This document shows, piece by piece, positions 1 through 64,000 of a stretch of DNA of 64,000 nt. The stretch comes from Bacteroidota bacterium (lineage in GTDB: Bacteria; Bacteroidota; Bacteroidia; Cytophagales; Cyclobacteriaceae): positions 124,001 through 188,000 of the forward strand of contig JAFDYT010000017.1 of assembly GCA_018266055.1 (NCBI GenBank), written 5' to 3'. A program made the position numbers and the translations under genes. The notes below the pieces were generated by a model, which saw nothing but the letters and a program-made list of their open reading frames with translations, did not search any database and was not told the origin of the DNA. Numbering within the stretch: position 1 is the first letter of the stretch; each line of letters starts with the position of its first letter.

Positions 1-76
1 GCAGCGCTTGCATGTCGCCGACTTTGGTGTCGGGCAGGCCAGCGAGGTATTGTTTGATTTCTTCTTTTACAGTCAC
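1..76 (-). CDS. N-terminus of a DUF1801-like protein (partial)
   Basis: A reading frame enters from the left window edge on the minus strand. Its most likely start is a GTG at 76-74, giving VTVKEEIKQYLAGLPDTKVG and continuing out of the window. An in-frame TGA lies upstream and no ATG lies between. The sequence resembles the start of DUF1801/YdhG-like small proteins, which open with a short amphipathic helix, but only about 25 residues are visible, so the family call is tentative. Confidence 0.4.
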   Translation of the reverse strand, partial: MTVKEEIKQYLAGLPDTKVGDMQAL

Positions 77-138
77 GTCAGTGAAGGTGCCAATTTTTTG
101 TCACTCCTCAAAATGACGGGAGCTGATCGTGCAGCTGT

Positions 139-1194
139 TTAACATCCGCCGTTTTTGCGCAACGCAAACACGGTGTTGCCGAAGACGGTGAGGTTAAAAA
201 CTTTATCGTCGATGGAAGGAAAGATCAGCGTCCAGGTTTTGCCGTTGTCCATGGACTTGTATATACCGTCAGGATGTCCACAGAAAAAAGAATTGCCGGC
301 CTGAACCACAGATGAAATCAGCGGACTTGCCGGCATGCCAAGATCTATCGGTTGCCATGTTTTTCCACCATCGTAGGAAGTGCGCACACGTCTTATTTTT
401 TGCGCGTCGTTATAGGTAATGGCGGCAAAGCCATCGTGAATAACTTCTACGGCAATCCCCACTCCTCCTTCGCTGATGACTGGCATCCAGGTTTCGCCGT
501 TATCGGCGGAGCGCAAAATTCCTACATCGCTTGTGGCGAGCAGCACATTGCCTGAAGCGACTACTTTCATCACCCAACCGCCGCGATGCACCTGCTTCCA
601 GGTTTTGCCGGCGTTGGCCGATTTAAACAGACCATTTTCACTGCCGATAAAAACAACTCCATTTTCATGTTCAAAAATTGTCCGCACCTCTTTGATGTTC
701 ACATTTGGATAGACCGGAGTCCACACGTTGGTGCCGGTAGCACGATAAAAGAATTTTCCGGCAGAGGTGAAAGCATACATACCTTTCCTGGCGGGTGCCA
801 TACTTACGTGATCCACTCCAAACTTTTCCTTTTCCCAATAGGTATTTCCTAAATACAATTTGCTGTGGAATACTCCATTGTCAGAGCGCAAATAAAATCC
901 ACCGGCCTGTGCAATGAAATCGCTGAATTGTACAGCCGGATCTAAGCCCATGCTGATGTCGTCCCAGGTTTGTCCGCCGTCGGCGGATTTAATCACCAGG
1001 TTTACACCTCCCACCGACGAAGTATTGGAATTGTCAAAACCAGAAAAAATACCGGCCGTAGCTACTTTGGGTGCGCCCGCCTTCTTTGTTATGGAAGGTT
1101 CCGCTTTCCCTGACGACAAAGTCTTGCGCGAATTGTCGCACGACGCGCCCAAGGCAATAATAAGCACCGAAAAAAGCAGGAGGTTGTTTTTCAT
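139..1194 (-). CDS. BNR/YCF48-like beta-propeller lipoprotein
   Basis: Predicted exported lipoprotein. From the ATG at 1194 it begins MKNNLLLFSVLIIALGASC, a signal peptide ending in an LGASC lipobox, so this start is preferred over the longer in-frame one at 1239. The rest holds at least five Asp-box-like motifs of the form S-x-D-x-G-x-T-W (SADGGQTWDD, SANAGKTWKQ, SADNGETWMP, SYDGGKTWQP, SMDNGKTWTL), typical of BNR/YCF48 beta-propellers. Such proteins are usually binding scaffolds or glycan-associated; no catalytic residues could be assigned. It is divergent from the winged-helix gene at 1382. Function unknown. Confidence 0.8.
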   Translation of the reverse strand: MKNNLLLFSVLIIALGASCDNSRKTLSSGKAEPSITKKAGAPKVATAGIFSGFDNSNTSSVGGVNLVIKSADGGQTWDDISMGLDPAVQFSDFIAQAGGFYLRSDNGVFHSKLYLGNTYWEKEKFGVDHVSMAPARKGMYAFTSAGKFFYRATGTNVWTPVYPNVNIKEVRTIFEHENGVVFIGSENGLFKSANAGKTWKQVHRGGWVMKVVASGNVLLATSDVGILRSADNGETWMPVISEGGVGIAVEVIHDGFAAITYNDAQKIRRVRTSYDGGKTWQPIDLGMPASPLISSVVQAGNSFFCGHPDGIYKSMDNGKTWTLIFPSIDDKVFNLTVFGNTVFALRKNGGC

Positions 1195-1369
1195 AGTCAT
1201 GAAACGTTGAATACCGTTGGAATTTGAAAGTAGAGTCATAGGGATGGAGTGTTTAAAGTTAGCCGATATTTAGGTCAAACGTACTACGCCCGAACGCCGA
1301 ACCTTGAAAATAGATTGTAAAAAAGTGTTAAACCAAGTGTAAATTCATTTTTGAGCACTGTAAACTCAA

Positions 1370-1377
1370 TACTTTTG
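1370..1377 (+). promoter_or_regulatory. Bacteroidota -7 box (TACTTTTG), near-leaderless
   Basis: TACTTTTG at 1370-1377 matches the Bacteroidota sigma-ABfr -7 consensus TAnnTTTG exactly. A TTTG at 1350-1353 is a possible -33 element, with a 16-nt gap that is shorter than the usual 19 or so. The expected transcription start falls at or next to the ATG at 1382, which implies a leaderless or nearly leaderless mRNA. Confidence 0.45.
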
Positions 1378-1381
1378 CAGG

Positions 1382-2254
1382 ATGAAACGCACGTATCTGA
1401 TCGGCGGTGGGCTTGCGGTGTGCTCCCTTTTTCTTTTTGCTTTTGCGCTGAACCGGATTCCCGGCAAGGAGAATTTTAATGAAACGCGGGCCAAGCTCGT
1501 CATTCGCAACGTAGGGCATCAGTTGCTGCTGCGGGCGGGCGACTCCACGTCAAGAATATTGCCTGTAAAACAAATCAGCTCGGGGCAGTTTCAGCTCGAG
1601 TTTCAGCACCAGTTTTCCTTTAAGCCCGACACCTTGGTAAAAATCGTGATGCAAAACCTGGCCGCCAATCATTTGCCTGTAAATTACCTGGTGAGTGTGC
1701 TGGATTGCGACACGCGCGAAGTAGTATATGGTTTTGAAATTAACCCGCAAAACAACAACCTGATTTCGTGCAAAGGGCGCACGCAGCCGAGCGGATGTTA
1801 CACCATTCAGATTGCCTTTGTTGACTTTGAGGCAACTCCAAAAGCTAATCCTGCCATTTATTTGTACGCGGCGGTTGCAGTGTCGCTTTCGTTGCTTGCC
1901 TTTATCGGCTACAGTTACCGTAAGGAAAAACAAAACGTCCGCCCGATCAATCTGCAGAATGCAATATCACTTGGTCAGTATCTTTTCCTTAGCGACCAGC
2001 GCCTGCTCACGTACGGCGAAGAACGCATTGAGTTGTCAGACAAAGAATGCCGTTTACTTGAACTCTTCGCTGCGCAACCCAACCAACTGATTGAGCGCGA
2101 CCGCCTGCTGAAAATATGGGAAGATGACGGCGTCTTCACGGCGCGAAGCCTGGATGTGTTTGTTTCCAAGCTGCGGAAAAAATTAAGCCGCGATTCGTCG
2201 CTTCAAATCACAAACGTGTACGGCAAAGGATATAAGCTTGAGATTATTGCCTGA
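1382..2254 (+). CDS. Membrane-anchored winged-helix transcriptional regulator
   Basis: A 290-aa protein with a membrane segment at about residues 6-24, an extracytoplasmic domain at about 25-157 with Cys109, Cys130 and Cys139, a second membrane segment at about 158-178, and a C-terminal OmpR/PhoB-type winged helix at about 190-288 (LSDKECRLLELFAAQPNQLI, then ARSLDVFVSKLRKKL and VYGKGYKL). There is no receiver domain, so the sensor and DNA-binding parts sit in one chain, as in ToxR/CadC but with the order reversed. It should bind DNA from the membrane in response to an outside signal; ligand and targets are unknown. It is convergent with the histidine kinase ending at 2267, 12 bp away. Confidence 0.8.
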   Translation: MKRTYLIGGGLAVCSLFLFAFALNRIPGKENFNETRAKLVIRNVGHQLLLRAGDSTSRILPVKQISSGQFQLEFQHQFSFKPDTLVKIVMQNLAANHLPVNYLVSVLDCDTREVVYGFEINPQNNNLISCKGRTQPSGCYTIQIAFVDFEATPKANPAIYLYAAVAVSLSLLAFIGYSYRKEKQNVRPINLQNAISLGQYLFLSDQRLLTYGEERIELSDKECRLLELFAAQPNQLIERDRLLKIWEDDGVFTARSLDVFVSKLRKKLSRDSSLQITNVYGKGYKLEIIA

Positions 2255-2266
2255 TAAGTGAGGTCA

Positions 2267-5200
2267 TTAATGTAAGGGAAGGTAAATGGTAAACACTGTA
2301 CCTTTATTCAGTTCGCTCGCCACCTCTACCCTTCCGTGCAGCATTTCGGTAGCACTCTTTACAATGTGCAATCCGAGGCCGGTTCCTTCAATGGTCGTTG
2401 CGTTGGTAGCCCGCGAGAAAGAGGTAAACAGATTCTTCATTTCGTCAGGCGGAATGCCGATGCCTTCGTCTTTCACGGCCATCACCAGCTGGTCGTCGGT
2501 AAAGCGCACTGTCATCGTCACCATTTCTGCCTTGGGCGAAAATTTCACCGCGTTGGTGATAAGGTTGTAGATAATGTTGCGCAGCAATTTTTCATCGGAG
2601 ATAAATGGGCGAGCTTTTCCCTTCACCAGATACAAAAGCGAGTGGCGACCGTCGTTTTTGGCAAACATCGCTTCTTCGGCGAGCGACTTGATCAAATCGG
2701 GTTCGTATTCCTGCCGGTTTACTACCACTTTTCCCTCTTCCAGTTTTCCCACCAGCAGCACATCTTCAAGCAACGAGTTCATGTGCAGTACCTGCTTTTC
2801 AATGGTGCCCACTTTCTTTTCCATCGAGGCTTGATCAAGCTTGTTGCTGTAGCGACGGAGGAATCCTGCCGACAAGGAAATGCTTGTAAGCGGGGTGCGA
2901 AATTCGTGCGACGCAATGGAGATGAATTTACTCTTCAGGTCCACCAGTTCTTTTTCTTTTTGCAGCGCTTCGTTGAGCTGGTTGGTGCGCTCTTCGATAA
3001 TCTGCTCCAGGTTCAGCCGGTAGTTGGTAATCTCGGTGACATCCTGCATCGCGCCGATCATGCGCACCGGATTCCGGTCTTTATATATTATATACGCGCG
3101 ATCGAGCACATTTTTAAAAGTTCCGTCGGCGCACTGGTAGCGGTATTCCGTGGTCCAGTTGGTGGTATGCTGCCTAAACATGTCGTTCATTTCTTGCATG
3201 ACGCGAGGATAGTCGTCCGGATGTATCTTTTCACGCCACCAGCGCTTTGCTTCAATTATTTCACGTTGCTTATACCCAAAGATAGTTTCGAGACCGTGAT
3301 TCCAGGTTTCCACATTTCTCTCGATGTCCAAATCCCAAATGGCATCGTTGGTGGCGCGCGACAATATTTCAAAGCGCTCGTTGTATTCGCGCAGCACGCT
3401 TTCGTAAAGCTTGCGGTCGTTGATGTCTTGCACGATGCCCACCATTATGATTTCACCTTTTTCGTTTTCAATGGCCTGAGCTTTTTCGTTTACCCAGCGC
3501 ACGGTGCCATCCGGTTGCACAATCCGATGGTCCACATCCATGGTGGTTTTCTGCTTGAGTGCTAGCGTGCGGCTCGTTATCACTTTGTCAAGGTCTTCGG
3601 GGTGAACATGCCGGAAGAAGGTAGAAGTTAATCCATCGAAATCTTCTTCGCGCATGCCAAAAATCTTAAAGACTTCTTTCGACCAGGTAAGCTTTCCATC
3701 TTTGCCTCCCGGATGGGAAGTCCAGTATCCGATTCTCGCCGACTCCGATGCTTTGTCAAGAAAGTACTGATCTCGTTTTAATTCTTCTTCTATCCGTTTG
3801 AAGTCGGTGATGTCCACACCTGTCAATGACACGTGCGTAATTTTGCCGTCGCGCGCTATCGGCTCGTAGCGCACGAAATGATACACTAACCCTCCATCTG
3901 TCCCGTTGACCTTCGCTTCCACCGTGGATGCTGTTCCTTTTATTGCTTTGCGAAATAACTCCGTTGCTTCCGGCCTGCGGGCAGGTATCACCACGTCAAG
4001 AAAGTCACACCCAATATTGGCTTCTACTCCTAAGTTGTCTTTGATGAACTTTTGAAACGCCTGATTAAATAGTTCTACTTTGCCCTCAGCATTAATAAGC
4101 AAGATATTATCCTTGGTGGTACGGAAGTAGATGTCAAGGTTAGTACGGTATCTTTCGTTTTCTCTTTCAGTAAGAATTTTCTCGGTTACGTCTGCCGACG
4201 ATACGGTGAAGTGAGTAACCTTTCCCTCTTTGTACACCGGCGCATAAACTACATCGTAATACTTCGTTTCATGCTCAAAAATGGATTCCGACAATACCCG
4301 AATCCTCTCTCCACTCAATACGCGAGCGATTAATTTCTTCACCTCTTCATGGCGGTTGGGAGCAATGATGTCATAAAACGAAATACCGGGTGAAGCTACT
4401 GCTTTGGTGTATTTGGAAATATAGTTTTCCATGGGCTCATTCAACACCACCAGCTTAGCCTCGTTGTCCATGAGCGCGAAGATATCCGTAGTATGATGGA
4501 AGATGATCTCCAGATTTTCGCGGTACTGCCTCAGTTCATTTTCCTGCTTTCGCAAGTCAGTAATGTCATGCGAAATGCCAAGTACCTGAACTACCTCGCC
4601 ATTGGAATCTTTGATGGGTACTTTGCTGGTGCTTAGCAGAATCTCACGCCCCGCCACATTGACCGTCACTTCCCTGTTTATAAGTGGCTGCCCCGTAGCC
4701 AACACTTTCTTCTCTTCTTCAAACAGGTCGGCAGCAGAGTCGCCATAATAATCAATCAGCGTCCGGCCCAACACTTCCTCTTCACGGGTAGCGCCAAGCA
4801 ACTCAAACGTTGCGCGGTTGCTTAATATGGTTTTGAGACTCGTATCACGCAAAAAAATGTAAGAAGGTATATTGTCAATTAACGCACGCAGTAAATTTCT
4901 TTCATAAAGGATTTTTTCTTCTGCCTGATGATACTCCGTTATGTCAGAAGCTATCCCTTCCAACCGAACTGGCATCCCTTTTTCATCTTTGATAAGCGTT
5001 AATTCATCGCGGAACCACCGGATTTGATCGTCAATCAATATTCGGTAAGTGCATGTGGTATGTCCCGTTCTAGCCAATGTCTCCTGACTTGCTTTTTTGA
5101 TTGCCTTGTCTTCCTCCAATACATGATCGGTCCAGAAGTAGGGCCTTTTGATCAGACTTTCATAAGGTTCTTTGTAAACCCGCTCGGCCGACCGGCTTAA

Positions 5201-6304
5201 ATAACTTTCTCCTTTCCCCGTCAGGTCAAACGACCAAATTACATCTTTAGTAGAATCGAGAACTCGGTTGAGCATCTCGTCTTTTTGCTTCGCAATGGTT
5301 TGGTTAGCTAACTCTAAATCCCGGTTGGAAGCACCGAGGGCTTCCAGGTTTGACATCAGCTCTTCATTTGTAGTTTGTAGCTCTTCCGTCAACGCCTGCA
5401 TCTCTTCGTTGGAGGCAGCAAGATCCTGGGCCTGTTCCAGATTTGTGTCTGCCATATCTGCCCTTTGGTTATAACTTCGGGCTACTATTACCGTAGCTAC
5501 AAAGGATACAATGGAGAAAGTAAGGATAATGAATGTAACCCCAAGCTCTGGACTGATAAGGCGGTACCATTCGCCCTGCAGGCGCAGATAACCTAAGGCT
5601 ATAGGAAACAGTATTGACAAAGGAATAAGTAACTGTGCTCTAGAGTAAAATGATTTAACAAAGAGTTCGTTTATCCACCCAGCGCCAGGCCGGCAAAGTA
5701 AAACAAATACAGAGAAAAGGATAAAAAGTATGGCTGTCATTGGGGCCATCAAAAAAAAGGCAGGGCGCTCGGGCACTCGGTATAGGTAGGCCATCAGCAC
5801 CACCACAGAAACCAGAATCACCGCGAAGTTTATGAATTCACGTAAACGCGCTGACCTATTAACTATCTGCAGCCCCAGGGAAATAATGGTCAATATAAAA
5901 TTTCCTGCGGTTACAGGTGACATGCCTTTCAAGGCGGTACTGTCAGGGTGACGGCTTACTTCTCGAAACAACAGAAGCCGATCGACGTGGAACGAAAGCC
6001 CTATCGTCTTATCCAGAAGAATGCAGACGCTACTCAGCAGAAGCAACACAAGAAGCGCTTTGTAATAACGCACCGGAAGGTTCCACCACACCCACGCCCA
6101 GGATGCCAGGGCAAGCAACAGGAATTGCAGTAATGTAAGCGGTTGTATGGGAATGGTATATCCAACCGGATTCAGCAGACCCCATGTTTCCGTAAGCCAT
6201 CCAATCAGGGAAATTGATGATAGCAGCACTAGGGCCAATAAATTAAACTGCGCAATTAAACTTAGTTTTCTAAGTTGCCTTTCCTTTGCTTCTGCACGCA
6301 CCAT
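2267..6304 (-). CDS. Multi-PAS membrane sensor histidine kinase
   Basis: A 1345-aa histidine kinase. About residues 15-290 hold seven or eight hydrophobic helices. A coiled coil rich in E/N/L follows (about 300-345), then six PAS/PAC units of about 120 residues each (about 345-1095, several with DITE/DITD/DVTE-type linkers), a HisKA domain with phospho-acceptor His1133 in SIASHEFRTPL, and HATPase_c with the N box NLITNAVKFS, DEGIGIP and GTGLGLHIVK. There is no receiver domain and no response regulator nearby, so it is an orphan in this window. The many PAS domains suggest integration of several small-molecule or redox signals. The neighbouring convergent gene encodes a receiver-less membrane winged-helix protein; a partnership is not supported by known mechanism. 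Confidence 0.93.
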   Translation of the reverse strand: MVRAEAKERQLRKLSLIAQFNLLALVLLSSISLIGWLTETWGLLNPVGYTIPIQPLTLLQFLLLALASWAWVWWNLPVRYYKALLVLLLLSSVCILLDKTIGLSFHVDRLLLFREVSRHPDSTALKGMSPVTAGNFILTIISLGLQIVNRSARLREFINFAVILVSVVVLMAYLYRVPERPAFFLMAPMTAILFILFSVFVLLCRPGAGWINELFVKSFYSRAQLLIPLSILFPIALGYLRLQGEWYRLISPELGVTFIILTFSIVSFVATVIVARSYNQRADMADTNLEQAQDLAASNEEMQALTEELQTTNEELMSNLEALGASNRDLELANQTIAKQKDEMLNRVLDSTKDVIWSFDLTGKGESYLSRSAERVYKEPYESLIKRPYFWTDHVLEEDKAIKKASQETLARTGHTTCTYRILIDDQIRWFRDELTLIKDEKGMPVRLEGIASDITEYHQAEEKILYERNLLRALIDNIPSYIFLRDTSLKTILSNRATFELLGATREEEVLGRTLIDYYGDSAADLFEEEKKVLATGQPLINREVTVNVAGREILLSTSKVPIKDSNGEVVQVLGISHDITDLRKQENELRQYRENLEIIFHHTTDIFALMDNEAKLVVLNEPMENYISKYTKAVASPGISFYDIIAPNRHEEVKKLIARVLSGERIRVLSESIFEHETKYYDVVYAPVYKEGKVTHFTVSSADVTEKILTERENERYRTNLDIYFRTTKDNILLINAEGKVELFNQAFQKFIKDNLGVEANIGCDFLDVVIPARRPEATELFRKAIKGTASTVEAKVNGTDGGLVYHFVRYEPIARDGKITHVSLTGVDITDFKRIEEELKRDQYFLDKASESARIGYWTSHPGGKDGKLTWSKEVFKIFGMREEDFDGLTSTFFRHVHPEDLDKVITSRTLALKQKTTMDVDHRIVQPDGTVRWVNEKAQAIENEKGEIIMVGIVQDINDRKLYESVLREYNERFEILSRATNDAIWDLDIERNVETWNHGLETIFGYKQREIIEAKRWWREKIHPDDYPRVMQEMNDMFRQHTTNWTTEYRYQCADGTFKNVLDRAYIIYKDRNPVRMIGAMQDVTEITNYRLNLEQIIEERTNQLNEALQKEKELVDLKSKFISIASHEFRTPLTSISLSAGFLRRYSNKLDQASMEKKVGTIEKQVLHMNSLLEDVLLVGKLEEGKVVVNRQEYEPDLIKSLAEEAMFAKNDGRHSLLYLVKGKARPFISDEKLLRNIIYNLITNAVKFSPKAEMVTMTVRFTDDQLVMAVKDEGIGIPPDEMKNLFTSFSRATNATTIEGTGLGLHIVKSATEMLHGRVEVASELNKGTVFTIYLPLH

Positions 6305-6504
6305 ACTTTACATACTTTAGGTCAATCAAATCCGAAAGATGTAAAGAGAAAGGCTCGATAAAGAGGGTACTGATCAAGACCAGGCATTATTGACTCTCTT
6401 CCCTTGACCACTCAAGTCTACTGCATCTTTCAATCGAATTTGATAGATTTAATATAGTAATTAATAGGCTAAGGAAAAAGCCCATTAATGCGAGAAGGTC
6501 AAGC

Positions 6505-7050
6505 CTACACTTTCGTGAACGTGATGGTAAATGCGTATGTTGTAGAAGTGGACGTATCCGTGTACGAATAGCTGAGCGTAAACGAAGAAGCCGTGATCGC
6601 CGACACAGTGAGCGGCTCACCCTGCGTAAGAATAAACAACGGCAAATCCTGTTCGTTGGTAAACTGTGTGGACGTAGGGTAATACGTAGCGTCGATCAGT
6701 AGCATTTTGCCGTCGTCGGTGAAGGCCCAGCTTCCCTTTTCAATGGTCGATGGATCGCCCGAGGCACAGGAAGTTGCTCCTTCCGCTTCGTTGTATTCCT
6801 GAGTGGCGTTGTTGGAAAACGTAAACACATTGTCCGACTCACACGCGGGTATGTTGGTGACGGCTTGTGCCACTCCGCCGTTTACACTTACCGTTGCCGA
6901 GGTAAGGTTCCAGCTTTTATTTCCACCTTTGGCACCGGCAAGCAACACCGCATTGGTCTCTGCCGCCGACGGCGGCGTGGTTGAACTTTTAGAACACGAA
7001 AGCAAAACTACCATGGGCACTGCGGCCATCAGTCTGGATAAGTTGATCAT
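6505..7050 (-). CDS. Lipocalin-like lipoprotein
   Basis: From the ATG at 7050 the protein starts MINLSRLMAAVPMVVLLSCS, a lipoprotein signal with Cys at the end of the hydrophobic run; the longer in-frame start at 7083 would bury this signal. The 181-aa product has the WNLTSATVSVNG, VFTFSNN, GSWAFTDDGKMLLID and ITASSFTLSYSY pattern seen in Bacteroidota lipocalin-like proteins (a short beta-barrel on the cell surface or in the periplasm). Two Cys in the body (PACESDN and TSCASGD) could form a disulfide. Ligand unknown. Confidence 0.7.
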   Translation of the reverse strand: MINLSRLMAAVPMVVLLSCSKSSTTPPSAAETNAVLLAGAKGGNKSWNLTSATVSVNGGVAQAVTNIPACESDNVFTFSNNATQEYNEAEGATSCASGDPSTIEKGSWAFTDDGKMLLIDATYYPTSTQFTNEQDLPLFILTQGEPLTVSAITASSFTLSYSYTDTSTSTTYAFTITFTKV

Positions 7051-7234
7051 ACTTTGTTTTTTGATTATTTGACACCCGAACACTCCATTCGTTTAATCGC
7101 CGCGCCTATCGGTCGTGCGATAAAGGTCAGTACGGTTCAACTATCCTTACGGTTGGGTTCTGAAGAAGAGTGTCTTTGGATGATAGGAATGTGTAGAGGA
7201 AACTACAGGATTAGTGCTTCGTGACTGGCGGGTT

Positions 7235-7669
7235 TTACTTTACCTCAAAAGTAAGTACAACATCACCCGCACCTAAGGCAGCCGCCAGGCCAACTGCATC
7301 GTCTATCTGTCCTACACTGGTGTATCTATAAGAAGTAAGAAAGGTTTTGTAAAACAACACTAAGGTGGTTGACCCATACATCCTCAAGTCGCCATTGGAT
7401 ATGGTTTTAGGAACCGATGAATTAACAGGAAGGCTGCTGGCTAATTCGCCATATTTCTCGTTGCCGTTTAGTTCAGTCATGTTGATTGTAAGGGGAAGCA
7501 TCTTCCTAAAAGCACTTGCCGTCGGATTGTCCGAAAGAGTAGCGGTAAACTGCGCAGTGCTACCCCCTACTTTGATTTTTATTTTATCCATTGCGTCTTT
7601 GTCTTCCGACGAAGCACTTGATGTAAGTACTGCAATAATACTACAACAAATTATAGGAGAATACTTCAT
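7235..7669 (-). CDS. Exported cyclophilin-like fold protein
   Basis: A 144-aa protein with a short hydrophobic N-terminus (MKYSPIICCSIIAVL), probably a signal peptide, followed by the cyclophilin-like fold domain recognised by KIKIKVGG, FTATLSDNPTASAF, LPLTINMTELNGNEKYGEL, DLRMYGSTTLVLFYKTF and the C-terminal IDDAVGLAAALG. Members of this family are typically about 110-130 aa, and many lack a signal peptide. Peptidyl-prolyl isomerase activity is not established for the family. Isolated gene flanked by non-coding DNA. Confidence 0.75.
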   Translation of the reverse strand: MKYSPIICCSIIAVLTSSASSEDKDAMDKIKIKVGGSTAQFTATLSDNPTASAFRKMLPLTINMTELNGNEKYGELASSLPVNSSVPKTISNGDLRMYGSTTLVLFYKTFLTSYRYTSVGQIDDAVGLAAALGAGDVVLTFEVK

Positions 7670-8073
7670 CGCAGCGGTATGCTTTTATATTTCCTTAATC
7701 ACTTTAGCAGGAATACCAGTTGGCGCGCGTTTGTAACGCGTGCCTTGACTTCAAGATAACCATTTTAGGTTTGAATAATTATACCCAACATAGTTAATAA
7801 TCAAGCACTATTAAGACACCTACCTGATTTTATCAATGGTAGTACTCTTATAAACAAGCACGCGTTACAAACGCGCGCTAGCCAGAGCGTCGAATAACTC
7901 TGGGGGAAAAGAGTTAATGGCTGTAGAAACCAACAAAAAACACAATTGCTCCGGGTCGGCAATGACACAGACCAAGAGCAATTGTTATCCTCAAAAACCT
8001 ATACCCTCTCCTGTCCGTCAGCATAACTTTATATTCCGCACCTTTGGGTTAGTGGCAGAAAAGCAACGAACAT
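7670..8073. other. Non-coding stretch with a MITE-like element
   Basis: About 400 bp between two minus-strand genes. It holds the inverted-repeat element at 7723-7878 and AT-rich sequence; no credible reading frame was found. Confidence 0.6.
7723..7878. repeat. MITE-like element with 21-bp perfect inverted ends (copy 1)
   Basis: Left arm 7723-7743 and right arm 7858-7878 are perfect 21-bp inverted repeats; the core of the left arm is GCGCGCGTTTGTAACGCG. The right arm continues into CTAGCC. The 114-bp interior is AT-rich and non-coding. The left end plus about 23 bp of interior recurs at 10132-10175, so this is a dispersed element and not a simple terminator. Confidence 0.7.
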
Positions 8074-9228
8074 CTAATGTTTCAAATCAATTTTGGGTTC
8101 AGTGATGTCTTGTTTTTCAGGTAATCTCTTGATAAGCAAGAGTATTTGTCCAAGGTGACTGGACTGATGCTCCATTACATGGAACCAGCAGTAATAATTA
8201 TTTCTTTCTAAGCCTCTTCCTAGCACATTTTTTAAAAGCCATTCATCATCACGCTTGCTAAGTTCTTCAAGTGTGTGTTTTCTCACTTGCTTATAAATAT
8301 CCATGTAATAGTGAATGTTATGCCCCTTAAACATTTGTCTTGCTTCCTCGCCCAGATCAAAAGCCACCTTCCATGGATTCTTTTCCTCTTCATTAAACAT
8401 ACGTCCTTCAAAGGTGACTAATTGATAAAATTTTTCAGCCGCAGCCAAATGCATAATCAACGCTCCTATGGAGTTGGCTTTTTCGTCCATCAACTCATCT
8501 AACTCTTTCTGAGTCAATGAAGCAACTCTTTCTTCCACACGCGAACTTAAATTGTTAAGCATCATAACTAAGGAACCGATTTGAGGAGAATATCCTTTCG
8601 TGGGGAAAATGAAATTAGAACTGTCGATTGCCAGATTTTTTCCTTCGAGTAATAGAGAATAGTTGCCATGAGCATGGTCCTCACTAGAAGAAAACTCGTA
8701 TCCCTTGATTCTTAACGGTCTGTTGGGAGCGTACGCTTCAATCCAGTTTGGAATTTTATTATCCATCACCTTTGATTCAAAGTCAGCGTTTTCGAGGGGC
8801 ACTTTTTCATAAACTCCTTTGTCATTTTGAACACTCAACTCGAAATTGTCAAAATAGAATTTACCCTGATTTGAACAATAGCTGGCAATATGAATCTTAT
8901 CGGTAGTTTCATCCATTTCACCCTCTGCGGTATAGGTATTCCATGAATCAATTCCGTTTCGGGTTGAATCTTTGGGGATATCAACGAGAAAGTACTTTTG
9001 CCCTCCGCCTTTACGATAAACTACGGCCCCAACCGAGGCGGACGCTTTAGGGTCATTTGAATGTATCTTTACAGAAGCTGACACCTTGAATTTGACTTTC
9101 TTTTTTAAGAATGAAGCATCTTTTATCTGACGAAACGATGTCCACTTTTGTGTTCTTTCCGGAACATATTGAGCGATAGAAATGATGGCATGACAAACAA
9201 AGGCCACAACTAAAATTAACTTATTCAT
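8074..9228 (-). CDS. Exported two-domain protein with DinB-like C-terminus
   Basis: A 384-aa protein with a signal peptide (MNKLILVVAFVCHAIISIAQ). Residues about 25-195 look like a beta-sandwich, carbohydrate-binding-like module (FKVSASVKIHSNDP, FLVDIPKDS, FYFDNFELSV). Residues about 205-370 are DinB/DUF664-like, with candidate metal-ligand His260 (LIMHLAAAEKFYQ) and the cluster His350/His354/His358 (HVMEHQSSHLGQI). DinB-superfamily proteins are normally cytoplasmic thiol-transferase-like four-helix bundles, so an exported one fused to a beta domain is unusual. It may be a metal-dependent enzyme acting outside the cytoplasm; the substrate is unknown. Confidence 0.75.
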   Translation of the reverse strand: MNKLILVVAFVCHAIISIAQYVPERTQKWTSFRQIKDASFLKKKVKFKVSASVKIHSNDPKASASVGAVVYRKGGGQKYFLVDIPKDSTRNGIDSWNTYTAEGEMDETTDKIHIASYCSNQGKFYFDNFELSVQNDKGVYEKVPLENADFESKVMDNKIPNWIEAYAPNRPLRIKGYEFSSSEDHAHGNYSLLLEGKNLAIDSSNFIFPTKGYSPQIGSLVMMLNNLSSRVEERVASLTQKELDELMDEKANSIGALIMHLAAAEKFYQLVTFEGRMFNEEEKNPWKVAFDLGEEARQMFKGHNIHYYMDIYKQVRKHTLEELSKRDDEWLLKNVLGRGLERNNYYCWFHVMEHQSSHLGQILLLIKRLPEKQDITEPKIDLKH

Positions 9229-9740
9229 ACTAAGGGTGTTTAAGAATACGGTGAGCTCAAAAATATCTTGTTCACCGCCCTTCGTATGATGAATAATGTT
9301 TCAAATCAGGGTATTTTGGTTGTATTTGGAAGCCTAAATCAAGGTTTTCTTGATGGTTGAGCTACGGGGGGCAACTCTTCCTGACCTTGATCGCATTGTT
9401 TTACATGCGACCCCGTCGGGGTCGTGCTGCAAATAAAAACGTGTACTATACACATGCGATGCCTTTGGCATCGGCTCCGTCACAACACTATGCTAAAAAC
9501 TACGATCCTGAAAGAATCGAATGTGTATAGAAATTTTATGACGAAGAAGACTCCCCTGAAGGGGTCGAAGAGAAGCGGTTAAAATTAAAAGGATTGTTGG
9601 TCGCAGACCAACAATAACATAGGGTCAAACAACTCTGAAGAATAAGATTGATTTCCGACTTCCTTATCATCCCATAGTACTAGATAAGATTCCATATCAC
9701 ATTAGGCATTGTCTTCCCAACACATATTAGTTGAGAGCCG
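9229..9740. other. Non-coding stretch carrying four short palindromes
   Basis: About 510 bp without a credible gene. It holds compact perfect hairpins: a CGACCCCGTCGGGGTCG palindrome at 9408-9424, CGATGCC-TTT-GGCATCG at 9457-9473, CCCC-TGAA-GGGG at 9553-9564, and ATTGTTGGTC-GCA-GACCAACAAT at 9593-9615. The first belongs to the same palindrome class as 14050-14066 and 16913-16929. None is followed by a clear T-run in the right place for the flanking genes. Confidence 0.6.
9593..9615. repeat. Perfect 10-bp inverted repeat with 3-nt loop
   Basis: Arms 9593-9602 and 9606-9615 are perfectly complementary around a GCA loop (TTGGTC-GCA-GACCAA core). It lies mid-way between genes, so it is more likely a REP-like palindrome than a terminator. 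Confidence 0.55.
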
Positions 9741-10091
9741 TCAAATAAGCCCCCTGCTATAAACATCTTCCACTTTGACTTTTAGTATTTCAATTAATTC
9801 CGGCTGCATGTAGTCGTACTCGTCGGGAATATACAGGCAAACAATTCTCTTGGTTTTATAAATGTCTGGAAAGTGTTTTCGGATGTGATTTCTATGATAC
9901 TTTTCCATCACCACAATCCGATCCGCCCAGGTTAAAATTTCTTCTGTTAAGACGGTATTCGCTGAATGATCTGTACCGGCCGACTTTACTTCAAAACGAC
10001 TATCACCCTCGTAAACTCTATGAGCCGTGGCGCTTCTCATTCGGTTTACTGTGCAAACAAAAAGTAACTTAAGCTTTGTATCATGCTGCAT
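9741..10091 (-). CDS. Low-molecular-weight protein tyrosine phosphatase-like protein
   Basis: A 116-aa protein with the phosphatase P-loop C-x5-R-S near the N-terminus (FVCTVNRMRS; Cys13, Arg19, Ser20), preceded by the usual beta strand KLLFVC. SAGTDHSAN and the hydrophobic WADRIVVMEKYHRNHIRK match the LMW-PTP fold. At 116 aa it is shorter than canonical LMW-PTPs (about 150 aa) and belongs with the small phosphotyrosine phosphatases common in Bacteroidota. The catalytic Asp of the C-terminal DP loop is not obvious; YIPDEYDYM may supply it. Likely cytoplasmic; substrate unknown. Confidence 0.75.
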   Translation of the reverse strand: MQHDTKLKLLFVCTVNRMRSATAHRVYEGDSRFEVKSAGTDHSANTVLTEEILTWADRIVVMEKYHRNHIRKHFPDIYKTKRIVCLYIPDEYDYMQPELIEILKVKVEDVYSRGLI

Positions 10092-10131
10092 GCAGTCGTT
10101 CTCTATTCGTTCCTTTTAATCATCCTAGTTA

Positions 10132-10212
10132 GCGCGTTTGTAACGCGTGCCTTGACTTCAAGATAACCATTTTAGTATTGAATAAAAGCATCCGTTACAC
10201 ACGCGCGCTAGC
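10132..10212. repeat. MITE-like element, shortened copy 2
   Basis: The left end at 10132-10175 is identical over 44 nt to the left end of the element at 7725 onward. The interior is cut down, and the right arm at about 10190-10212 (CCGTTACACACGCGCGCTAGC) is an imperfect version of the other copy's right arm. This looks like a deletion derivative of the same mobile repeat. Confidence 0.65.
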
Positions 10213-10250
10213 GGCATAGTCCAAAAACTAACACCATCACTTTTGATCGG

Positions 10251-11567
10251 TCAGCTATCCACGCGCTTTAGTTTAATTTCTATCGCAAATTTTCTTAACA
10301 TTTTTTCACCATAAATCTGAATGGGCACTATCAGCAATGCCAGCGCTACATTAAATCCAAATTCAAAGACGGGCTGCTCATTGGTAATGGATGCTTTGAG
10401 TGGGTCAATCAAAATAAGTATAAATTCAAAGAGCAAAATTAACAGCACTACAGAAATATAATTTGAATTTCGTCGCTGTATATCCTTTCCTGAGAGCAAT
10501 AGATACGTAACAATGCAAAACAAAATTAAGAGTGCCAAGCCATAGTATTGCACCATTTTTTGTTTTGTTCTTTGTTGTTGTTTGTCGAGTATTTGCATAA
10601 TCTCATCCTGGCTGCTAAACGAAAATTCGGCTGAGTTCTTTTTCTGCCGTTTAAGCCTTAATTCCAATGTTTTGATCATCTCGTTTTTTATCCATAACAC
10701 TGAGTCTGTTTTATGCTCCAGTTCATAGATTGTCGAGAGGTTTTGATACAATAAGGGCAACTCTACTTTTGTCCAATCCGCGGGGGCGCCAAACTTTTCA
10801 TTGAGCGCAAGCGACAACAGATAATAACGCTTCGCATTTTCATAATTCTTTTTCGCAAAATAGTAACGCCCCATTAGCTGGCAGTCAAACATCAAGCCTA
10901 TGCTATCCGATGAAAGTTTGCTAAACCGTAGTGTTTGAGTGATGTGCTTGAATGCGCTATCATAGCTTTTGATGTTTAAAAAAGCGGAGCCAATATTGTT
11001 GTGCGCAATCGCCATCATCAGTGTATCCTTTGCTGCCTTTAAAATATCCTGAAAAATTCCAATTGCCTTATAATTCTGGCCGTTCGAAAGACAAAGCAAC
11101 CCGAGGTTGTTTTTTGAAGCTGTTCCGACAGGATCAAAGTCTATGCTTTTCGTGTAGTAATCACTTGCGCGATCAAACAGGTCTGCGTCATCCGCAATTC
11201 TACCCAGCAGGTGATAGCATTTTGAAATCTGAATACTATCACCCAAATCCATGGAAAGATTCAATGCTTTGAACGCAATATCCTGCGCCAAAACAGTAAA
11301 GCCTGACGCCAGCGCCAAGTCGGCTAGTTCACGCCTTACTTTTGCTTCCAGTGATTTATTTTGACTAAGTGCCAAGGATTTCTGAAAGAACACAAATGCA
11401 GAGTCACTTTTACCAGAATGCCGGTAGATCATGGCTGCTTCAAAAAATGCTTCACTATTCGGATTATTTTTTATCACCTTGATAAGACTATCCAGTGTAG
11501 ATTTTTTTTGAGCTATTGTGTGAGCCCCACTGATTAATAATACAACGATGAGCGTTACATACTTCAT
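10251..11567 (-). CDS. TPR-repeat membrane protein
   Basis: A 438-aa protein with a signal peptide (MKYVTLIVVLLISGAHTIAQ), about six tetratricopeptide-like helical repeats at residues about 30-290 (for example SEAFFEAAMIYRHSGKSDSA, KCYHLLGRIADDADLFDRA, AHNNIGSAFLNIKSYDSA), a coiled coil around 295-330 and three hydrophobic helices at about 335-425. The N-terminal layout is that of Bacteroidota TPR histidine kinases and LuxR-type TPR regulators, but no kinase or DNA-binding domain follows the membrane part. It may be a scaffold or a degraded sensor. No partner gene is adjacent. Confidence 0.75.
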   Translation of the reverse strand: MKYVTLIVVLLISGAHTIAQKKSTLDSLIKVIKNNPNSEAFFEAAMIYRHSGKSDSAFVFFQKSLALSQNKSLEAKVRRELADLALASGFTVLAQDIAFKALNLSMDLGDSIQISKCYHLLGRIADDADLFDRASDYYTKSIDFDPVGTASKNNLGLLCLSNGQNYKAIGIFQDILKAAKDTLMMAIAHNNIGSAFLNIKSYDSAFKHITQTLRFSKLSSDSIGLMFDCQLMGRYYFAKKNYENAKRYYLLSLALNEKFGAPADWTKVELPLLYQNLSTIYELEHKTDSVLWIKNEMIKTLELRLKRQKKNSAEFSFSSQDEIMQILDKQQQRTKQKMVQYYGLALLILFCIVTYLLLSGKDIQRRNSNYISVVLLILLFEFILILIDPLKASITNEQPVFEFGFNVALALLIVPIQIYGEKMLRKFAIEIKLKRVDS

Positions 11568-11852
11568 ACAATCAAGTTATTTTATGATGAACCAGTCAAT
11601 AAAGATTATCCTATCGCACAGCACGCTTTATAAGCTGATAATTTCTGCAAAGTGTTGTCGGGGAGGCTTATTCAAAAATAGTTATTATCCGATATCATTG
11701 GGCGAACTTTCTAAAGCAAGACTTCTCAATTAAGATTATTTTGTTTTAATATATGACATCGGTCATGCAGAGAGTGAAATCACGCCGAATTTTAATTGAC
11801 ATCGGTTAAACTTTAAATAGACAATTGATAATTCACAATTGACTATCGACAA

Positions 11853-12278
11853 TTAGTCTTTTAAATTCAAGCTAGCAAGAGACTGAGCGGATGTATTACC
11901 CACAAGCCGCAGTGCTCTTCTAGCCTCGGCCAAGTGTTGTGTCAATTCATTAACTCGATCTTTTAGTAGCCTGTTCTCTTGCTTGGCTAGTTCCTTCATC
12001 TTAGCCATTTCACGTTCAAAACGGTGGTTGCTTTTTCGTCGCTTCGTTTCTGAATCCTCCAGCTTCTTTACGATGTTTTCGCGAATAGCCGGTTGAAATC
12101 CGTACTTCGTTCTGATAAATTGATTTCCACAAAAATCAAGATATATATCCCCGTGCAAGGGACGCAGGCCATAGTAGCATGCTATAAAATCATACACGGT
12201 AATATCTCTGTGAGATTGTTTCCCTTTCTTTATAACGACCAATGCCTTTGGGATTCGGTCTGCAATTCTTTCGTTCAT
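11853..12278 (-). CDS. Hypothetical protein with C-terminal coiled coil
   Basis: A 141-aa basic protein I do not recognise. The first 65 residues are globular (DITVYDFIACYYGLRPLHGD, then FIRTKYGFQPAIREN). Residues about 70-125 are charged and heptad-like (MAKMKELAKQENRLLKDRVN), predicting a coiled coil. Codon use looks ordinary and the ATG at 12278 is the only good start. It lies 94 bp downstream of the FN3 gene, behind that gene's terminator, so it is probably transcribed separately. Confidence 0.6.
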   Translation of the reverse strand: MNERIADRIPKALVVIKKGKQSHRDITVYDFIACYYGLRPLHGDIYLDFCGNQFIRTKYGFQPAIRENIVKKLEDSETKRRKSNHRFEREMAKMKELAKQENRLLKDRVNELTQHLAEARRALRLVGNTSAQSLASLNLKD

Positions 12279-12333
12279 CGTTGTTTGGGTTTATTCCGAT
12301 TTTCTTTTTCTTGTTCTGATTCACTTGAGTTGT

Positions 12334-12365
12334 AAAAAAAGGCTTCCTTCCTTACGGGAAGCCTT
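12334..12365 (-). terminator. Intrinsic terminator after the FN3 gene
   Basis: On the minus strand, just after the stop codon at 12373, AAGGCTTCC and GGAAGCCTT form a 9-bp stem with an 8-nt loop, followed by a run of at least seven T residues (the A-run at 12334-12340 on the plus strand). Confidence 0.75.
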
Positions 12366-12372
12366 TGACTGA

Positions 12373-12984
12373 CTACGCCACTAAATACACGCTGATGATT
12401 TCTGACCAATCCGTCGGTGCGTTCTTCGACAGCACGCGCACACGGAAGTAATACCACATTCCCGGCGTCAGACCGGTCACCAGAATACGCGACCGCGTAG
12501 TTTCGCTGATCGTTTTCCAGTCGGGCTTACTCAGGTCTGTGCACATCTGAAAATGAAACACACTATTCGGCACTGCCTTATACTGTACTTTTATTTCCCC
12601 CGGATTGCGGGTAGTGGCCGCCGTTAAAGGTGCCCTTTGGCCTGGACCTCTATGCTGTACTTCCAGTCCGCTGCTCAGGATAACCTCTTCGGCTGTCGTG
12701 GCGTTCTGGTTGGCTATGCTTTCAATGTAGCTGGCGAGCTGGCGCATCAGCAAGTCCAGCGCCACTTCTTTGCGGCGCATCGCTGCGGTGTCGTCGGGCC
12801 CGCCGGTCTTGGCTTTCAGCGCCGCCGCCTCCAGGTTGTTGGCCGCCGTGGCAATGGTAGCCAGTGTGGGGTTGGGCGAAGGAAAGTACGGATTGCCTGT
12901 CATGCGTGTGATGACAAACCGTGTCTTGATCAATTTTTGTGCGATAGACAACAAGGCCATCGCTAACTTTACCAGATATTTCAT
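12373..12984 (-). CDS. Fibronectin type III domain protein
   Basis: A 203-aa protein. Residues about 30-110 form an Ala-rich helical segment (NPTLATIATAANNLEAAALK, then VALDLLMRQLASYIESIANQ). Residues about 115-203 are an FN3-like sandwich (GEIKVQYKAVPNSVFHFQMC, WKTISETTRSRILVTGLTPG, WYYFRVRVLSKNAPTDWSE). No clear signal peptide. Similar two-part proteins, starting with a TGNPYFPSPNPTLA-type motif, are conserved among Bacteroidota with unknown role. It is followed directly by an intrinsic terminator and is probably monocistronic. Confidence 0.75.
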   Translation of the reverse strand: MKYLVKLAMALLSIAQKLIKTRFVITRMTGNPYFPSPNPTLATIATAANNLEAAALKAKTGGPDDTAAMRRKEVALDLLMRQLASYIESIANQNATTAEEVILSSGLEVQHRGPGQRAPLTAATTRNPGEIKVQYKAVPNSVFHFQMCTDLSKPDWKTISETTRSRILVTGLTPGMWYYFRVRVLSKNAPTDWSEIISVYLVA

Positions 12985-13274
12985 ACTAGTTTTTGTTTTT
13001 GCAGCGTACCAACACGAGTTGCCTCGTGGGTTAAATGGCAGGGGCTGCGGTGAATACTAATTTTAGAAAAAGATTAAAGCACACTTAAAATCATGTCATA
13101 GGCAGCGGGTTTAGGTGATTGAAATTGCCCTTGTCCGGCACGAGTGCGGTCGCGGTGGTGACGATAAATGCTTTACTGCCGGCGGTGAAGGAATATCTTA
13201 TGGCGCATAATGCCTTAGTACTAAGGGTTACGATGCGGTGAGTGACACGTAGGAGGCTATTACTGACAAGTAGG

Positions 13275-13820
13275 GATATACTCCTTACGGGAAGGGATAT
13301 AGTCGTTACGAGTATTGATATAATCGTTATGGAAATCGATATAACCGTTACGGAAATCGATATAACCGTTACGAGTAGCGATATAATCGTTACGAGTAGC
13401 GATATAATCGTTACGAGTATCGATATAACCGTTACGGGTATCGATATAACCGTTACGGGTATCGATATAATCGTTATGGAAATCGATATAACCGTTACGG
13501 AAATCGATATAATCGTTACGAGTATCGATATAATCGTTACGGAAATTGATATAATCGTTACGAGTAGCGATATAACCGTTACGGGTATCGATATAACCGT
13601 TACGGGTATCGATATAATCGTTACGAGTATCGATATAATCGTTACGAGTATCGATATAATCATTACGAGAATCGATATAACCGTAACGGGTATGGATATA
13701 ATCGTTACGGGTAGCGACATAACCGTTACGGGTAGCGATATAATCGTAACGGGTATAGATATAATCGTTACGAGTATTGATATACTTGCTAGGAGTATGG
13801 ATAAACTCGCTACAGGTAAA
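13275..13820. repeat. 21-bp minisatellite, 26 consecutive units
   Basis: Reading from 13275, 26 units of exactly 21 bp follow without one insertion or deletion. The unit is GATATAA(T/C)CGTTACG plus a variable six-base tail (AGTATC, AGTAGC, GGTATC, GAAATC and others). Units 3, 4, 8 and 9 are identical to units 10, 11, 15 and 16, which indicates a higher-order period of seven units (147 bp). Edge units are degenerate. Because 21 is a multiple of 3, long frames are open on both strands: plus 13242-13949 (ITVTGID-type heptads), minus 13091-13888 (ISIPVTI) and minus 13260-13883 (DYIDTRN). The last keeps conservative substitutions in the degenerate edge units (EFIHTPS, KYINTRN, EYIPTCQ), so a heptapeptide-repeat protein cannot be excluded. 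Confidence 0.9.
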
Positions 13821-14042
13821 GCTTTGGCCGATATAAAAGTTGACATACACATATGTGCCAACCCCTTCCAAGACTCGTGCCAAAGCAAAAAAGTGGGAAA
13901 TCAGGCTAAAATCAATGATTTGTACTTATCAGTCTTCGCTGATTGTTGATATATCGTCAATTCACTAACGATATATCAACAAAACGTTACCATAAGGATG
14001 GTACTAATGCTGAGGTAAGGATGGCATATATATATATAAATA

Positions 14043-14095
14043 GTATGTTCGACCCCTACGGGGTCTAGACAATGAATCGAATTTTGAATGAATGA
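14043..14095. repeat. GACCCCTACGGGGTC palindrome element, copy A
   Basis: Palindrome GACCCCTACGGGGTC at 14051-14065, followed by CTAGACAATGA and CGAATTTTGAATGA. The same order of words recurs at 16911-16955 with one small indel, and a palindrome variant with flanking GTATGTTC recurs at 16855-16879. Confidence 0.7.
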
Positions 14096-14109
14096 TGGAA
14101 TGATGGAAT

Positions 14110-14220
14110 GTCACCCGAACGGGATGCCGGATCACACACGTGCCCTACGCGGGCTGTCCGGCAAGACAACTAAAGTAGAAGATGAGGTTTCATAATAGTC
14201 CACAGTTATTCGTTATCGGG
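14110..14220. repeat. Structured direct repeat, copy 1
   Basis: About 110 bp, repeated at 14342-14451. It can fold as CCCG-AA-CGGG (14114-14123) followed by an outer stem GCCGGA/TCCGGC (14126-14131 with 14157-14162) enclosing GCCC-TACGC-GGGC (14142-14154). The tail TTTCATAATAGTCCACAG and ATTCGTTATCGG is shared with copy 2. All stem bases are identical between the copies. Confidence 0.75.
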
Positions 14221-14341
14221 AATTGTTAATCGTGATTAACGATTAACGTCTCCAGCCGAAGCGCAACACTCCTCTTACCCTGTGATCCGTTATTGGTTAA
14301 TTACTGATCACGATTAACGAATAACAGATAACGTCTCAGGT

Positions 14342-14451
14342 GTCACCCGATCGGGATGCCGGATCGCGCACTTGCCCTACACGGGCTGTCCGGCACGACA
14401 ACTAAATGAGAAGAGGAGGTTTCATAATAGTCCACAGTTATTCGTTATCGG
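14342..14451. repeat. Structured direct repeat, copy 2
   Basis: Second copy of the element at 14110. It has CCCG-AT-CGGG (14346-14355), outer stem GCCGGA/TCCGGC (14358-14363 with 14389-14394) and inner stem GCCC-TACAC-GGGC (14374-14386). Within the fold, differences from copy 1 fall only in loops and unpaired spacers. It lies about 60 bp downstream of the stop codon of the minus-strand histidine kinase gene. Confidence 0.75.
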
Positions 14452-14514
14452 TTAATCGTTGATGGCGATTAGCGGATAACAGATAACAATTAACTAACAA
14501 CGACCTCCTACCTC

Positions 14515-16620
14515 CTATCTCTTCAACACAATACGAAACGTTGTACCCACACCAAAGGTGCTTTGCACCGAGACAGAGCCTCCCATCCGCTCAAGGGCTT
14601 TCCTGACAAGATAGAGGCCGAGCCCGTTGCCGGTGCTTCGCGAGGTGCCGCGGTAATAGAGATCAAATATTTTAGGGAGGTTGCTTTCTTCTATGCCGAT
14701 GCCATTGTCTTCTACGGTAATGATTACCTCCTCTTCCAGGGCTTGACACGCCACGCGAATGAAGGGTTTCTCGTGGTCGTCCTGACGGGTAAACTGAATT
14801 GAATTTTCAATCAGTTTTCTCATGACGATGCTCAGCAGGGCTTCGTTTCCCTCAATCGAGACATTGCTGCACTCGGAGCGCAGGTCAATTCCCTTTTCTT
14901 GGATATCCTGTTCCATCCCGATGATCACTTTAGGTACAAACTGATCAATCCATATCGTGTCGCGGCTGTCGTCGATCTGGTTAAGTTCATAGATCAACCT
15001 CATCTTGTTGAGCATCCGGTCCATGTTTTTGGCGGTAGTGGATACATGAGTAAAGAGTTCTGCGGCGACGGGATCTTTGACCAGAAGCCTAAAGACATTG
15101 TCTAATCCAAGGAGTGTAGTGATTGGTCGGCGGATGTCGTGCGAAGCCCGGTAGATAAAAGTATCCAATTCCTGATTTTTCTTTTCCAGTTCTTCCGTAC
15201 GTTTCTTTACCTGCTCTTCCAGCGAGGCATTGAGTGTTTCAATTTCTTCTTTCTGATTGACTACGGTTTCATGCTGACTTCGGATTTCTTCCAGCATGGA
15301 TTCAATTTCATCGTTCTTTTCTTTCAGGATCAGTCCTGCACGCCGCTTCTGTTCGTAGCGGCGGTAATACACCACCGAAGAGAATAACAGTAAGGCCGAC
15401 ACGACGATGCCCGAACCGATCAATACATTTCGCAGTTCCAATTGCTTTTCCTGCAACAGGCTTTTGTTGCGCAGCAATTCGATCTTCTGTTCGCGCTCGG
15501 CCAGGTTTGCTTTACTGATGGCTTTGGAAAGAGTAACAGGCCGGATCACCTTATTGATAGAATCGCGGATGTTTCTGTCTTTAAGCAGAAATTGATAGGC
15601 AGCTTCAAAATGCCCCGTGGCAGCGGCAAGTTTGGATTTGGCTAAATAGAATGCTTCTTTGGAATACCCGCTCACGGTGGGCGGATACCACTTTGCTGCC
15701 GAGTCAAGATAGTGCTGGGCCAAATCAAAGCGGCGCATGTGTGTGTAAATTTCGGCCAGCGTGACACAGGCGCTTCCTGCGCTTTGCCATTCGTGCGATT
15801 TCTTGCTTGCCCGAAAATCGTACATCACGCCTTCAATGGCTTTCGGATAATCGCCCATGTCAATATAAATAGGAGCCGAGTTGCCTTTGGCCAGCCCCAC
15901 CATAAACTCATCGCCTTTGCGCTGCGCAATTTTAATGGTAGAGTCGTAGTGCACCAACGCCAGGGCAGGCTTATTCAACTTATAATAGGTAAGCGCAGCG
16001 GTGTTCCATGAGTTGACCCAAATGTTCCACAGGTATCCTTTGGGTTCTTCCGGTAACTTGCGGCAAAGGGAATCTACCGTTTTATATTCTTCAAGGCATT
16101 TGTCGTACTCTTCGTTTTGAAAATAGAGGTCACCCCTGCTGGAGTGGAAGCGGGCGAGTTCTTCAAGGTTATGCTTTTCTTTCAGCCGGGTAATCTGAGA
16201 CGAGAGCACGTCCAGCGCCTTACCGGGTTCGCCCGTCATACGATAAAGATCAGCAAGGGCAATGGCACAGTCGTCGCTGTCAAACACCTGATCGTCGTGC
16301 GCCAACACCAGTATGTTTTCAAGAAACCGGATGGCCTGCTGGTGAAAACCGCGCTTCCGAAAGTATAGTCCGATCTCCCAAAAGGCAGTAAACTGCGCCT
16401 TCTTATTGGGCACTTTTAGAATCTGGTTCTCCCACTCTTCGTCAGCGCCTGCTATAACATCGGAAGGCAATTTGGTTAACTCCGCCTTTTTAAGTTTGAA
16501 ATACCGATGAATGCCCGAGGTGTCTTTGGAAAAACGCGATAGTTCAAGTTGGAGGGACTGACCGCTGGCCTGAAAGAGAATGAACACAGCGAGAACAAGA
16601 GAGCCTGCAATCTTTTTCAT
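14515..16620 (-). CDS. TPR-containing sensor histidine kinase
   Basis: A 701-aa kinase. Signal peptide (KIAGSLVLAVFILFQASGQS), periplasmic TPR array at about residues 50-370, one membrane helix at about 398-418 (VLIGSGIVVSALLLFSSVVY), a long coiled coil (about 425-480), then HisKA with His494 (YRASHDIRRPI) and HATPase_c (RKLIENSIQF, EDNGIGI, GNGLGLYLVRKAL). The sequence after the His is DIRRP instead of the more usual EFRTP or DLKNP. This architecture is widespread in Bacteroidota. No response regulator is adjacent. Its 3' end faces the structured repeats. Confidence 0.92.
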   Translation of the reverse strand: MKKIAGSLVLAVFILFQASGQSLQLELSRFSKDTSGIHRYFKLKKAELTKLPSDVIAGADEEWENQILKVPNKKAQFTAFWEIGLYFRKRGFHQQAIRFLENILVLAHDDQVFDSDDCAIALADLYRMTGEPGKALDVLSSQITRLKEKHNLEELARFHSSRGDLYFQNEEYDKCLEEYKTVDSLCRKLPEEPKGYLWNIWVNSWNTAALTYYKLNKPALALVHYDSTIKIAQRKGDEFMVGLAKGNSAPIYIDMGDYPKAIEGVMYDFRASKKSHEWQSAGSACVTLAEIYTHMRRFDLAQHYLDSAAKWYPPTVSGYSKEAFYLAKSKLAAATGHFEAAYQFLLKDRNIRDSINKVIRPVTLSKAISKANLAEREQKIELLRNKSLLQEKQLELRNVLIGSGIVVSALLLFSSVVYYRRYEQKRRAGLILKEKNDEIESMLEEIRSQHETVVNQKEEIETLNASLEEQVKKRTEELEKKNQELDTFIYRASHDIRRPITTLLGLDNVFRLLVKDPVAAELFTHVSTTAKNMDRMLNKMRLIYELNQIDDSRDTIWIDQFVPKVIIGMEQDIQEKGIDLRSECSNVSIEGNEALLSIVMRKLIENSIQFTRQDDHEKPFIRVACQALEEEVIITVEDNGIGIEESNLPKIFDLYYRGTSRSTGNGLGLYLVRKALERMGGSVSVQSTFGVGTTFRIVLKR

Positions 16621-17184
16621 TAAGAAGTAATCTACAAATAGGTATTATTTCAAATATAACCATTAGGATCAGTTTTTGGGTATTGGTTATTGGGTAATCG
16701 ATAGCAAATCATTACAATTCACCCATAACCTTTCACGGATAACTATCAACCGATCACCCTTAGCGAATAACAAATAACCGATAACAATCTCTTTCCCAGC
16801 GGAGTCTCGCCTCGGACTCCGCGTAAAGCCAACGCACTGGTTGTGCTGAATGAAGTATGTTCGACCCCTACAGGGTCGGCCTTTACCGCTTCAATTATTT
16901 TCTACAAAGCTTCGACCCCTACGGGGTCTAGACAATGATCGAATTTTGAATGATTGAATTATGAATGGAAATTGAATGATCGAGTACACTCTATGCTATA
17001 TACTGTATTCAATATACTGTATTCAATATTCTGTGTACTAAACTACCCCAGACTACTATCTACTATCTACTTTCACCTTTCACCTTTCCACTTTCCACTT
17101 CCCCCGCTCCTCCGGTCAAATAAAAAGTATGTCTTCAAATAATCAAATTGTGTAGATTTAAACCAAGTCAAAAAACCCTAACTC
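16621..17184. other. Low-complexity non-coding DNA with palindromes
   Basis: About 560 bp between divergent genes. It contains word-like AT-rich repeats (GGTTATTGGGTAATCG, GCGAATAACAAATAACCG, ATATACTGTATTCA twice in tandem, TACTATCTACTATCTAC, CACCTTTCACCTTTCCAC), a weaker palindrome at 16862-16878 and a good one at 16913-16929. No credible gene. The promoter for the gene at 17185 should lie at the right end but was not identified with confidence. Confidence 0.6.
16911..16955. repeat. GACCCCTACGGGGTC palindrome element, copy B
   Basis: TTCGACCCCTACGGGGTC followed by TAGACAATGA and TCGAATTTTGAATGA, matching 14048-14091 almost base for base. An imperfect third copy, GACCCCTACAGGGTC, lies at 16863-16877. 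Confidence 0.7.
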
Positions 17185-18117
17185 ATGAAAACGAATCTCA
17201 CCCGCAATGAATTTATAAAGCTGTCGGCTACGGCTGCTCTTGCCCTGCCCACACTGGGCATGAATGCCTTTGCTTCTTCGCCCGACGATGTCGCGGCCGG
17301 CACGTATGCAGCACATCCCGGCCTTCAGCTCTACACCTTGCGGGCGGCGTTTGCCAAAGATCCGTCAGGCACACTCAAGCGCATCGCCGAGATCGGCTAC
17401 AAAGAGCTGGAGTTCTTCGATCCCTCCACGCTGACCATGGCCGGCCAGGTGAAAGACTTGGGCATGAGCATTGTGAGCACGCATTTTCTGCCGGGCTTCA
17501 TCACCGGCGAGTGGGACACTACGTTCATCAAAACTCCGCCCAAGGAAAAGCTGGAAGACATCCTTGAGCTATGCGCGAAAAACGGCGTGAAGAACCTCGG
17601 CGTGGGCATCCTCTTCCCTTCCGACCACAAAGCCTTCGACGACTTCAAAAGGTTTGCCGAAAAGGCCAACAAAGCTGGCGAGAAAGCCAAAGCCGCCGGC
17701 GTGCAACTGTACTACCACAACCACAGCTTTGAATTTGAACCTACGCAAAACACCACACCGCTGGAAGCCATGCTCAGCGTGTTCGACAAAGAGTTGGTGA
17801 AACTTGAACTCGACGTGTTCTGGACTACCGTGTCGGGCAACGACGCCTCCGAGTGGATCAAAAAACTAAAAGGCCGCATTAAGTTCCTTCACCTCAAAGA
17901 CCTGAAGAAAGATACGCCTAAGGATTACACTACTTTCCAGGTGAAACCCGAAGCGTTTATGTCGCTGGGCGAAGGCATGGTGGACTTCAAGAGTATTTTA
18001 AAAGCCGCACACGACACCGGTGTGCCGTACACGTTCGTAGAACAAGATCACTCGGCCATCGATCCGTTTGAAAGCATCACCAAGAGTCTTGCGTACCTGA
18101 AGAAGTTAGGCCAATAA
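17185..18117 (+). CDS. Exported sugar phosphate isomerase/epimerase-like TIM-barrel protein
   Basis: A 310-aa protein of the xylose-isomerase-like TIM-barrel family (AP endonuclease 2 superfamily). The N-terminus (TRNEFIKLSATAALALPTLG) looks like a Tat-type leader of this family in which the usual RR pair is TR, so the export route is uncertain. Barrel signatures include HPGLQLYTLR near the start, YKELEFFD, GVQLYYHNHSFEFEP (metal-ligand-like His), ELDVFWTTVSG, RIKFLHLKDL and the C-terminal PYTFVEQD. It is followed 35 bp later by a Gfo/Idh/MocA oxidoreductase, a frequent partner in oxidised-sugar metabolism. Exact substrate unknown. Confidence 0.85.
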   Translation: MKTNLTRNEFIKLSATAALALPTLGMNAFASSPDDVAAGTYAAHPGLQLYTLRAAFAKDPSGTLKRIAEIGYKELEFFDPSTLTMAGQVKDLGMSIVSTHFLPGFITGEWDTTFIKTPPKEKLEDILELCAKNGVKNLGVGILFPSDHKAFDDFKRFAEKANKAGEKAKAAGVQLYYHNHSFEFEPTQNTTPLEAMLSVFDKELVKLELDVFWTTVSGNDASEWIKKLKGRIKFLHLKDLKKDTPKDYTTFQVKPEAFMSLGEGMVDFKSILKAAHDTGVPYTFVEQDHSAIDPFESITKSLAYLKKLGQ

Positions 18118-18152
18118 CCGTTTCACATCATCATCCTCGTTTCTAATTTTCT

Positions 18153-19241
18153 ATGAAGAGAACTAAAGTAGCCATCCTTGGCGCCGGATTTATTACAGAC
18201 ATCCACCTCGAAAGCTATCACCGCTTTGTACCCGAAGCAGAGATCGTAGCCGTGTATGCGCGCAACGCGGCCAAAGCAAAAGCCTTTGCCGACAAGCATC
18301 ACATTCCGCAGTGGTTCGACAACCTTGACGACGCCATCAACAAGTCAGGCTGCGAAGTAGTAGACATCTGTCTGCCCAACTACCTGCATGCCGAAGCGAC
18401 GCTGAAAGCAGCAGCCGCAAAGAAGCACGTGATCATTGAAAAGCCGCTGGCGGTCACGCTGGAAGAAGCCGACCAGATGATTGCCGCCTGCGAACGCGCC
18501 GGCGTGAAGCTGATGTATGCCGAAGAGCTTTGCTTTGCACCCAAGTACGAGCGCGTGCGCGCGCTGGTCAACGAAGGCGCCGTAGGATCAATGTACATGC
18601 TCAAGCAATCCGAGAAACATTCTGGTCCGCACACCGACTGGTTTTACGACATCAACCTGGCAGGTGGTGGTGTGCTGATGGACATGGGTTGCCACGCCAT
18701 CGGCTGGTTCAGGTGGATGCTCAACAACGCGAAAGTAAAAAGTGTATATGCCAGCATGAACACCGTGCTGCACGGCGGCCGCACCAAAGGCGAAGACAAC
18801 TCGGTCATGATCATTGAATTTGACAACGGCGTGACGGGCGTAGCCGAAAACAGTTGGGCTAAACACGGCGGCATGGACGACAAGAGTGAAGTGCATGGCA
18901 CCGGCGGCGTGATCTACGCCGACTTGTTTCTAGGAAACGCGGCGATGGCCTACAGCAAAAACGGGTTCGGCTATGCAATGGAAAAAGCAGACACCACGGC
19001 GGGCTGGAGTTTCCCCATCTTCGAGGAAGCCTTCAACCAAGGCTATCCACATGAACTGAAACACTTTATTGAATGTGTGCAAAACAACACCGAGCCGCTG
19101 GTGACAGGCAAAGACGGCCGCGCTGTGTTGGAAGTAATCTACGCTGCGTATGCGTCGGCAGGGTCAGGAAAGAAATTAGAGTTACCGTTTCATCCTAAAG
19201 TAAAGTTGCCGATACAACTCTGGCTGGAGCCGGGCAAATAA
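18153..19241 (+). CDS. Gfo/Idh/MocA family NAD(P)-dependent oxidoreductase
   Basis: A 362-aa protein with an N-terminal Rossmann fold (KVAILGAGFITDIHLESY), the family EKP motif (HVIIEKPLAVTLEEAD, catalytic Lys) and the C-terminal dimerisation/substrate domain with GGGVLMDMGCHAIGWFRWML (GGG and the catalytic-type His). No signal peptide, so it is cytoplasmic, unlike many Bacteroidota members. Its preceding gene encodes a TIM-barrel epimerase-like protein, which suggests a small sugar or inositol-like conversion module. It is convergent with nagB, with only 2 bp between stop codons. Confidence 0.9.
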   Translation: MKRTKVAILGAGFITDIHLESYHRFVPEAEIVAVYARNAAKAKAFADKHHIPQWFDNLDDAINKSGCEVVDICLPNYLHAEATLKAAAAKKHVIIEKPLAVTLEEADQMIAACERAGVKLMYAEELCFAPKYERVRALVNEGAVGSMYMLKQSEKHSGPHTDWFYDINLAGGGVLMDMGCHAIGWFRWMLNNAKVKSVYASMNTVLHGGRTKGEDNSVMIIEFDNGVTGVAENSWAKHGGMDDKSEVHGTGGVIYADLFLGNAAMAYSKNGFGYAMEKADTTAGWSFPIFEEAFNQGYPHELKHFIECVQNNTEPLVTGKDGRAVLEVIYAAYASAGSGKKLELPFHPKVKLPIQLWLEPGK

Positions 19242-19243
19242 AC

Positions 19244-19969
19244 TCACGCGAGTTTGCTGGCCGCCAGCGCATCGACAAAGAAGTAACTGTCGGCATGCTT
19301 GCGCAACAACGTGGCCGGACACGCATTGCTGATCGGCTCTTCTACCGCACGCTTCATGATGTCGGCTTTCTTTTGTCCGTTGGCCATGAGGATGACCGTG
19401 CGCGCTTCGAATATATTCTGCCATCCCATGGTGATACCCTGACTTAGTTTCATGGGTTGTGAAAAGTACTTCTGCCCTACCGACTGAGTGATTTCATCGA
19501 GGTCGATCACGTGCGCGTAGTTGCTTTCGGGAACACCCGGTTCATTGAAGCCCACGTGTCCGTTCATGCCGATGCCTACAATCATAAGGTCAATGCCGCC
19601 CAGACTTTTCAACGTGTCGTTCATGGCGGCGCACTCACGGCGAATGTCGGCGGCGAGCGCATCAAACAAATGAATGTGGGAAGCTTTAATAGCCAGCGGC
19701 GTGAACACATGCTGTGTGAGAAAGTGTCGGCAGCTTCCCGGATTGGAAGGCGGCACGCCGGCCCACTCGTCGAGCGCTACAAAATGCGCCTGCGATACAT
19801 CGACGTTATTCTTGGCAACTTGTTCGGCCAGCAACTGATACGCGCGCAGCGGCGTGTCGCCAGTGGCGAGGCAAATCACTGACGTAGGCTTTCGCTGAAT
19901 GCGTTGTAGTATTTCATTCGCGACAGCGAGCGACAAAGCTTCGTGGGTTTCAAATAGGCGGAGTGTCAT
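19244..19969 (-). CDS. nagB: Glucosamine-6-phosphate deaminase
   Basis: Converts glucosamine-6-phosphate to fructose-6-phosphate and ammonia in the cytoplasm. The 241-aa product, counted from the ATG at 19969 (the longer frame begins with TTG), matches the short, Bacillus-like NagB class. Motifs: LATGDTPLRAYQLL (phosphate loop), FVALDEWAGV (catalytic Asp) and GIGMNGHVGFNEPG, where Asn replaces the Asp of enterobacterial NagB as it does in Bacillus NagB. The C-terminus has ILMANGQKKADIMKRAVEEP. It follows the PfkB kinase gene by 12 bp and is probably co-transcribed with it. Confidence 0.88.
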   Translation of the reverse strand: MTLRLFETHEALSLAVANEILQRIQRKPTSVICLATGDTPLRAYQLLAEQVAKNNVDVSQAHFVALDEWAGVPPSNPGSCRHFLTQHVFTPLAIKASHIHLFDALAADIRRECAAMNDTLKSLGGIDLMIVGIGMNGHVGFNEPGVPESNYAHVIDLDEITQSVGQKYFSQPMKLSQGITMGWQNIFEARTVILMANGQKKADIMKRAVEEPISNACPATLLRKHADSYFFVDALAASKLA

Positions 19970-19981
19970 AAGCAATAGTAG

Positions 19982-21091
19982 TTAACCAAGAGAAGAGAGC
20001 AGTTCGTCGGGTTGTGGGCTTCTGCCTTGCTGCATGTAGAAGCCCGACACCGCGTGACCGAGTCGCAGCGATGCAGATGCATCCAACTCCATCAACAGTC
20101 CCGCGCAATAGCCTGCGTTAAAGTTGTCGCCGGCGCCGGTAGATAGTTTAGGGTTGGCAATGAAGCGGCTGTTCTGCTGATGCATGCCGTGTGCATCCCA
20201 TGCCAGCGCTTGCCGCGAATAATGAATCACCACCGAGTGAATGCCCAGCCGTTGATACAGTCGTTCGCCCACGTGTTCAATATCTTTCTCTGACAGCGAC
20301 TCGCCCGAAAGCACGCGATGTACATGAATGGCTTCGTTGAGGTTCATGCCCAGCACCACATTCCAGTGCGTGGAAAATTGTTGTACGAGGGCAATGGCTT
20401 CTTCAATGGCATGAGGCGCTTTGCGCGAACAATCGGCCAGGTCGATGAACGCGAATTTCTTTTGTGCTGCTGTGGGAGCCGGCATCACCAGATCAGTGAG
20501 TATTCCTTTCCAGATGGCGTTGGAATGTTTGAGCTCGCTCCAGTTGAGCAGACAGATCATATCAGGAGAAAGAAACAAGTTGCGCAGTACGTCGGGGCCT
20601 ACGGTTTCCATCACGGTGTTCCAGCTTACGTGATTGAGGTCGCCCATTTCGGCCATTAGAATCTTTGAGCCGCCGAACTCTACCGCTTTGGTAAACCCGG
20701 GGTTGGCAAATGTATAGAGACTGCACGACGCAGGCATCTTTTCAAACACAGGATGAACGTGCGGAAAACCCAGTGTACCCACACACGACGACACCGGACC
20801 TAACGCCGCAAATGCACACGCCATGATCGGCATGTTGCCTCCTATTTTGGTGATTACTTGTTCCAGCTCGATCGCAAAATTCTTGTCGCTCTTGTCGACG
20901 ATGAATTCACCAAACTCACGGATCGACGAAAAGTAAACGGCGCAATCATCCTGTGACACGGTGCGGATGGGCTTTACAATTTCGTCAACGAAGCCATCGA
21001 AGCCAAGCGTCACACGGCGTGTAGCCAGCCGGGGGATACGTTCTTTGACGGCGTCATGAATAAGCCTGTCGGTGTCGGCGAAGTTTTTCAT
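19982..21091 (-). CDS. PfkB-family carbohydrate kinase
   Basis: A 369-aa ribokinase-superfamily kinase. It has the C-terminal signature STGAGDNFNAGYCAGLL with the catalytic Asp in GAGDN, an N-terminal LGFDGFVDEIV and the central IGGNMPIMACAFAALG. It is longer than typical 300-aa PfkB kinases, as in a Bacteroidota subgroup of uncertain substrate. It lies upstream of and nearly abutting nagB, so an amino-sugar or hexose substrate is plausible but not shown by the sequence. Confidence 0.85.
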   Translation of the reverse strand: MKNFADTDRLIHDAVKERIPRLATRRVTLGFDGFVDEIVKPIRTVSQDDCAVYFSSIREFGEFIVDKSDKNFAIELEQVITKIGGNMPIMACAFAALGPVSSCVGTLGFPHVHPVFEKMPASCSLYTFANPGFTKAVEFGGSKILMAEMGDLNHVSWNTVMETVGPDVLRNLFLSPDMICLLNWSELKHSNAIWKGILTDLVMPAPTAAQKKFAFIDLADCSRKAPHAIEEAIALVQQFSTHWNVVLGMNLNEAIHVHRVLSGESLSEKDIEHVGERLYQRLGIHSVVIHYSRQALAWDAHGMHQQNSRFIANPKLSTGAGDNFNAGYCAGLLMELDASASLRLGHAVSGFYMQQGRSPQPDELLSSLG

Positions 21092-21179
21092 GCGAATGGG
21101 TAACGATACTGCTTTAAATTAAATAACTTTCACAAGAATAGGGCTTAAAGTTTGACCAGCCTCATTAAATTAAAAAAAC

Positions 21180-22148
21180 ATGCGTAAAATTAGTATCCTT
21201 GCTTTCCTGTTTTTACCGCTTATGCTTGTCGCTCAAAAAGAGATTCCGTTGTACGAAGGTGCGATCCCTAATTCGCGAAAGCCGGAACAACCGCTCGACA
21301 CGTTGCTGGAGAAAGTGACGTACGGCGAGCACACCATCGACATTCTTCACGGTGTGATCCAACCTACGCTCACCATTTATCTTCCTGAAAAAAGTAAAGC
21401 CAACGGAACGGCTGTGATCATCTGCCCCGGCGGTGGATATCAGATACTGGCCATGAGTCACGAAGGTCACGACGTAGCGCAGCGACTGGTGAAAGAAGGT
21501 ATAGCAAGCTTTGTGTTGAAATACCGTTTGCCGAAAGGCGGCATCATGATCGACAAGAGTATCGGGCCGCTGCAGGATGCACAACGCGCCATTCAAATGG
21601 TGCGCGAGAATGCGAAGAAGTGGAACATTGATCCATCGAAGATCGGCATCATGGGCGCTTCGGCCGGAGGTCACCTCGCCTCTACGGCAGGTACACATTG
21701 GCAGACCGCAAAAATTGAAAACAAGAAAAACACGAGCCTTCGTCCCGACTTCATGATATTGAATTATCCGGTGATCAGCTTTGCCGACAGTCTCACACAC
21801 AACGGCTCGCGTCTTTCGCTGGTGGGTCCGGAGCCGCTCCCCGAAGAACCTTCTTTGAGCTACAAAGCCAATGGCATCAGCGACGCCACCATCCAACTTT
21901 ATTCCAACGAACGGCAAGCCAACGATCAGACGCCGGGCACCTTTATCACCACCTCCCTCGCTGATGATGCGGTGAATCCCAACAACACACTTTTCTTCGC
22001 GGCCGCGCTGCAGCAACATCATGTGCCGGTAGAATTGTTTCTCTACACCAAAGGACCACATGGCTACGGCATGAAGAACCCCGAAGCGACGGTGCAGTGG
22101 ATCGATGCGTGCATCGTCTGGCTGAAACGCGAAGGCTGGAAAAAGTAA
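21180..22148 (+). CDS. Exported alpha/beta-hydrolase (acetyl-esterase-like)
   Basis: A 322-aa protein with a signal peptide (MRKISILAFLFLPLMLVAQ). The fold is the BD-FAE/acetyl xylan esterase type of alpha/beta-hydrolase: oxyanion-region VIICPGGGYQILAMSHEGHD, nucleophile elbow GASAGGH (Ser in GASAG), Asp in SLADDAVNP and catalytic His in KGPHGYG. It probably deacylates plant polysaccharides or other esters outside the cytoplasm. It is first in a tight plus-strand set: the next gene starts 2 bp after its stop. Confidence 0.88.
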   Translation: MRKISILAFLFLPLMLVAQKEIPLYEGAIPNSRKPEQPLDTLLEKVTYGEHTIDILHGVIQPTLTIYLPEKSKANGTAVIICPGGGYQILAMSHEGHDVAQRLVKEGIASFVLKYRLPKGGIMIDKSIGPLQDAQRAIQMVRENAKKWNIDPSKIGIMGASAGGHLASTAGTHWQTAKIENKKNTSLRPDFMILNYPVISFADSLTHNGSRLSLVGPEPLPEEPSLSYKANGISDATIQLYSNERQANDQTPGTFITTSLADDAVNPNNTLFFAAALQQHHVPVELFLYTKGPHGYGMKNPEATVQWIDACIVWLKREGWKK

Positions 22149-22150
22149 TC

Positions 22151-22891
22151 ATGCCGTATCTGTTTCTTCAGGACAAGTTAATTTTTCAAGGCGTTAAACT
22201 GCCGAAGGAGCACCCGTTCAGTTTTCCTCTTCCCTACCGGGAATTCTTTATCCCTACCGGCGATGGTTGTGAATTAAATGCGCTGCTTTTCCCTTGCGGG
22301 GAAAACACCAAAGGACTAATCCTTTACTTTCATGGCAATGCCGGCAACCTGCAACGCTGGGGAAACTATGCCGTCGACTTCACGTCGCAAGGGTATGACG
22401 TGTTGATGATGGACTACCGTGGCTACGGCAAGAGCAGCGGCAAACCAAGTGAAGACGTACTCTACGCCGATGCCGGTGTAATCCTTCACTGGATAAGAGA
22501 AAAACTGAAGTACGACAAGCTGATTATCTACGGGCGCTCGCTTGGCACTGCCGTAGCGTCGCATCTCGCCATGACGGCCAATCCGCACTTACTGATTTTA
22601 GAAACTCCCTTCGACACGCTCAAGGGAATTATCATCCCGTTCTTCAAGCCGCTGTTCAACCTGATGCCGTTGAATTATCATTTCCCTACCGTAGAACACC
22701 TCACGCGAATTCATTGCCGTAAGGTGATCTTTCACGGCACCCGCGACGGCGTCACCCCGATACGGTCGGCCCTCAACTTAAAGCCTTTGCTGGCTGGCGG
22801 CGACGAGTTTGTTGTTATACCTGACGGAAGGCACGGCAACTTGAGAACCTTTGCGCAGTATCATCAGAAACTAAAAGAGCTGCTGCAATGA
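22151..22891 (+). CDS. Alpha/beta-hydrolase (ABHD13/17-like)
   Basis: A 246-aa protein counted from the ATG at 22151, chosen because the longer frame overlaps the preceding gene. Triad residues are visible: Ser in GRSLGTAVASH, Asp in HGTRDGVTP, His in PDGRHGNL. LILYFHGNAGNLQRW is the HGNAGN oxyanion motif of the ABHD13/17 (YqkD-like) group, acting on acyl esters or thioesters. No classical signal peptide. Its stop overlaps the next gene start by 4 nt (ATGA), implying translational coupling; the two proteins are paralogues. Confidence 0.87.
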   Translation: MPYLFLQDKLIFQGVKLPKEHPFSFPLPYREFFIPTGDGCELNALLFPCGENTKGLILYFHGNAGNLQRWGNYAVDFTSQGYDVLMMDYRGYGKSSGKPSEDVLYADAGVILHWIREKLKYDKLIIYGRSLGTAVASHLAMTANPHLLILETPFDTLKGIIIPFFKPLFNLMPLNYHFPTVEHLTRIHCRKVIFHGTRDGVTPIRSALNLKPLLAGGDEFVVIPDGRHGNLRTFAQYHQKLKELLQ

Positions 22892-23703
22892 GTACTATGA
22901 CCACGTTGATCGTATCGCTTGCCGCGATCTACCTGGTGCTTTGCCTGGCGTTCTATTTCTTTCAGCACCTTGCTTTCTTTCGTCCGGAAATCCTCGCCAC
23001 TCATTTTAAGTATCAATATCCATTTCCGTTTGAAGAGCTAGACTTTGATACTCCCGACGGCGGGCACATCAACGCCATTCATTTTAAAGTACCCAACTCG
23101 CGCGGCGTGATCTACTACATGAAGGGCAACTCGCGAAGCATCAAAGGCTGGGGAAAGTTTGCGAAAGACTTTGTGAGCAACGGCTACGATTTTTTTATGA
23201 TGGATTATCGCGGCTTCGGCAAGAGTCGCGGCAAGCGCTCGCAGGCGAAACTCTTCTCCGACGCACAGCAACTTTACGAATGGCTGTTGACACAGTATGC
23301 CGAAAATAAAATTGTGGTGTTCGGTCGTTCGTTTGGCACCGGCATCGCTGCGCACGTTGCCTCGCAAAACAATGCGAGGCTGCTCATCCTCGATTCTCCG
23401 TATTTCAGCTTCTTGTCGAACACCAGGCGGTTCGGGTTTTTCCTTCCGCTCCGCTGGCTGTTGCGCTACGACTTGCGCACTGATCTTTATTTACAATCCG
23501 TACGTTGCCCGGTACACATCATCCACGGCACCAAAGACCGGCTCATCTCTTTTCATCAAAGTGAGCGACTGAAAAATCTCTTTCCCGACAAGGTTCAGCT
23601 TCACGCGATTGAAGGCGGGCGACACAACAACCTTCCCGACTTCGCTGAATTCTTTGAAGTGTTGTATGAAGTGCTTTACGTCGGGCCAACTCCACAGGCA
23701 TGA
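22888..23703 (+). CDS. Membrane-anchored alpha/beta-hydrolase, paralogue of the preceding gene
   Basis: A 271-aa protein with an N-terminal membrane helix (TLIVSLAAIYLVLCLAFYFF) and the same hydrolase core as its neighbour: IYYMKGNSRSIKGW replaces HGNAGN, nucleophile GRSFGTGIAAH, Asp in HGTKDRLIS, His in GGRHNNL. The altered oxyanion loop (MKGNSRS) suggests a different substrate. It overlaps by 4 nt both with the gene before it and with the acyl-CoA ligase gene after it, so all three are likely translated as one coupled unit. Confidence 0.87.
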   Translation: MSTMTTLIVSLAAIYLVLCLAFYFFQHLAFFRPEILATHFKYQYPFPFEELDFDTPDGGHINAIHFKVPNSRGVIYYMKGNSRSIKGWGKFAKDFVSNGYDFFMMDYRGFGKSRGKRSQAKLFSDAQQLYEWLLTQYAENKIVVFGRSFGTGIAAHVASQNNARLLILDSPYFSFLSNTRRFGFFLPLRWLLRYDLRTDLYLQSVRCPVHIIHGTKDRLISFHQSERLKNLFPDKVQLHAIEGGRHNNLPDFAEFFEVLYEVLYVGPTPQA

Positions 23704-25508
23704 ACACCAGTACCGCCATCGACTTTGAATGTGTGTTCGACATCCTTGCTTATCAGCAAAGGAAATACCCGCAAACCAACGCACTCAATTCGTTTTCGGC
23801 AGGCACGTGGAAAGGTCTTTCCATTCAGGAAGTACAAAAGAAATCAGACCTGGTATCGGGATGGTTTATTGAAAACCAATTCACCAGCGGCGATTGTGTA
23901 GCGATCGTTCCGAAAGCCGGCAACACTCACTGGATGATTATTGACTTTGCGTGTCAGCAACTGGGATTGATTACCGTTCCCCTTCATCCTACGGCTTCAC
24001 CCGAAGAGATGAAAGCCATCGTCGCCGAAACTCAGGCGCGAATTTGTATCGCCGCCGACGCCGGACTTTTCTTTAAGATAAAGTTGCTGCTGAACGAAGA
24101 CTCACCGCTGAATCAGGTGTATCATCTGGAAGGCAATCAGGAAGGATTCTTTCCTGCGCTTTCGGCAAAGAGTCTTGCGCCGAATGTTGCCAGTCAGGTG
24201 ATCGACGAACGAAACAAAATCACCGCCGATCACACACTCGCCATATTGTACACGTCGGGCAGTTCGGGCACACCGAAGGGCGCCGGGCTCACCCACCGCA
24301 ATGTGGTGAGCAACATAAAATCGATACTGCCGCTGTTTCCGCTGCACGCAGGTCACCGCGCGATGAGCTTCCTCCCCTTCAGCCACATCTTTGAGCGAAC
24401 CAGTTGCTACGCCTACATAGCCTTTGGTGTGAACATCTATTTCAGCGAAAGCCGCGACCGTCTTACGAGCGACTTCCACACGGTGCGTCCGTACTTCTGC
24501 ACGTGCGTGCCGAAGACACTTGAAAAAATGTTTGATTACCTGCAGGAACAACGGCTCAAAAAAAATTCACTAAGGCGAATGTTGATTTCGTGGGCGATGC
24601 GCACCGGCGAAAGATACAAGGACGAAAAAAATGCAAGGCTTCTCTTTCGCATTGAATTGTTGCTGGCGCGGTGGCTGGTGTTAAACCGATGGAAGAGTTC
24701 GCTCGGCGGCAAAATAAAATACATGGTGGTGGGAGCCGCCGCGTTGCGCCCCGCGATCGCCCGAATGTTTTCGGCGGCAGGCATCACTACCTTGTCGGGA
24801 TATGGGATGACGGAAGCGTCGCCGTTTATTGCCACCAACCGCCCGCAGCCGGGCATGACGAAGTTTGGAACCGTGGGTCTGCCGATTCCCGGAATAGAAA
24901 TAAAACTCGATGCTGTAAATGAAAAAGGAGAAGGAGAAATTCTGATCAAGGGACCGAATGTGTTCAGTGGATATTTCAAACAACCTGAGCTCACCGCTGC
25001 TGCCTTCACCACCGACGGCTGGTTTAAAACCGGCGACGTCGGCACGTTCATTAACCATCGCTTTCTGGTGATCACCGATCGCAAAAAAGACATCTTTAAA
25101 ACTACCGCCGGAATTTATATCGCACCCGCGCCGCTTGAAAATCACTTCATGTCTTCGGCGTTCATTCACCAATGTGTGATCGCCGGATTCAACAGACCTT
25201 TTGTGTGCGCCGTGCTGGTTCCTCATTTTGTGGTGTTGGAAAATTGGTGCCGCGAAAACGGCGTGCACTGGACATCGCCGCAGTACATGATACACAACAT
25301 CAAAGTGATCAGCAAAATGCAGGACGAAGTGGACAGGTTAAACGAAAAGGTAGAGAGCTTCAAGCGCATTCGTAAATTCATTCTCGCTGATGCGGAATGG
25401 ACGGTAGAAGCCGGCGAGCTGACCACTTCCTTTAAAGTGATCCGTACCAACATCATGAAGAAATACCAAAGCGAGATTGACAAAATTTATCAGGAAGCGA
25501 AGAAGTAA
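23700..25508 (+). CDS. Long-chain acyl-CoA synthetase (AMP-forming)
   Basis: A 602-aa ANL-superfamily ligase activating fatty acids to acyl-CoA. Motifs in order: ILYTSGSSGTPKGAGLTHRN (P-loop, about residue 180), FLPFSHIFERT, SGYGMTEASP, GWFKTGDVG and DRKKDIFKTTAGIYIAP (A8/A10 region). Length fits FadD-like long-chain ligases of the FAA1/AFL class. It is the last gene of a coupled cluster with three hydrolases, so a role in activating acids released by those hydrolases is reasonable inference. It is convergent with trehalase, 3 bp apart. Confidence 0.93.
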   Translation: MNTSTAIDFECVFDILAYQQRKYPQTNALNSFSAGTWKGLSIQEVQKKSDLVSGWFIENQFTSGDCVAIVPKAGNTHWMIIDFACQQLGLITVPLHPTASPEEMKAIVAETQARICIAADAGLFFKIKLLLNEDSPLNQVYHLEGNQEGFFPALSAKSLAPNVASQVIDERNKITADHTLAILYTSGSSGTPKGAGLTHRNVVSNIKSILPLFPLHAGHRAMSFLPFSHIFERTSCYAYIAFGVNIYFSESRDRLTSDFHTVRPYFCTCVPKTLEKMFDYLQEQRLKKNSLRRMLISWAMRTGERYKDEKNARLLFRIELLLARWLVLNRWKSSLGGKIKYMVVGAAALRPAIARMFSAAGITTLSGYGMTEASPFIATNRPQPGMTKFGTVGLPIPGIEIKLDAVNEKGEGEILIKGPNVFSGYFKQPELTAAAFTTDGWFKTGDVGTFINHRFLVITDRKKDIFKTTAGIYIAPAPLENHFMSSAFIHQCVIAGFNRPFVCAVLVPHFVVLENWCRENGVHWTSPQYMIHNIKVISKMQDEVDRLNEKVESFKRIRKFILADAEWTVEAGELTTSFKVIRTNIMKKYQSEIDKIYQEAKK

Positions 25509-25511
25509 AAG

Positions 25512-27014
25512 TTAGCGCGCCATCATCGCCAGGAAAACTCCGTTGGTCCATCCGAAGCCATCCTGATTAGGATATTCGCCGCCGCTGGCTTCGCCGTGTT
25601 GATTCCACACGTCGTATTTCTCAGTCATCTTGCCCGAGTTTTTATACACCTTCAGAATAACGTTGGTCCAGCGGGCTTTCACTTTCTCTGCTGATTCATT
25701 AAATCCATAATTCAATAGTCCCTTGTAAGCGATCCATTGCAACGGAGCCCAGCCGTTAGGCGCATCCCACTGCTGGCCGCTGAAGTCGAGCGTGGTAGTC
25801 AGTCCGCCATGCTTCAAAAAACTATTCATCAGCTTGGCTTCCACAGCCATGGCTTGTGTATGCGAGGCCACTTCAAAAAACAAAGGAAACGCAGCTGCCA
25901 GGGTGAGTTGTCGTTTTTGTTTTTGATTGACAAAATCGTAATCAAAAAAGAATTTCTCTTCTGCATTCCAACAATAGCGTAAGATGGCCGCTTTGCGTTG
26001 TGCGGCCAACGTGGTAAAATATGTGGCTTTGCCATCGTCTCCAGAATGGTGGTAAGCATCCGCCAAGGTGTGTTCAAGATGATAGAGCAGGCAGTTAAGA
26101 TCGACCGGAATGATATCGGTAGTATGAATGGAAGCAAATACCTTTTCTTCTTTAAACCAACGACTACTGAAATCCCAGCCCGACTCGGCGGCTGCCCGCA
26201 GATGTCGATACAATTCTTGCTGAGCGTACTTTGAAATATTAGAAAGCTCTACATCTTCTTTGTAGGCTTCGGGTCGCGGCGTAGTGTTTTCGTCCCAATA
26301 GCGGTTGAGCAATTCGCCGCCGGGCATTCTCACCACACGATGTCGGGCATCCACACCGGCGCTGAGCTGGCCGCTGCCTTTCATCCAAAAGAGGTATTCC
26401 TTTTCAAGCGCCGGCAGATACGTGATCAGCACATCTGCACCTTTGGTTTCACCAATCTCCTTCTCCAGCAACCGAACCATCAGCGAAAAGAAAGGAGGCT
26501 GCGACCGGCCCAGAAAATACGTTCGGTTTCCGTTGGGGATATATCCGACGGTATGAATGAGGTGATTGAAGTTATCCACCATGTTTTGAATCAGATCGAT
26601 TCGTCCTGACTCGCGAAGGCCAAGCATCGTGAAATAACTGTCCCAATAGTAAATCTCGCGAAAGCGTCCACCGGGCACGATGTACGGTTTGGGCAGCGCA
26701 ATAAGTGATCCACCTTCTTCGTCTGGCTGACGGGTGAGTACTTCCCACAACGCCGCGATGTGCTGCTGTGGCGATTTATCCGGATCGCTTTTATAATTGG
26801 AAGAGAAAGCCTTGGGCAGGAAGAAATTCTCTTCTACAAATTTCTTGAGATTAAATGTTGTTGAATCGCGCTGACGCTGAAAGTCGTCACTGATTTCATC
26901 CAGCGGTCTCTTGCCGACGCAGTCAGGAAAAGTCTTGCCATCGCCGAGAATGTTTTGGTTCTGCACCTCCTCGAAGAGCGCTCCGAGTTCATGAATTTGA
27001 ATTTTCATCTTCAT
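25512..27014 (-). CDS. treF: Cytoplasmic alpha,alpha-trehalase (GH37)
   Basis: Hydrolyses trehalose to two glucose units. The 500-aa protein carries both GH37 signatures, PGGRFREIYYWDSY (near residue 114) and QWDAPNGWAPLQW, and the Gly-rich GEASGGEYPNQDGFGWTNG near the C-terminus. There is no signal peptide, so it should act in the cytoplasm (TreF-like), in contrast to periplasmic TreA enzymes. It lies 9 bp downstream of an MFS transporter gene on the same strand, which suggests uptake of the intact disaccharide followed by internal hydrolysis. Confidence 0.93.
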   Translation of the reverse strand: MKMKIQIHELGALFEEVQNQNILGDGKTFPDCVGKRPLDEISDDFQRQRDSTTFNLKKFVEENFFLPKAFSSNYKSDPDKSPQQHIAALWEVLTRQPDEEGGSLIALPKPYIVPGGRFREIYYWDSYFTMLGLRESGRIDLIQNMVDNFNHLIHTVGYIPNGNRTYFLGRSQPPFFSLMVRLLEKEIGETKGADVLITYLPALEKEYLFWMKGSGQLSAGVDARHRVVRMPGGELLNRYWDENTTPRPEAYKEDVELSNISKYAQQELYRHLRAAAESGWDFSSRWFKEEKVFASIHTTDIIPVDLNCLLYHLEHTLADAYHHSGDDGKATYFTTLAAQRKAAILRYCWNAEEKFFFDYDFVNQKQKRQLTLAAAFPLFFEVASHTQAMAVEAKLMNSFLKHGGLTTTLDFSGQQWDAPNGWAPLQWIAYKGLLNYGFNESAEKVKARWTNVILKVYKNSGKMTEKYDVWNQHGEASGGEYPNQDGFGWTNGVFLAMMAR

Positions 27015-27023
27015 GACAGCAAG

Positions 27024-28286
27024 TTAATGACTTGCGTTGGAATTAAACTCAATGGGCGCCTCCGACTTTCGCTGCAGCGTGTTAAAAAAGTAGAGGAACA
27101 CCATTAATAGCGTGACCGGCACGAGCGAAAAATAAAACGCGGTCTTTCCGCCAAACGCCTGGAAAATGTGGCCGGTGATGATCGATCCGGTAGTGCCACC
27201 CAACGCGGAGAAGATAACAATGAGCCCAGACATCGGTCCGTGCTGCCGCGCTGGCAGCGTACTTAATATCACCGAGTTGATGGCTGGATAGATCGGCGCA
27301 ATAAACAATCCGATCAAGGGAAATACAAACGCGCCGAGAGGTGCATCGCCCCAGCCCGTGACCTGACGATCGGTAGATGACTCTGCCAACGGGATAGCCA
27401 CCAATACTAACGCTGCTGCAGCCAGCAGGCAAACGACGATCACATAAAACCAATGAATTTTGCGCAACGCAAAGCCCGCACTAAACCTGCCAATCGCGGT
27501 AGAAGCGGCGAGGATGCTGGCCATCTGAATACTCAGCGTGGACGGTAAGTTCAGCACCTTACTGTTGAACGTCGGCAACCAACTCATGATGCTTTGCTCA
27601 ATCAGCACATACGTGAAGGCGCTGAGGATGAACACGAGCACCAGGGGCTTGATAGCCAACTTCACCATGTCAGCAAAGTCTTCGCTGAAGGGTTTGGCAT
27701 CATCATGTTTCACCGACGATTCGTCAAGTGGTGCGCTGAGCAAAAGTAAAAAGGCAACGGTAGCTATTCCTGCCAACAGGTAATAGACCGACAGCCATGA
27801 TGTAGAGGTTGGGTTCTTATCATCCACAAAAGCGCTGAACACAAAATAGCCAGTAAGAATCCCGATCATAAAAAAGGATTCGATAAAGTTCATGAAGCTC
27901 GCGTGCTCCTTCTTGTCTTTGGTGACAATACCAATCGTAGCGTACACGGAAACTTTAATGAGCGCAAAGGAAGTGCCCGTCACGGCAAACAGTACTTTGG
28001 TCATGGTGAAGCTTCCCATCGAAGGCATCGCCAAACATGCTACCGTTACGAAACCCAGGGCCAGCAACATCGCTTTTTTATAACCGATCCGGGTAATGAA
28101 CGAGGCTACCAAAAACGAAACAAAGGCAATGCTCAGGTCTTTGAACGCTTCCAGAATACTGGCTGAAGATTCAGACACACCATAGTTATGCTGCACCTGG
28201 AGAATCACGGTACCCACGCTGTTTAGCAGCATGGCAAACACAAAGTAGTTTAGAAAAAGGGAGAGTTTGATTTTCCAGTTGGCCAT
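27024..28286 (-). CDS. MFS transporter, probable sugar (trehalose?) carrier
   Basis: A 420-aa, about 12-helix major facilitator transporter resembling the FHS/FucP-like group used by Bacteroidota for sugars. The N-terminal helix LSLFLNYFVFAMLLNSVGTV is followed by VQHNYGVSESSASILEAFKD, and the RIGYKKAMLL loop is an MFS motif-A variant. It is co-oriented with and just upstream of trehalase, so trehalose is the best guess for the substrate; this is inference from position. It is divergent from the sugar-porter gene at 28480. Confidence 0.85.
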   Translation of the reverse strand: MANWKIKLSLFLNYFVFAMLLNSVGTVILQVQHNYGVSESSASILEAFKDLSIAFVSFLVASFITRIGYKKAMLLALGFVTVACLAMPSMGSFTMTKVLFAVTGTSFALIKVSVYATIGIVTKDKKEHASFMNFIESFFMIGILTGYFVFSAFVDDKNPTSTSWLSVYYLLAGIATVAFLLLLSAPLDESSVKHDDAKPFSEDFADMVKLAIKPLVLVFILSAFTYVLIEQSIMSWLPTFNSKVLNLPSTLSIQMASILAASTAIGRFSAGFALRKIHWFYVIVVCLLAAAALVLVAIPLAESSTDRQVTGWGDAPLGAFVFPLIGLFIAPIYPAINSVILSTLPARQHGPMSGLIVIFSALGGTTGSIITGHIFQAFGGKTAFYFSLVPVTLLMVFLYFFNTLQRKSEAPIEFNSNASH

Positions 28287-28479
28287 TGCTCGGTTACATT
28301 AGATAGTTTGCGCCGCAGCGCATGATCTCAAAAGAATGAAAGATAACAAAGAAAACATTCTCAGACTGAAAATATTAAGTGCAGCCATGGATGTAATTGG
28401 CAGGATAGTTTCTATTTTCAATCAATTTTTCAATTAATTTACCATCAGTAAAGACCAACCCCAACCCTACCAAACCGAC

Positions 28480-29787
28480 ATGAACAAAAAACTAATCCTA
28501 TGGTCCATCACCGTTAGCCTCGGCGGCTTCCTGTTCGGGATGGATGTAGCCGTGATTTCTGGCGCGGAGCAAGACATACAACAGCTTTGGAATCTCACCA
28601 CCTTACAACATGGACTGGCTGTGGCGATGGCCTTGTACGGCACTGTGGTCGGCGCTGCTTTCGGAGGCTGGCCCAGCGACAAATATGGCCGTAAGAAAAC
28701 CTTGCTTTGGATTGCTTTTTCTTTTTTCCTTTCCTCGCTGGGGGCTGCCCTTGCCGGGAATGTGATTGTGTTCATGATCTTCCGGTTTCTGGGTGGGCTG
28801 AGCATCGGCGCCTCGTCTGTGGTGGCACCGGTTTACATTTCAGAGATTGCCCCGCCCAAGTTCAGAGGACGCATGGGCATCTCATTCCAACTTAATATTG
28901 TACTGGGTATTTTGTTTGCCTATGTTTCCAATTACTTGCTGAGTGGCGGCGCCGAAGACTGGCGCTGGATGCTCGGCGTAGTGGCCATCCCATCGATTGC
29001 TTTCTTCATCCTGCTATTCTTCACTCCCGAAACTCCGCGCTGGCTGATCCTTCATGAAGGCAAAGTTGACGAAGCAAAAAAAATCATTGCCTACACCGAT
29101 CCGGACGTAGAGACTGCGCTGAAGGAAATTCAGGATTCAAAAACCGAAACTCATGGCGTGGCCGAAAAATTCTTTTCCAAGAAATTCAGCATGCCGATTT
29201 TGCTTGCGTTTTTGTTTGCCACGTTCAACCAGTTGTCGGGCATTAACGCCATCATCTACTACTCTCCCCGGATCTTTGAAATGACTGGACTTGGTAAAGA
29301 GAGCGCCTTGCTTTCGTCAACAGGTATTGGCGTTGTGAATCTGATTTTCACTGTGATCGGTTGGGCGCTGATTGATCGTGTCGGACGAAGAGTACTCATG
29401 TACATCGGCTCCTTGGGGTACCTGATCTCGCTGTCGCTCATTGCGCTGGCCTTCTTCAACGAATCGTATGCCAATGTCCCCGTATTCATCTTTGCCTTTA
29501 TCGCGGCGCACGCTATCGGCCAGGGTTCGGTGATCTGGGTTTTCATTTCTGAAATATTTCCCAACTCCGTGCGCGCCTCGGGCATGGCGTGGGGCGCACT
29601 CACACATTGGGTGTTCGCCGCCATCATTGCCAACGTATTCCCGTATTTTTCTCAACAGTTTGGCGGAGGAGCCATCTTTTCATTCTTCGCCGCGATGATG
29701 GTCTTCCAACTCCTTTATGTGTGGCTGATGATGCCGGAAACCAAGGGCGTGTCACTGGAGAATCTCCAGAAGCGAATGATTCATTAA
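28480..29787 (+). CDS. Sugar porter family MFS transporter (probable fructose carrier)
   Basis: A 435-aa sugar porter (TC 2.A.1.1). Signatures: GGFLFGMDVAVISGAEQDI in TM1, WPSDKYGRKK, FRFLGGLSIGASSVVAPVYI, PETPRWLI, QLSGINAIIYYSPRIF, DRVGRR and the C-terminal PETKGVSLENLQ. It is 5 bp upstream of a GH32 beta-fructosidase and then a fructokinase, which points to fructose import across the inner membrane. Function in this operon is inferred from context; the family itself is certain. Confidence 0.93.
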   Translation: MNKKLILWSITVSLGGFLFGMDVAVISGAEQDIQQLWNLTTLQHGLAVAMALYGTVVGAAFGGWPSDKYGRKKTLLWIAFSFFLSSLGAALAGNVIVFMIFRFLGGLSIGASSVVAPVYISEIAPPKFRGRMGISFQLNIVLGILFAYVSNYLLSGGAEDWRWMLGVVAIPSIAFFILLFFTPETPRWLILHEGKVDEAKKIIAYTDPDVETALKEIQDSKTETHGVAEKFFSKKFSMPILLAFLFATFNQLSGINAIIYYSPRIFEMTGLGKESALLSSTGIGVVNLIFTVIGWALIDRVGRRVLMYIGSLGYLISLSLIALAFFNESYANVPVFIFAFIAAHAIGQGSVIWVFISEIFPNSVRASGMAWGALTHWVFAAIIANVFPYFSQQFGGGAIFSFFAAMMVFQLLYVWLMMPETKGVSLENLQKRMIH

Positions 29788-29792
29788 GTCGT

Positions 29793-31331
29793 ATGAAAAC
29801 GAAATACCTTTTTCTGTTTGGGTCGATTTTAATCGGATGCGCTATGCCGCAAAAAAAGGAAACCGGTTATTATCAGGAACAACATCGGCCGCAGTTTCAC
29901 TTCTCTCCTGAAAAGGGATGGATGAACGATCCCAACGGATTGGTGTACGACGCGGGCGTCTATCATTATTTCTATCAGCATTACCCTGACAGTAACGTGT
30001 GGGGCCCGATGCACTGGGGGCATGCCACGAGCACAGATCTGGTGCACTGGACACACCAGCCCATTGCGCTTTATCCGGATTCGCTGGGATACATCTTCTC
30101 GGGAAGCGCAGTGATCGACAAAGACAACACCTCGGGATTCAAATCCGGAAAAGCGGATCCGCTTGTTGCCATTTTCACTTACCACGACATGGTGAAAGAA
30201 AAAGCCGGGCGCATTGACCGCGAATCGCAAGGCATTGCCTACAGCAACGACCACGGCACTACGTGGACAAAGTTTGCGGGAAACCCTGTATTGAAAAACA
30301 AAGGAGATCAGGACTTTCGCGATCCGAAAGTGCTGTGGCACGAAGGCACCAAAAAGTGGATCATGCCGCTGGCCGTCGGCGATCACCTCGAACTATTTTC
30401 ATCTCCCAACCTTATAGAATGGACCAAGGAAAGTGAGTTTGGCCGCTCAGAAGGTTCGCACGGTGGCGTGTGGGAATGTCCTGATCTTTTTCCTTTGAAG
30501 ACCAAGAGCGGCGAAGAAAAATGGATACTCATCCAAAACATCGGACGCGGCAGTGTAAACGGTGGCTCAGGTACACAATACTTCATCGGCAAGTTTGACG
30601 GCAAGTCATTCACCAATGAAAACCCCGCCTCTGCCATTTTATGGTTGGATTATGGCGCTGACAATTACGCCGGCGTTACCTGGTTTGGTGCGCCTGACAA
30701 TAAGCGAATCCTCATCGGCTGGATGTCAAACTGGGACGATTACGCTACCACTGTTCCGGCTTCTACGTGGCGCAGCGCCACTACAATTCCAAGAGAACTC
30801 TCGTTGATGGAAACACCGGACGGATTGAGGCTGAACCAAAAACCCATTGAGGCCTTAACCCAACTTCGCAAAGAGGCAGTTGAAATTGCGCCCCGCTCCT
30901 TTTTCGATTCGCTTACCATCGAAAGCCCATACGTTCAAAAGGAAGTTATTCTTCACATTGACCTGGCGCACAGTACAGCTTCAACGGTTGGCTTCGCCAT
31001 TGGCAATTCGTTGCACGAGAAGGTGGTGGTTGGCTATGATAAGGCAAAGAACGAATTCTTCATCGACCGCACCGCTTCAGGTAAAATTTCCTTTTCAAAA
31101 AAATTCGCCGCCAGGCATACGGCGCCACTCAAAGCCGAAAGTCTTCTTACCCTTCACGCCTTTATTGACAATACTTCAGTAGAAGTTTTTGTGGATGAAG
31201 GTAAACTCGTGATGACCGATTTGTTTTTTCCTAACGAAGATTACCAAACGCTCACGTTGTTTGGCACAGGAGGAAAAACAGAATTGGTAAAAGCGGAAGT
31301 ATTTGAGTTGAAATCAATTTGGAAAAAATAA
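29793..31331 (+). CDS. GH32 beta-fructosidase lipoprotein (levanase/invertase-type)
   Basis: A 512-aa enzyme counted from the ATG at 29793. It starts with a lipoprotein signal (KYLFLFGSILIGCAMPQ), so it should be anchored to a membrane and face outward. GH32 catalytic motifs are complete: WMNDPNG (nucleophile Asp), FRDPKV (transition-state Asp) and WECPDLF (acid/base Glu). The C-terminal beta-sandwich ends around SVEVFVDEGKLVMTDLFFPN. It releases fructose from levan, inulin or sucrose; exo versus endo specificity cannot be read from the sequence. Flanked by a sugar porter and a fructokinase, without SusC/SusD genes. Confidence 0.93.
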   Translation: MKTKYLFLFGSILIGCAMPQKKETGYYQEQHRPQFHFSPEKGWMNDPNGLVYDAGVYHYFYQHYPDSNVWGPMHWGHATSTDLVHWTHQPIALYPDSLGYIFSGSAVIDKDNTSGFKSGKADPLVAIFTYHDMVKEKAGRIDRESQGIAYSNDHGTTWTKFAGNPVLKNKGDQDFRDPKVLWHEGTKKWIMPLAVGDHLELFSSPNLIEWTKESEFGRSEGSHGGVWECPDLFPLKTKSGEEKWILIQNIGRGSVNGGSGTQYFIGKFDGKSFTNENPASAILWLDYGADNYAGVTWFGAPDNKRILIGWMSNWDDYATTVPASTWRSATTIPRELSLMETPDGLRLNQKPIEALTQLRKEAVEIAPRSFFDSLTIESPYVQKEVILHIDLAHSTASTVGFAIGNSLHEKVVVGYDKAKNEFFIDRTASGKISFSKKFAARHTAPLKAESLLTLHAFIDNTSVEVFVDEGKLVMTDLFFPNEDYQTLTLFGTGGKTELVKAEVFELKSIWKK

Positions 31332-31350
31332 GTCAAAAGAATCTTGAGAT

Positions 31351-32244
31351 ATGAAAAAGTCGGGCGAGTACGTTTGTTGTTTTGGAGAAATACTTTGGGA
31401 CATGCTTCCGTCGGGAAAGTTACCTGGTGGCGCACCAATGAACGTGGCTCTTCATTTACAAAATCTTGGTATTGACGCAGCCATGATCAGCAAGGTTGGC
31501 ACCGATTCGCTCGGCGACGAGATTGTAGAATTCATCAGAAAAAAAGGAGGCGCTACAGATTGGATTCAGCGCGACGTGCAACACTCCACCGGCATTGTGG
31601 AAGTAAATATCTCCAACCGTACTTCCGTGACGTACAACATTGTGCATCCGGTGGCGTGGGATTTTATTACCGACACACCCGAAGCGGTGGATGCGGCGAG
31701 AGAAGCCTACGCTTTTGTCTTCGGCACATTAGCTTGCCGCGATGAGCATTCGCGTGGCGCATTGCTGCATTTGCTTGACGTGGCAAAAGGGTTAAAAATT
31801 TACGACATCAATCTCCGCCCTCCTCATTACTCAAAAGAGCTGATCGAATCACTTTTGCAAAAATCCGACATCGTAAAAATGAACGAAGACGAACTTGAAA
31901 TTGTGAGCAGCTGGTACGACACCACCGGGTTGACACGCGAAGAAAAAGTAAGTTTCATAAAAAAGACTTTCAACTTGAAAGCAGCCATCATTACGTTGGG
32001 CGGCGATGGAGCTTTATTCCTTGACGAGCAAGGTCTTCACAAATCGAAAGTCTACAAAGTTGAAGTAAAAGACACGATCGGCAGTGGCGATTCTTTCCTT
32101 GCCGGGATGATCAAAAATATCTTTGAGAAAAAACCTCCAGAATACGCACTCAACTACGCCTGTGCGCTTGGCGCACTCGTAGCTACTCATCACGGCGCTA
32201 ATCCGCCGATTAAAGAAAGTGAGATTTTAAGTTTTATGAACTAG
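31351..32244 (+). CDS. Fructokinase (PfkB family)
   Basis: A 297-aa PfkB kinase. [22 protein letters not shown] is the fructokinase N-terminal pattern (G-E-x-L-W-D with GGAPxN), NEDELEIV is the mid-protein motif and [13 protein letters not shown] the active site (Asp of GSGDS). It phosphorylates fructose produced by the GH32 enzyme encoded 19 bp upstream. Its stop codon overlaps the convergent rpoD stop by 4 nt (CTAG). Confidence 0.92.
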
Positions 32245-33104
32245 GCGAGATACGACTTTAGCAATTTGCTGCGGTACCCATTACGCAATTTGCGGGTCGC
32301 TTTTTCTTTGATCTGACGAACACGTTCACGCGTCAGCGAAAATTTATCACCGATCTCTTCAAGAGTCATTGATTGATTTCCATTTAATCCGAAGTAGGAT
32401 GCAATTACCTCCGACTCGCGTTCAGTAAGCGTTGACAACGATCGAGCAATTTCCTGACGCAATGAATTGTGTAACAATCCCTGGTCGGGCGTTTCTTCGC
32501 TTTCGTTTTCCAACACATCCAGTAGTGAGTTTTCCTCACCTTGAACAAAAGGAGCATTAACAGAAATGGCGCGTCCGGAAAGGCGCTGATTGCTTTCAAT
32601 TTCCTCAGGACTCATGTCCAGTACTTTTGCCAGTTCTTCAGCCGAAGGCTCACGCTCGTATTTCTGCTCCAATTCAGAAAACGCTCTTGAAATTTTATTG
32701 AGAGAACCTACTCGATTTAGTGGAAGGCGTACAATGCGCGACTGCTCGGCAAGCGCCTGCATAATCGACTGACGAATCCACCATACGGCGTATGAAATAA
32801 ACTTAAAGCCGCGGGTTTCATCAAACCTTGCGGCCGCTTTGATCAACCCCACATTGCCTTCATTGATCAGGTCGCCGAGCGACATCCCATTGTTCTGATA
32901 TTGCTTAGCCACTGAAACCACAAAGCGAAGATTCGCTTTGGCCAACTTTTCCAACGCCACCTGATCGCCTTCACGAATACGTTTGGCTAACTCTACTTCC
33001 TGTTCAGCAGAAATCAACTCCACTTTGGCAATCTCCGACAAATACTTATCGAGCGATTGATTTTCGCGGTTGGTGATTTGCTTTACTATTTTTAACTGTC
33101 TCAT
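32241..33104 (-). CDS. rpoD: Primary sigma factor (RpoD/SigA, Bacteroidota type)
   Basis: A 287-aa housekeeping sigma factor. It starts [20 protein letters not shown], the conserved Bacteroidota N-terminus without region 1.1. Region 2 is [13 protein letters not shown] through [17 protein letters not shown], region 3 follows [11 protein letters not shown], and region 4 has [10 protein letters not shown]-like [20 protein letters not shown]. It recognises the TTTG/TAnnTTTG promoters seen elsewhere in the window. The short form is normal for this phylum, not a truncation. Convergent with fructokinase, with stop codons interleaved. Confidence 0.97.
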
Positions 33105-33280
33105 GTTGTATTTCTATTCAAAAAATTTAATCAACCTGACCTTATCGATAATCATGATTGATCTATTACTTCAAAAGGACAACACCAAAAACGGCCGACA
33201 AAACCCTTAGGTTGCATTCCCGCGCGGGTCGTGCTTGTCTACAGGATTTGCCGGCCGCTATTATTTTTACTAAAAAAAAA

Positions 33281-33475
33281 TTAAGCTACTACTTCTACGC
33301 GAACGGCATTCATGCCTTTTCTTCCGCGTTCAGTTTCGTAACGCACATTGTCATTGTCTTTAATCTTGTCGATCAGACCGGTTTGGTGCACAAAAACATC
33401 CTCAGTGCCGTCGTTCGGGGTGATGAATCCAAATCCTTTGGTGTGGTTAAAGAATTTTACTTTTCCTTCTTTCAT
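33281..33475 (-). CDS. cspA: Cold-shock protein
   Basis: A 64-aa single cold-shock domain with RNP1 (KGFGFITP) and RNP2 (DVFVHQTGL). It starts MKEGKVKFFNHTKGFGF. Binds single-stranded RNA/DNA and melts secondary structure as an RNA chaperone. Monocistronic; the nearest upstream gene is divergent and about 475 bp away, leaving room for a long 5' leader as is common for cold-shock mRNAs, although no leader boundary was identified. Confidence 0.95.
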   Translation of the reverse strand: MKEGKVKFFNHTKGFGFITPNDGTEDVFVHQTGLIDKIKDNDNVRYETERGRKGMNAVRVEVVA

Positions 33476-33950
33476 GGTGATAAAAAATTAATTATTGAAT
33501 TGTACTAAAAATTTGAGTTCTTACTTACTAATTGAAATTCCTATACTAACGAAAATGGTCGTGTCTAATTGTTTTACTTAAACGCTTCCAACCGTTTTAA
33601 AACGTCTTTGTGTTGAAAAATCCATCACACTTCGTGCCTTTCATTAAAAGCCATAAATGCGCTAAATGGTTCACGCTATTCCTAAAATAGCCAACGCTTC
33701 AGGCAAGTGATTTTTAGCTAAAATGATTGGGGAGTAGAAAGGGACTCTAATTGTTGAAAAAGAGATAGGACTTGCTAATACGGAATGATTCTGCTAAAAA
33801 ACCCTTCAAAGGTACGACCAATAGCCGTAATATCCTAATACGTAGCCTAAACTACAAACCTGTCAACAATACCCTGCATTAACTTTATATACTTACCTTT
33901 GGCAAAACTCACGACTCGTTTAATCGCGATGGGTTCCTAAAAATTAACGA
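33476..33950. other. Divergent intergenic region between cspA and a hypothetical gene
   Basis: About 475 bp, AT-rich. It contains two perfect 12-bp palindromes, CGTTTTAAAACG at 33593-33604 and TTTTAGCTAAAA at 33712-33723, and a -7-like box at 33894-33901. No credible reading frame. It could contain the cspA leader, but nothing specific could be assigned. Confidence 0.5.
33894..33901 (+). promoter_or_regulatory. -7 box (TACCTTTG) for the 33951 gene
   Basis: TACCTTTG fits TAnnTTTG exactly and lies 49 bp before the ATG at 33951. No clear TTTG is present at the -33 position, so this is a moderate candidate. Confidence 0.35.
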
Positions 33951-34310
33951 ATGTTTTTGAATACAACCAACACCAATTTCTATACTCCCCTTTGGAACAA
34001 GTATCGCCCTGCCATTTTGCAACTTATGGTTGCCTCAGCCGGGCAGCCGCAGGAATACAAACTCTCGGGCCACGAGTTTAAAGCCATGAACCCGAAGGAA
34101 AAGGCGTATTCATTTACGCTGCATGCCGCAAGGGGAAAAGCAATCAATAACATTCGAAATTCAGCGGTAGCCCAGGATCTGCTTCTGATATTAGAGCAAT
34201 CCAAAAAAGCCACTGAGTTAATGGAAAAGGACACGTATGAGTTTACGCTCGACAAGCAATTTGTACTTCGCGTAGTGAAACTGGAAGCCATTGAGGCTAA
34301 AGCCAGCTAA
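33951..34310 (+). CDS. Conserved hypothetical protein
   Basis: A 119-aa protein I recognise only as a Cytophagales-type hypothetical. No signal peptide or membrane segment. It is soluble and mixed alpha/beta, with YTPLWNKYRPAILQLMVASA near the N-terminus, a central QEYKLSGHEFKAMNPKEKAY and a helical SVAQDLLLILEQSKKATELM-like segment (SAVAQDLLLILEQSKKA). It ends 2 bp before the convergent ABC permease stop. Function unknown. Confidence 0.75.
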   Translation: MFLNTTNTNFYTPLWNKYRPAILQLMVASAGQPQEYKLSGHEFKAMNPKEKAYSFTLHAARGKAINNIRNSAVAQDLLLILEQSKKATELMEKDTYEFTLDKQFVLRVVKLEAIEAKAS

Positions 34311-34312
34311 GG

Positions 34313-35548
34313 TTATTCGAACCGCAACGATTCGATAGGGTCAAGTTTTGAGGCTTTGTGAGCAGGATAATACCCAGAAAGCAAGCCTACTACCACGCAA
34401 ACAATCATCCCTACGAGCATCCAGAACCAGGGAACAACAAACGCTTCGATGCCGATGGCTCTGGATATCAAATTTCCAATCAGGATACCGAGCAATACCC
34501 CTCCGATTCCACCAAGCACACAGACCACAATGGCTTCAATCACAAATTGCTGACGAATCCGTAAAGGTGTAGCGCCCAATGCTTTACGAACCCCCACCTC
34601 GCGGGTTCGTTCGGTCACAGACACAAGCATAATGTTCATTAAGGCGATGGAAGCGCCTAGCAGTGTGATAAAGCCAACACCAAATCCTCCAAACCGCAAA
34701 CCGTTGGTAATGCTTTCCATGTTTTGAGCTAGGGATTCGCTCTTTTCAATATCAAACGAGTTTTCACGTCCAACCTCGTCGTGGCGAATTTTTCGCATAA
34801 TGCCCGTAGCCTCGCCCATGGCGAAATCCATCTGATTAGGATCTGCGATACCAATATTCAACCGGTAATTAAGACCTACTCCTGCAGCTTGTTGGTTGGC
34901 AACAATAATGGGGATTAGCATCATGTTGTCAAAATTGTTTTCGGAGAGCGATCCTTTCTCCTTCAGCAACCCAATCACTTTAAATTGCATTCCTTTGAAA
35001 GAAACTACTGTGTTCACCGGATTCTTTCCCTCGCCATAAAGCGTTTTAGCTAACTCATGGCCAATGATGGCAACGTGGCCACCTTGACGAATTTCGAAAG
35101 GTGAAAAATTCCTGCCTTCTTCCAAATTAAGGCCTTTGATCGCAATGTATTCTTCGTTTACCCCCGTAACGTTTACGTTTGGATTTGTTTTTTCAGAACC
35201 GTGCTTAATCTCGGCGAGAATGGTGAGGCGGGCGGACAGACTGATTATGGATTCAACGGGATATTCATCGATGAATTTTTGTACTTCGCTGAGCATCAAC
35301 GGAGGATAAACTTTCTCCTTCACTCCTTCCTGAGCAGAGCCACGGTTGTTTTTAGAATAAATATCAAACGAATTTGCCCCCAGCGAAGAAAGACTTTCAT
35401 TGACAGAGTATTCGATTCCGTCGATGGCGGTGAGTATCCCAACCAGCGAGGTAATACCGATAGCCACAATCAATGCAGTAAGTACAGACCGCAGCATATT
35501 GGCTTTTACTGACCGCAGTCCTTCTTTGATATTTTCAACCAGATTCAT
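34313..35548 (-). CDS. ABC transporter permease (MacB/FtsX type)
   Basis: A 411-aa permease with TM1 at about residues 20-43 (LRSVLTALIVAIGITSLVGI), a large periplasmic MacB-PCD domain (about 45-280) and three C-terminal helices with FtsX motifs (ASIALMNIMLVSVTERTREV, GVRKALGATPLRIRQQFVIE, then GILIGNLISRAIG). The family couples cytoplasmic ATP hydrolysis to periplasmic work such as lipoprotein or peptide efflux. No ATPase gene is adjacent, so it must pair with one elsewhere. Confidence 0.9.
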   Translation of the reverse strand: MNLVENIKEGLRSVKANMLRSVLTALIVAIGITSLVGILTAIDGIEYSVNESLSSLGANSFDIYSKNNRGSAQEGVKEKVYPPLMLSEVQKFIDEYPVESIISLSARLTILAEIKHGSEKTNPNVNVTGVNEEYIAIKGLNLEEGRNFSPFEIRQGGHVAIIGHELAKTLYGEGKNPVNTVVSFKGMQFKVIGLLKEKGSLSENNFDNMMLIPIIVANQQAAGVGLNYRLNIGIADPNQMDFAMGEATGIMRKIRHDEVGRENSFDIEKSESLAQNMESITNGLRFGGFGVGFITLLGASIALMNIMLVSVTERTREVGVRKALGATPLRIRQQFVIEAIVVCVLGGIGGVLLGILIGNLISRAIGIEAFVVPWFWMLVGMIVCVVVGLLSGYYPAHKASKLDPIESLRFE

Positions 35549-35665
35549 CGATTCGAGTGGGGATTAATTCAAGTTTAGCTTATCCAGAATCAAAATTATA
35601 TCTTTATCCGTTAAAGAGTAGACTTTTAAAGATTGATTTTGTTACAACCATAATCGGCTTCTACG

Positions 35666-36925
35666 ATGAGTGCGAGGATTTTGTTGCTGACGGTTTTTTT
35701 GTTCGCAAAGACATGCTGGGGAAATTCAATCTTTATCCCCATGGACGAAAAACAGACCAATCACCTCAAGGCATACGGTATAGCCTATTGGGTTCTAAAG
35801 TCGGATACGGAAGTGGATTGGCTGCTGAATTATCGCGGGGGGAGTTTTATGTGCAAATACCACCCCAAAATCCAAAACGAATTGGTAGTACGGGGCGTGA
35901 GTTACGAAATCATATCCGATGCGCAGGTCAATGCGATTGTCACTGAGATCGCCAGCCCATCAGCCAACTACGACATTATGAAGTTGGAGAAGCCGCCGAC
36001 CATTGCGGTATATTCACCAAAATCGAAGCAACCGTGGGACGACGCCGTAACACTTTCACTAACCTACGCTGAGATTCCGTACGATATTATTTTTGATGAT
36101 GAAGTGCTTAATGAAGTACTTCCCAAGTATGATTGGCTTCACCTTCACCATGAGGACTTTACAGGCCAGTATGGCAAATTCTATGGAACCTATGCCAACT
36201 ATCCCTGGTACATCGAACAACAACGGGAAGCGGAAGAAACCGCGCATCGGTTTGGGTTTGGTAAAGTATCGCAACTGAAGTTAGCCGTGGTGAAAAGGAT
36301 CAAAGCCTTTGTAGCCAGCGGCGGTTTTTTGTTTGCGATGTGCTCAGCCACCGATTCTTTTGACATTGCTCTTTCGGCGGATGGAGTTGACATCTGCGAG
36401 CACATGTATGACGGTGACCCGGCCGATCCGCAAGCGCAAGAAAAATTAAAATTCGATAACACACTCGCCTTCACCAACTTTCATTTGTCGAGAGACCCTT
36501 ACCAATATGAGTTTTCAGACATCGACAACAATTTCCCCGAACGTGGACTGGTACAAGGGAACGACTATTTTTCTGTCTTCCAGTTTTCTGCCAAGTGGGA
36601 CCCCATTCCTACCATGCTCACCCAAAATCATGAAAAGATGGTGAAGGGATTCTACGGCCAAACCACAGGATTTAAGAAGAACCTGATTAAATCGGACGTG
36701 GTCATCATGGGTGAGACAAAATCAATCAACGAAGCCAAGTACATTCACGGTGTACTAGGTAAGGGATTCTGGACTTACTACGGAGGTCATGACCCGGAAG
36801 ATTACCAGCATCAGGTGGGCGAAGAACCAACCGATCTCAACCTGCACCCGAATTCGCCCGGCTACCGGTTAATTTTGAACAACATCCTTTTCCCGGCGGC
36901 CAAGAAAAAGAAACAAAAGACCTGA
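35666..36925 (+). CDS. Exported 'asparagine synthetase B'-like protein of Bacteroidota
   Basis: A 419-aa protein with a signal peptide (MSARILLLTVFLFAKTCWGN). FIPMDEKQTNHLKAYGIAYW at the mature start is typical of a Bacteroidota family often labelled asparagine synthetase B. It has neither the N-terminal Cys nucleophile nor the ATP-pyrophosphatase SGGxDS loop of true AsnB, so that label should not be carried over. A region around FVASGGFLFAMCSATDSFDI resembles a class-I glutamine-amidotransferase-like Cys elbow. Role unknown; extracytoplasmic location predicted. DUF423 follows 8 bp downstream. Confidence 0.8.
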   Translation: MSARILLLTVFLFAKTCWGNSIFIPMDEKQTNHLKAYGIAYWVLKSDTEVDWLLNYRGGSFMCKYHPKIQNELVVRGVSYEIISDAQVNAIVTEIASPSANYDIMKLEKPPTIAVYSPKSKQPWDDAVTLSLTYAEIPYDIIFDDEVLNEVLPKYDWLHLHHEDFTGQYGKFYGTYANYPWYIEQQREAEETAHRFGFGKVSQLKLAVVKRIKAFVASGGFLFAMCSATDSFDIALSADGVDICEHMYDGDPADPQAQEKLKFDNTLAFTNFHLSRDPYQYEFSDIDNNFPERGLVQGNDYFSVFQFSAKWDPIPTMLTQNHEKMVKGFYGQTTGFKKNLIKSDVVIMGETKSINEAKYIHGVLGKGFWTYYGGHDPEDYQHQVGEEPTDLNLHPNSPGYRLILNNILFPAAKKKKQKT

Positions 36926-36933
36926 TTGAAAGC

Positions 36934-37320
36934 ATGAATCAAAAGCAAACATTAGTGACTGGTGCACTACTCGGCATGTTAGGCGTAGCCTTCGGGGCTT
37001 TTGGCGCCCACGCGCTAAAACCACTGCTCACGCAACTAGGCCGCCTCGAAACCTTTGAATTGGCCGTGCGCTACCATTTCTACCATGCGTTTGCTTTGTT
37101 GATTATCGGACTGCTGATGGATAAATGGGGAACAACAACCTTGCGTTGGTCATCCCTCCTGCTCTTCTTTGGAGTATTCTTCTTCAGCGGGAGTCTTTAT
37201 TTCTTTTCGCTGACTAACGTGACAGCCTTTGCGATGATCACTCCAGTTGGAGGTGTTTTGATGATTGCCGGATGGGCGACGTGCGTAGCAGCGCTTGTAA
37301 AAGGTGCGGCGAAAAACTAA
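36934..37320 (+). CDS. DUF423 family membrane protein
   Basis: A 128-aa protein with four hydrophobic helices and the family signature LLGMLGVAFGAFGAHALKP at the N-terminus, then YHFYHAFALLIIGLL, FFSGSLYFFSLT and MITPVGGVLMIAGW. Inner membrane; molecular function unknown for the family. Its TAA overlaps the stop of the convergent DUF1573 gene by 4 nt. Confidence 0.92.
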   Translation: MNQKQTLVTGALLGMLGVAFGAFGAHALKPLLTQLGRLETFELAVRYHFYHAFALLIIGLLMDKWGTTTLRWSSLLLFFGVFFFSGSLYFFSLTNVTAFAMITPVGGVLMIAGWATCVAALVKGAAKN

Positions 37321-37718
37321 TCTTTCTTCTTCTCTAAAACGTTGGCCGAAAATGAAACGCGGCTGTTTCCTTCCACCGCATTGGAAACCACTGTGACCAC
37401 TTTGTTTTGCCGGCCAATTTTATTGGAACTATCGAACTGAACTACAAGCTCGGCTTTGTCGCCTGGCATAATCGGATCGCGGGGCCAGCCTTTTGGGGTG
37501 GTGCATCCGCACGTTACCTGTACGTTGGTAAGTACAAGGGGTTGTTTTCCGGTATTCACAAATTTGAAAGTGTGCTCAACTTTTTCGCCCTGATAAATAT
37601 CTCCAAAATCGTATGTAGTCTTATCCCAAGTAATTGCTGGACCGCTTTGATCTTGCGCCAATAAACTTGTTGTCGTGAAGGATAACAGGAAAGAAATCAG
37701 TAAAAAGAAAATCCTCAT
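37317..37718 (-). CDS. Exported DUF1573 protein
   Basis: A 133-aa protein from the ATG at 37718, chosen because it places the signal peptide (MRIFFLLISFLLSFTTTSLLA) at the N-terminus. The single immunoglobulin-like DUF1573 domain has YDFGDIYQGEKVEHTFKFVN, LTNVQVTCGCTTPKG and GDKAELVVQFDS. The paired CGC motif is typical of the family. Periplasmic or surface; function unknown. Confidence 0.92.
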   Translation of the reverse strand: MRIFFLLISFLLSFTTTSLLAQDQSGPAITWDKTTYDFGDIYQGEKVEHTFKFVNTGKQPLVLTNVQVTCGCTTPKGWPRDPIMPGDKAELVVQFDSSNKIGRQNKVVTVVSNAVEGNSRVSFSANVLEKKKD

Positions 37719-37780
37719 AGGTGATTTATGCTTTAAAGTTAAATAGGTTTTAACTTTAATTCTTGACAATCAACGAAAAA

Positions 37781-38254
37781 ATGAAAAATACGGTTCAAAC
37801 ATTTTATGGAAACCGGCTGCGTGTGAGAGTTTGTGGTGTTTGCGTTCATGAAGAGAGGTTATTGATGGTCAATCACCATGGAATTACGAACAGTAATTTC
37901 TGGGCACCGCCTGGCGGCGGAATAGAGTTTGGCGAAAGTGCCATCGATTGCCTGAAAAGGGAGTTCAAGGAAGAGACTGGGCTTGACATCCATGTCGATA
38001 GATTCCTTTTTGCGTGTGAATTTATTGCTCATCCGCTTCACGCCATAGAATTGTTTTTCAATGTGACTTATCAGTCAGCGAAGCTTCGAAAGGGCGCAGA
38101 CCCGGAGCCAGGAAGCCCACAGGTAATTCAGGACGTAAAGTTTATATCGTGGGACGAAATCGCAGCCACTCCGACCAACGAACTGCATGGCATTTTCAAA
38201 ATGATGAGCCATCCATCGGAGATAACTACATTAAATGGATATTTTAAGGTGTAG
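37781..38254 (+). CDS. NUDIX hydrolase
   Basis: A 157-aa protein starting at the ATG 37781 (upstream frame extension would need TTG). The complete Nudix box G-x5-E-x7-REUxEExGU is read as GGGIEFGESAIDCLKREFKE followed by ETGL. It hydrolyses a nucleoside diphosphate linked to another group; substrate not predictable. Divergent from DUF1573 and followed by DUF3822. Confidence 0.9.
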   Translation: MKNTVQTFYGNRLRVRVCGVCVHEERLLMVNHHGITNSNFWAPPGGGIEFGESAIDCLKREFKEETGLDIHVDRFLFACEFIAHPLHAIELFFNVTYQSAKLRKGADPEPGSPQVIQDVKFISWDEIAATPTNELHGIFKMMSHPSEITTLNGYFKV

Positions 38255-38324
38255 ATTACCAATTAACCCATGAAAATTTTTATTATTGCAATACCAAGAT
38301 TGACTCATTTCTAAACCGCTTGCT

Positions 38325-39212
38325 TTGCAAACTTCCACAGCCAACTACAAGGTAATCAAGAAGGTAAAAGACGATCGCTTTGATGAGGAATTGCTCCATC
38401 AATACAATCTACTGATTCAAACAGGACCCAAAGATTTGCAAATTGCTGTGGTTGATAGCCAGGAGAACCGACTTCTGGTATTGGAAGATTATGCGATGAG
38501 CAATGTGCAATCCCACGGCGAGTTGCTGGCCGCACTTAAAGAACTTTTTGACGCCCACGCGCTGCTCAAGGCTGGCTTCTGGAGAGAGGTGAAAATCGGA
38601 ATCAAAAACAACAAGTTTTGTCAGGTTCCGGAAGAGTTGTTCATCGAAAAAAATGCAGCCAAATACCTAAAGTTAAACGCCACACTTGAGGAAGGAAAAG
38701 AGAAAGTGCTGTGGTGCAAAAATACGAGTATTCATTCCGTAACAGTATTTTCAGTTCAGCAAGATTTTCACGATTGGATCGATAGCATTTACCAAAACAC
38801 AACACATCAGTTCTTTCATCAGTCCGCTTGTTTGATTGAAGGTATCGCCCATGCATCAAAACCTGATACCAACCCGCTGTATGTGTATGTCGATCGCTTT
38901 AAGCTACACATCCTTTCTACCGACAAGGGCAAGCTGGTGTACTACAATCAATTCCCGATCAAGCAGTTTGCGGATTATGTAAAGTACATTATGCTCGTAT
39001 TGAAGAGCCTGAACATGGACCAGCAGACGAGTGAAATTGTGCTGTGGGGTTATATCGGGAAAAACTCTCCGCACTATCTTGAGTTTATCAAGTACATTCG
39101 GAACGTAAGTTTCGGTGAGCGCCCAAGACACTTGAAATTCAGCTACCTGTTTGACGAAGTACAGGAGCATCAGTTTATCGATCTGTATTCGCTTCAACTA
39201 CTCGCCAACTAA
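38325..39212 (+). CDS. DUF3822 family protein
   Basis: A 295-aa protein read from a TTG at 38325; an in-frame TGA lies about 24 bp upstream and there is no ATG in between, so a non-ATG start is likely. DUF3822 proteins of Bacteroidota have an actin/ASKHA-like fold and are commonly encoded next to coaD. Visible pieces are DLQIAVVDSQENRLLVLEDY, PLYVYVDRFKLHILSTDKGK and EIVLWGYIGKNSP. The stop overlaps the coaD start (TAATG). Function unknown. Confidence 0.85.
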   Translation: MQTSTANYKVIKKVKDDRFDEELLHQYNLLIQTGPKDLQIAVVDSQENRLLVLEDYAMSNVQSHGELLAALKELFDAHALLKAGFWREVKIGIKNNKFCQVPEELFIEKNAAKYLKLNATLEEGKEKVLWCKNTSIHSVTVFSVQQDFHDWIDSIYQNTTHQFFHQSACLIEGIAHASKPDTNPLYVYVDRFKLHILSTDKGKLVYYNQFPIKQFADYVKYIMLVLKSLNMDQQTSEIVLWGYIGKNSPHYLEFIKYIRNVSFGERPRHLKFSYLFDEVQEHQFIDLYSLQLLAN

Positions 39213-39667
39213 TGTCACGCATTGCCATTTTCCCCGGATCGTTTGACCCCTTCACTAAAGGTCATGAAGATATTGTATTGCGGGGGCTTAGCCTTTTCGA
39301 TGAGATTATTATTGCGGTGGGATACAACAGCACTAAAAGTCAGCGGTACTTTCCCATTGAGCTGATGGTGCAAAAAATAAAAGATACCTTCAAAAGCTAT
39401 CCGCAAATTTCAGTGCAAACCTATGCCGAACTTACGGCTACATTTGCCAAAAAGAATAACGCCACCTATCTGTTGCGTGGGCTGAGAAATACGACCGACT
39501 TTGAATATGAAAACAGTATTGCGCAGATCAACCGCAATCTGAATATGGAATTGGAGTCTGTGTTTTTGATTACTTCCCCAAAGTTTGCTCCGATTAATTC
39601 ATCGATTATTCGCGAAGTGCACCGCTACAAAGGCGATGTCTCCGAATACCTTCCCTACACGCTTTAG
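39212..39667 (+). CDS. coaD: Phosphopantetheine adenylyltransferase
   Basis: Fourth step of coenzyme A synthesis: transfers AMP from ATP to 4'-phosphopantetheine. The 151-aa protein has the nucleotidyltransferase motif FPGSFDPFTKGHEDIVLRGL (T/HxGH region) and the C-terminal ISSxxIR-type NSSIIREVHRYKGDVSEYLP. Cytoplasmic. Translationally coupled to DUF3822. Its stop overlaps that of the convergent NUDIX gene by 4 nt. Confidence 0.96.
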   Translation: MSRIAIFPGSFDPFTKGHEDIVLRGLSLFDEIIIAVGYNSTKSQRYFPIELMVQKIKDTFKSYPQISVQTYAELTATFAKKNNATYLLRGLRNTTDFEYENSIAQINRNLNMELESVFLITSPKFAPINSSIIREVHRYKGDVSEYLPYTL

Positions 39668-40344
39668 GGCTTTACTTTTTGTTTGCGGTAATATTCTTCA
39701 AAGACAAACCGAATAGACCGGTACGAGTTTTCCAGCGCGTGATACACTTCTTTCTGTGTCATCCAGCGGAGCTCTTCAATATCTTCCTCAATCGACGGCC
39801 TGCTGCGTGAATCGTTGATCAAATCCATTTCATACCACTTGGTGCGTTTGATCATGTTGTTCTTGTTCATTGTGTAGGTGTGCCACGTAGTACAAATCTT
39901 CTTACCGATCTTCACCTCTACGTTGCATTCTTCTTCCACTTCGCGAATAGCCGTTTCCTTACTTTTCTCGCCGGCTTCTTTCTTTCCTTTCGGGAGATCC
40001 CATTTCTTCATCCGGTAAATCATCAGGACACGATCCTTTTTGCGCACCAATCCCCCTGCCGCTTTTACCACTTTAAATTTCTTTTTGAGATACGCCTTGG
40101 TAGCCTCGTAGTCTTTTACCGACAAGGCCATTGAATGCAAGGGTATAGGAACTTTAGAATTGATCAGGTCGAGAATTAGATCAAGGTCCATCACGCTGGC
40201 AGAATGAACCCACACGTGGTTAATCAGCTTGGCCTTGGTGACGGGCTCTGAGGCAGCATTGATTTCGTGATTAAAAGAACCCACATCCGGCGACTCGCCG
40301 GGCTGTAAAATCTTTACGGGGATGTCGTTAACAAATAAATCCAT
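39664..40344 (-). CDS. NUDIX hydrolase with N-terminal extension
   Basis: A 226-aa protein from the ATG at 40344 (MDLFVNDIPVKIL). About 85 N-terminal residues of unknown fold precede a Nudix domain with WDLPKGKKEAGEKSKETAIR followed by EVEEECNV, a match to the Nudix box. This two-part form is common in Cytophagales, where it often sits between coaD and pyrE. Substrate unknown. Divergent from pyrE. Confidence 0.88.
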   Translation of the reverse strand: MDLFVNDIPVKILQPGESPDVGSFNHEINAASEPVTKAKLINHVWVHSASVMDLDLILDLINSKVPIPLHSMALSVKDYEATKAYLKKKFKVVKAAGGLVRKKDRVLMIYRMKKWDLPKGKKEAGEKSKETAIREVEEECNVEVKIGKKICTTWHTYTMNKNNMIKRTKWYEMDLINDSRSRPSIEEDIEELRWMTQKEVYHALENSYRSIRFVFEEYYRKQKVKP

Positions 40345-40442
40345 GAAACAGTATCGTGTGCAAAAACATAAAATATTTTCAATCAATCAACATCCCCAGT
40401 CATAAAAGTGAAATATTCCACGATTCCTTCTAATTTGCAGGC

Positions 40443-41090
40443 ATGAGTTTGATACAAATTGAATCTGCCTCGGCCCGCAAGATAGCTTCAAAGCTACTCG
40501 AAATTGGTGCGATTAAACTAAATTATAAAAATCCCTTTACCTGGAGCTCAGGATGGAAATCGCCGGTGTATTGCGACAACCGTTTGGCACTCTCCTACCC
40601 GGAAATACGGACGTTTGTAAAGGAATCGCTGGCGGCCGTCATTCGTAAAAATTACCCACAGGCGGAGTGTATCGCCGGAGTCGCCACAGCGGGCATACCT
40701 CAGGGAGCGTTGGTAGCCGATGCACTAGGTTTACCATTCGTTTACGTGCGCCCCAAACCCAAAGAACATGGCATGGGGAATCTGATTGAAGGGAAGATTG
40801 ATGCCGGCAAAAAAGCGGTTTTGGTAGAAGACTTGATCTCTACGGGTGGAAGTTCATTGAAAGCCGCCCAAGCGATGCAGGAAGCCGGATTTCAGGTAAT
40901 CGGCATGGTCGCGATATTCACCTACGGCTTTGAAGTGGCCGATAAAAGCTTTACGCAAGCCAATATTCCTCTGGTCTGCCTGAGTGACTTCAATTTCCTC
41001 TTGGAAGAAGCCGTAGAAAGAAAATACGTCGACGGCGATCAACTGGCCTATGTGAAAAGCTGGAGAGTAGATCCCGCGAACTGGAAGTAA
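40443..41090 (+). CDS. pyrE: Orotate phosphoribosyltransferase
   Basis: Converts orotate and PRPP to OMP in pyrimidine synthesis. The 215-aa protein shows the PRPP-binding motif VLVEDLISTGGSSLKAA and FTWSSGWKSPVYCDNR and YVRPKPKEHGMGNLIEG (catalytic Lys loop). Cytoplasmic. The ATG follows a CTAATTTGCAGGC segment, so the transcript may have a very short leader. Convergent with the ABC permease gene, 3 bp apart. Confidence 0.96.
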   Translation: MSLIQIESASARKIASKLLEIGAIKLNYKNPFTWSSGWKSPVYCDNRLALSYPEIRTFVKESLAAVIRKNYPQAECIAGVATAGIPQGALVADALGLPFVYVRPKPKEHGMGNLIEGKIDAGKKAVLVEDLISTGGSSLKAAQAMQEAGFQVIGMVAIFTYGFEVADKSFTQANIPLVCLSDFNFLLEEAVERKYVDGDQLAYVKSWRVDPANWK

Positions 41091-41093
41091 GGA

Positions 41094-43661
41094 CTATCCT
41101 TCCTTCCGGATCGCCTGAAGAGGTGACGTGTTGATTACTTCTCTTGAATTCATCCAGCCAATCAATACAGTAAGCACAACAACTCCGGCACTGATTAGCA
41201 ATAACTCGGCATAGTTAGCGGCCAATTGCACCTCAAAGAAGAATTTTGTCAGCAACCAACCGCCGCCTAAGGAAAGTACCAGCGCAGTAAGTGCACTGAA
41301 CAAGCCAAGGTAGCCATACTCGATGAGTGTAATTCTTAGAATCTGGCTCGTGCGCGCACCCAGCGTACGCAGCAATACATTTTCTTTGATCCTGACAAAT
41401 TTGCTGTTGATTACAGCGCCTGCCAACACAACCAATCCGGTGATTATACTGAACAAGGCCAGGAAGCGAACCACCAATCCAATCTTTTCAAATAATTCGT
41501 TCACGGTACTGAGCACGAGTCGCAAATCGATTAGGGATACGTTGGGGAAGCTTGTCACTAACTCACGCTGAAAACGAGCGGCTTTCTGTGCGTCATCCAC
41601 GCGAGTGGCCGCCACCCATATCTGCGGTGCCTGTTCCAGTGCCTCCTTCGGAAAAACGAAAATAAAATTCGGAGGATCCTTAGGCCATTCCACCTTGCGC
41701 ACACCGCTGATAAACGTCTTCACCGGAACTCCTTGCACATTAAAAACCAAGGAGTCGCCGATCTTCACGCGCAAGGTCTCTTGCATCATCTCAGAAATGG
41801 TCACGAAAACCGAATCCTTCTTTCCCTTAGCAAAATGATGCATGGAGCCTTTCACTAATTCTTCGGAGGCAGTGAGGCTGTCGCGATAAGTAACGCGATA
41901 TTCGCGCGTCAGCGCCCAATCAGGAATACTGGTGGTATCTTTTTGAATGGACTCGATCGATTTGCCTTTCAATTCGCTGAGGCGACAAGTAATGATCGGC
42001 ACGAGTTGATTAAGTGGAATATTATTTTCTTTGATCAGTTTGACAACTCCCTCCTTCTGACTCGGTTGTATATCGAACAAAATAGTATTCGATTGATTTT
42101 TATTCCCTTTGAATTCAACCTGATTAAGCAAACTCCCCTGAATGATGTTCAGCACGGAAATGATAAATGCGCCAAGTCCGATCGTTACCATCAACATCCG
42201 CGTCTGATTGTTGGGGCGGAATAAGTTTGAGAGCGCATGGCGAAAAAGAAATGAAGCCTTGGAGGGAAAGAATCTTCGCACCAAAAACAAAAGTGCGGAA
42301 GCTACCAACACCAGACATCCCAACGCCGCAGCAATGCCCGCCGAAAATAAACCGCCTGCCACAAAGCTGCGCGTCTGATAAGCCGCGGCAAGGATTGGAA
42401 ATAAAATGATGAGCACAATGGCTACAAGTCTGGTCTTTGAAAAAATCCTTCCAGGAATGAAATCTGCTCGCAGCACCGTAAGCGGAGGAACAAACCGCAC
42501 CGACACAAGCGGAAGTATCGTGAACAACACCGAGACGATCGCTCCAATCAAAGTACCTTCGGCGATAGCGCGCCACGAAACATAAAACTGAATGTTGCCC
42601 GGCAGATAATCCTTGAATACCAAAGGGATAACCTGGTGGATGGCCACACCCAGGAAAGCCCCAATCAGGCTGCCGATAATTCCGAGAACAAAAACCTGGA
42701 TAAAGAAAATATTAAATGCCTGCCATCCCGACGAACCAATACACCGTAACATGGCCACTTCGTCGCGCTTTTCGCGTGCGTAAATATGAACTGAACTGGC
42801 CACACCAATACATCCAAGAATCAGTGCAATAAAAGCAAGCAGAGAGAAGAAGCGATACACCGACCGAAAGCTTTCACCGAGACTTTCCTTTCGGCGCTCT
42901 ACGGTTTCATAGGAATTGCCTAATCGCTTCGCTAGTGGTTTTACTTTTTCAAGGAGATCGGAAGTCTCCTTATCCGATTTCGTTTTTACAAAAAGACTGT
43001 AGCCAACGCGGCTTCCATATTGAATTAATCCCGTTGAGTCGAGGTCATTCAAGGAGACGTACACCGCCGGAGCCAATGTGGAAGTAAGCGCACCGCCGCC
43101 GGGAATTTTTGATACTACACCGGCCACGATAAATTTCTTACTGCCCACTTTTATCGAATCGCCTGAACTCACTTCATATTGTGTGGCCAGCGACTCGTCG
43201 AGCATCAGGTAGCCTCCCTTTCTTACCTGTGCATACGCGTTGAAAGGCTTGGTGATCAGCTCTCCATAAAAAGGGAAATCTCCTTCCAACCCTGTTACTT
43301 TCACCAGCCGGGAATTGCCGGTATTCATAAACATGACCATCGAAGCCATGTCTGCATCTTTCGCTACCGAAACTTTAGCTTTCGCCAAAAGATTTGTCCA
43401 CGCCGTATCAAATTTTTTGTTTCCGTTAATGACAAGATCCGCGCCAAGCAACTCTTTTGCGTTGCGATCCAGTTCATCCTGCAAAGAATAATTTAACGAA
43501 CTGATGGCCACCACAGCAGCGATACCCGTGACAAGCGCTGCCATAAACAAAAACAAGCGCGAGAAGTTGTGCCTGCCGTCGCGCCAAGCCATCTTCCAGA
43601 CCCACTTGTCCTGAAAAATATTTTTTGATTTCCTTTTTAACCGGATGACGTACTCGATCAT
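41094..43661 (-). CDS. ABC transporter permease of the FtsX/YbbP type
   Basis: An 855-aa permease with the ten-helix YbbP-like layout: an N-terminal helix (LFLFMAALVTGIAAVVAISS), a periplasmic MacB-PCD region, FtsX helices around SVHIYAREKRDEVAMLRCIG, a central helical pair and a second FtsX unit ending with VRIKENVLLRTLGARTSQIL and GWMNSREVINTSPLQAIRKE. It overlaps the upstream ATPase gene by 4 nt, so the two form one complex. YbbAP-type systems are proposed to move lipids or hydrophobic molecules in the envelope. Confidence 0.92.
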   Translation of the reverse strand: MIEYVIRLKRKSKNIFQDKWVWKMAWRDGRHNFSRLFLFMAALVTGIAAVVAISSLNYSLQDELDRNAKELLGADLVINGNKKFDTAWTNLLAKAKVSVAKDADMASMVMFMNTGNSRLVKVTGLEGDFPFYGELITKPFNAYAQVRKGGYLMLDESLATQYEVSSGDSIKVGSKKFIVAGVVSKIPGGGALTSTLAPAVYVSLNDLDSTGLIQYGSRVGYSLFVKTKSDKETSDLLEKVKPLAKRLGNSYETVERRKESLGESFRSVYRFFSLLAFIALILGCIGVASSVHIYAREKRDEVAMLRCIGSSGWQAFNIFFIQVFVLGIIGSLIGAFLGVAIHQVIPLVFKDYLPGNIQFYVSWRAIAEGTLIGAIVSVLFTILPLVSVRFVPPLTVLRADFIPGRIFSKTRLVAIVLIILFPILAAAYQTRSFVAGGLFSAGIAAALGCLVLVASALLFLVRRFFPSKASFLFRHALSNLFRPNNQTRMLMVTIGLGAFIISVLNIIQGSLLNQVEFKGNKNQSNTILFDIQPSQKEGVVKLIKENNIPLNQLVPIITCRLSELKGKSIESIQKDTTSIPDWALTREYRVTYRDSLTASEELVKGSMHHFAKGKKDSVFVTISEMMQETLRVKIGDSLVFNVQGVPVKTFISGVRKVEWPKDPPNFIFVFPKEALEQAPQIWVAATRVDDAQKAARFQRELVTSFPNVSLIDLRLVLSTVNELFEKIGLVVRFLALFSIITGLVVLAGAVINSKFVRIKENVLLRTLGARTSQILRITLIEYGYLGLFSALTALVLSLGGGWLLTKFFFEVQLAANYAELLLISAGVVVLTVLIGWMNSREVINTSPLQAIRKEG

Positions 43662-44350
43662 GCAAGGGAAGTTAATCGTTCGTTCACCAGATGCCCACCT
43701 TTCATTTGAAGTATCCGCTCTGTCTTTTGTGCAAGTTCAAGATTGTGAGTTACCAGCACCAGCGTTGTCTTTTCCTGACGGTTCATTTCAAACAGTAAGT
43801 CCGTCACCTGATGTGCATTTTCTTCGTCGAGATTTCCTGTTGGCTCGTCTGCGAACAAAATTCTGGGCGATGAAATAAACGCCCGAGCGATGGCTACACG
43901 CTGCTGCTCTCCCCCTGACAACTGCGATGGGTAATGATGCAACCTGTCGCCGAGCCCGACCCGACCCAAAAGGTCCTTCGCCTTCACAAGAATATTTTTC
44001 TCACCACGAAGTTCCAACGGTACCATCACATTTTCTAACGCCGTGAGCGTGGAGAGCAGTTGAAAATTCTGAAAGACAAAGCCAACAAACTGGTTGCGCA
44101 CATAGGCGCGATCGTCTTCATTCATGGCGTTGAGCTTAAAACCCATTAGCGAAATCGAGCCGCTGGTAGGAACATCGAGACCGGCGCAAAGACCAAGCAA
44201 AGTAGTTTTGCCGCTACCCGATGGGCCAATGATAGAAAGGCTCGTCCCTTGCTCTGCCTGAAAAGAAACGTGGTCCAAAACAGTAAGCGATTTGTCAGCT
44301 GACGAATACGTTTTTGTAAGCTGCTCCGCCTGAAGTACAATATCTGCCAT
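43658..44350 (-). CDS. ABC transporter ATP-binding protein (YbbA/LolD type)
   Basis: A 230-aa ATPase from the ATG at 44350. Walker [20 protein letters not shown]-loop [20 protein letters not shown], signature [15 protein letters not shown] and Walker [15 protein letters not shown] are all intact. The NFQLL/PTGNLD pattern places it in the MacB/LolD/YbbA class. It works with the overlapping permease gene downstream. Confidence 0.95.
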
Positions 44351-44452
44351 GAAGTAGGGTTTATCCTGCAATAATCGTCAATACATTGAATTTACTTCAA
44401 TGATTTGTATAAACGGAGTCGGGTAACAGAGAAAGTTATTGTTAAGAAACTC

Positions 44453-45463
44453 TTAATTTCCGAAACTGAGCTGCTGGATTTTGTTCAACTTATTGATCAA
44501 TCGTGCGGACTCTGCAAAATCCAGCGTCTGCTGCCCATCGCTGAAAGCCTCCTCAGGCTTCTGGTGAGTTTCGTAAATCACGCCATCGGCGCCGGCTACC
44601 GCAGCAGCAAGGGCCACAGGTTCCACAAACTCGCGAATGCCGATGCCATGCGATGGATCAGCAATGACGGGCAAATGCGTCTTCTCTTTCAGGATTGGAA
44701 TGGCATTGATGTCAAAGGTATTTCGGCTCGCCCTTTCGTACGTGCGGATGCCGCGCTCGCACAGCATCAGCTTTTCATTGCCAGCCGAAAACACATACTC
44801 GGCCGAATAAAGCAGCTCTTCAATAGTCCCAGAAATCCCGCGCTTGATCATCACGGGCTTATCTACTTTACCGAGTTCGTCGAGCAAATTAAAATTCTGC
44901 GTATTGCGAGCGCCAACCTGAAACACATCGACATAGTCAACCATTTCAGCAATCTGACTTACCTGCATCACCTCCGTGACGATCTTAATTCCAGATTGTT
45001 TCGCCAGCGAATACCAAAGCTTCAACCCCTCAATTCCTAATCCACGAAAAGCGTAAGGAGAGCTTCGCGGCTTGAACACACCTCCGCGCATGATCCTAAC
45101 ACCATTCTGTTTCAAATGATCAATCGTGTCCTGAATTTGTTTTTCATTTTCAATCGAACACGGGCCCGCCATAATCGCCAGGGAACCATCGCCAATACGA
45201 ACGCCATCACCCAAATCGATCACCGTCCGGTTTACTTTCCACTTGTTGGATACCAACTTATAATCATCTGATACTCGATGAATATCTTCAATACCCGGAA
45301 GGTTTCCGAGTGTCCTAATATCAAACTCTTTTTTTCCGATGGCCACGATATAATTTGCCACTTGCGTAGTTACACCGTTGGCTTTATAACCCAGTTTGGT
45401 AATTGCCGCAATCAGCTGATCCCTTTGATCGGCTGTGATGTGCTTAGAAAGTTGAATGATCAT
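44453..45463 (-). CDS. aroF: 3-deoxy-7-phosphoheptulonate (DAHP) synthase
   Basis: First step of the shikimate pathway (PEP plus erythrose-4-phosphate). The 336-aa protein is of the Thermotoga/Bacillus type: an N-terminal ferredoxin-like regulatory domain (about residues 1-70), then a TIM barrel with IMAGPCSIENEKQIQ, VFKPRSSPYAFRGLG, KPVMIKRGISGTIEELL and VIADPSHGIG metal/PEP-site motifs. The regulatory domain normally binds aromatic amino acids. It lies 15 bp after trpA on the same strand, so Trp-pathway flux and chorismate supply are controlled together. Confidence 0.94.
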   Translation of the reverse strand: MIIQLSKHITADQRDQLIAAITKLGYKANGVTTQVANYIVAIGKKEFDIRTLGNLPGIEDIHRVSDDYKLVSNKWKVNRTVIDLGDGVRIGDGSLAIMAGPCSIENEKQIQDTIDHLKQNGVRIMRGGVFKPRSSPYAFRGLGIEGLKLWYSLAKQSGIKIVTEVMQVSQIAEMVDYVDVFQVGARNTQNFNLLDELGKVDKPVMIKRGISGTIEELLYSAEYVFSAGNEKLMLCERGIRTYERASRNTFDINAIPILKEKTHLPVIADPSHGIGIREFVEPVALAAAVAGADGVIYETHQKPEEAFSDGQQTLDFAESARLINKLNKIQQLSFGN

Positions 45464-45478
45464 AAATTCGTTTTACAA

Positions 45479-46255
45479 TTAGCCTCTCAACGAGGCAATG
45501 AATTTCTTAATGTCACCTGACAAATCCTTTGAGTCGGCTAACAATCGTATAAACGCACTGCCGATGATTGCTCCCGAAGAATAACTGCAGGCTTGGGCAA
45601 ACGTTGATTGATTTGAAATACCAAAACCAATAAGGAATGGATTCTTCAACTTCAAATGTTTCAAGTATTTGAAATAATCGGCTTGCTCTTGCGAAAATTC
45701 ATTCTTTGCGCCAGTGGTACTAGATGACGACACCGCATAGATGAAGCTGTTGGTAGCTGTATCTATCTGTCGAATACGATTTTCGGAAGTAGTTGGTGAT
45801 ATCAAAAATACATTGGTCAATCCGTTTGTATCGAACGTAGTTTTGTATTCGGTTTCAAACTCATACAGCGGAAGATCAGGCAAGATTAGCCCATCCACTC
45901 CCGCTGCTGCGGCATCCTTACAAAATTTCTCTACTCCATATTGCAACACAGGATTAAGATAGCCCATCAATATGATTGGCAACTTTACCTGCTGGCGTAT
46001 TTCTTTAACTTGCTGTAGCAGTAATTTTACATTCATGCCATTGTCAAGCGCTACTTTGTTGCTTTGCTGAATCACCGGACCATCGGCAACAGGATCTGAG
46101 AAGGGAATTCCAATTTCGATGATATCAGCGCCTGCTTCTTCCAATGATTTTGCAATGCGAACCGTATCACCCAACGCTGGGAAACCAGCCGTGAAGTAAA
46201 CTGACAAAACATTCTGTGCCTTCGATTCGAAAAGCGCGTTAATTCTATTTTTCAT
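45479..46255 (-). CDS. trpA: Tryptophan synthase alpha chain
   Basis: Cleaves indole-3-glycerol phosphate to indole and G3P. The 258-aa TIM barrel shows the catalytic Glu and Asp in IIEIGIPFSDPVADGPVIQ and VDGLILPDLPLYE, plus the phosphate-binding LIGFGISNQ. It forms the alpha2beta2 complex with TrpB, encoded just upstream (36 bp). Confidence 0.97.
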   Translation of the reverse strand: MKNRINALFESKAQNVLSVYFTAGFPALGDTVRIAKSLEEAGADIIEIGIPFSDPVADGPVIQQSNKVALDNGMNVKLLLQQVKEIRQQVKLPIILMGYLNPVLQYGVEKFCKDAAAAGVDGLILPDLPLYEFETEYKTTFDTNGLTNVFLISPTTSENRIRQIDTATNSFIYAVSSSSTTGAKNEFSQEQADYFKYLKHLKLKNPFLIGFGISNQSTFAQACSYSSGAIIGSAFIRLLADSKDLSGDIKKFIASLRG

Positions 46256-46291
46256 TTTGATAATATCAGGTCTTGAACTTGAATAGCAGTG

Positions 46292-47473
46292 TTAATATTT
46301 TCCCCAGCGGATGTAAGTCTCCAAGTCTTTGTCGCCGCGCCCAGAAAGGTTGACTATAACCACATCATCCTCATCCAACGACAGCTTGCCCAATACTGCA
46401 ACAGCGTGCGCACTCTCAATCGCAGGAATGATTCCTTCCAGTCTGCTCAATTCAATTCCAGCATTCATCGCTTCGTCGTCTGTAGCGCTGATAAATTGTA
46501 CACGCCCCGTATCAAACAGATGCGAATGCAACGGCCCGATACCAGGATAATCCAACCCCGCTGAAATAGAATAAGGCTCAATCACTTGACCATCTTCTGT
46601 TTGCATAAGAAGGGATTTGCTTCCATGCAAAATTCCAACCTTTCCCAAGGCCGTCGTCGCCGCCGACTCGCCGGTATCAACGCCCTTTCCTGCAGCTTCT
46701 ACTCCGATTAACTTCACATGCTCATCGTCGAGAAAATGATAATAGGCTCCTGCGGCATTGCTACCTCCACCAACACAGGCGATTACATAATCTGGAAAAG
46801 GGTTTCCCTCTTGCGCAGTTAGTTGCGTTTTAATTTCATCGCTTATCACCGACTGAAACCGAGCCACCATATCCGGGTAAGGATGTGGTCCCACAACAGA
46901 ACCAATAATGTAATGCGTGTCAGTCGGGTTGTTGATCCAATGGCGCATCGCTTCGTTGGTCGCATCTTTTAACGTCATGTTGCCAGACGTTGCCGCTACA
47001 ACTTTCGTTCCCAAAATGCGCATGCGCTCTACGTTCGGACGCTGGCGTTCCATGTCCAATTGGCCCATGTACACAATACATTCCATGCCCATCAGCGCAC
47101 ATACCGTGGCAGTGGCTACACCATGCTGCCCTGCGCCTGTCTCCGCTATAATCTTTTTCTTGCCTAATTTTTTAGCCAGCAAAATTTGACCGATGGTGTT
47201 ATTGATTTTGTGCGCTCCGGTATGGCAAAGGTCCTCGCGCTTCAAATAAATTTTCGCTTTGTATTTCTCTGAGAGTCGCTCTGCAAGGAATAAAGGTGTT
47301 GGTCTTCCCACATAATTTTTTAGCAGATAGTCAAAGTCCTTTTTAAACTGCGGAGACTCAATGATAGATAAGTAGCTTATGCGCAATTCTTCTACGTTCG
47401 GGTGCAACATTTCAGGAATGAACGCTCCTCCAAATTTTCCATAGTACCCATGATCGTTGACTGTATATTTCAT
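46292..47473 (-). CDS. trpB: Tryptophan synthase beta chain
   Basis: PLP enzyme that joins indole and serine. The 393-aa protein has [20 protein letters not shown] (PLP Lys in HK), [13 protein letters not shown], the phosphate-binding [10 protein letters not shown] and [14 protein letters not shown]. Length and motifs are those of the TrpB1 form. Between trpF (19 bp upstream) and trpA. Confidence 0.98.
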
Positions 47474-47492
47474 ACTGATGAAGTTTTGAATT

Positions 47493-48122
47493 TTAAATAG
47501 TGGTATCCAGAATAGTTTTTATAGATCTTATTTTATCGATGTCTTTTAAGCCAGGAGAAATTTCCACGCCGCTGTTAACATCTAAAGCAAATAAGCCTGC
47601 GGTCTTTACTTGCAGTGCGGCCAGCACATTTTCTGGTGACAAGCCTCCGCTCAGGAAAAAAGGAACGTGATTTGAATAATTTGCCAGTATCGACCAATCA
47701 AAAGTTTTTCCAGATCCGCCATAGCCCTCACTTTTTGTATCGAAAAGAAAGCAATCCGAGCACGACTCAAATTTATCGACCGTGGAAAAATCAAAGTCAC
47801 GGTCGACTGAAAAAACCTTAATGATTCTTACACCACTCCTATTCAGTTGTTCACATTCCTTAACAGATTCGCCTCCATGAAGCTGTACAAAATCCAACCG
47901 ATGTTGCTCGACTTTCTTCAACACAACTTCTGTCGCTTCGTTCACAAAAACTCCTACCCTTTTGATTTGACTGGGGAAATTCGTGGGAATGACAAAGTCT
48001 TTCCCTACGTACCGTTTAGATTTCTCATAGAAAATAAAACCCATAAAATCCGGGCTCAACGCTGCTACGTCGTTGATATTTTGCGCATCGCGCATACCGC
48101 AGATTTTCAATCCAGGTTTCAT
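47493..48122 (-). CDS. trpF: Phosphoribosylanthranilate isomerase
   Basis: A 209-aa TIM barrel: [20 protein letters not shown] at the N-terminus (catalytic Cys), [25 protein letters not shown], and [10 protein letters not shown] and ALDVNSGVE at the phosphate site. It catalyses the Amadori rearrangement before TrpC. Overlaps trpC by 4 nt and is separate from it, not fused as in enterobacteria. Confidence 0.96.
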
Positions 48123-48913
48123 TTTCTCTTTTCCAATTGTGACATGAATTCTTTGGCTGCCGTTTCGGGCCGACTGTTTTTCATGAAGTTCTCGCCCATT
48201 AAAAATCCATCGAAGCCATGTTGTCTTAACTCGTGAATTGTCTCGACTTTACTGATACCACTTTCTGAAACTTTCACAATCTCCTTTGGCATCATCGCAG
48301 CAAGCTTCTTTGACACTTCGATGCTCACGTCAAAGCTTTTCAAATCGCGGTTATTCACTCCGATTAAGTCCACATCAGAGGATAAATGCGGCTGCAGCTC
48401 TTCGGCAGTATGAACTTCTAATAAAACCTCAAGACCAAACGAGTGAGCAAATGCCGACAGCTCTTTTACACGAGCAGGTTCAAGAATGGCAGCGATCAAC
48501 AGAATAGCATCAGCGCCAATTGATTTTGCTTCCGTGATCTGATAATCGTCGATGGTGAAATCCTTTCGCAGAATCGGGCAAAAATTGAATTTGCGTGCTA
48601 CCATCAAGTCGTCGCTGCTACCGCCGAAAAACTCTTTGTCGGTAAGTACCGACAGCGCGCTGGCACCAGCCTGCATGTAGCCGATGGACGTGCGCTCGAC
48701 AGACACATGTGGATTGATCACGCCTTTACTAGGCGATTTTCGTTTGATCTCAGCAATAATCCCTGACTTATCCTTACGCAATACATATTTTTTTAAGGAT
48801 ATCGTAGGCGACGAAAAGTAAATGCTTTGCTCCAGCAATTTGACCGGATACAAACTCTTTCGTTCCGCGACTTCCTTTTTCTTCTGCTCAACAATCTTAT
48901 CGAGGATATTCAT
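48119..48913 (-). CDS. trpC: Indole-3-glycerol phosphate synthase
   Basis: A 264-aa protein. Motifs: IIAEIKRKSPSKGVIN (catalytic Lys), VLTDKEFFGGSSDDL, ILRKDFTIDDYQI, LLEVHTAEEL, IGVNNRDLKSF and VSESGIS. Ring-closing decarboxylation of CdRP. Its 3' end overlaps trpF, so the two are translationally coupled. Confidence 0.97.
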   Translation of the reverse strand: MNILDKIVEQKKKEVAERKSLYPVKLLEQSIYFSSPTISLKKYVLRKDKSGIIAEIKRKSPSKGVINPHVSVERTSIGYMQAGASALSVLTDKEFFGGSSDDLMVARKFNFCPILRKDFTIDDYQITEAKSIGADAILLIAAILEPARVKELSAFAHSFGLEVLLEVHTAEELQPHLSSDVDLIGVNNRDLKSFDVSIEVSKKLAAMMPKEIVKVSESGISKVETIHELRQHGFDGFLMGENFMKNSRPETAAKEFMSQLEKRK

Positions 48914-48926
48914 ATTTCACAGTTAA

Positions 48927-49913
48927 CTATTGATTAAGTAACTTTTTAAAGGCACTCAGCGCTTTTCCAGAAAGCAGCGCTTCTTTGGCTTTGAGCAAAC
49001 TGTTCTGCAAACCATCCTTTTGATTGCCTGCAAAGAGAGCCATTCCTGCGTTGGCAATCACAACCGCGTTTTGTTCTTCAGTCCCTTTGCCTTCAAGCAC
49101 CGTCATGAAAATTTTTCCTGACTGCTCCATGCTGTCACCTCCGGCTAAATCAATGGCTGACAATCGCGGCAACTTCAAATCCTCAGGCTCAAGGAGCGCC
49201 TCACCTTCATTGTAAAAATACTTGAATCCGCTGGTGAGCGAAATCTCATCATAACCGTCAGTAGAATGAAGAATTACAAACTGCTTGTCAGTTTGCTGAT
49301 AGAGATACCCGTATTGGCGCGCAAGTTCCAAACTAAAAACGCCCACCAACTGTCGCGTAGGAAATGCCGGATTCACCATCGGTCCAAGCATGTTAAAGAA
49401 AGTCTTCACTCCGAGTTCTTTTCGGATCGGTGCCACATTTTTCATAGCCGGATGAAACAACGGCGCATGCATAAAGCAAATATTGGCTCGATCAATACTG
49501 CGCTTCAGTTCGTCTTTGTCGTTGGTGAATTTATAACCAAAATGTTCCAGTACATTGGATGAACCTGACAGCGAAGACACACCATAATTGCCATGCTTCG
49601 CCACCGGCTGGCCTGCCGCTGCCACCACAAAAGACGACAGCGTGGAGATGTTAAAAGTGTTTTTTGCATCACCGCCAGTGCCGCACAAATCCATGACTGG
49701 TTCATCAAACTTCACAGGAATGCAAAGCTCAAGCATGCCATCGCGGAAGCCGGCAAGTTCATCAACCGTAATGCCACGCATCATGTACACCGTCATGAAC
49801 GCCGACGCCTGACTGGGGTTAAACTTACCTGATGCCAGATTGATGAGCACCTGACGCGCATTCTCCTTTGACAGCGACTGATGATTGATTAATTCTGTTA
49901 ATATCTGTTTCAT
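48927..49913 (-). CDS. trpD: Anthranilate phosphoribosyltransferase
   Basis: A 328-aa protein with the PRPP/anthranilate-site signature DLCGTGGDAKNTFNIST, then AKHGNYGVSSLSGSSNVLEH and FFNMLGPMVNPA. Adds phosphoribose to anthranilate. Separate from trpG, unlike the enterobacterial fusion. Confidence 0.97.
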   Translation of the reverse strand: MKQILTELINHQSLSKENARQVLINLASGKFNPSQASAFMTVYMMRGITVDELAGFRDGMLELCIPVKFDEPVMDLCGTGGDAKNTFNISTLSSFVVAAAGQPVAKHGNYGVSSLSGSSNVLEHFGYKFTNDKDELKRSIDRANICFMHAPLFHPAMKNVAPIRKELGVKTFFNMLGPMVNPAFPTRQLVGVFSLELARQYGYLYQQTDKQFVILHSTDGYDEISLTSGFKYFYNEGEALLEPEDLKLPRLSAIDLAGGDSMEQSGKIFMTVLEGKGTEEQNAVVIANAGMALFAGNQKDGLQNSLLKAKEALLSGKALSAFKKLLNQ

Positions 49914-49924
49914 TGTTCGGCGGC

Positions 49925-50497
49925 TTAATTCTTTAACCAGTTTGCAATCATCGTCGGGCCTTCGGGTGTCATCACCGACTCAGGATGAAACTGAAGGCCT
50001 CTCACGTCGTACTTCACGTGACGAATGCCCATGACCAATCCTTCGTCGTTTGTAGCAGTTACTTTTAATTCATGAGTAATACTGTCCGCCTTTACTGCCC
50101 ACGAGTGATAATGCGTGCTTTGAAAAGTATCGGAGACATTTTTAAAGAGAGGCTCAGCCTTGTCCTTCACGTGCGTCATTGAGGTGACGCCATGAAGCAC
50201 CTTGGGAATATTATACAACGTCGCGCCATACACTTCCGCGATCCCCTGATGGCCGAGGCAAATACCAAGAATACTTTTGGTCGGGCCATAGTTGAGAATC
50301 ACTTGCTTCATGATGCCTGCTTCATCAGGCACGCCAGGCCCCGGCGACAGCAGAATCTTGTCATATCGGCCTACTTCTTCCACTGAGATCTTATCGTTGC
50401 GAATCACATCCGGATGATGCCCCAGTGATCGGATGATATGAACAAGGTTGTATGTGAATGAATCGTAATTATCCAGAACCAGAATTTTTATCGCCAT
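49925..50497 (-). CDS. trpG: Anthranilate synthase glutamine amidotransferase component
   Basis: A 190-aa class-I glutaminase from the ATG at 50497 (the frame extends to a TTG at 50503). Nucleophile Cys in ILGICLGHQGIAEVYG, oxyanion loop LLSPGPGVPDEAG, catalytic His/Glu in GLQFHPESVMTPEG. It supplies ammonia to TrpE. 51 bp after trpE. Confidence 0.97.
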   Translation of the reverse strand: MAIKILVLDNYDSFTYNLVHIIRSLGHHPDVIRNDKISVEEVGRYDKILLSPGPGVPDEAGIMKQVILNYGPTKSILGICLGHQGIAEVYGATLYNIPKVLHGVTSMTHVKDKAEPLFKNVSDTFQSTHYHSWAVKADSITHELKVTATNDEGLVMGIRHVKYDVRGLQFHPESVMTPEGPTMIANWLKN

Positions 50498-50548
50498 ATT
50501 CAATTTTTCAGTTTTAAAACATCAATCCAATAATCTAATTTCAATCCA

Positions 50549-51940
50549 TTAAATCGTCTCCGCCAAAAGGATTGCTTTGCGTAAAGCTTCCAACTTGTTG
50601 TTAACTTCCTGCAATTCACTTTTGTTATCTGACTTTGAAACAACTCCAGCTCCCGCCTGATAAATCAACTGGTTTCCTTTGCTCAGGAAAGTCCGAATGG
50701 TAATCGCTTTGTTCAGCGAACCATCGAAGCTAATCAGTCCGATTGCACCGCCGTAAAAACTGCGATTAATATTCTCATACCGGTCGATGAGGTTCATGGC
50801 CATAACCTTAGGCGCTCCTGATAACGTTCCTGCGGGAAAAGTATCGGCAAACAATTGCACCACGGATGATCCTTCGGTAAGCTTGCCCGACACTTTTGAC
50901 ACGAGGTGAATGACATGCGAATAGTATTGCACTTCCTTGAACACTTCCACCTTCACATGGTCTGCGTTGCGGCTCATGTCATTGCGCGCCAAGTCCACCA
51001 GCATCACGTGCTCCGCGTTTTCTTTCTCATCGGCGGAAAGTTTCGCCGCCAGTGCTGCGTCTTCCTGATCGTTCCCGCTGCGGCGGAATGTGCCCGCAAT
51101 CGGGTAAATGTACGCGTGCGAGTTTTTCACCTGAAGCTGCGCTTCGGGAGAGGAACCGAAAATCTTGTAGTTGCCATAATCAAAATAAAAAAGATACGGC
51201 GATGGGTTGATCGAGCGGAGCGCCCGGTACACGTTAAACTCATCGCCTTGAAATGAATTCGTAAAGCGGCGTGACAACACAATCTGAAACACATCGCCGC
51301 GATAGCAATGTTGCTTCCCTTTCTCAATAAGTTCGAGAAACTCTGCATCAGTATAGTTGGTCGTTTCCTTACCGGTGACATTAAACTTAAACGTAGAAAA
51401 ACGATTGCTAAAGACAATCTGCTCAATGCGGCTCAGGGTGCTTTCGCTATTGCCGTAAGTAAATTCATGAAGGCGTAGTTCGTTATGAAAATGATCGACG
51501 GCGATGACGTAGCGATATAGTTTGTAAACCATGTCCGGAATAAGCGAGTCCGAAGACTTGAATTCTACATCCTCAAAGTAGCGCGCCGAATCATAGGACG
51601 TGTAGCCAAACAACCCCATGGACGTAAAGCGACTGTCGGCGTCACCGAGATCAAAGGATTTTCTAAAATCATCCAATAAATGCGGAAGGTTTTTACCAAC
51701 GACTTCTACAGTTTGTACCGAACCATCCGGGAATCTGATTACAGCAAAACCCTTTTGCACTACAAACGAAGCAATGGGGTCGCAGCAAATGAATGACAAG
51801 CTGTTCTCATTGCCATGATAATCGGAGCTTTCAAGAAGAATACTTCCGGCAAAAACATCGCGCAGCTTCAGGTAAATGTTCACCGGCGTGATCGTGTCGG
51901 CCAGCAACTTCTTGTAATGTGTTCTTAAACTGTACTTCAT
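50549..51940 (-). CDS. trpE: Anthranilate synthase component I
   Basis: Converts chorismate to anthranilate with TrpG. The 463-aa protein has the Trp feedback-site LLESSDYHGNENSLSF near the N-terminus and the chorismate-binding region IAGTFRRSG, DLARNDMSRNA, FPAGTLSGAPKVMAMNLIDR and YGGAIGLISFDG. First structural gene of the trp operon; it follows a leader peptide with three Trp codons and a terminator hairpin ending 23 bp before its ATG. Confidence 0.98.
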   Translation of the reverse strand: MKYSLRTHYKKLLADTITPVNIYLKLRDVFAGSILLESSDYHGNENSLSFICCDPIASFVVQKGFAVIRFPDGSVQTVEVVGKNLPHLLDDFRKSFDLGDADSRFTSMGLFGYTSYDSARYFEDVEFKSSDSLIPDMVYKLYRYVIAVDHFHNELRLHEFTYGNSESTLSRIEQIVFSNRFSTFKFNVTGKETTNYTDAEFLELIEKGKQHCYRGDVFQIVLSRRFTNSFQGDEFNVYRALRSINPSPYLFYFDYGNYKIFGSSPEAQLQVKNSHAYIYPIAGTFRRSGNDQEDAALAAKLSADEKENAEHVMLVDLARNDMSRNADHVKVEVFKEVQYYSHVIHLVSKVSGKLTEGSSVVQLFADTFPAGTLSGAPKVMAMNLIDRYENINRSFYGGAIGLISFDGSLNKAITIRTFLSKGNQLIYQAGAGVVSKSDNKSELQEVNNKLEALRKAILLAETI

Positions 51941-51962
51941 GGTGTTCTGATTTTTGTTAAAT

Positions 51963-51994
51963 AAAAAAGCCCGCTCCTTTGATCGGGGCGGGCT
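51963..51994 (-). terminator. trp attenuator terminator hairpin (segments 3:4)
   Basis: On the minus strand AGCCCGCCCC and GGAGCGGGCT form a 10-bp GC-rich stem (one G-T pair) around GATCAAA, followed by six T residues (51963-51968). It stands between the leader peptide and trpE, so it must be bypassed for trp expression. Its 5' arm (51980-51989) is complementary to leader segment 2 at 52034-52043. Confidence 0.85.
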
Positions 51995-52015
51995 CTTTAG
52001 AAAATTATTTAGTTT

Positions 52016-52090
52016 TCAATAAAGCACAGCAAAGCACCGATCACTACCTGATCTGTGCCACCACCATGCATTGATTGAAATGTGATTCAT
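52016..52090 (-). CDS. trpL: trp operon leader peptide with Trp-Trp-Trp
   Basis: A 24-codon reading frame, ATG at 52090-52088 and TGA at 52018-52016. Codons 9-11 are three consecutive TGG Trp codons (52058-52066) within INAWWWHRSG. Just after them the RNA can form a pause hairpin (1:2, 52049-52058 with 52034-52043); segment 2 can instead pair with the terminator 5' arm (2:3). Ribosome stalling at uncharged tRNA-Trp would cover segment 1, favour 2:3 and let transcription enter trpE. The start codon is separated by one base from the thx stop codon. Confidence 0.85.
   Translation of the reverse strand: MNHISINAWWWHRSGSDRCFAVLY
52034..52058 (-). promoter_or_regulatory. trp attenuator pause/antiterminator segments 1 and 2
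   Basis: Segment 1 (GCACAGATCA, 52058-52049) pairs with segment 2 (TGATCGGTGC, 52043-52034) with a GGTAG loop. Segment 2 also matches the complement of terminator segment 3 (GCCCCGATCA, 51989-51980) at nine of ten positions. These mutually exclusive pairings are the expected architecture of a transcription attenuator. Confidence 0.8.
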
Positions 52091-52091
52091 G

Positions 52092-52271
52092 TTATTCTTC
52101 TTTTTTCTTTGCCGTTTTACGGGCTTTTGGTTTTGCTTCTACAGCCAGCGTTGATGATTTGGCTCTGGCGGTGCGATTAAGTCTTTCTTTGATTTTTTTC
52201 TTATTTCTCGAATTTCCGAAAGAACCTTTGGTGCGTTTTCCTTTTTTGGATTTTTTGTCTCCCCTTCCCAT
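52092..52271 (-). CDS. 30S ribosomal protein bTHX
   Basis: A 59-aa very basic protein read from the ATG at 52271 (MGRGDKKSKKGKRTKGSFGN, then Lys/Arg/Ala-rich to KKKEE). The MGRGDKKxKKGK start and GSFGNSR pattern match the Bacteroidota bTHX (THX) small-subunit protein, which packs into the 30S head. The C-terminal tail is longer than in Thermus Thx (about 26 aa). It ends one base before the trp leader peptide start, so it is probably the first cistron of the trp transcript. Confidence 0.85.
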   Translation of the reverse strand: MGRGDKKSKKGKRTKGSFGNSRNKKKIKERLNRTARAKSSTLAVEAKPKARKTAKKKEE

Positions 52272-52294
52272 TTTAAATTTAATGTTTAGCGGGG

Positions 52295-52324
52295 CAATAA
52301 TAAGGATGATTTGCGAAATACAAA
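52295..52324 (-). promoter_or_regulatory. Bacteroidota promoter for thx-trp
   Basis: On the minus strand, TTTG (52324-52321) and TATTATTG (52302-52295, one mismatch to TAnnTTTG) are 18 bp apart, close to the usual 19. The predicted start, around 52288, leaves about 17 nt before the thx ATG. No second promoter of this quality was seen inside thx. Confidence 0.5.
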
Positions 52325-52334
52325 AACACTGAGG

Positions 52335-53480
52335 CTAAATATTTACTTTTCTTAGCATAATTCGCAGGCCGACAAATCCCGTTACCCCTGAAATGAGGGA
52401 GCCAACAAGCACAGCAATTTTTGAATTCGCAATTAGCATGGGCTCATTGAACGCCAGCAGCGTGATGAATATCGACATTGTAAATCCAATGCCTGCCAGC
52501 AAGCCTGCGCCAAAGAGATGCCTTGAAGCCAAACCCTCTGGTAATAAGCACCAACCCAACGCAATCCCCACAATGGAGAAAAGAAATATCCCCAAGGGTT
52601 TTCCTATTGTAAGCCCAAGAATTACGCCCAGACTATTGAGCGACAACAGATCGCTGGCAAACGACGAAGGTATAGAAATGGCTGTATTGGCTAATGCAAA
52701 CAAAGGCAAAATTACAAACGCCACCGGCATGTGAAGCCTATGCAGGAGCCGAGCCGACAATGACTTTTCATTAAACGAGCGGTAGGGAATTGCAAAGGCC
52801 ACAAGCACACCGGTAATCGTAGCGTGAATGCCTGACCGGTGCATACAAAACCACATGATGCAGCCAAGCAGTAGATAAAGCCACAGCCACTGAACACGCA
52901 TTTTGCTTAACAATAGCATCACTCCAAAAATCAAAAAGGCTAAGGCGAGGTAGAGCAATGAGAAATGTGTGGAATAAAATAAGGCGATAATAAGTATCGC
53001 GCCAAGATCGTCGATAATAGCCAGCGCCGTGAGAAAAACCCTGAGCGACAGCGGCACGCGTTTCCCCAACAGCGACAGTATCCCTAAAGAGAAAGCGATG
53101 TCGGTAGCCATGGGGATGCCGTAGCCGTTCTGCGAGGGAGTTCCATTATTAATTGCAAAGTGAATACCCGCCGGCACGACCATTCCACCCACGGCGGCCA
53201 GAATCGGCAACAGCGATTTCTTCATCTCCCTAAGCTCTCCTTCAAAGATTTCGTTTTTGATTTCCAGTCCTACCTGCAAAAAGAAAATCGTCATCAGCCC
53301 GTCGTTGATCCAGAACTCAATGGGCTTGGTTAACACGGGAATATGCCACATGTGCAAGTACCCGGTGCCAAAGGACGAACTCGCTACGGTTAAGGAAACG
53401 ATTGCACAAAGCAGCAACGTTACCCCTCCTGCTTTTTCGCTTCCGAAAAAAGATGCGGCTACTTGCGAAATTCTTTTCAT
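52335..53480 (-). CDS. nhaA: Na+/H+ antiporter NhaA
   Basis: A 381-aa, 11-12-helix antiporter. It has the NhaA signature VFLTALAIIDDLGAILIIAL with the paired Asp that bind Na+/H+, GWCLLPEGLASRH and FFLQVGLEIKNEIFEGEL. It exports Na+ in exchange for protons at alkaline pH. Upstream of thx on the same strand; the putative thx promoter lies at its 3' end. Confidence 0.97.
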   Translation of the reverse strand: MKRISQVAASFFGSEKAGGVTLLLCAIVSLTVASSSFGTGYLHMWHIPVLTKPIEFWINDGLMTIFFLQVGLEIKNEIFEGELREMKKSLLPILAAVGGMVVPAGIHFAINNGTPSQNGYGIPMATDIAFSLGILSLLGKRVPLSLRVFLTALAIIDDLGAILIIALFYSTHFSLLYLALAFLIFGVMLLLSKMRVQWLWLYLLLGCIMWFCMHRSGIHATITGVLVAFAIPYRSFNEKSLSARLLHRLHMPVAFVILPLFALANTAISIPSSFASDLLSLNSLGVILGLTIGKPLGIFLFSIVGIALGWCLLPEGLASRHLFGAGLLAGIGFTMSIFITLLAFNEPMLIANSKIAVLVGSLISGVTGFVGLRIMLRKVNI

Positions 53481-53582
53481 TATTTCAGTTCATTTCGTTC
53501 CGGATTTAAAATTACGCAAACATCCTCAACCTGATTGTTTGGGTATCTCTTGAGGTATGCCTATTTTTAAAAAAAATTGAAA

Positions 53583-54266
53583 ATGAAAATCCCTTTCATA
53601 GTCATTTTGATGGTCGTATGTGTAAGTGGTATATGCCAGTCAGGCAAAAGAACTTACGATACGCTGCCCAATCTGCCCGAACATTATACTAAACGACTTG
53701 CGCTTTTTAAGGCCGAGCCAATCAAATCAGGCCGGATCATCATGGTGGGCAACAGCATCACCGAAGGTGGCGACTGGAAAAAATTATTTCAGGACAGCAC
53801 GGTTATCAACCGGGGTATTTCGGGCGATGTAACCTTTGGCGTGCTCAACCGACTGCAGGAAATTATTGACCGTAAGCCAAGGAAAATATTTTTGCTTATA
53901 GGCATCAACGATCTGTCGCGCAATACACCGGATGAAGTAATCCAGGAAAACATTTTCAATATTGTTACAAAACTAAAAAGCCGGTTGCCGAAAACCACTG
54001 TGTATTTGCAGAGCATCTTACCCACCAACGAATCATTCAAGAACCTGAATAAGAATTTCGTTGGCAAAGGCGAGCACATTACGACCATCAATGCTCAACT
54101 GAAAAAATATGCCACTAAATTAAAATACAATTACATCGACCTGCACTCACGCTTTGTGGATAGTGAAGGTCGGATGGAAGCCAAATACTCGGGCGATGGC
54201 CTTCATCTCAATGCGGCGGGCTACGCTCACTGGATTGAAATTTTAAAAGAAGAGAAAATATTGTGA
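53583..54266 (+). CDS. Exported SGNH/GDSL hydrolase
   Basis: A 227-aa protein with a signal peptide (MKIPFIVILMVVCVSGICQS). SGNH blocks are in order: block I MVGNSITEGGDW (Ser), block II NRGISGDVTFGVL (Gly), block III LLIGINDLSRNTP (Asn) and block V SGDGLHLNAAGY (Asp and His). Typical of secreted carbohydrate or phospholipid esterases. Start taken at the ATG, not at the TTG at 53577. It precedes a sialidase-fold gene by 24 bp. Confidence 0.9.
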   Translation: MKIPFIVILMVVCVSGICQSGKRTYDTLPNLPEHYTKRLALFKAEPIKSGRIIMVGNSITEGGDWKKLFQDSTVINRGISGDVTFGVLNRLQEIIDRKPRKIFLLIGINDLSRNTPDEVIQENIFNIVTKLKSRLPKTTVYLQSILPTNESFKNLNKNFVGKGEHITTINAQLKKYATKLKYNYIDLHSRFVDSEGRMEAKYSGDGLHLNAAGYAHWIEILKEEKIL

Positions 54267-54290
54267 CCTTTTTATTGATTTGAATTCGTG

Positions 54291-55577
54291 ATGAAAAACC
54301 TTTCTCTGCTCCTCGTTTTCCTTTTCGTTTATTTTCAAAGTCAATCGCAGTTTAAAAACACCAAGCTAACCGAGCATCCGGAAGAAATTGATTTCTCGCT
54401 TTCTCCGTCGGTAACAATTAACAAAACCAATCCAAAGACCATCGTAATTGATGCAGGTAACGGCCACCTGATATTTTCCAACGACGGCGGCACCCAGTGG
54501 ACCAATAGCAAACTATCTTCCACCGGTCGTCAGAGCATTACTTTTTTCAATCCGAAAGGAATACTTCATAGCCTGAAGATCACGGGAAGTAATCCGCAAA
54601 ATAAAGACACGCAAGCAGATCAAATTGTAGGCAAAGAATCGCTTGACGAAGGCGCCACGTGGACGCAAGAGAATAGCATAGCCGCAACTCCTTCAGTTCA
54701 CTTTAACAATCTTCGTGCTGCAACCCATTCCAAAAAAAATATCATCGCCCTGACCTGGTCTCAGTTTGATAACTATGGCAGCAGCGATAGCAATTGTCAG
54801 TCTAATATTTTTTTCAGCCGGTCGCCTAACGGAAGCCGATGGTCGAAGCCCGTTCAGCTAAACGAATCGCCGGGCGATTGCCAGGATGATGACTTCACCA
54901 CCAAAGGCGCGACACCGGTAATCGGCACAGACGAAAAAATCTATGTAGCATGGGCCAATCGCGGCAACATCTATTTCGACCGCTCTTTTGATGACGGCAC
55001 AAACTGGCTTCAGAATGATTTGCTCATTGCTAAACAAGAAGGTGGTTGGAAATTTGATATTTCAGGCGTACACAATCATGCTTCACTTCCCATCTTGTCC
55101 ATCAACACAGCTCCCAATCGCCAGCAAGGTCAGCTTTACCTGGTGTGGGCCGATCAAAAGAATGGACCGGATAATACCGACATCTGGATGATTCGCTCCA
55201 TGAATCGAGGCGACTATTGGTCGAAACCGCTGAAGGTAAATAAAGACTCCAGTCGCACGCATCAGTTTTTGCCGGCAACATCTGTTGATCCCAGCAACGG
55301 CAACCTCTACATCGCCTATTACGACCGGAGGAATTACGAAGACGATCAGACTGACGTTTATCTCGCGTGTTCGCGCGATGGTGGAAGCACATTTAATGAA
55401 GTAAAAATCAGCGACCGATACTTTATTCCGGAGGCTAGCAAAAAATTTATTGGCCATATTGCCGTAGATGCCTTCGGAGGTGTAGTCATTGTGGTTTGGT
55501 CGCGTATGGACGAGGGGGAATCTAGTTTGTGGTCGTGTGTGCTGAAAGAATCAGACCTTATCAAACTTAAAAAGTAA
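54291..55577 (+). CDS. Exported sialidase-fold (BNR) protein
   Basis: A 428-aa protein with a signal peptide (MKNLSLLLVFLFVYFQSQSQ) and repeated Asp-box-like motifs (SNDGGTQWTNS, SFDDGTNWLQN, SMNRGDYWSKP, SRDGGSTFNEV), consistent with a six-bladed sialidase-type propeller. ARDRRNYEDDQ-like IAYYDRRNYEDDQTDVYLA is conserved in bacterial exo-sialidase-like proteins, but the Arg triad and Tyr nucleophile could not be placed, so activity is unproven. Adjacent to an esterase gene, which would fit removal of ester groups before glycan attack. Confidence 0.8.
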   Translation: MKNLSLLLVFLFVYFQSQSQFKNTKLTEHPEEIDFSLSPSVTINKTNPKTIVIDAGNGHLIFSNDGGTQWTNSKLSSTGRQSITFFNPKGILHSLKITGSNPQNKDTQADQIVGKESLDEGATWTQENSIAATPSVHFNNLRAATHSKKNIIALTWSQFDNYGSSDSNCQSNIFFSRSPNGSRWSKPVQLNESPGDCQDDDFTTKGATPVIGTDEKIYVAWANRGNIYFDRSFDDGTNWLQNDLLIAKQEGGWKFDISGVHNHASLPILSINTAPNRQQGQLYLVWADQKNGPDNTDIWMIRSMNRGDYWSKPLKVNKDSSRTHQFLPATSVDPSNGNLYIAYYDRRNYEDDQTDVYLACSRDGGSTFNEVKISDRYFIPEASKKFIGHIAVDAFGGVVIVVWSRMDEGESSLWSCVLKESDLIKLKK

Positions 55578-55604
55578 ATCGTCGATCACCTTAACCAAAG
55601 GAAT

Positions 55605-56729
55605 GTGTCACCATCACGAGTAGCGGTTAAAATTTTCTTCTTTCTCAACGGCTTTGTGCACGCCACTTATTATTCGCGCTTGCCGCGAATTCAGGAAATG
55701 TTTTCGATTGACAACGGTGTAGTTGGTTTGGTGCTGCTCTCATCGTCCATAGGCGCGCTTTTGGCGATGCCGTTCACCGGCTGGCTCATCATCCGCAACG
55801 GTAGTCGCAGGATCGTCATCTTCGCCACCTTCTTTTATTGTTCACTCATTCCGCTGATCTACTGGATGCCCACGCTCTCGGCGTTGATCGCGTTGTTTTT
55901 CGTGCTGGGGGTTTCCTCCGGGATGCTCGACGTGGCCATGAACTCTCAGGCTGTGATGGTTGAGAAGCAATTGCAGAAACCAATCATGACTTCGTTCCAC
56001 GCTTTATTCAGTATCGGAATGGCGCTGGGCGCTTTTGCCGGATCGGTGTTCACCGAATTTAGTGTGGGCTTGTTTATTCACTTCAGTGTAATCTCTGCTG
56101 CAAGCCTGGTGATCGTTTTTGTAGCGCGCTACTACCTAATTCACGATAAGCCACAAACTAAAGAAACTGACGAGCCAGCGTTTCGGTTGCCCAACACGGC
56201 GATGGTGAGTGTAGGTGTGATTGCGTTTTGCTCCATGCTCGGCGAAGGCGCCATGGCGGATTGGAGTACCAACTACATGGAGCGCATTGCCAACTCAGGC
56301 GCGGCCCTCGCCCCTATCGGCTTGTCGGCATTTGCTATTGCTATGACTATCGGGCGTGTGCTCGGCGATGGCGCACGAATGAGGTTCGGCGACCGCGCAT
56401 TAATGGTAGGCTGTGGCATCGTAGCCACCATCGGCATCGCTATCTCGATTACTTTTATTCATCCCCTTGCGGTCATCGCAGGATTCTTCATCGTTGGTAT
56501 CGGCTTGTCGGCGGTAGTGCCCATCGCGTATAGCATTGCCGGACATACCAAAGATCTTCCGCCCGGTGTGGGGCTGGCCATGGTCACCACCGTAGGCTAT
56601 TCAGGATTTTTGTTTGGACCTCCTATTATCGGATTCATTGCCCAATGGCAAAACTTGCGCGTTGCCCTGGGGCTGGTCGCCGTTCTTTTTGTGCTGATGA
56701 CTGTACTCAGCTCAAAGCGAAAAGCCTAA
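55605..56729 (+). CDS. MFS transporter
   Basis: A 374-aa protein read from a GTG at 55605 because no ATG precedes the first membrane helix. About 12 hydrophobic segments, with the early MFS loop WLIIRNGSRRIVI and motifs GVSSGMLDVAMNSQAVMVEK and SMLGEGAMADWSTNYMERI that are typical of a sugar/drug MFS subgroup (YbjJ-like). Substrate unknown. Stop codon overlaps that of the convergent DsbA gene by 4 nt. Confidence 0.85.
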   Translation: MSPSRVAVKIFFFLNGFVHATYYSRLPRIQEMFSIDNGVVGLVLLSSSIGALLAMPFTGWLIIRNGSRRIVIFATFFYCSLIPLIYWMPTLSALIALFFVLGVSSGMLDVAMNSQAVMVEKQLQKPIMTSFHALFSIGMALGAFAGSVFTEFSVGLFIHFSVISAASLVIVFVARYYLIHDKPQTKETDEPAFRLPNTAMVSVGVIAFCSMLGEGAMADWSTNYMERIANSGAALAPIGLSAFAIAMTIGRVLGDGARMRFGDRALMVGCGIVATIGIAISITFIHPLAVIAGFFIVGIGLSAVVPIAYSIAGHTKDLPPGVGLAMVTTVGYSGFLFGPPIIGFIAQWQNLRVALGLVAVLFVLMTVLSSKRKA

Positions 56730-57415
56730 CAATTCTTTTCTTCGATATCACACGCTTCGGTAGCAGCCGGAATTTTGCTCCCTATTTCAGTTAGCGCCTT
56801 CACAAATGTTTCTGAAGCCTGAGCACCTGAAACTCCATACTTGTTGTCGATGATGTAAAAAGGAACTCCGGAAATACCGCGCTGCACATTGATGTGCTCT
56901 TCCATTTTAACCTCGTCGGTCAGCTCGTCGCTGTTCAAAAAATCAGTAACACGCGTTTCATCCAATCCCTGTTTAACTGCAATGGCTACCAGGTTTTTAT
57001 TTTTAGAGAGATCAACACCCTGCTCGAAATAAGCGCTCATCAACGCTTCTTTCATCTGTGGCTGCTTTCCTTCGCGCTTCGCAAAGGCAATCAGGCGATG
57101 TGCGTTCAATGTATTCGGTGAAACCTGTTGATTCGCAAAATCAAACTTCAATCCCTCCTGCGCAGCCACACTTGTCACATGACCGGTAATCTGTTGGTAT
57201 CGTTCTTCGCCTCCGAACTTGGTCGCGAGATATTCCTTTTGATTACTTCCTTCTTTGGGCATGTTGGGGTTCAGCTCAAACGGATGATATTCTACTTCGA
57301 AATCAAATTGATCTTTCAATTGGTCCATAGCGCGCTCTATCCTGCGCTTGCCGATATAACACCAGGGACAAACTACATCTGAAACAATATCAATTTTTAA
57401 GGTCGGCTTTGCCAT
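56726..57415 (-). CDS. DsbA-family oxidoreductase (FrnE-like)
   Basis: A 229-aa thioredoxin-fold protein without signal peptide. VVCPWCYIGKRR carries the CxxC active site in the FrnE/2-hydroxychromene-carboxylate-isomerase-like branch; YHPFELNPNMPKEG and GVSGVPFYIIDNKYGVSGAQ (cis-Pro loop VPF) complete the fold. Cytoplasmic disulfide or polyketide-related oxidoreduction is usual for the family. C-terminal CDIEEKNC adds two more Cys. Confidence 0.9.
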   Translation of the reverse strand: MAKPTLKIDIVSDVVCPWCYIGKRRIERAMDQLKDQFDFEVEYHPFELNPNMPKEGSNQKEYLATKFGGEERYQQITGHVTSVAAQEGLKFDFANQQVSPNTLNAHRLIAFAKREGKQPQMKEALMSAYFEQGVDLSKNKNLVAIAVKQGLDETRVTDFLNSDELTDEVKMEEHINVQRGISGVPFYIIDNKYGVSGAQASETFVKALTEIGSKIPAATEACDIEEKNC

Positions 57416-57493
57416 AGTTTAAATTTTGAATGACAACAGAAAGACCCTCGGTAAGGTTCAACCGTGTATCAATCGTAGTGATAATTTAAAAGA

Positions 57494-57967
57494 TTATTTA
57501 GACGGAGGACCGTCGCTGCTTCCGCTGCTCGTAGGGGTTGGTTTGGGAAGCCAGCTACCTTCGAACTTGAATTTTAATTTACCCTGATAGTCGCTGCTGT
57601 AGTAGGCTACACGATCCAACGTGGCACCAATTTCAGAAAGCTCAAGGCCGTCGGCCTCGCGTAAAAACATCACGTAAGTCCAATCGTTCTTTTTGCTGAT
57701 CCACGAACCATAGAGGGTGTGGTTTATTTCCAGCAGGTTTTGGAAAAAGCTTTCCTGGTTTTTGTCAGGCACCGCTACCAACGGGCTCATCACCTGAAAA
57801 TACCAGCGATTTGGGTTATCCTGAAAATTGAAGGCATCAATCCACACGGTGGCGCCTTTGTAAATAATGGACCATTGTCCGGGCTTAGCTCCACGGCAAA
57901 GGGCCGGATCGACCTTCAACGCGCGGATACTATCCTCTACCAATCCGGAAAGCTGGTTAAAATCCAT
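57494..57967 (-). CDS. YbjN-domain protein
   Basis: A 157-aa soluble protein with the YbjN/T3SS-chaperone-like fold: WSIIYKGATVWIDAFNFQDN, WYFQVMSPLVAVPDKNQESF, LEINHTLYGSWISKKNDWTY and MFLREADGLELSEIGATLDR. The C-terminal 20 residues are a Pro/Ser/Gly tail (PTPTSSGSSDGPPSK). The family is linked to stress and possibly protein stabilisation; function unknown here. Confidence 0.8.
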   Translation of the reverse strand: MDFNQLSGLVEDSIRALKVDPALCRGAKPGQWSIIYKGATVWIDAFNFQDNPNRWYFQVMSPLVAVPDKNQESFFQNLLEINHTLYGSWISKKNDWTYVMFLREADGLELSEIGATLDRVAYYSSDYQGKLKFKFEGSWLPKPTPTSSGSSDGPPSK

Positions 57968-58129
57968 AGTTGTCTGTTTTAGGTGGTTTGATTACGTTTC
58001 GAATATAGCAGGTAATCTCAATCCGAAGCAATAGCGTTGGTCCAATTGCCTGTTCTCCAAATAAAAATTGGGGTTTTGCCCTGATCACACAATCCTGACC
58101 TAAAGCTCTGTCTTTTCAAACCTTTATCT

Positions 58130-58137
58130 TACTTTTG
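58130..58137 (+). promoter_or_regulatory. -7 box (TACTTTTG) for ahcY
   Basis: TACTTTTG matches TAnnTTTG exactly, 24 bp before the ahcY ATG. The -33 region has no clear TTTG. It also shows that the longer frame starting at 58135 is an artefact. Confidence 0.45.
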
Positions 58138-58161
58138 TGTTTTCGAACAAATAACAAAACT

Positions 58162-59469
58162 ATGACCGTAGCTGAAAAGGTTTCCTACAAAGTAAAAGAC
58201 ATGTCACTTGCTGCCTGGGGCCGCAAAGAAATAAAACTGGCGGAAGCCGAAATGCCTGGATTAATGGCTTTGCGCGAAGAATTTGGCGCTAAAAAACCGT
58301 TGAAAGGTGCTCGCATCGCGGGTTGCCTTCACATGACCATTCAAACTGCCGTGTTGATTGAAACACTGGTAGAACTGGGCGCTGAAGTTACCTGGAGTTC
58401 ATGCAATATTTTCTCCACTCAGGATCATGCTGCCGCTGCTATTGCTGCAGCTGGAATTCCTGTATATGCCTGGAAAGGTATGAACGAAAAAGAATTCGAC
58501 TGGTGTATCGAACAAACGCTGCACGCTTTTAAGGATGGCCAGCCTCTGAATATGATTTTGGACGACGGCGGCGACCTCACCAACATGGTGCTCGACCGCT
58601 ATCCGCAATTGGTAGCCGGAATCAAAGGTATCTCTGAAGAAACTACCACCGGTGTACACCGCCTTATCGAGCGTATGCACGCAGGTAAACTTCCTCTTCC
58701 TGCTATTAACATCAACGACTCGGTTACGAAGTCAAAATTTGATAACAAATACGGCTGTAAAGAATCATTGGTAGATGCAATTCGCCGCGCTACCGACGTA
58801 ATGATGGCTGGTAAAGTAGCCGTGGTTGCCGGTTACGGAGACGTAGGCAAAGGCTCGGCCGCTTCGTTGCGTGGTGCCGGTGCCCGTGTGATCGTGACTG
58901 AAATCGATCCGATCTGCGCACTGCAAGCTGCTATGGATGGCTTTGCCGTGAAAAAGATGGACGACGCCGTGAAGCAAGCTGACATCGTGGTGACCGCAAC
59001 AGGAAACTTCGGTATTGTGCTGGGCCGTCACTTCGAAACCATGAAAGACAAAGCTATTGTTTGTAACATCGGTCACTTCGATAATGAAATTGATGTAGCC
59101 TGGCTGAACAAGAATGCTACGAAAGACGAAGTAAAACCTCAGGTGGATCTTTACACTTTGAAGAATGGCCGTCAGGTGATTTTGTTGGCCGAAGGCCGCC
59201 TGGTGAACCTTGGTTGCGCCACCGGTCACCCTTCGTTTGTAATGTCAAACTCATTTACCAACCAGACGTTGGCACAATTAGAACTGTGGACAAACACGTC
59301 TAAATACGAAAACAAAGTGTACATGCTGCCGAAACATCTCGATGAGAAAGTGGCGCAATTGCACTTGAAGAAAATTGGCGTTGAACTCGATGTACTCTCT
59401 GGTGATCAGGCCAAGTACATTGGCGTACAAGTAAGCGGGCCGTTCAAGCCGGATTACTATCGCTATTAA
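58162..59469 (+). CDS. ahcY: Adenosylhomocysteinase
   Basis: Splits S-adenosylhomocysteine to adenosine and homocysteine in the SAM cycle. The 435-aa protein from the ATG at 58162 has [37 protein letters not shown], the Lys/Asp site [11 protein letters not shown] and the NAD-binding [20 protein letters not shown]. It ends with the conserved C-terminal KPDYYRY. No SAM or SAH riboswitch was recognised in the short leader. Followed by an intrinsic terminator. Confidence 0.98.
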
Positions 59470-59499
59470 TCTTCACTCTCTGCTTGCAAAAACGAGAGT

Positions 59500-59527
59500 C
59501 CCCGGGGTGAACAGCCCTGGGGTTTTT
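59500..59527 (+). terminator. Intrinsic terminator after ahcY
   Basis: CCCCGGGG and CCCTGGGG form an 8-bp stem with one G-T pair around TGAACAG, followed by five T residues at 59523-59527. It lies 30 bp after the ahcY stop and before the convergent yciH stop. Confidence 0.8.
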
Positions 59528-59532
59528 ATTTA

Positions 59533-59880
59533 TCAGCCTACGCGTTTGGCTTTGTAGCCTTCCTTTGTCAAGGCCGCCACAATTTTGTCGCGCAGGTCGC
59601 CTTGCAAAATCACTTCGCCGTCTTTACTAGATCCGCCTACGCCGCACTTAGTTTTCAGCAGTTTGGTCAACGCCTCCAAATCTTCGCTCTTGCCGACGAA
59701 ACCTGTCACAATAGTAACTTGCTTGCCTGCTCTACCATTTTTATCCAACAACACCCGCAGGTTTTGCTGTTGAGGCGGCAATGTATCCGCCTCTTCTTCT
59801 TTGGATAGATTGTATTCAAAATTATCGCTGGTGGAATACACCACGCCTTCGCGGTTCTTCCATTCGTTTTTCTTTGCCAT
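59533..59880 (-). CDS. yciH: SUI1/eIF1-like translation factor (YciH)
   Basis: A 115-aa protein whose C-terminal half is the SUI1 fold: LRVLLDKNGRAGKQVTIVTG, LEALTKLLKTKCGVGGSSKD, GEVILQGDLRDKIVAALTKE. The N-terminal 35 residues are a flexible charged tail. YciH can affect start-codon and tRNA selection in initiation. 2 bp upstream lies a J-domain gene on the same strand. Confidence 0.93.
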   Translation of the reverse strand: MAKKNEWKNREGVVYSTSDNFEYNLSKEEEADTLPPQQQNLRVLLDKNGRAGKQVTIVTGFVGKSEDLEALTKLLKTKCGVGGSSKDGEVILQGDLRDKIVAALTKEGYKAKRVG

Positions 59881-59882
59881 GA

Positions 59883-60680
59883 TTAAAATTTATGAATTTG
59901 AAGAAATACCAGATTCAAAAGCAATAGTAAAAAATTAACAATCCCGAGGTTAAAGCGAAACTCTACGCCCTTCCAATAAAATGTACCGAGCAAACTGGTG
60001 ATCAGCAGAATCAGCGGACCAAAAGCAAAGTTTCCGTAGATTGAAATCTCTACCGGCGAGCGGAAGTGCGTGCGCTGATCTTCCAGTGAAACTGGGATAC
60101 TAAACAATGCGGACTGATACACCATCACGTTTTTACCTCCGCCAATCTTTCGGGCTGCTTCACGCGAAATACTTACACTGTTGCCGTCGCCTAATTCAAT
60201 CTTAAAAGAAGACCCGCGGTTGGTGGCCTGCTCACCGACAATGTGCGTGCTAATCTTTTTCGACGGTAGGGAATAATCCGCAATGAGAATAACCGAAAAC
60301 AACAATGTTAATCGCGAAACCAATTGAGCATGGCGCAGGTGTGTGGCCATCAGCGCCAACAGCTCCTCTCGCTTTGAAGGTTTGCGTGGAGCATTTTTAG
60401 GCTGCGGTCTATACCGCGGATCGCGGTGAGGCCGCTGAGGTGCAGGAGCCACCGGAGGAGCTTCTTCTCCCCCGCCTCTCAACATCTGATCGTAGATCGC
60501 CTTGCGCAACGGATCGCCCAGCACTTCATACGCCTCATTTACTTCCTTGAAGATCGCCTCCGCTTCGGGCGAAGGGTTCTTATCCGGATGAAATTGCAAC
60601 GCCAGCCTCCGATAAGCTTGCTTGATCTGCAAGTCGCTGGCTTGGGTGCTAAGGCTTAGTATGAAGTAATAGTTCTTCAC
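59883..60680 (-). CDS. J-domain membrane protein
   Basis: A 265-aa protein read from a GTG at 60680. Residues 2-66 are a J domain with the HPD triad ([34 protein letters not shown]). A Pro/Arg-rich linker follows ([20 protein letters not shown]), then three hydrophobic helices at about 113-135, 215-235 and 243-262. It would recruit a DnaK-type chaperone to the membrane. It is not DnaJ itself: no Gly/Phe or zinc-finger region. Probably co-transcribed with yciH. Confidence 0.9.
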
Positions 60681-60690
60681 TTTGATAATT

Positions 60691-60721
60691 AAAAAAATAA
60701 AGCCCCGACAAAGTCGAGGCT
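60691..60721 (-). terminator. Intrinsic terminator after the universal stress gene
   Basis: On the minus strand GCCTCGAC-TTT-GTCGGGGC forms an 8-bp stem with one A-C mismatch, followed by TTTATTTTTTT. It lies just after the stop codon at 60742 and before the J-domain gene start. Confidence 0.7.
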
Positions 60722-60741
60722 ATATTCATTCAAAAATGAAA

Positions 60742-61590
60742 TTATCGTTTCACTACAAACGTGAGCACAGGTCGCTTGGCGTGACCCACTACGTCTTCGG
60801 CAATACTTCCTGCCATGACGTGCGCAAAACCCGTGCGACCATGCGTTGCCATAGCAATCAGGTCCGCGTCGATGCTGTCAGAGAAATAGATAATTCCTTC
60901 TTCTTCTGACAAATCGTTGTACACGTTGATGGTATAATTCTTAATGCCCATGCCCTTAGCAAATTTATACATGGCGTCTTTCACTACGCGATCGCGTTGG
61001 AAATCGCCGGGTGTATTGATGCGCACAAGATGAATGGTGGAGCCGTACGTTTGCTGCGCTCTCTTGATGATGCGCGTGAACACCTGCTCGTCTTGCGACA
61101 ATGCGGTGGCGTACACAATATTTTTGAAATCGGTAGTCAACGGTTTCTTTTGTACTGTAAGTACCGGACAACGTGAGTGGCGCACTACTTTTTCAGTATT
61201 TGTTCCGATCACCATTTCTTCAATCTTGGTATGGCCTTTGGTGCCCATCACAATAAGATCCACTTTGTGCTCCGTGACGATCGCGTTAATGCCGTGAAAA
61301 GGATTTCCCAGCCGGAGCTCGCCAGTCACTTTCACCGACGTGTACTTGGGATCTTGCACCAATTTCTCCAACAACACTTTCGATTTCTTAAGCAACTCGA
61401 ACGTGAAAATGCGGTCTTCCCAATCGGCCTTGTGCCACTCGCCGGTAATGCGATACGACTCGGGAGTAGCCTCTTCCACTACGTGAACAGCAATCAACTC
61501 GGCATTGTGTCGCTTGGCAATATCAAAGGCAACATCAAAGGCTACGGATGAAGTTTTAGAATAATCAACAGGGACAAGTATTTTTTTCAT
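60742..61590 (-). CDS. Universal stress protein, two Usp domains
   Basis: A 282-aa protein with two tandem UspA folds. Both keep the ATP-loop pattern G-x2-G-x9-G-S/T-like: MGTKGHTKIEEMVIGTNTEK in domain 1 and MATHGRTGFAHVMAGSIAED in domain 2. The N-terminus KKILVPVDYSKTSSVAFDVA is typical. Cytoplasmic stress and energy-status response; the single-chain tandem form is common in Bacteroidota. Confidence 0.93.
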   Translation of the reverse strand: MKKILVPVDYSKTSSVAFDVAFDIAKRHNAELIAVHVVEEATPESYRITGEWHKADWEDRIFTFELLKKSKVLLEKLVQDPKYTSVKVTGELRLGNPFHGINAIVTEHKVDLIVMGTKGHTKIEEMVIGTNTEKVVRHSRCPVLTVQKKPLTTDFKNIVYATALSQDEQVFTRIIKRAQQTYGSTIHLVRINTPGDFQRDRVVKDAMYKFAKGMGIKNYTINVYNDLSEEEGIIYFSDSIDADLIAMATHGRTGFAHVMAGSIAEDVVGHAKRPVLTFVVKR

Positions 61591-61659
61591 AGTTACTAGT
61601 TATTGGTCCTTAATTATAGAATCAAGGTACCATTTTTTGAGAAAGAAGAAAATGATCGA

Positions 61660-62553
61660 TTACACTAAACTACCGATGCCAAAGAGTAACACAAACAACA
61701 ACGTGGATAATGCCATCTGCTTCAGGAACGGATCAAGTTTCTCCGATGGTAAGGAAGAGACCGCCCGTCCGTTTACCAACAAAAGAGGAACGGAAAGCAG
61801 AAATAAAAATTGCCACGGCGAATCAAAATTTAGAATAACATAAGCCAGCGCACTGACTACGCCGCCAATCAATAAAAACCAATGGTACTGGGTGGCTTTG
61901 GCTTTGCCGATGCGCACCGGAATAGAATACTTTCCCGCGGTGCGGTCTGACTCGATGTCGCGGATGTTGTTGATGTTGAGCACAGCAATGGAAAAGAATC
62001 CGCAGCTAAGCGCCGGCAAAACCTGAGTAATCGTGAGGGCTTTGGTGAATAAATATTGCGACCCGAGCACGCCCACCAAGCCGAAGAAGATAAACACCGA
62101 AAGATCGCCGAGGCCCATATATCCATACGGTTTCTTTCCCACCGTGTAGGCAACGGCCGCCACAATAGACAGTAATCCTAACCCAAGGAAAAATACGATG
62201 GCTTTTATATCCCAGCCAAATGAAACCAGCAACAGCGATATGCCGCTAATCAGGCTCAGCAAAATGAACACCACCATCGCCAGCTTCATTTGCACAGCCG
62301 AGATTGCCCCCGATTGCACCGCACGCTGTGGACCGATGCGCTCGGCATGGTCAGCGCCATTGACAGTGTCACCGTAGTCGTTAGCCAGATTGGAAAGTAC
62401 CTGAAGGAAAATCGTAGTGGTGCAGCAAAGGGTAAAGATGACTACGTTGAACTTCGACTGCGAAGCCGCCAGAAATCCTCCCATCCCAATACACGACAAC
62501 GACAACGGCAACGTACGCAAACGAAAGGCTGAGAGCCACGCTTTCACATTCAT
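61660..62553 (-). CDS. menA: 1,4-dihydroxy-2-naphthoate polyprenyltransferase
   Basis: Attaches the isoprenoid chain in menaquinone synthesis, in the inner membrane. The 297-aa protein has eight to nine helices and the UbiA motifs NLANDYGDTVNGADHAERIG (first Asp-rich motif) and NNIRDIESDRTAGKYSIPVR (second). RIGPQRAVQSGAIS is the MenA-specific follow-on. Menaquinone is the normal respiratory quinone of Bacteroidota. 9 bp after a glutathione peroxidase gene on the same strand. Confidence 0.94.
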   Translation of the reverse strand: MNVKAWLSAFRLRTLPLSLSCIGMGGFLAASQSKFNVVIFTLCCTTTIFLQVLSNLANDYGDTVNGADHAERIGPQRAVQSGAISAVQMKLAMVVFILLSLISGISLLLVSFGWDIKAIVFFLGLGLLSIVAAVAYTVGKKPYGYMGLGDLSVFIFFGLVGVLGSQYLFTKALTITQVLPALSCGFFSIAVLNINNIRDIESDRTAGKYSIPVRIGKAKATQYHWFLLIGGVVSALAYVILNFDSPWQFLFLLSVPLLLVNGRAVSSLPSEKLDPFLKQMALSTLLFVLLFGIGSLV

Positions 62554-62562
62554 AATGAAATA

Positions 62563-63126
62563 TCAATTAGCAATCTTATCGAGAATTTTCTGATCGAGCG
62601 GCTGTACCGACGAATTGAAAAACGTTACTTCCGTCCCGTCTTCATTCACCATGTACTTCGCAAAATTCCAGTCGGGCTTATGCCCCGTCTTGGCTTGGAG
62701 CCATTGATACAACGGGCTCTGGTCTTTTCCTTTCACCGACACTTTCTCAAACATCTGAAACTTCACGCCGTAGTTGCGTTCGCAAAAGGCAGCGATTTCT
62801 TCACTGCTTCCCGGCTCCTGCCACAGAAAGTTATTCGCCGGAAAACCCAGCACAGTCACTTTATTGCCATACTGCTCGTGAAGTTTTTCGAGACCCGCAT
62901 ACTGTGGTGTCTTGCCGCACTTCGACGCCGTGTTTACGATCAGCAGTTTCTTGCCCTTGTATTGGCTGAAGTCCACTTCCTTCCCGTCAAGGGACTTCAG
63001 TTTAAAATCGTAGATGCTTCCTTTGGCCTGACCATTGGCGCCGGGCGATTGATCGGTCAAAAAAGAAATGATACCCATGGCGGCAACGATTAGTACGACA
63101 GGAATGATTATTCTTTTAAAGTTCAT
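62563..63126 (-). CDS. Glutathione peroxidase-like protein, membrane-anchored
   Basis: A 187-aa protein from the ATG at 63126 (the frame could start at a TTG one codon earlier). An N-terminal helix (IIIPVVLIVAAMGIISFL) anchors a thiol-peroxidase domain: peroxidatic Cys in NTASKCGKTPQY, Gln in NNFLWQEPG, resolving-type Cys in AFCERNYGVKF and Trp/Asn in PDWNFAKYM. It is a Cys (not Sec) type, probably thioredoxin-linked. It overlaps the preceding paralogue by 11 nt. Confidence 0.93.
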   Translation of the reverse strand: MNFKRIIIPVVLIVAAMGIISFLTDQSPGANGQAKGSIYDFKLKSLDGKEVDFSQYKGKKLLIVNTASKCGKTPQYAGLEKLHEQYGNKVTVLGFPANNFLWQEPGSSEEIAAFCERNYGVKFQMFEKVSVKGKDQSPLYQWLQAKTGHKPDWNFAKYMVNEDGTEVTFFNSSVQPLDQKILDKIAN

Positions 63127-63610
63127 CAATGATTTGTTTGTCCATCGGCTTCACCTTCGAAGCAAAGAACTTCACGGTGCCGTCAGGCTTTACCAGGTAC
63201 TTGCAGAAATTCCATGAAGGCTCCTGCCCTGTTTTCTCCTTCAACCACTTGTACAGCGCATGTTGATCGTCGCCTTTCACAGAAATCTTTTCAAACATCT
63301 GAAAGGTAACGCCATAATTCTTTTGACAGAACGATGAAATCTCTGAATTGGAGCCGGGTTCCTGTGCCCCAAAGTTATTGGCAGGGAAACCGAGAATCAC
63401 TACTTTGTTGCCATACTGTTCGTGTAACTTTTGAAGATCGGTGTACTGAGGAGTATATCCGCACTTGGAGGCGGTGTTCACAATCAACAGGGTTTTTCCT
63501 TTGTACTGGGAGAAATCAATTTCCTTTCCTTCCAACGAATTGATTTTGAAATCATAGAGCGATGCCGGCAAGCTTACCATCATTAGCACTGAAAGAAGTA
63601 TTGTTTTCAT
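63116..63610 (-). CDS. Glutathione peroxidase-like protein, exported
   Basis: A 164-aa paralogue with a cleavable-looking signal peptide (MKTILLSVLMMVSLPASLYD). Active site: Cys in NTASKCGYTPQY, Gln in NNFGAQEPG, second Cys in SFCQKNYGVTF and WNFCKYLVKPDG. Closely related to the downstream gene, indicating a tandem duplication; the two differ in export mode (signal peptide versus anchor) and at residues next to the catalytic Cys and Gln. Confidence 0.93.
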   Translation of the reverse strand: MKTILLSVLMMVSLPASLYDFKINSLEGKEIDFSQYKGKTLLIVNTASKCGYTPQYTDLQKLHEQYGNKVVILGFPANNFGAQEPGSNSEISSFCQKNYGVTFQMFEKISVKGDDQHALYKWLKEKTGQEPSWNFCKYLVKPDGTVKFFASKVKPMDKQIIDEL

Positions 63611-63697
63611 AGAAGTTAGTTTTGGTGTTTTGTTTTAATCGCGAATGCTAAAGATAACAAAAAGAGAAGCGAATAGTTCACATATTATGACAGGCGG

Positions 63698-64000
63698 CTA
63701 CATCCGCTCCGGCACATGAATACCCAACAATAACATCGACTTTTTAAGCACGTCGGCCACTACCTTAGAAAGGGCGATACGGAAGTTCAGTTTGGCTACG
63801 TCGGTTTCACTGAAAATCGGAATGGACTGATAAAACTGGTTGTACCCTTTGGCTAAATCAAAAGCAAAGTTGGCAATTACCGCCGGTGAATATTCGCGTG
63901 CGGCTTCTTTTAGTTTCGCGACATAGTTATTGAACAAAAAGACTACTTCGCGCTCGGCAGGCTCCAAGGTGTGCACATTGCCAATGGATTCCACCGACGG
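63698..64000 (-). CDS. argS: Arginyl-tRNA synthetase, C-terminal part (partial)
   Basis: The frame runs off the right window edge. The visible 100 residues are the DALR anticodon-binding helical domain of ArgRS: EREVVFLFNNYVAKLKEAAR, SPAVIANFAFDLAKGYNQFY and the C-terminal RIALSKVVADVLKKSMLLLG ending IHVPERM. It charges tRNA-Arg. The catalytic part is outside the window. Confidence 0.92.
   Translation of the reverse strand, partial: PSVESIGNVHTLEPAEREVVFLFNNYVAKLKEAAREYSPAVIANFAFDLAKGYNQFYQSIPIFSETDVAKLNFRIALSKVVADVLKKSMLLLGIHVPERM

Follow-up and report, generated by a model that had tools for sequence, protein, structure and literature searches.

The tryptophan locus and its leader

The window, meaning the whole 64,000-nucleotide stretch analysed here from a Bacteroidota genome of 4.79 Mb, carries tryptophan biosynthesis genes on its minus strand (Table 1). 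Along that strand the locus begins with a promoter-like site and a 59-aa open reading frame (ORF) for ribosomal protein THX, followed after one base by a leader ORF, a terminator, trpE, and then trpG. From gene order and spacing, we infer that trpEGDCFBA and a DAHP synthase gene form a single operon. The best NCBIfam match of trpE was TIGR00564 at 404 bits, below the model cut-off of 517.7. Its best named relatives, at 69-71% identity, came from MAGs of Cyclobacteriaceae and Flammeovirgaceae, which suggests a Cyclobacteriaceae-like member of the Cytophagales as the source. The start of trpG is uncertain, with TTG 50503 and ATG 50497 as the two candidates.

Table 1. Features of the trp leader region and the genes around it (positions in the window).
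Feature	Positions	Strand	Sequence and evidence
Predicted sigma-ABfr-type promoter	52295..52324	(-)	TTTG 52324-52321, 18 nt, TATTATTG 52302-52295 (one base off TAnnTTTG)
30S ribosomal protein THX gene, 59 aa	52092..52271	(-)	TIGR04560, 35 bits (above cut-off of 26); profile search of genomes
trp leader peptide ORF	52016..52090	(-)	MNHISINAWWWHRSGSDRCFAVLY; 24 codons plus TGA at 52018-52016; sequence, kept in relatives
Trp sensor, TGG TGG TGG	52066-52058	(-)	Sequence; WWW in 95/122 distinct trpE upstream regions
Segment 1	52049..52058	(-)	GCACAGATCA; helix reaches 52069 in MFE fold; 1:2 covaries
Segment 2	52034..52043	(-)	TGATCGGTGC; partner of segment 1 or segment 3
Segment 3	51980..51989	(-)	GCCCCGATCA; 5' side of terminator, alternative partner of segment 2
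Intrinsic terminator 3:4	51963..51998	(-)	Stem 51998-51964, U6 51968-51963; -20.4 kcal/mol; covaries
trpE, first enzyme gene behind the putative attenuator	50549..51940	(-)	Pfam PF00425 and PF04715
Remaining genes of the inferred operon: trpG, trpD, trpC, trpF, trpB, trpA, DAHP synthase	44453..50503	(-)	ORFs and Pfam

A sequence-only reading of this DNA had proposed a 24-codon leader with three TGG codons, and its coordinates were confirmed on the sequence. Across the two strands of the window, 626 ORFs of 8-45 codons start with ATG, and only the leader contains WWW. Among the 13 ORFs listed as bearing homopolymers, the leader alone had a strong terminator within 110 nt past its stop (-18.0 kcal/mol; the next best reached -6.1 kcal/mol).

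Conservation of the leader in relatives

We examined 36 genomes of the same genus, including the window's own, of which four had no true trpE match and two had trpE at a contig edge, leaving 30 that were readable. All 30 carried a leader, with WWW in 28 and WW in two (L007 and L027). Trp-codon leaders in close relatives were where the sequence-only reading could be checked, and such leaders proved widespread in Bacteroidota: among 122 distinct trpE upstream regions of at least 200 bases, besides those with WWW (Table 1), 16 had WW, one had WxW, and 10 had none, though a few of the WW cases (e.g. L042 and L133) are probably not true leaders. The 80 named loci in this comparison were the best 80 of 588 matches to the window trpE, so the sample leans towards trpE relatives of the window. 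With these regions read on the other strand, WWW was found in 0/122, and a chance origin of the WWW frame was rejected on this strand difference together with its uniqueness among short ORFs; conservation in relatives excludes coincidence. The AWWWH core of the peptide was well kept within the clade, and outside the core both length and sequence varied among loci, suggesting that it is the RNA rather than the peptide that is kept.

Several other arrangements were detected at trp loci. Within the last 420 bases before trpE, 12 loci had two Trp-rich leader ORFs in series (L040, L043, L061, L079, L080, L082, L083, L086, L087, L095, L096, and L098), with a U-tailed terminator after each leader in 11 of them; in L080, no terminator was detected behind the first leader. 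From their sequences these look like tandem Trp attenuators, and they occur in Fulvivirga, Rufibacter, Prolixibacteraceae, and others. The attenuator terminator and trpE of Xanthocytophaga flavus are separated by a gene for tRNA-Trp with anticodon CCA (L071:2894-2967, plus strand), the sole such case in 120 loci scanned. This tRNA would be expressed only when transcription passes the terminator; the genome encodes another tRNA-Trp elsewhere, 74% alike. Spirosoma panaciterrae (L072:2693-2769) and Larkinella terrae (L084:202-276) each have a tRNA-Pro gene (CGG) ahead of the trp leader. Between attenuator and trpE, locus L008 is about 150 bases longer than its near relative L007, perhaps through an insertion; the terminator ends at -188 in L008 and at -34 in L007.

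Pairing, covariation, and three segment types

The 1:2 and 2:3 pairings were found where the sequence-only reading had placed them, each with 9/10 positions complementary: segment 1 (52058-52049) against segment 2 (52043-52034), and segment 2 against segment 3 (51989-51980). The two pairings exclude each other in the window, as both use 52043-52034. That reading located both the 1:2 helix and the 3:4 terminator with its T6 correctly but underestimated their extent. The MFE fold extends the 1:2 helix over the Trp codons (52069-52061 paired with 52032-52024) and gives a terminator stem that likewise exceeds the earlier proposal (Table 1). An intrinsic terminator with covarying pairs thus lies between the leader and the first enzyme gene; a simple terminator scan of the window did not have it among its output.

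The window fold reached -47.9 kcal/mol (z -5.1), and 0/200 shuffles were as low. When the region from the WWW codons to the terminator was tested alone, its stability was unexceptional in the window (p 0.175) and reached p<=0.05 in 15/36 distinct loci of the THX branch described below. Since 1:2 is not unusually stable by this measure, the case for it rests on covariation. The 2:3 pairing in the window had -16.9 kcal/mol (p 0.005), and against shuffled upstream segments it reached p<=0.05 in 29/36 distinct THX-branch loci and in 38/67 leaders outside the branch, duplicates omitted. In the unmasked window RNA, segment 2 had a mean pairing probability of 0.60 with upstream bases and 0.11 with segment 3.

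We sorted 40 loci by eye into three types for the pairing tests: type A, to which the window belongs (n=19; 2:3 core GAUCGG:CCGAUC), type B (n=17; GUGARCAGC:GCUGUUCAC), and type C (n=4). In type B the 1:2 and 2:3 helices overlap in only three columns. Covariation was counted as alignment cells changed on both sides of a pair and compared with 500 shuffles. Within type A, 1:2 was 89.5% paired with 11 both-side cells, a number as high in 0/500 shuffles, though all 11 fell on one pair, a pair count equalled by 451/500. The 3:4 stem of the same type was 86.3% paired, with 12 both-side cells over four pairs (0/500 shuffles by cells, 13/500 by pairs). Type B had 13 both-side cells over five pairs in 1:2 (0/500 by cells, 1/500 by pairs) and seven over four pairs in 3:4 (0/500 and 0/500).

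Covariation of 2:3 was sought within types and not found: type A had two cells, equalled by 231/500 shuffles, and the 17 rows of type B had none, so in both the helix was conserved and not covarying. Segments 2 and 3 nevertheless remained matched while their sequence changed across the three types. Segment 2 paired with its own terminator arm at a mean of -15.4 kcal/mol over the 40 loci versus -12.7 (sd 0.45) with arms permuted, and 0/2000 permutations were as low (permutation and shuffles alike ignore descent). The covariation that the sequence-only reading had looked to in segments 1-4 was thus present in 1:2 and 3:4, and for 2:3 it was replaced by matching between types.

A ribosomal-protein gene before the leader

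The more unusual part of this locus is its THX setting, which was absent from the sequence-only reading. The THX stop codon, TAA, ends one nucleotide before the leader ATG. Within the genus, THX lay directly before the leader in 29/30 readable genomes: 27 by direct reading, G032 (L012), where THX is interrupted by N with its tail visible, and G024 (L016), where its reading frame is broken. In a search of 22 order-level genomes, THX was found in 10, three of them without a strong trpE match, and adjoined trpE in none. The arrangement was confined to one trpE clade among the loci seen, with 35 THX rows and L022 on a single fully supported trpE branch. Mapped onto a tree built from 102 trpE proteins, it required two changes versus a mean of 29 with shuffled labels (L012 and L016 were labelled by hand). 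As this tree was built by a quick method and midpoint-rooted, the simplest history, with one gain and one loss, is not proven.

The leader ATG fell -4 to +6 nt from the THX stop in 35/37 distinct THX loci (all except L024 and L121), and the two overlapped in seven, although the overlap in L015 hinges on an odd THX end. The Bacteroidota promoter consensus is given as TTTG / TAnnTTTG (PMC7366714, PMC6847099), from which the sites before THX mostly differed by one base; in Flavobacterium johnsoniae the -33 box is described as much less evident (PMC6847099). A full -33/-7 promoter was detected within 85 nt before THX in 34/37 loci (all except L038, L122, and L123), and the looser -7 box TAnnnTTG in 37/37; with duplicates included, the promoter was present in 36/39, where mononucleotide shuffles gave an expectation of 0.18. 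Inside the THX ORF of the same 37 loci we found neither a full promoter nor a strict TAnnTTTG. A sigma-70 promoter scan of the window was uninformative because that promoter type differs from the phylum's.

In L022 (G019), THX is absent before the leader, a like promoter stands 81 nt before the leader, and THX is at the end of another contig. The spacing of THX and leader, the placement of the promoter, and L022 all suggest that THX and leader share one transcript and are translationally coupled. Transcription therefore probably starts before the THX gene, which would make the THX mRNA itself the attenuated transcript. As we picture it, the attenuator would form the 3' end of an abundant short THX mRNA, and ribosomes finishing THX would re-start at the leader ATG one nucleotide on. 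The phylum's mRNAs are described in PMC6847099 as being without Shine-Dalgarno sites.

L022 (G019) and L153, in which THX is gone from between promoter and leader and ends another contig, provide a natural THX-less version of the locus. A further genome of the genus, G014 (L147; 84% complete), has THX without a true trpE match, and no TGGTGG was seen in the 220 bases after its THX gene.

Proposed mechanism and alternatives

We conclude with high confidence that the element is a ribosome-mediated transcription attenuator of the trp operon, a reading first made from the window alone and now supported by leader conservation, covariation of 1:2 and 3:4, matching of 2:3 between types, and masked folds. 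With ample Trp-tRNA, the ribosome would clear the three Trp codons, 1:2 would form behind it, and the 3:4 terminator would end transcription near 51963. When Trp-tRNA is scarce, the ribosome would stall at WWW and cover segment 1, so that segment 2 could capture the emerging segment 3, block the terminator, and allow transcription of trpEGDCFBA and the DAHP synthase gene.

A ribosome stalled on W1, W2, or W3 was simulated by masking 13, 16, or 19 nt counted from the start of the Trp run, following E. coli footprint sizes. With segment 1 masked and the RNA ending before segment 4, 2:3 folded in 40/40 loci, and in the full-length free RNA 3:4 folded in 40/40. By a crude count, at least five 2:3 pairs were already present in the unmasked RNA before segment 4 in 27/40 loci; kinetics must therefore matter, as equilibrium folding alone leaves some loci short of a clean off state. 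The position of the leader stop suggests that the terminated state is made in two ways across loci. Counting from the first Trp codon, all 17 type B loci have the stop at nt 31, within segment 2, where a terminating ribosome would mask that segment. In 16/19 type A and 4/4 type C loci it is at nt 46 or 49, past the segment 2 core, where 1:2 would have to make the off state; the window's stop is of this second sort.

Because the hairpin sits just downstream of THX, and by eye no other terminator lies between THX and trpE, it could in principle be a plain THX terminator beside a coincidental WWW frame. We give this almost no credence, given that many of the upstream regions with WWW lack THX, that both 1:2 and 2:3 are kept, and that no other short ORF in the window has WWW. 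T-boxes, TRAP-like proteins, and repressors control Trp genes in other phyla, and one of these using the same terminator would make the peptide secondary. We found nothing in favour of such a route, and it appears highly improbable here: no Rfam family reached its cut-off in the window, the three best weak leader matches were the trpB motif, Trp_leader, and Bacteroid-trp, with T-box not among the 13 matches listed, and what is conserved is the Trp codons and their frame. By analogy with peTrpL of Sinorhizobium meliloti, reported to act in trans (PMC7298713), the leader peptide or the short terminated RNA might also have such a role. The well-kept AWWWH core fits this idea, but the variable remainder of the peptide suggests selection on the RNA, and we regard a trans role as very unlikely.

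The alternative that bears most directly on THX is a genuine attenuator transcribed from a promoter of its own, with THX a mere neighbour neither co-transcribed nor translationally coupled. Outside the clade, a strict two-box rule placed a promoter directly before the leader in 20/72 loci (a set that includes the positive L022 and the THX-damaged L012 and L016). Loose -7 matches also occurred inside THX in 6/37 loci where 2.8 were expected, and a promoter without a -33 box could be missed there. Against this alternative stand the full promoters before THX and their absence within it, the tight spacing and occasional overlap of THX stop and leader ATG, and the like promoter before the leader of the THX-less L022. 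We consider an independent promoter unlikely and lean towards the trp operon of this Cytophagales clade being the read-through tail of a constant THX transcript, in which re-initiation would load the leader and the attenuator would gate trpEGDCFBA, tying Trp synthesis to ribosome production as well as to Trp-tRNA.

If the THX link is true, this would be a natural attenuator behind a real ribosomal-protein gene. Leader translation would then depend on re-initiation, and coupling of transcription and translation would become directly testable in a phylum without Shine-Dalgarno sites, with the THX-less relative L022 as a ready natural comparison. The THX setting appears to be the new part, as Trp attenuators in the phylum are already known; a linkage of THX to trp was not found in the open-licence literature searched under limited wordings.

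Comparison with known Trp leaders

A Trp leader of Bacteroidetes, RF01692 Bacteroid-trp, is listed in Table 1 of Weinberg et al. 2010 (PMC2864571) and has been noted before the trp operon of F. psychrophilum (PMC6414381), and Lopatovskaya et al. 2010 (cited in PMC4833913) may contain an earlier prediction of trp attenuation in Bacteroidetes. An Rfam scan of the window returned no family at its cut-off, and plain membership was rejected at the curated thresholds (RF01692, 23.7 versus 49 bits; RF00513, 25.1 versus 41 bits). In the 36 same-genus genomes, RF01692 had six matches at E<=1, all under its cut-off and five of them directly before trpE; a search with stricter filters gave 0/36 at the cut-off. 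At the gathering cut-off it detected 5/31 distinct trpE loci scanned and 1/58 relatives. The minus-strand interval 51957-52059 of the window also matched RF04312, the 'trpB ncRNA motif', weakly at 25.6 bits (cut-off 59); RF04312 is possibly another description of trp leaders.

We built an independent model, R1, from 17 type B loci of the clade. In the window it gave a single match at E<=1 (41.9 bits, E 6.8e-8), and it recovered all five Rfam-positive loci seen (L050, L089, L094, L109, and L129; E 1.2e-5 to 5.4e-8). Among type A and C loci it matched 22/22 at E<=0.1, and in 21 of these E was no higher than 0.003. In outside loci, which were chosen for having a leader, it matched 45/49 in the sense direction at E<=0.01 (43/47 allowing for two doubled genomes) and also gave four antisense matches at the same level; as R1 contains the TGG run, convergence on WWW adds some score. 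Since one model recognizes both the window and the RF01692-positive loci, we read the window element as belonging to a Trp-leader family that spans the phylum and is covered in part by RF01692. The element is of a kind already known in the phylum and, by the curated cut-off, not an RF01692 member. A Bacteroidetes leader family that has been little described thereby gains many genomes out of the Rfam model's reach, with one attenuation logic served by three antiterminator sequences.

The window leader resembles the structured leaders before amino-acid operons in Flavobacterium psychrophilum, of the same phylum, where transcriptome data gave strong clues for leader-peptide attenuation (PMC9723704); the accessible passages of that account mention no THX linkage and give no trp leader detail, unlike the window. 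The sequence-only reading had called the design independent of the enterobacterial sequence, which is consistent with the sub-threshold RF00513 score, but the element is no one-off, as it belongs with the Trp leaders of its phylum. In E. coli, the trp leader stop lies between segments 1 and 2. With the enterobacterial Trp_leader (RF00513), the window shares the Trp codons and the 1:2 / 2:3 / 3:4 logic, and it differs in having its leader stop behind segment 2 and a ribosomal-protein gene in front. With Bacteroid-trp (RF01692) it shares being a Trp leader RNA in Bacteroidetes, and it is set apart by the THX gene in front and by the other 2:3 sequence of its type.
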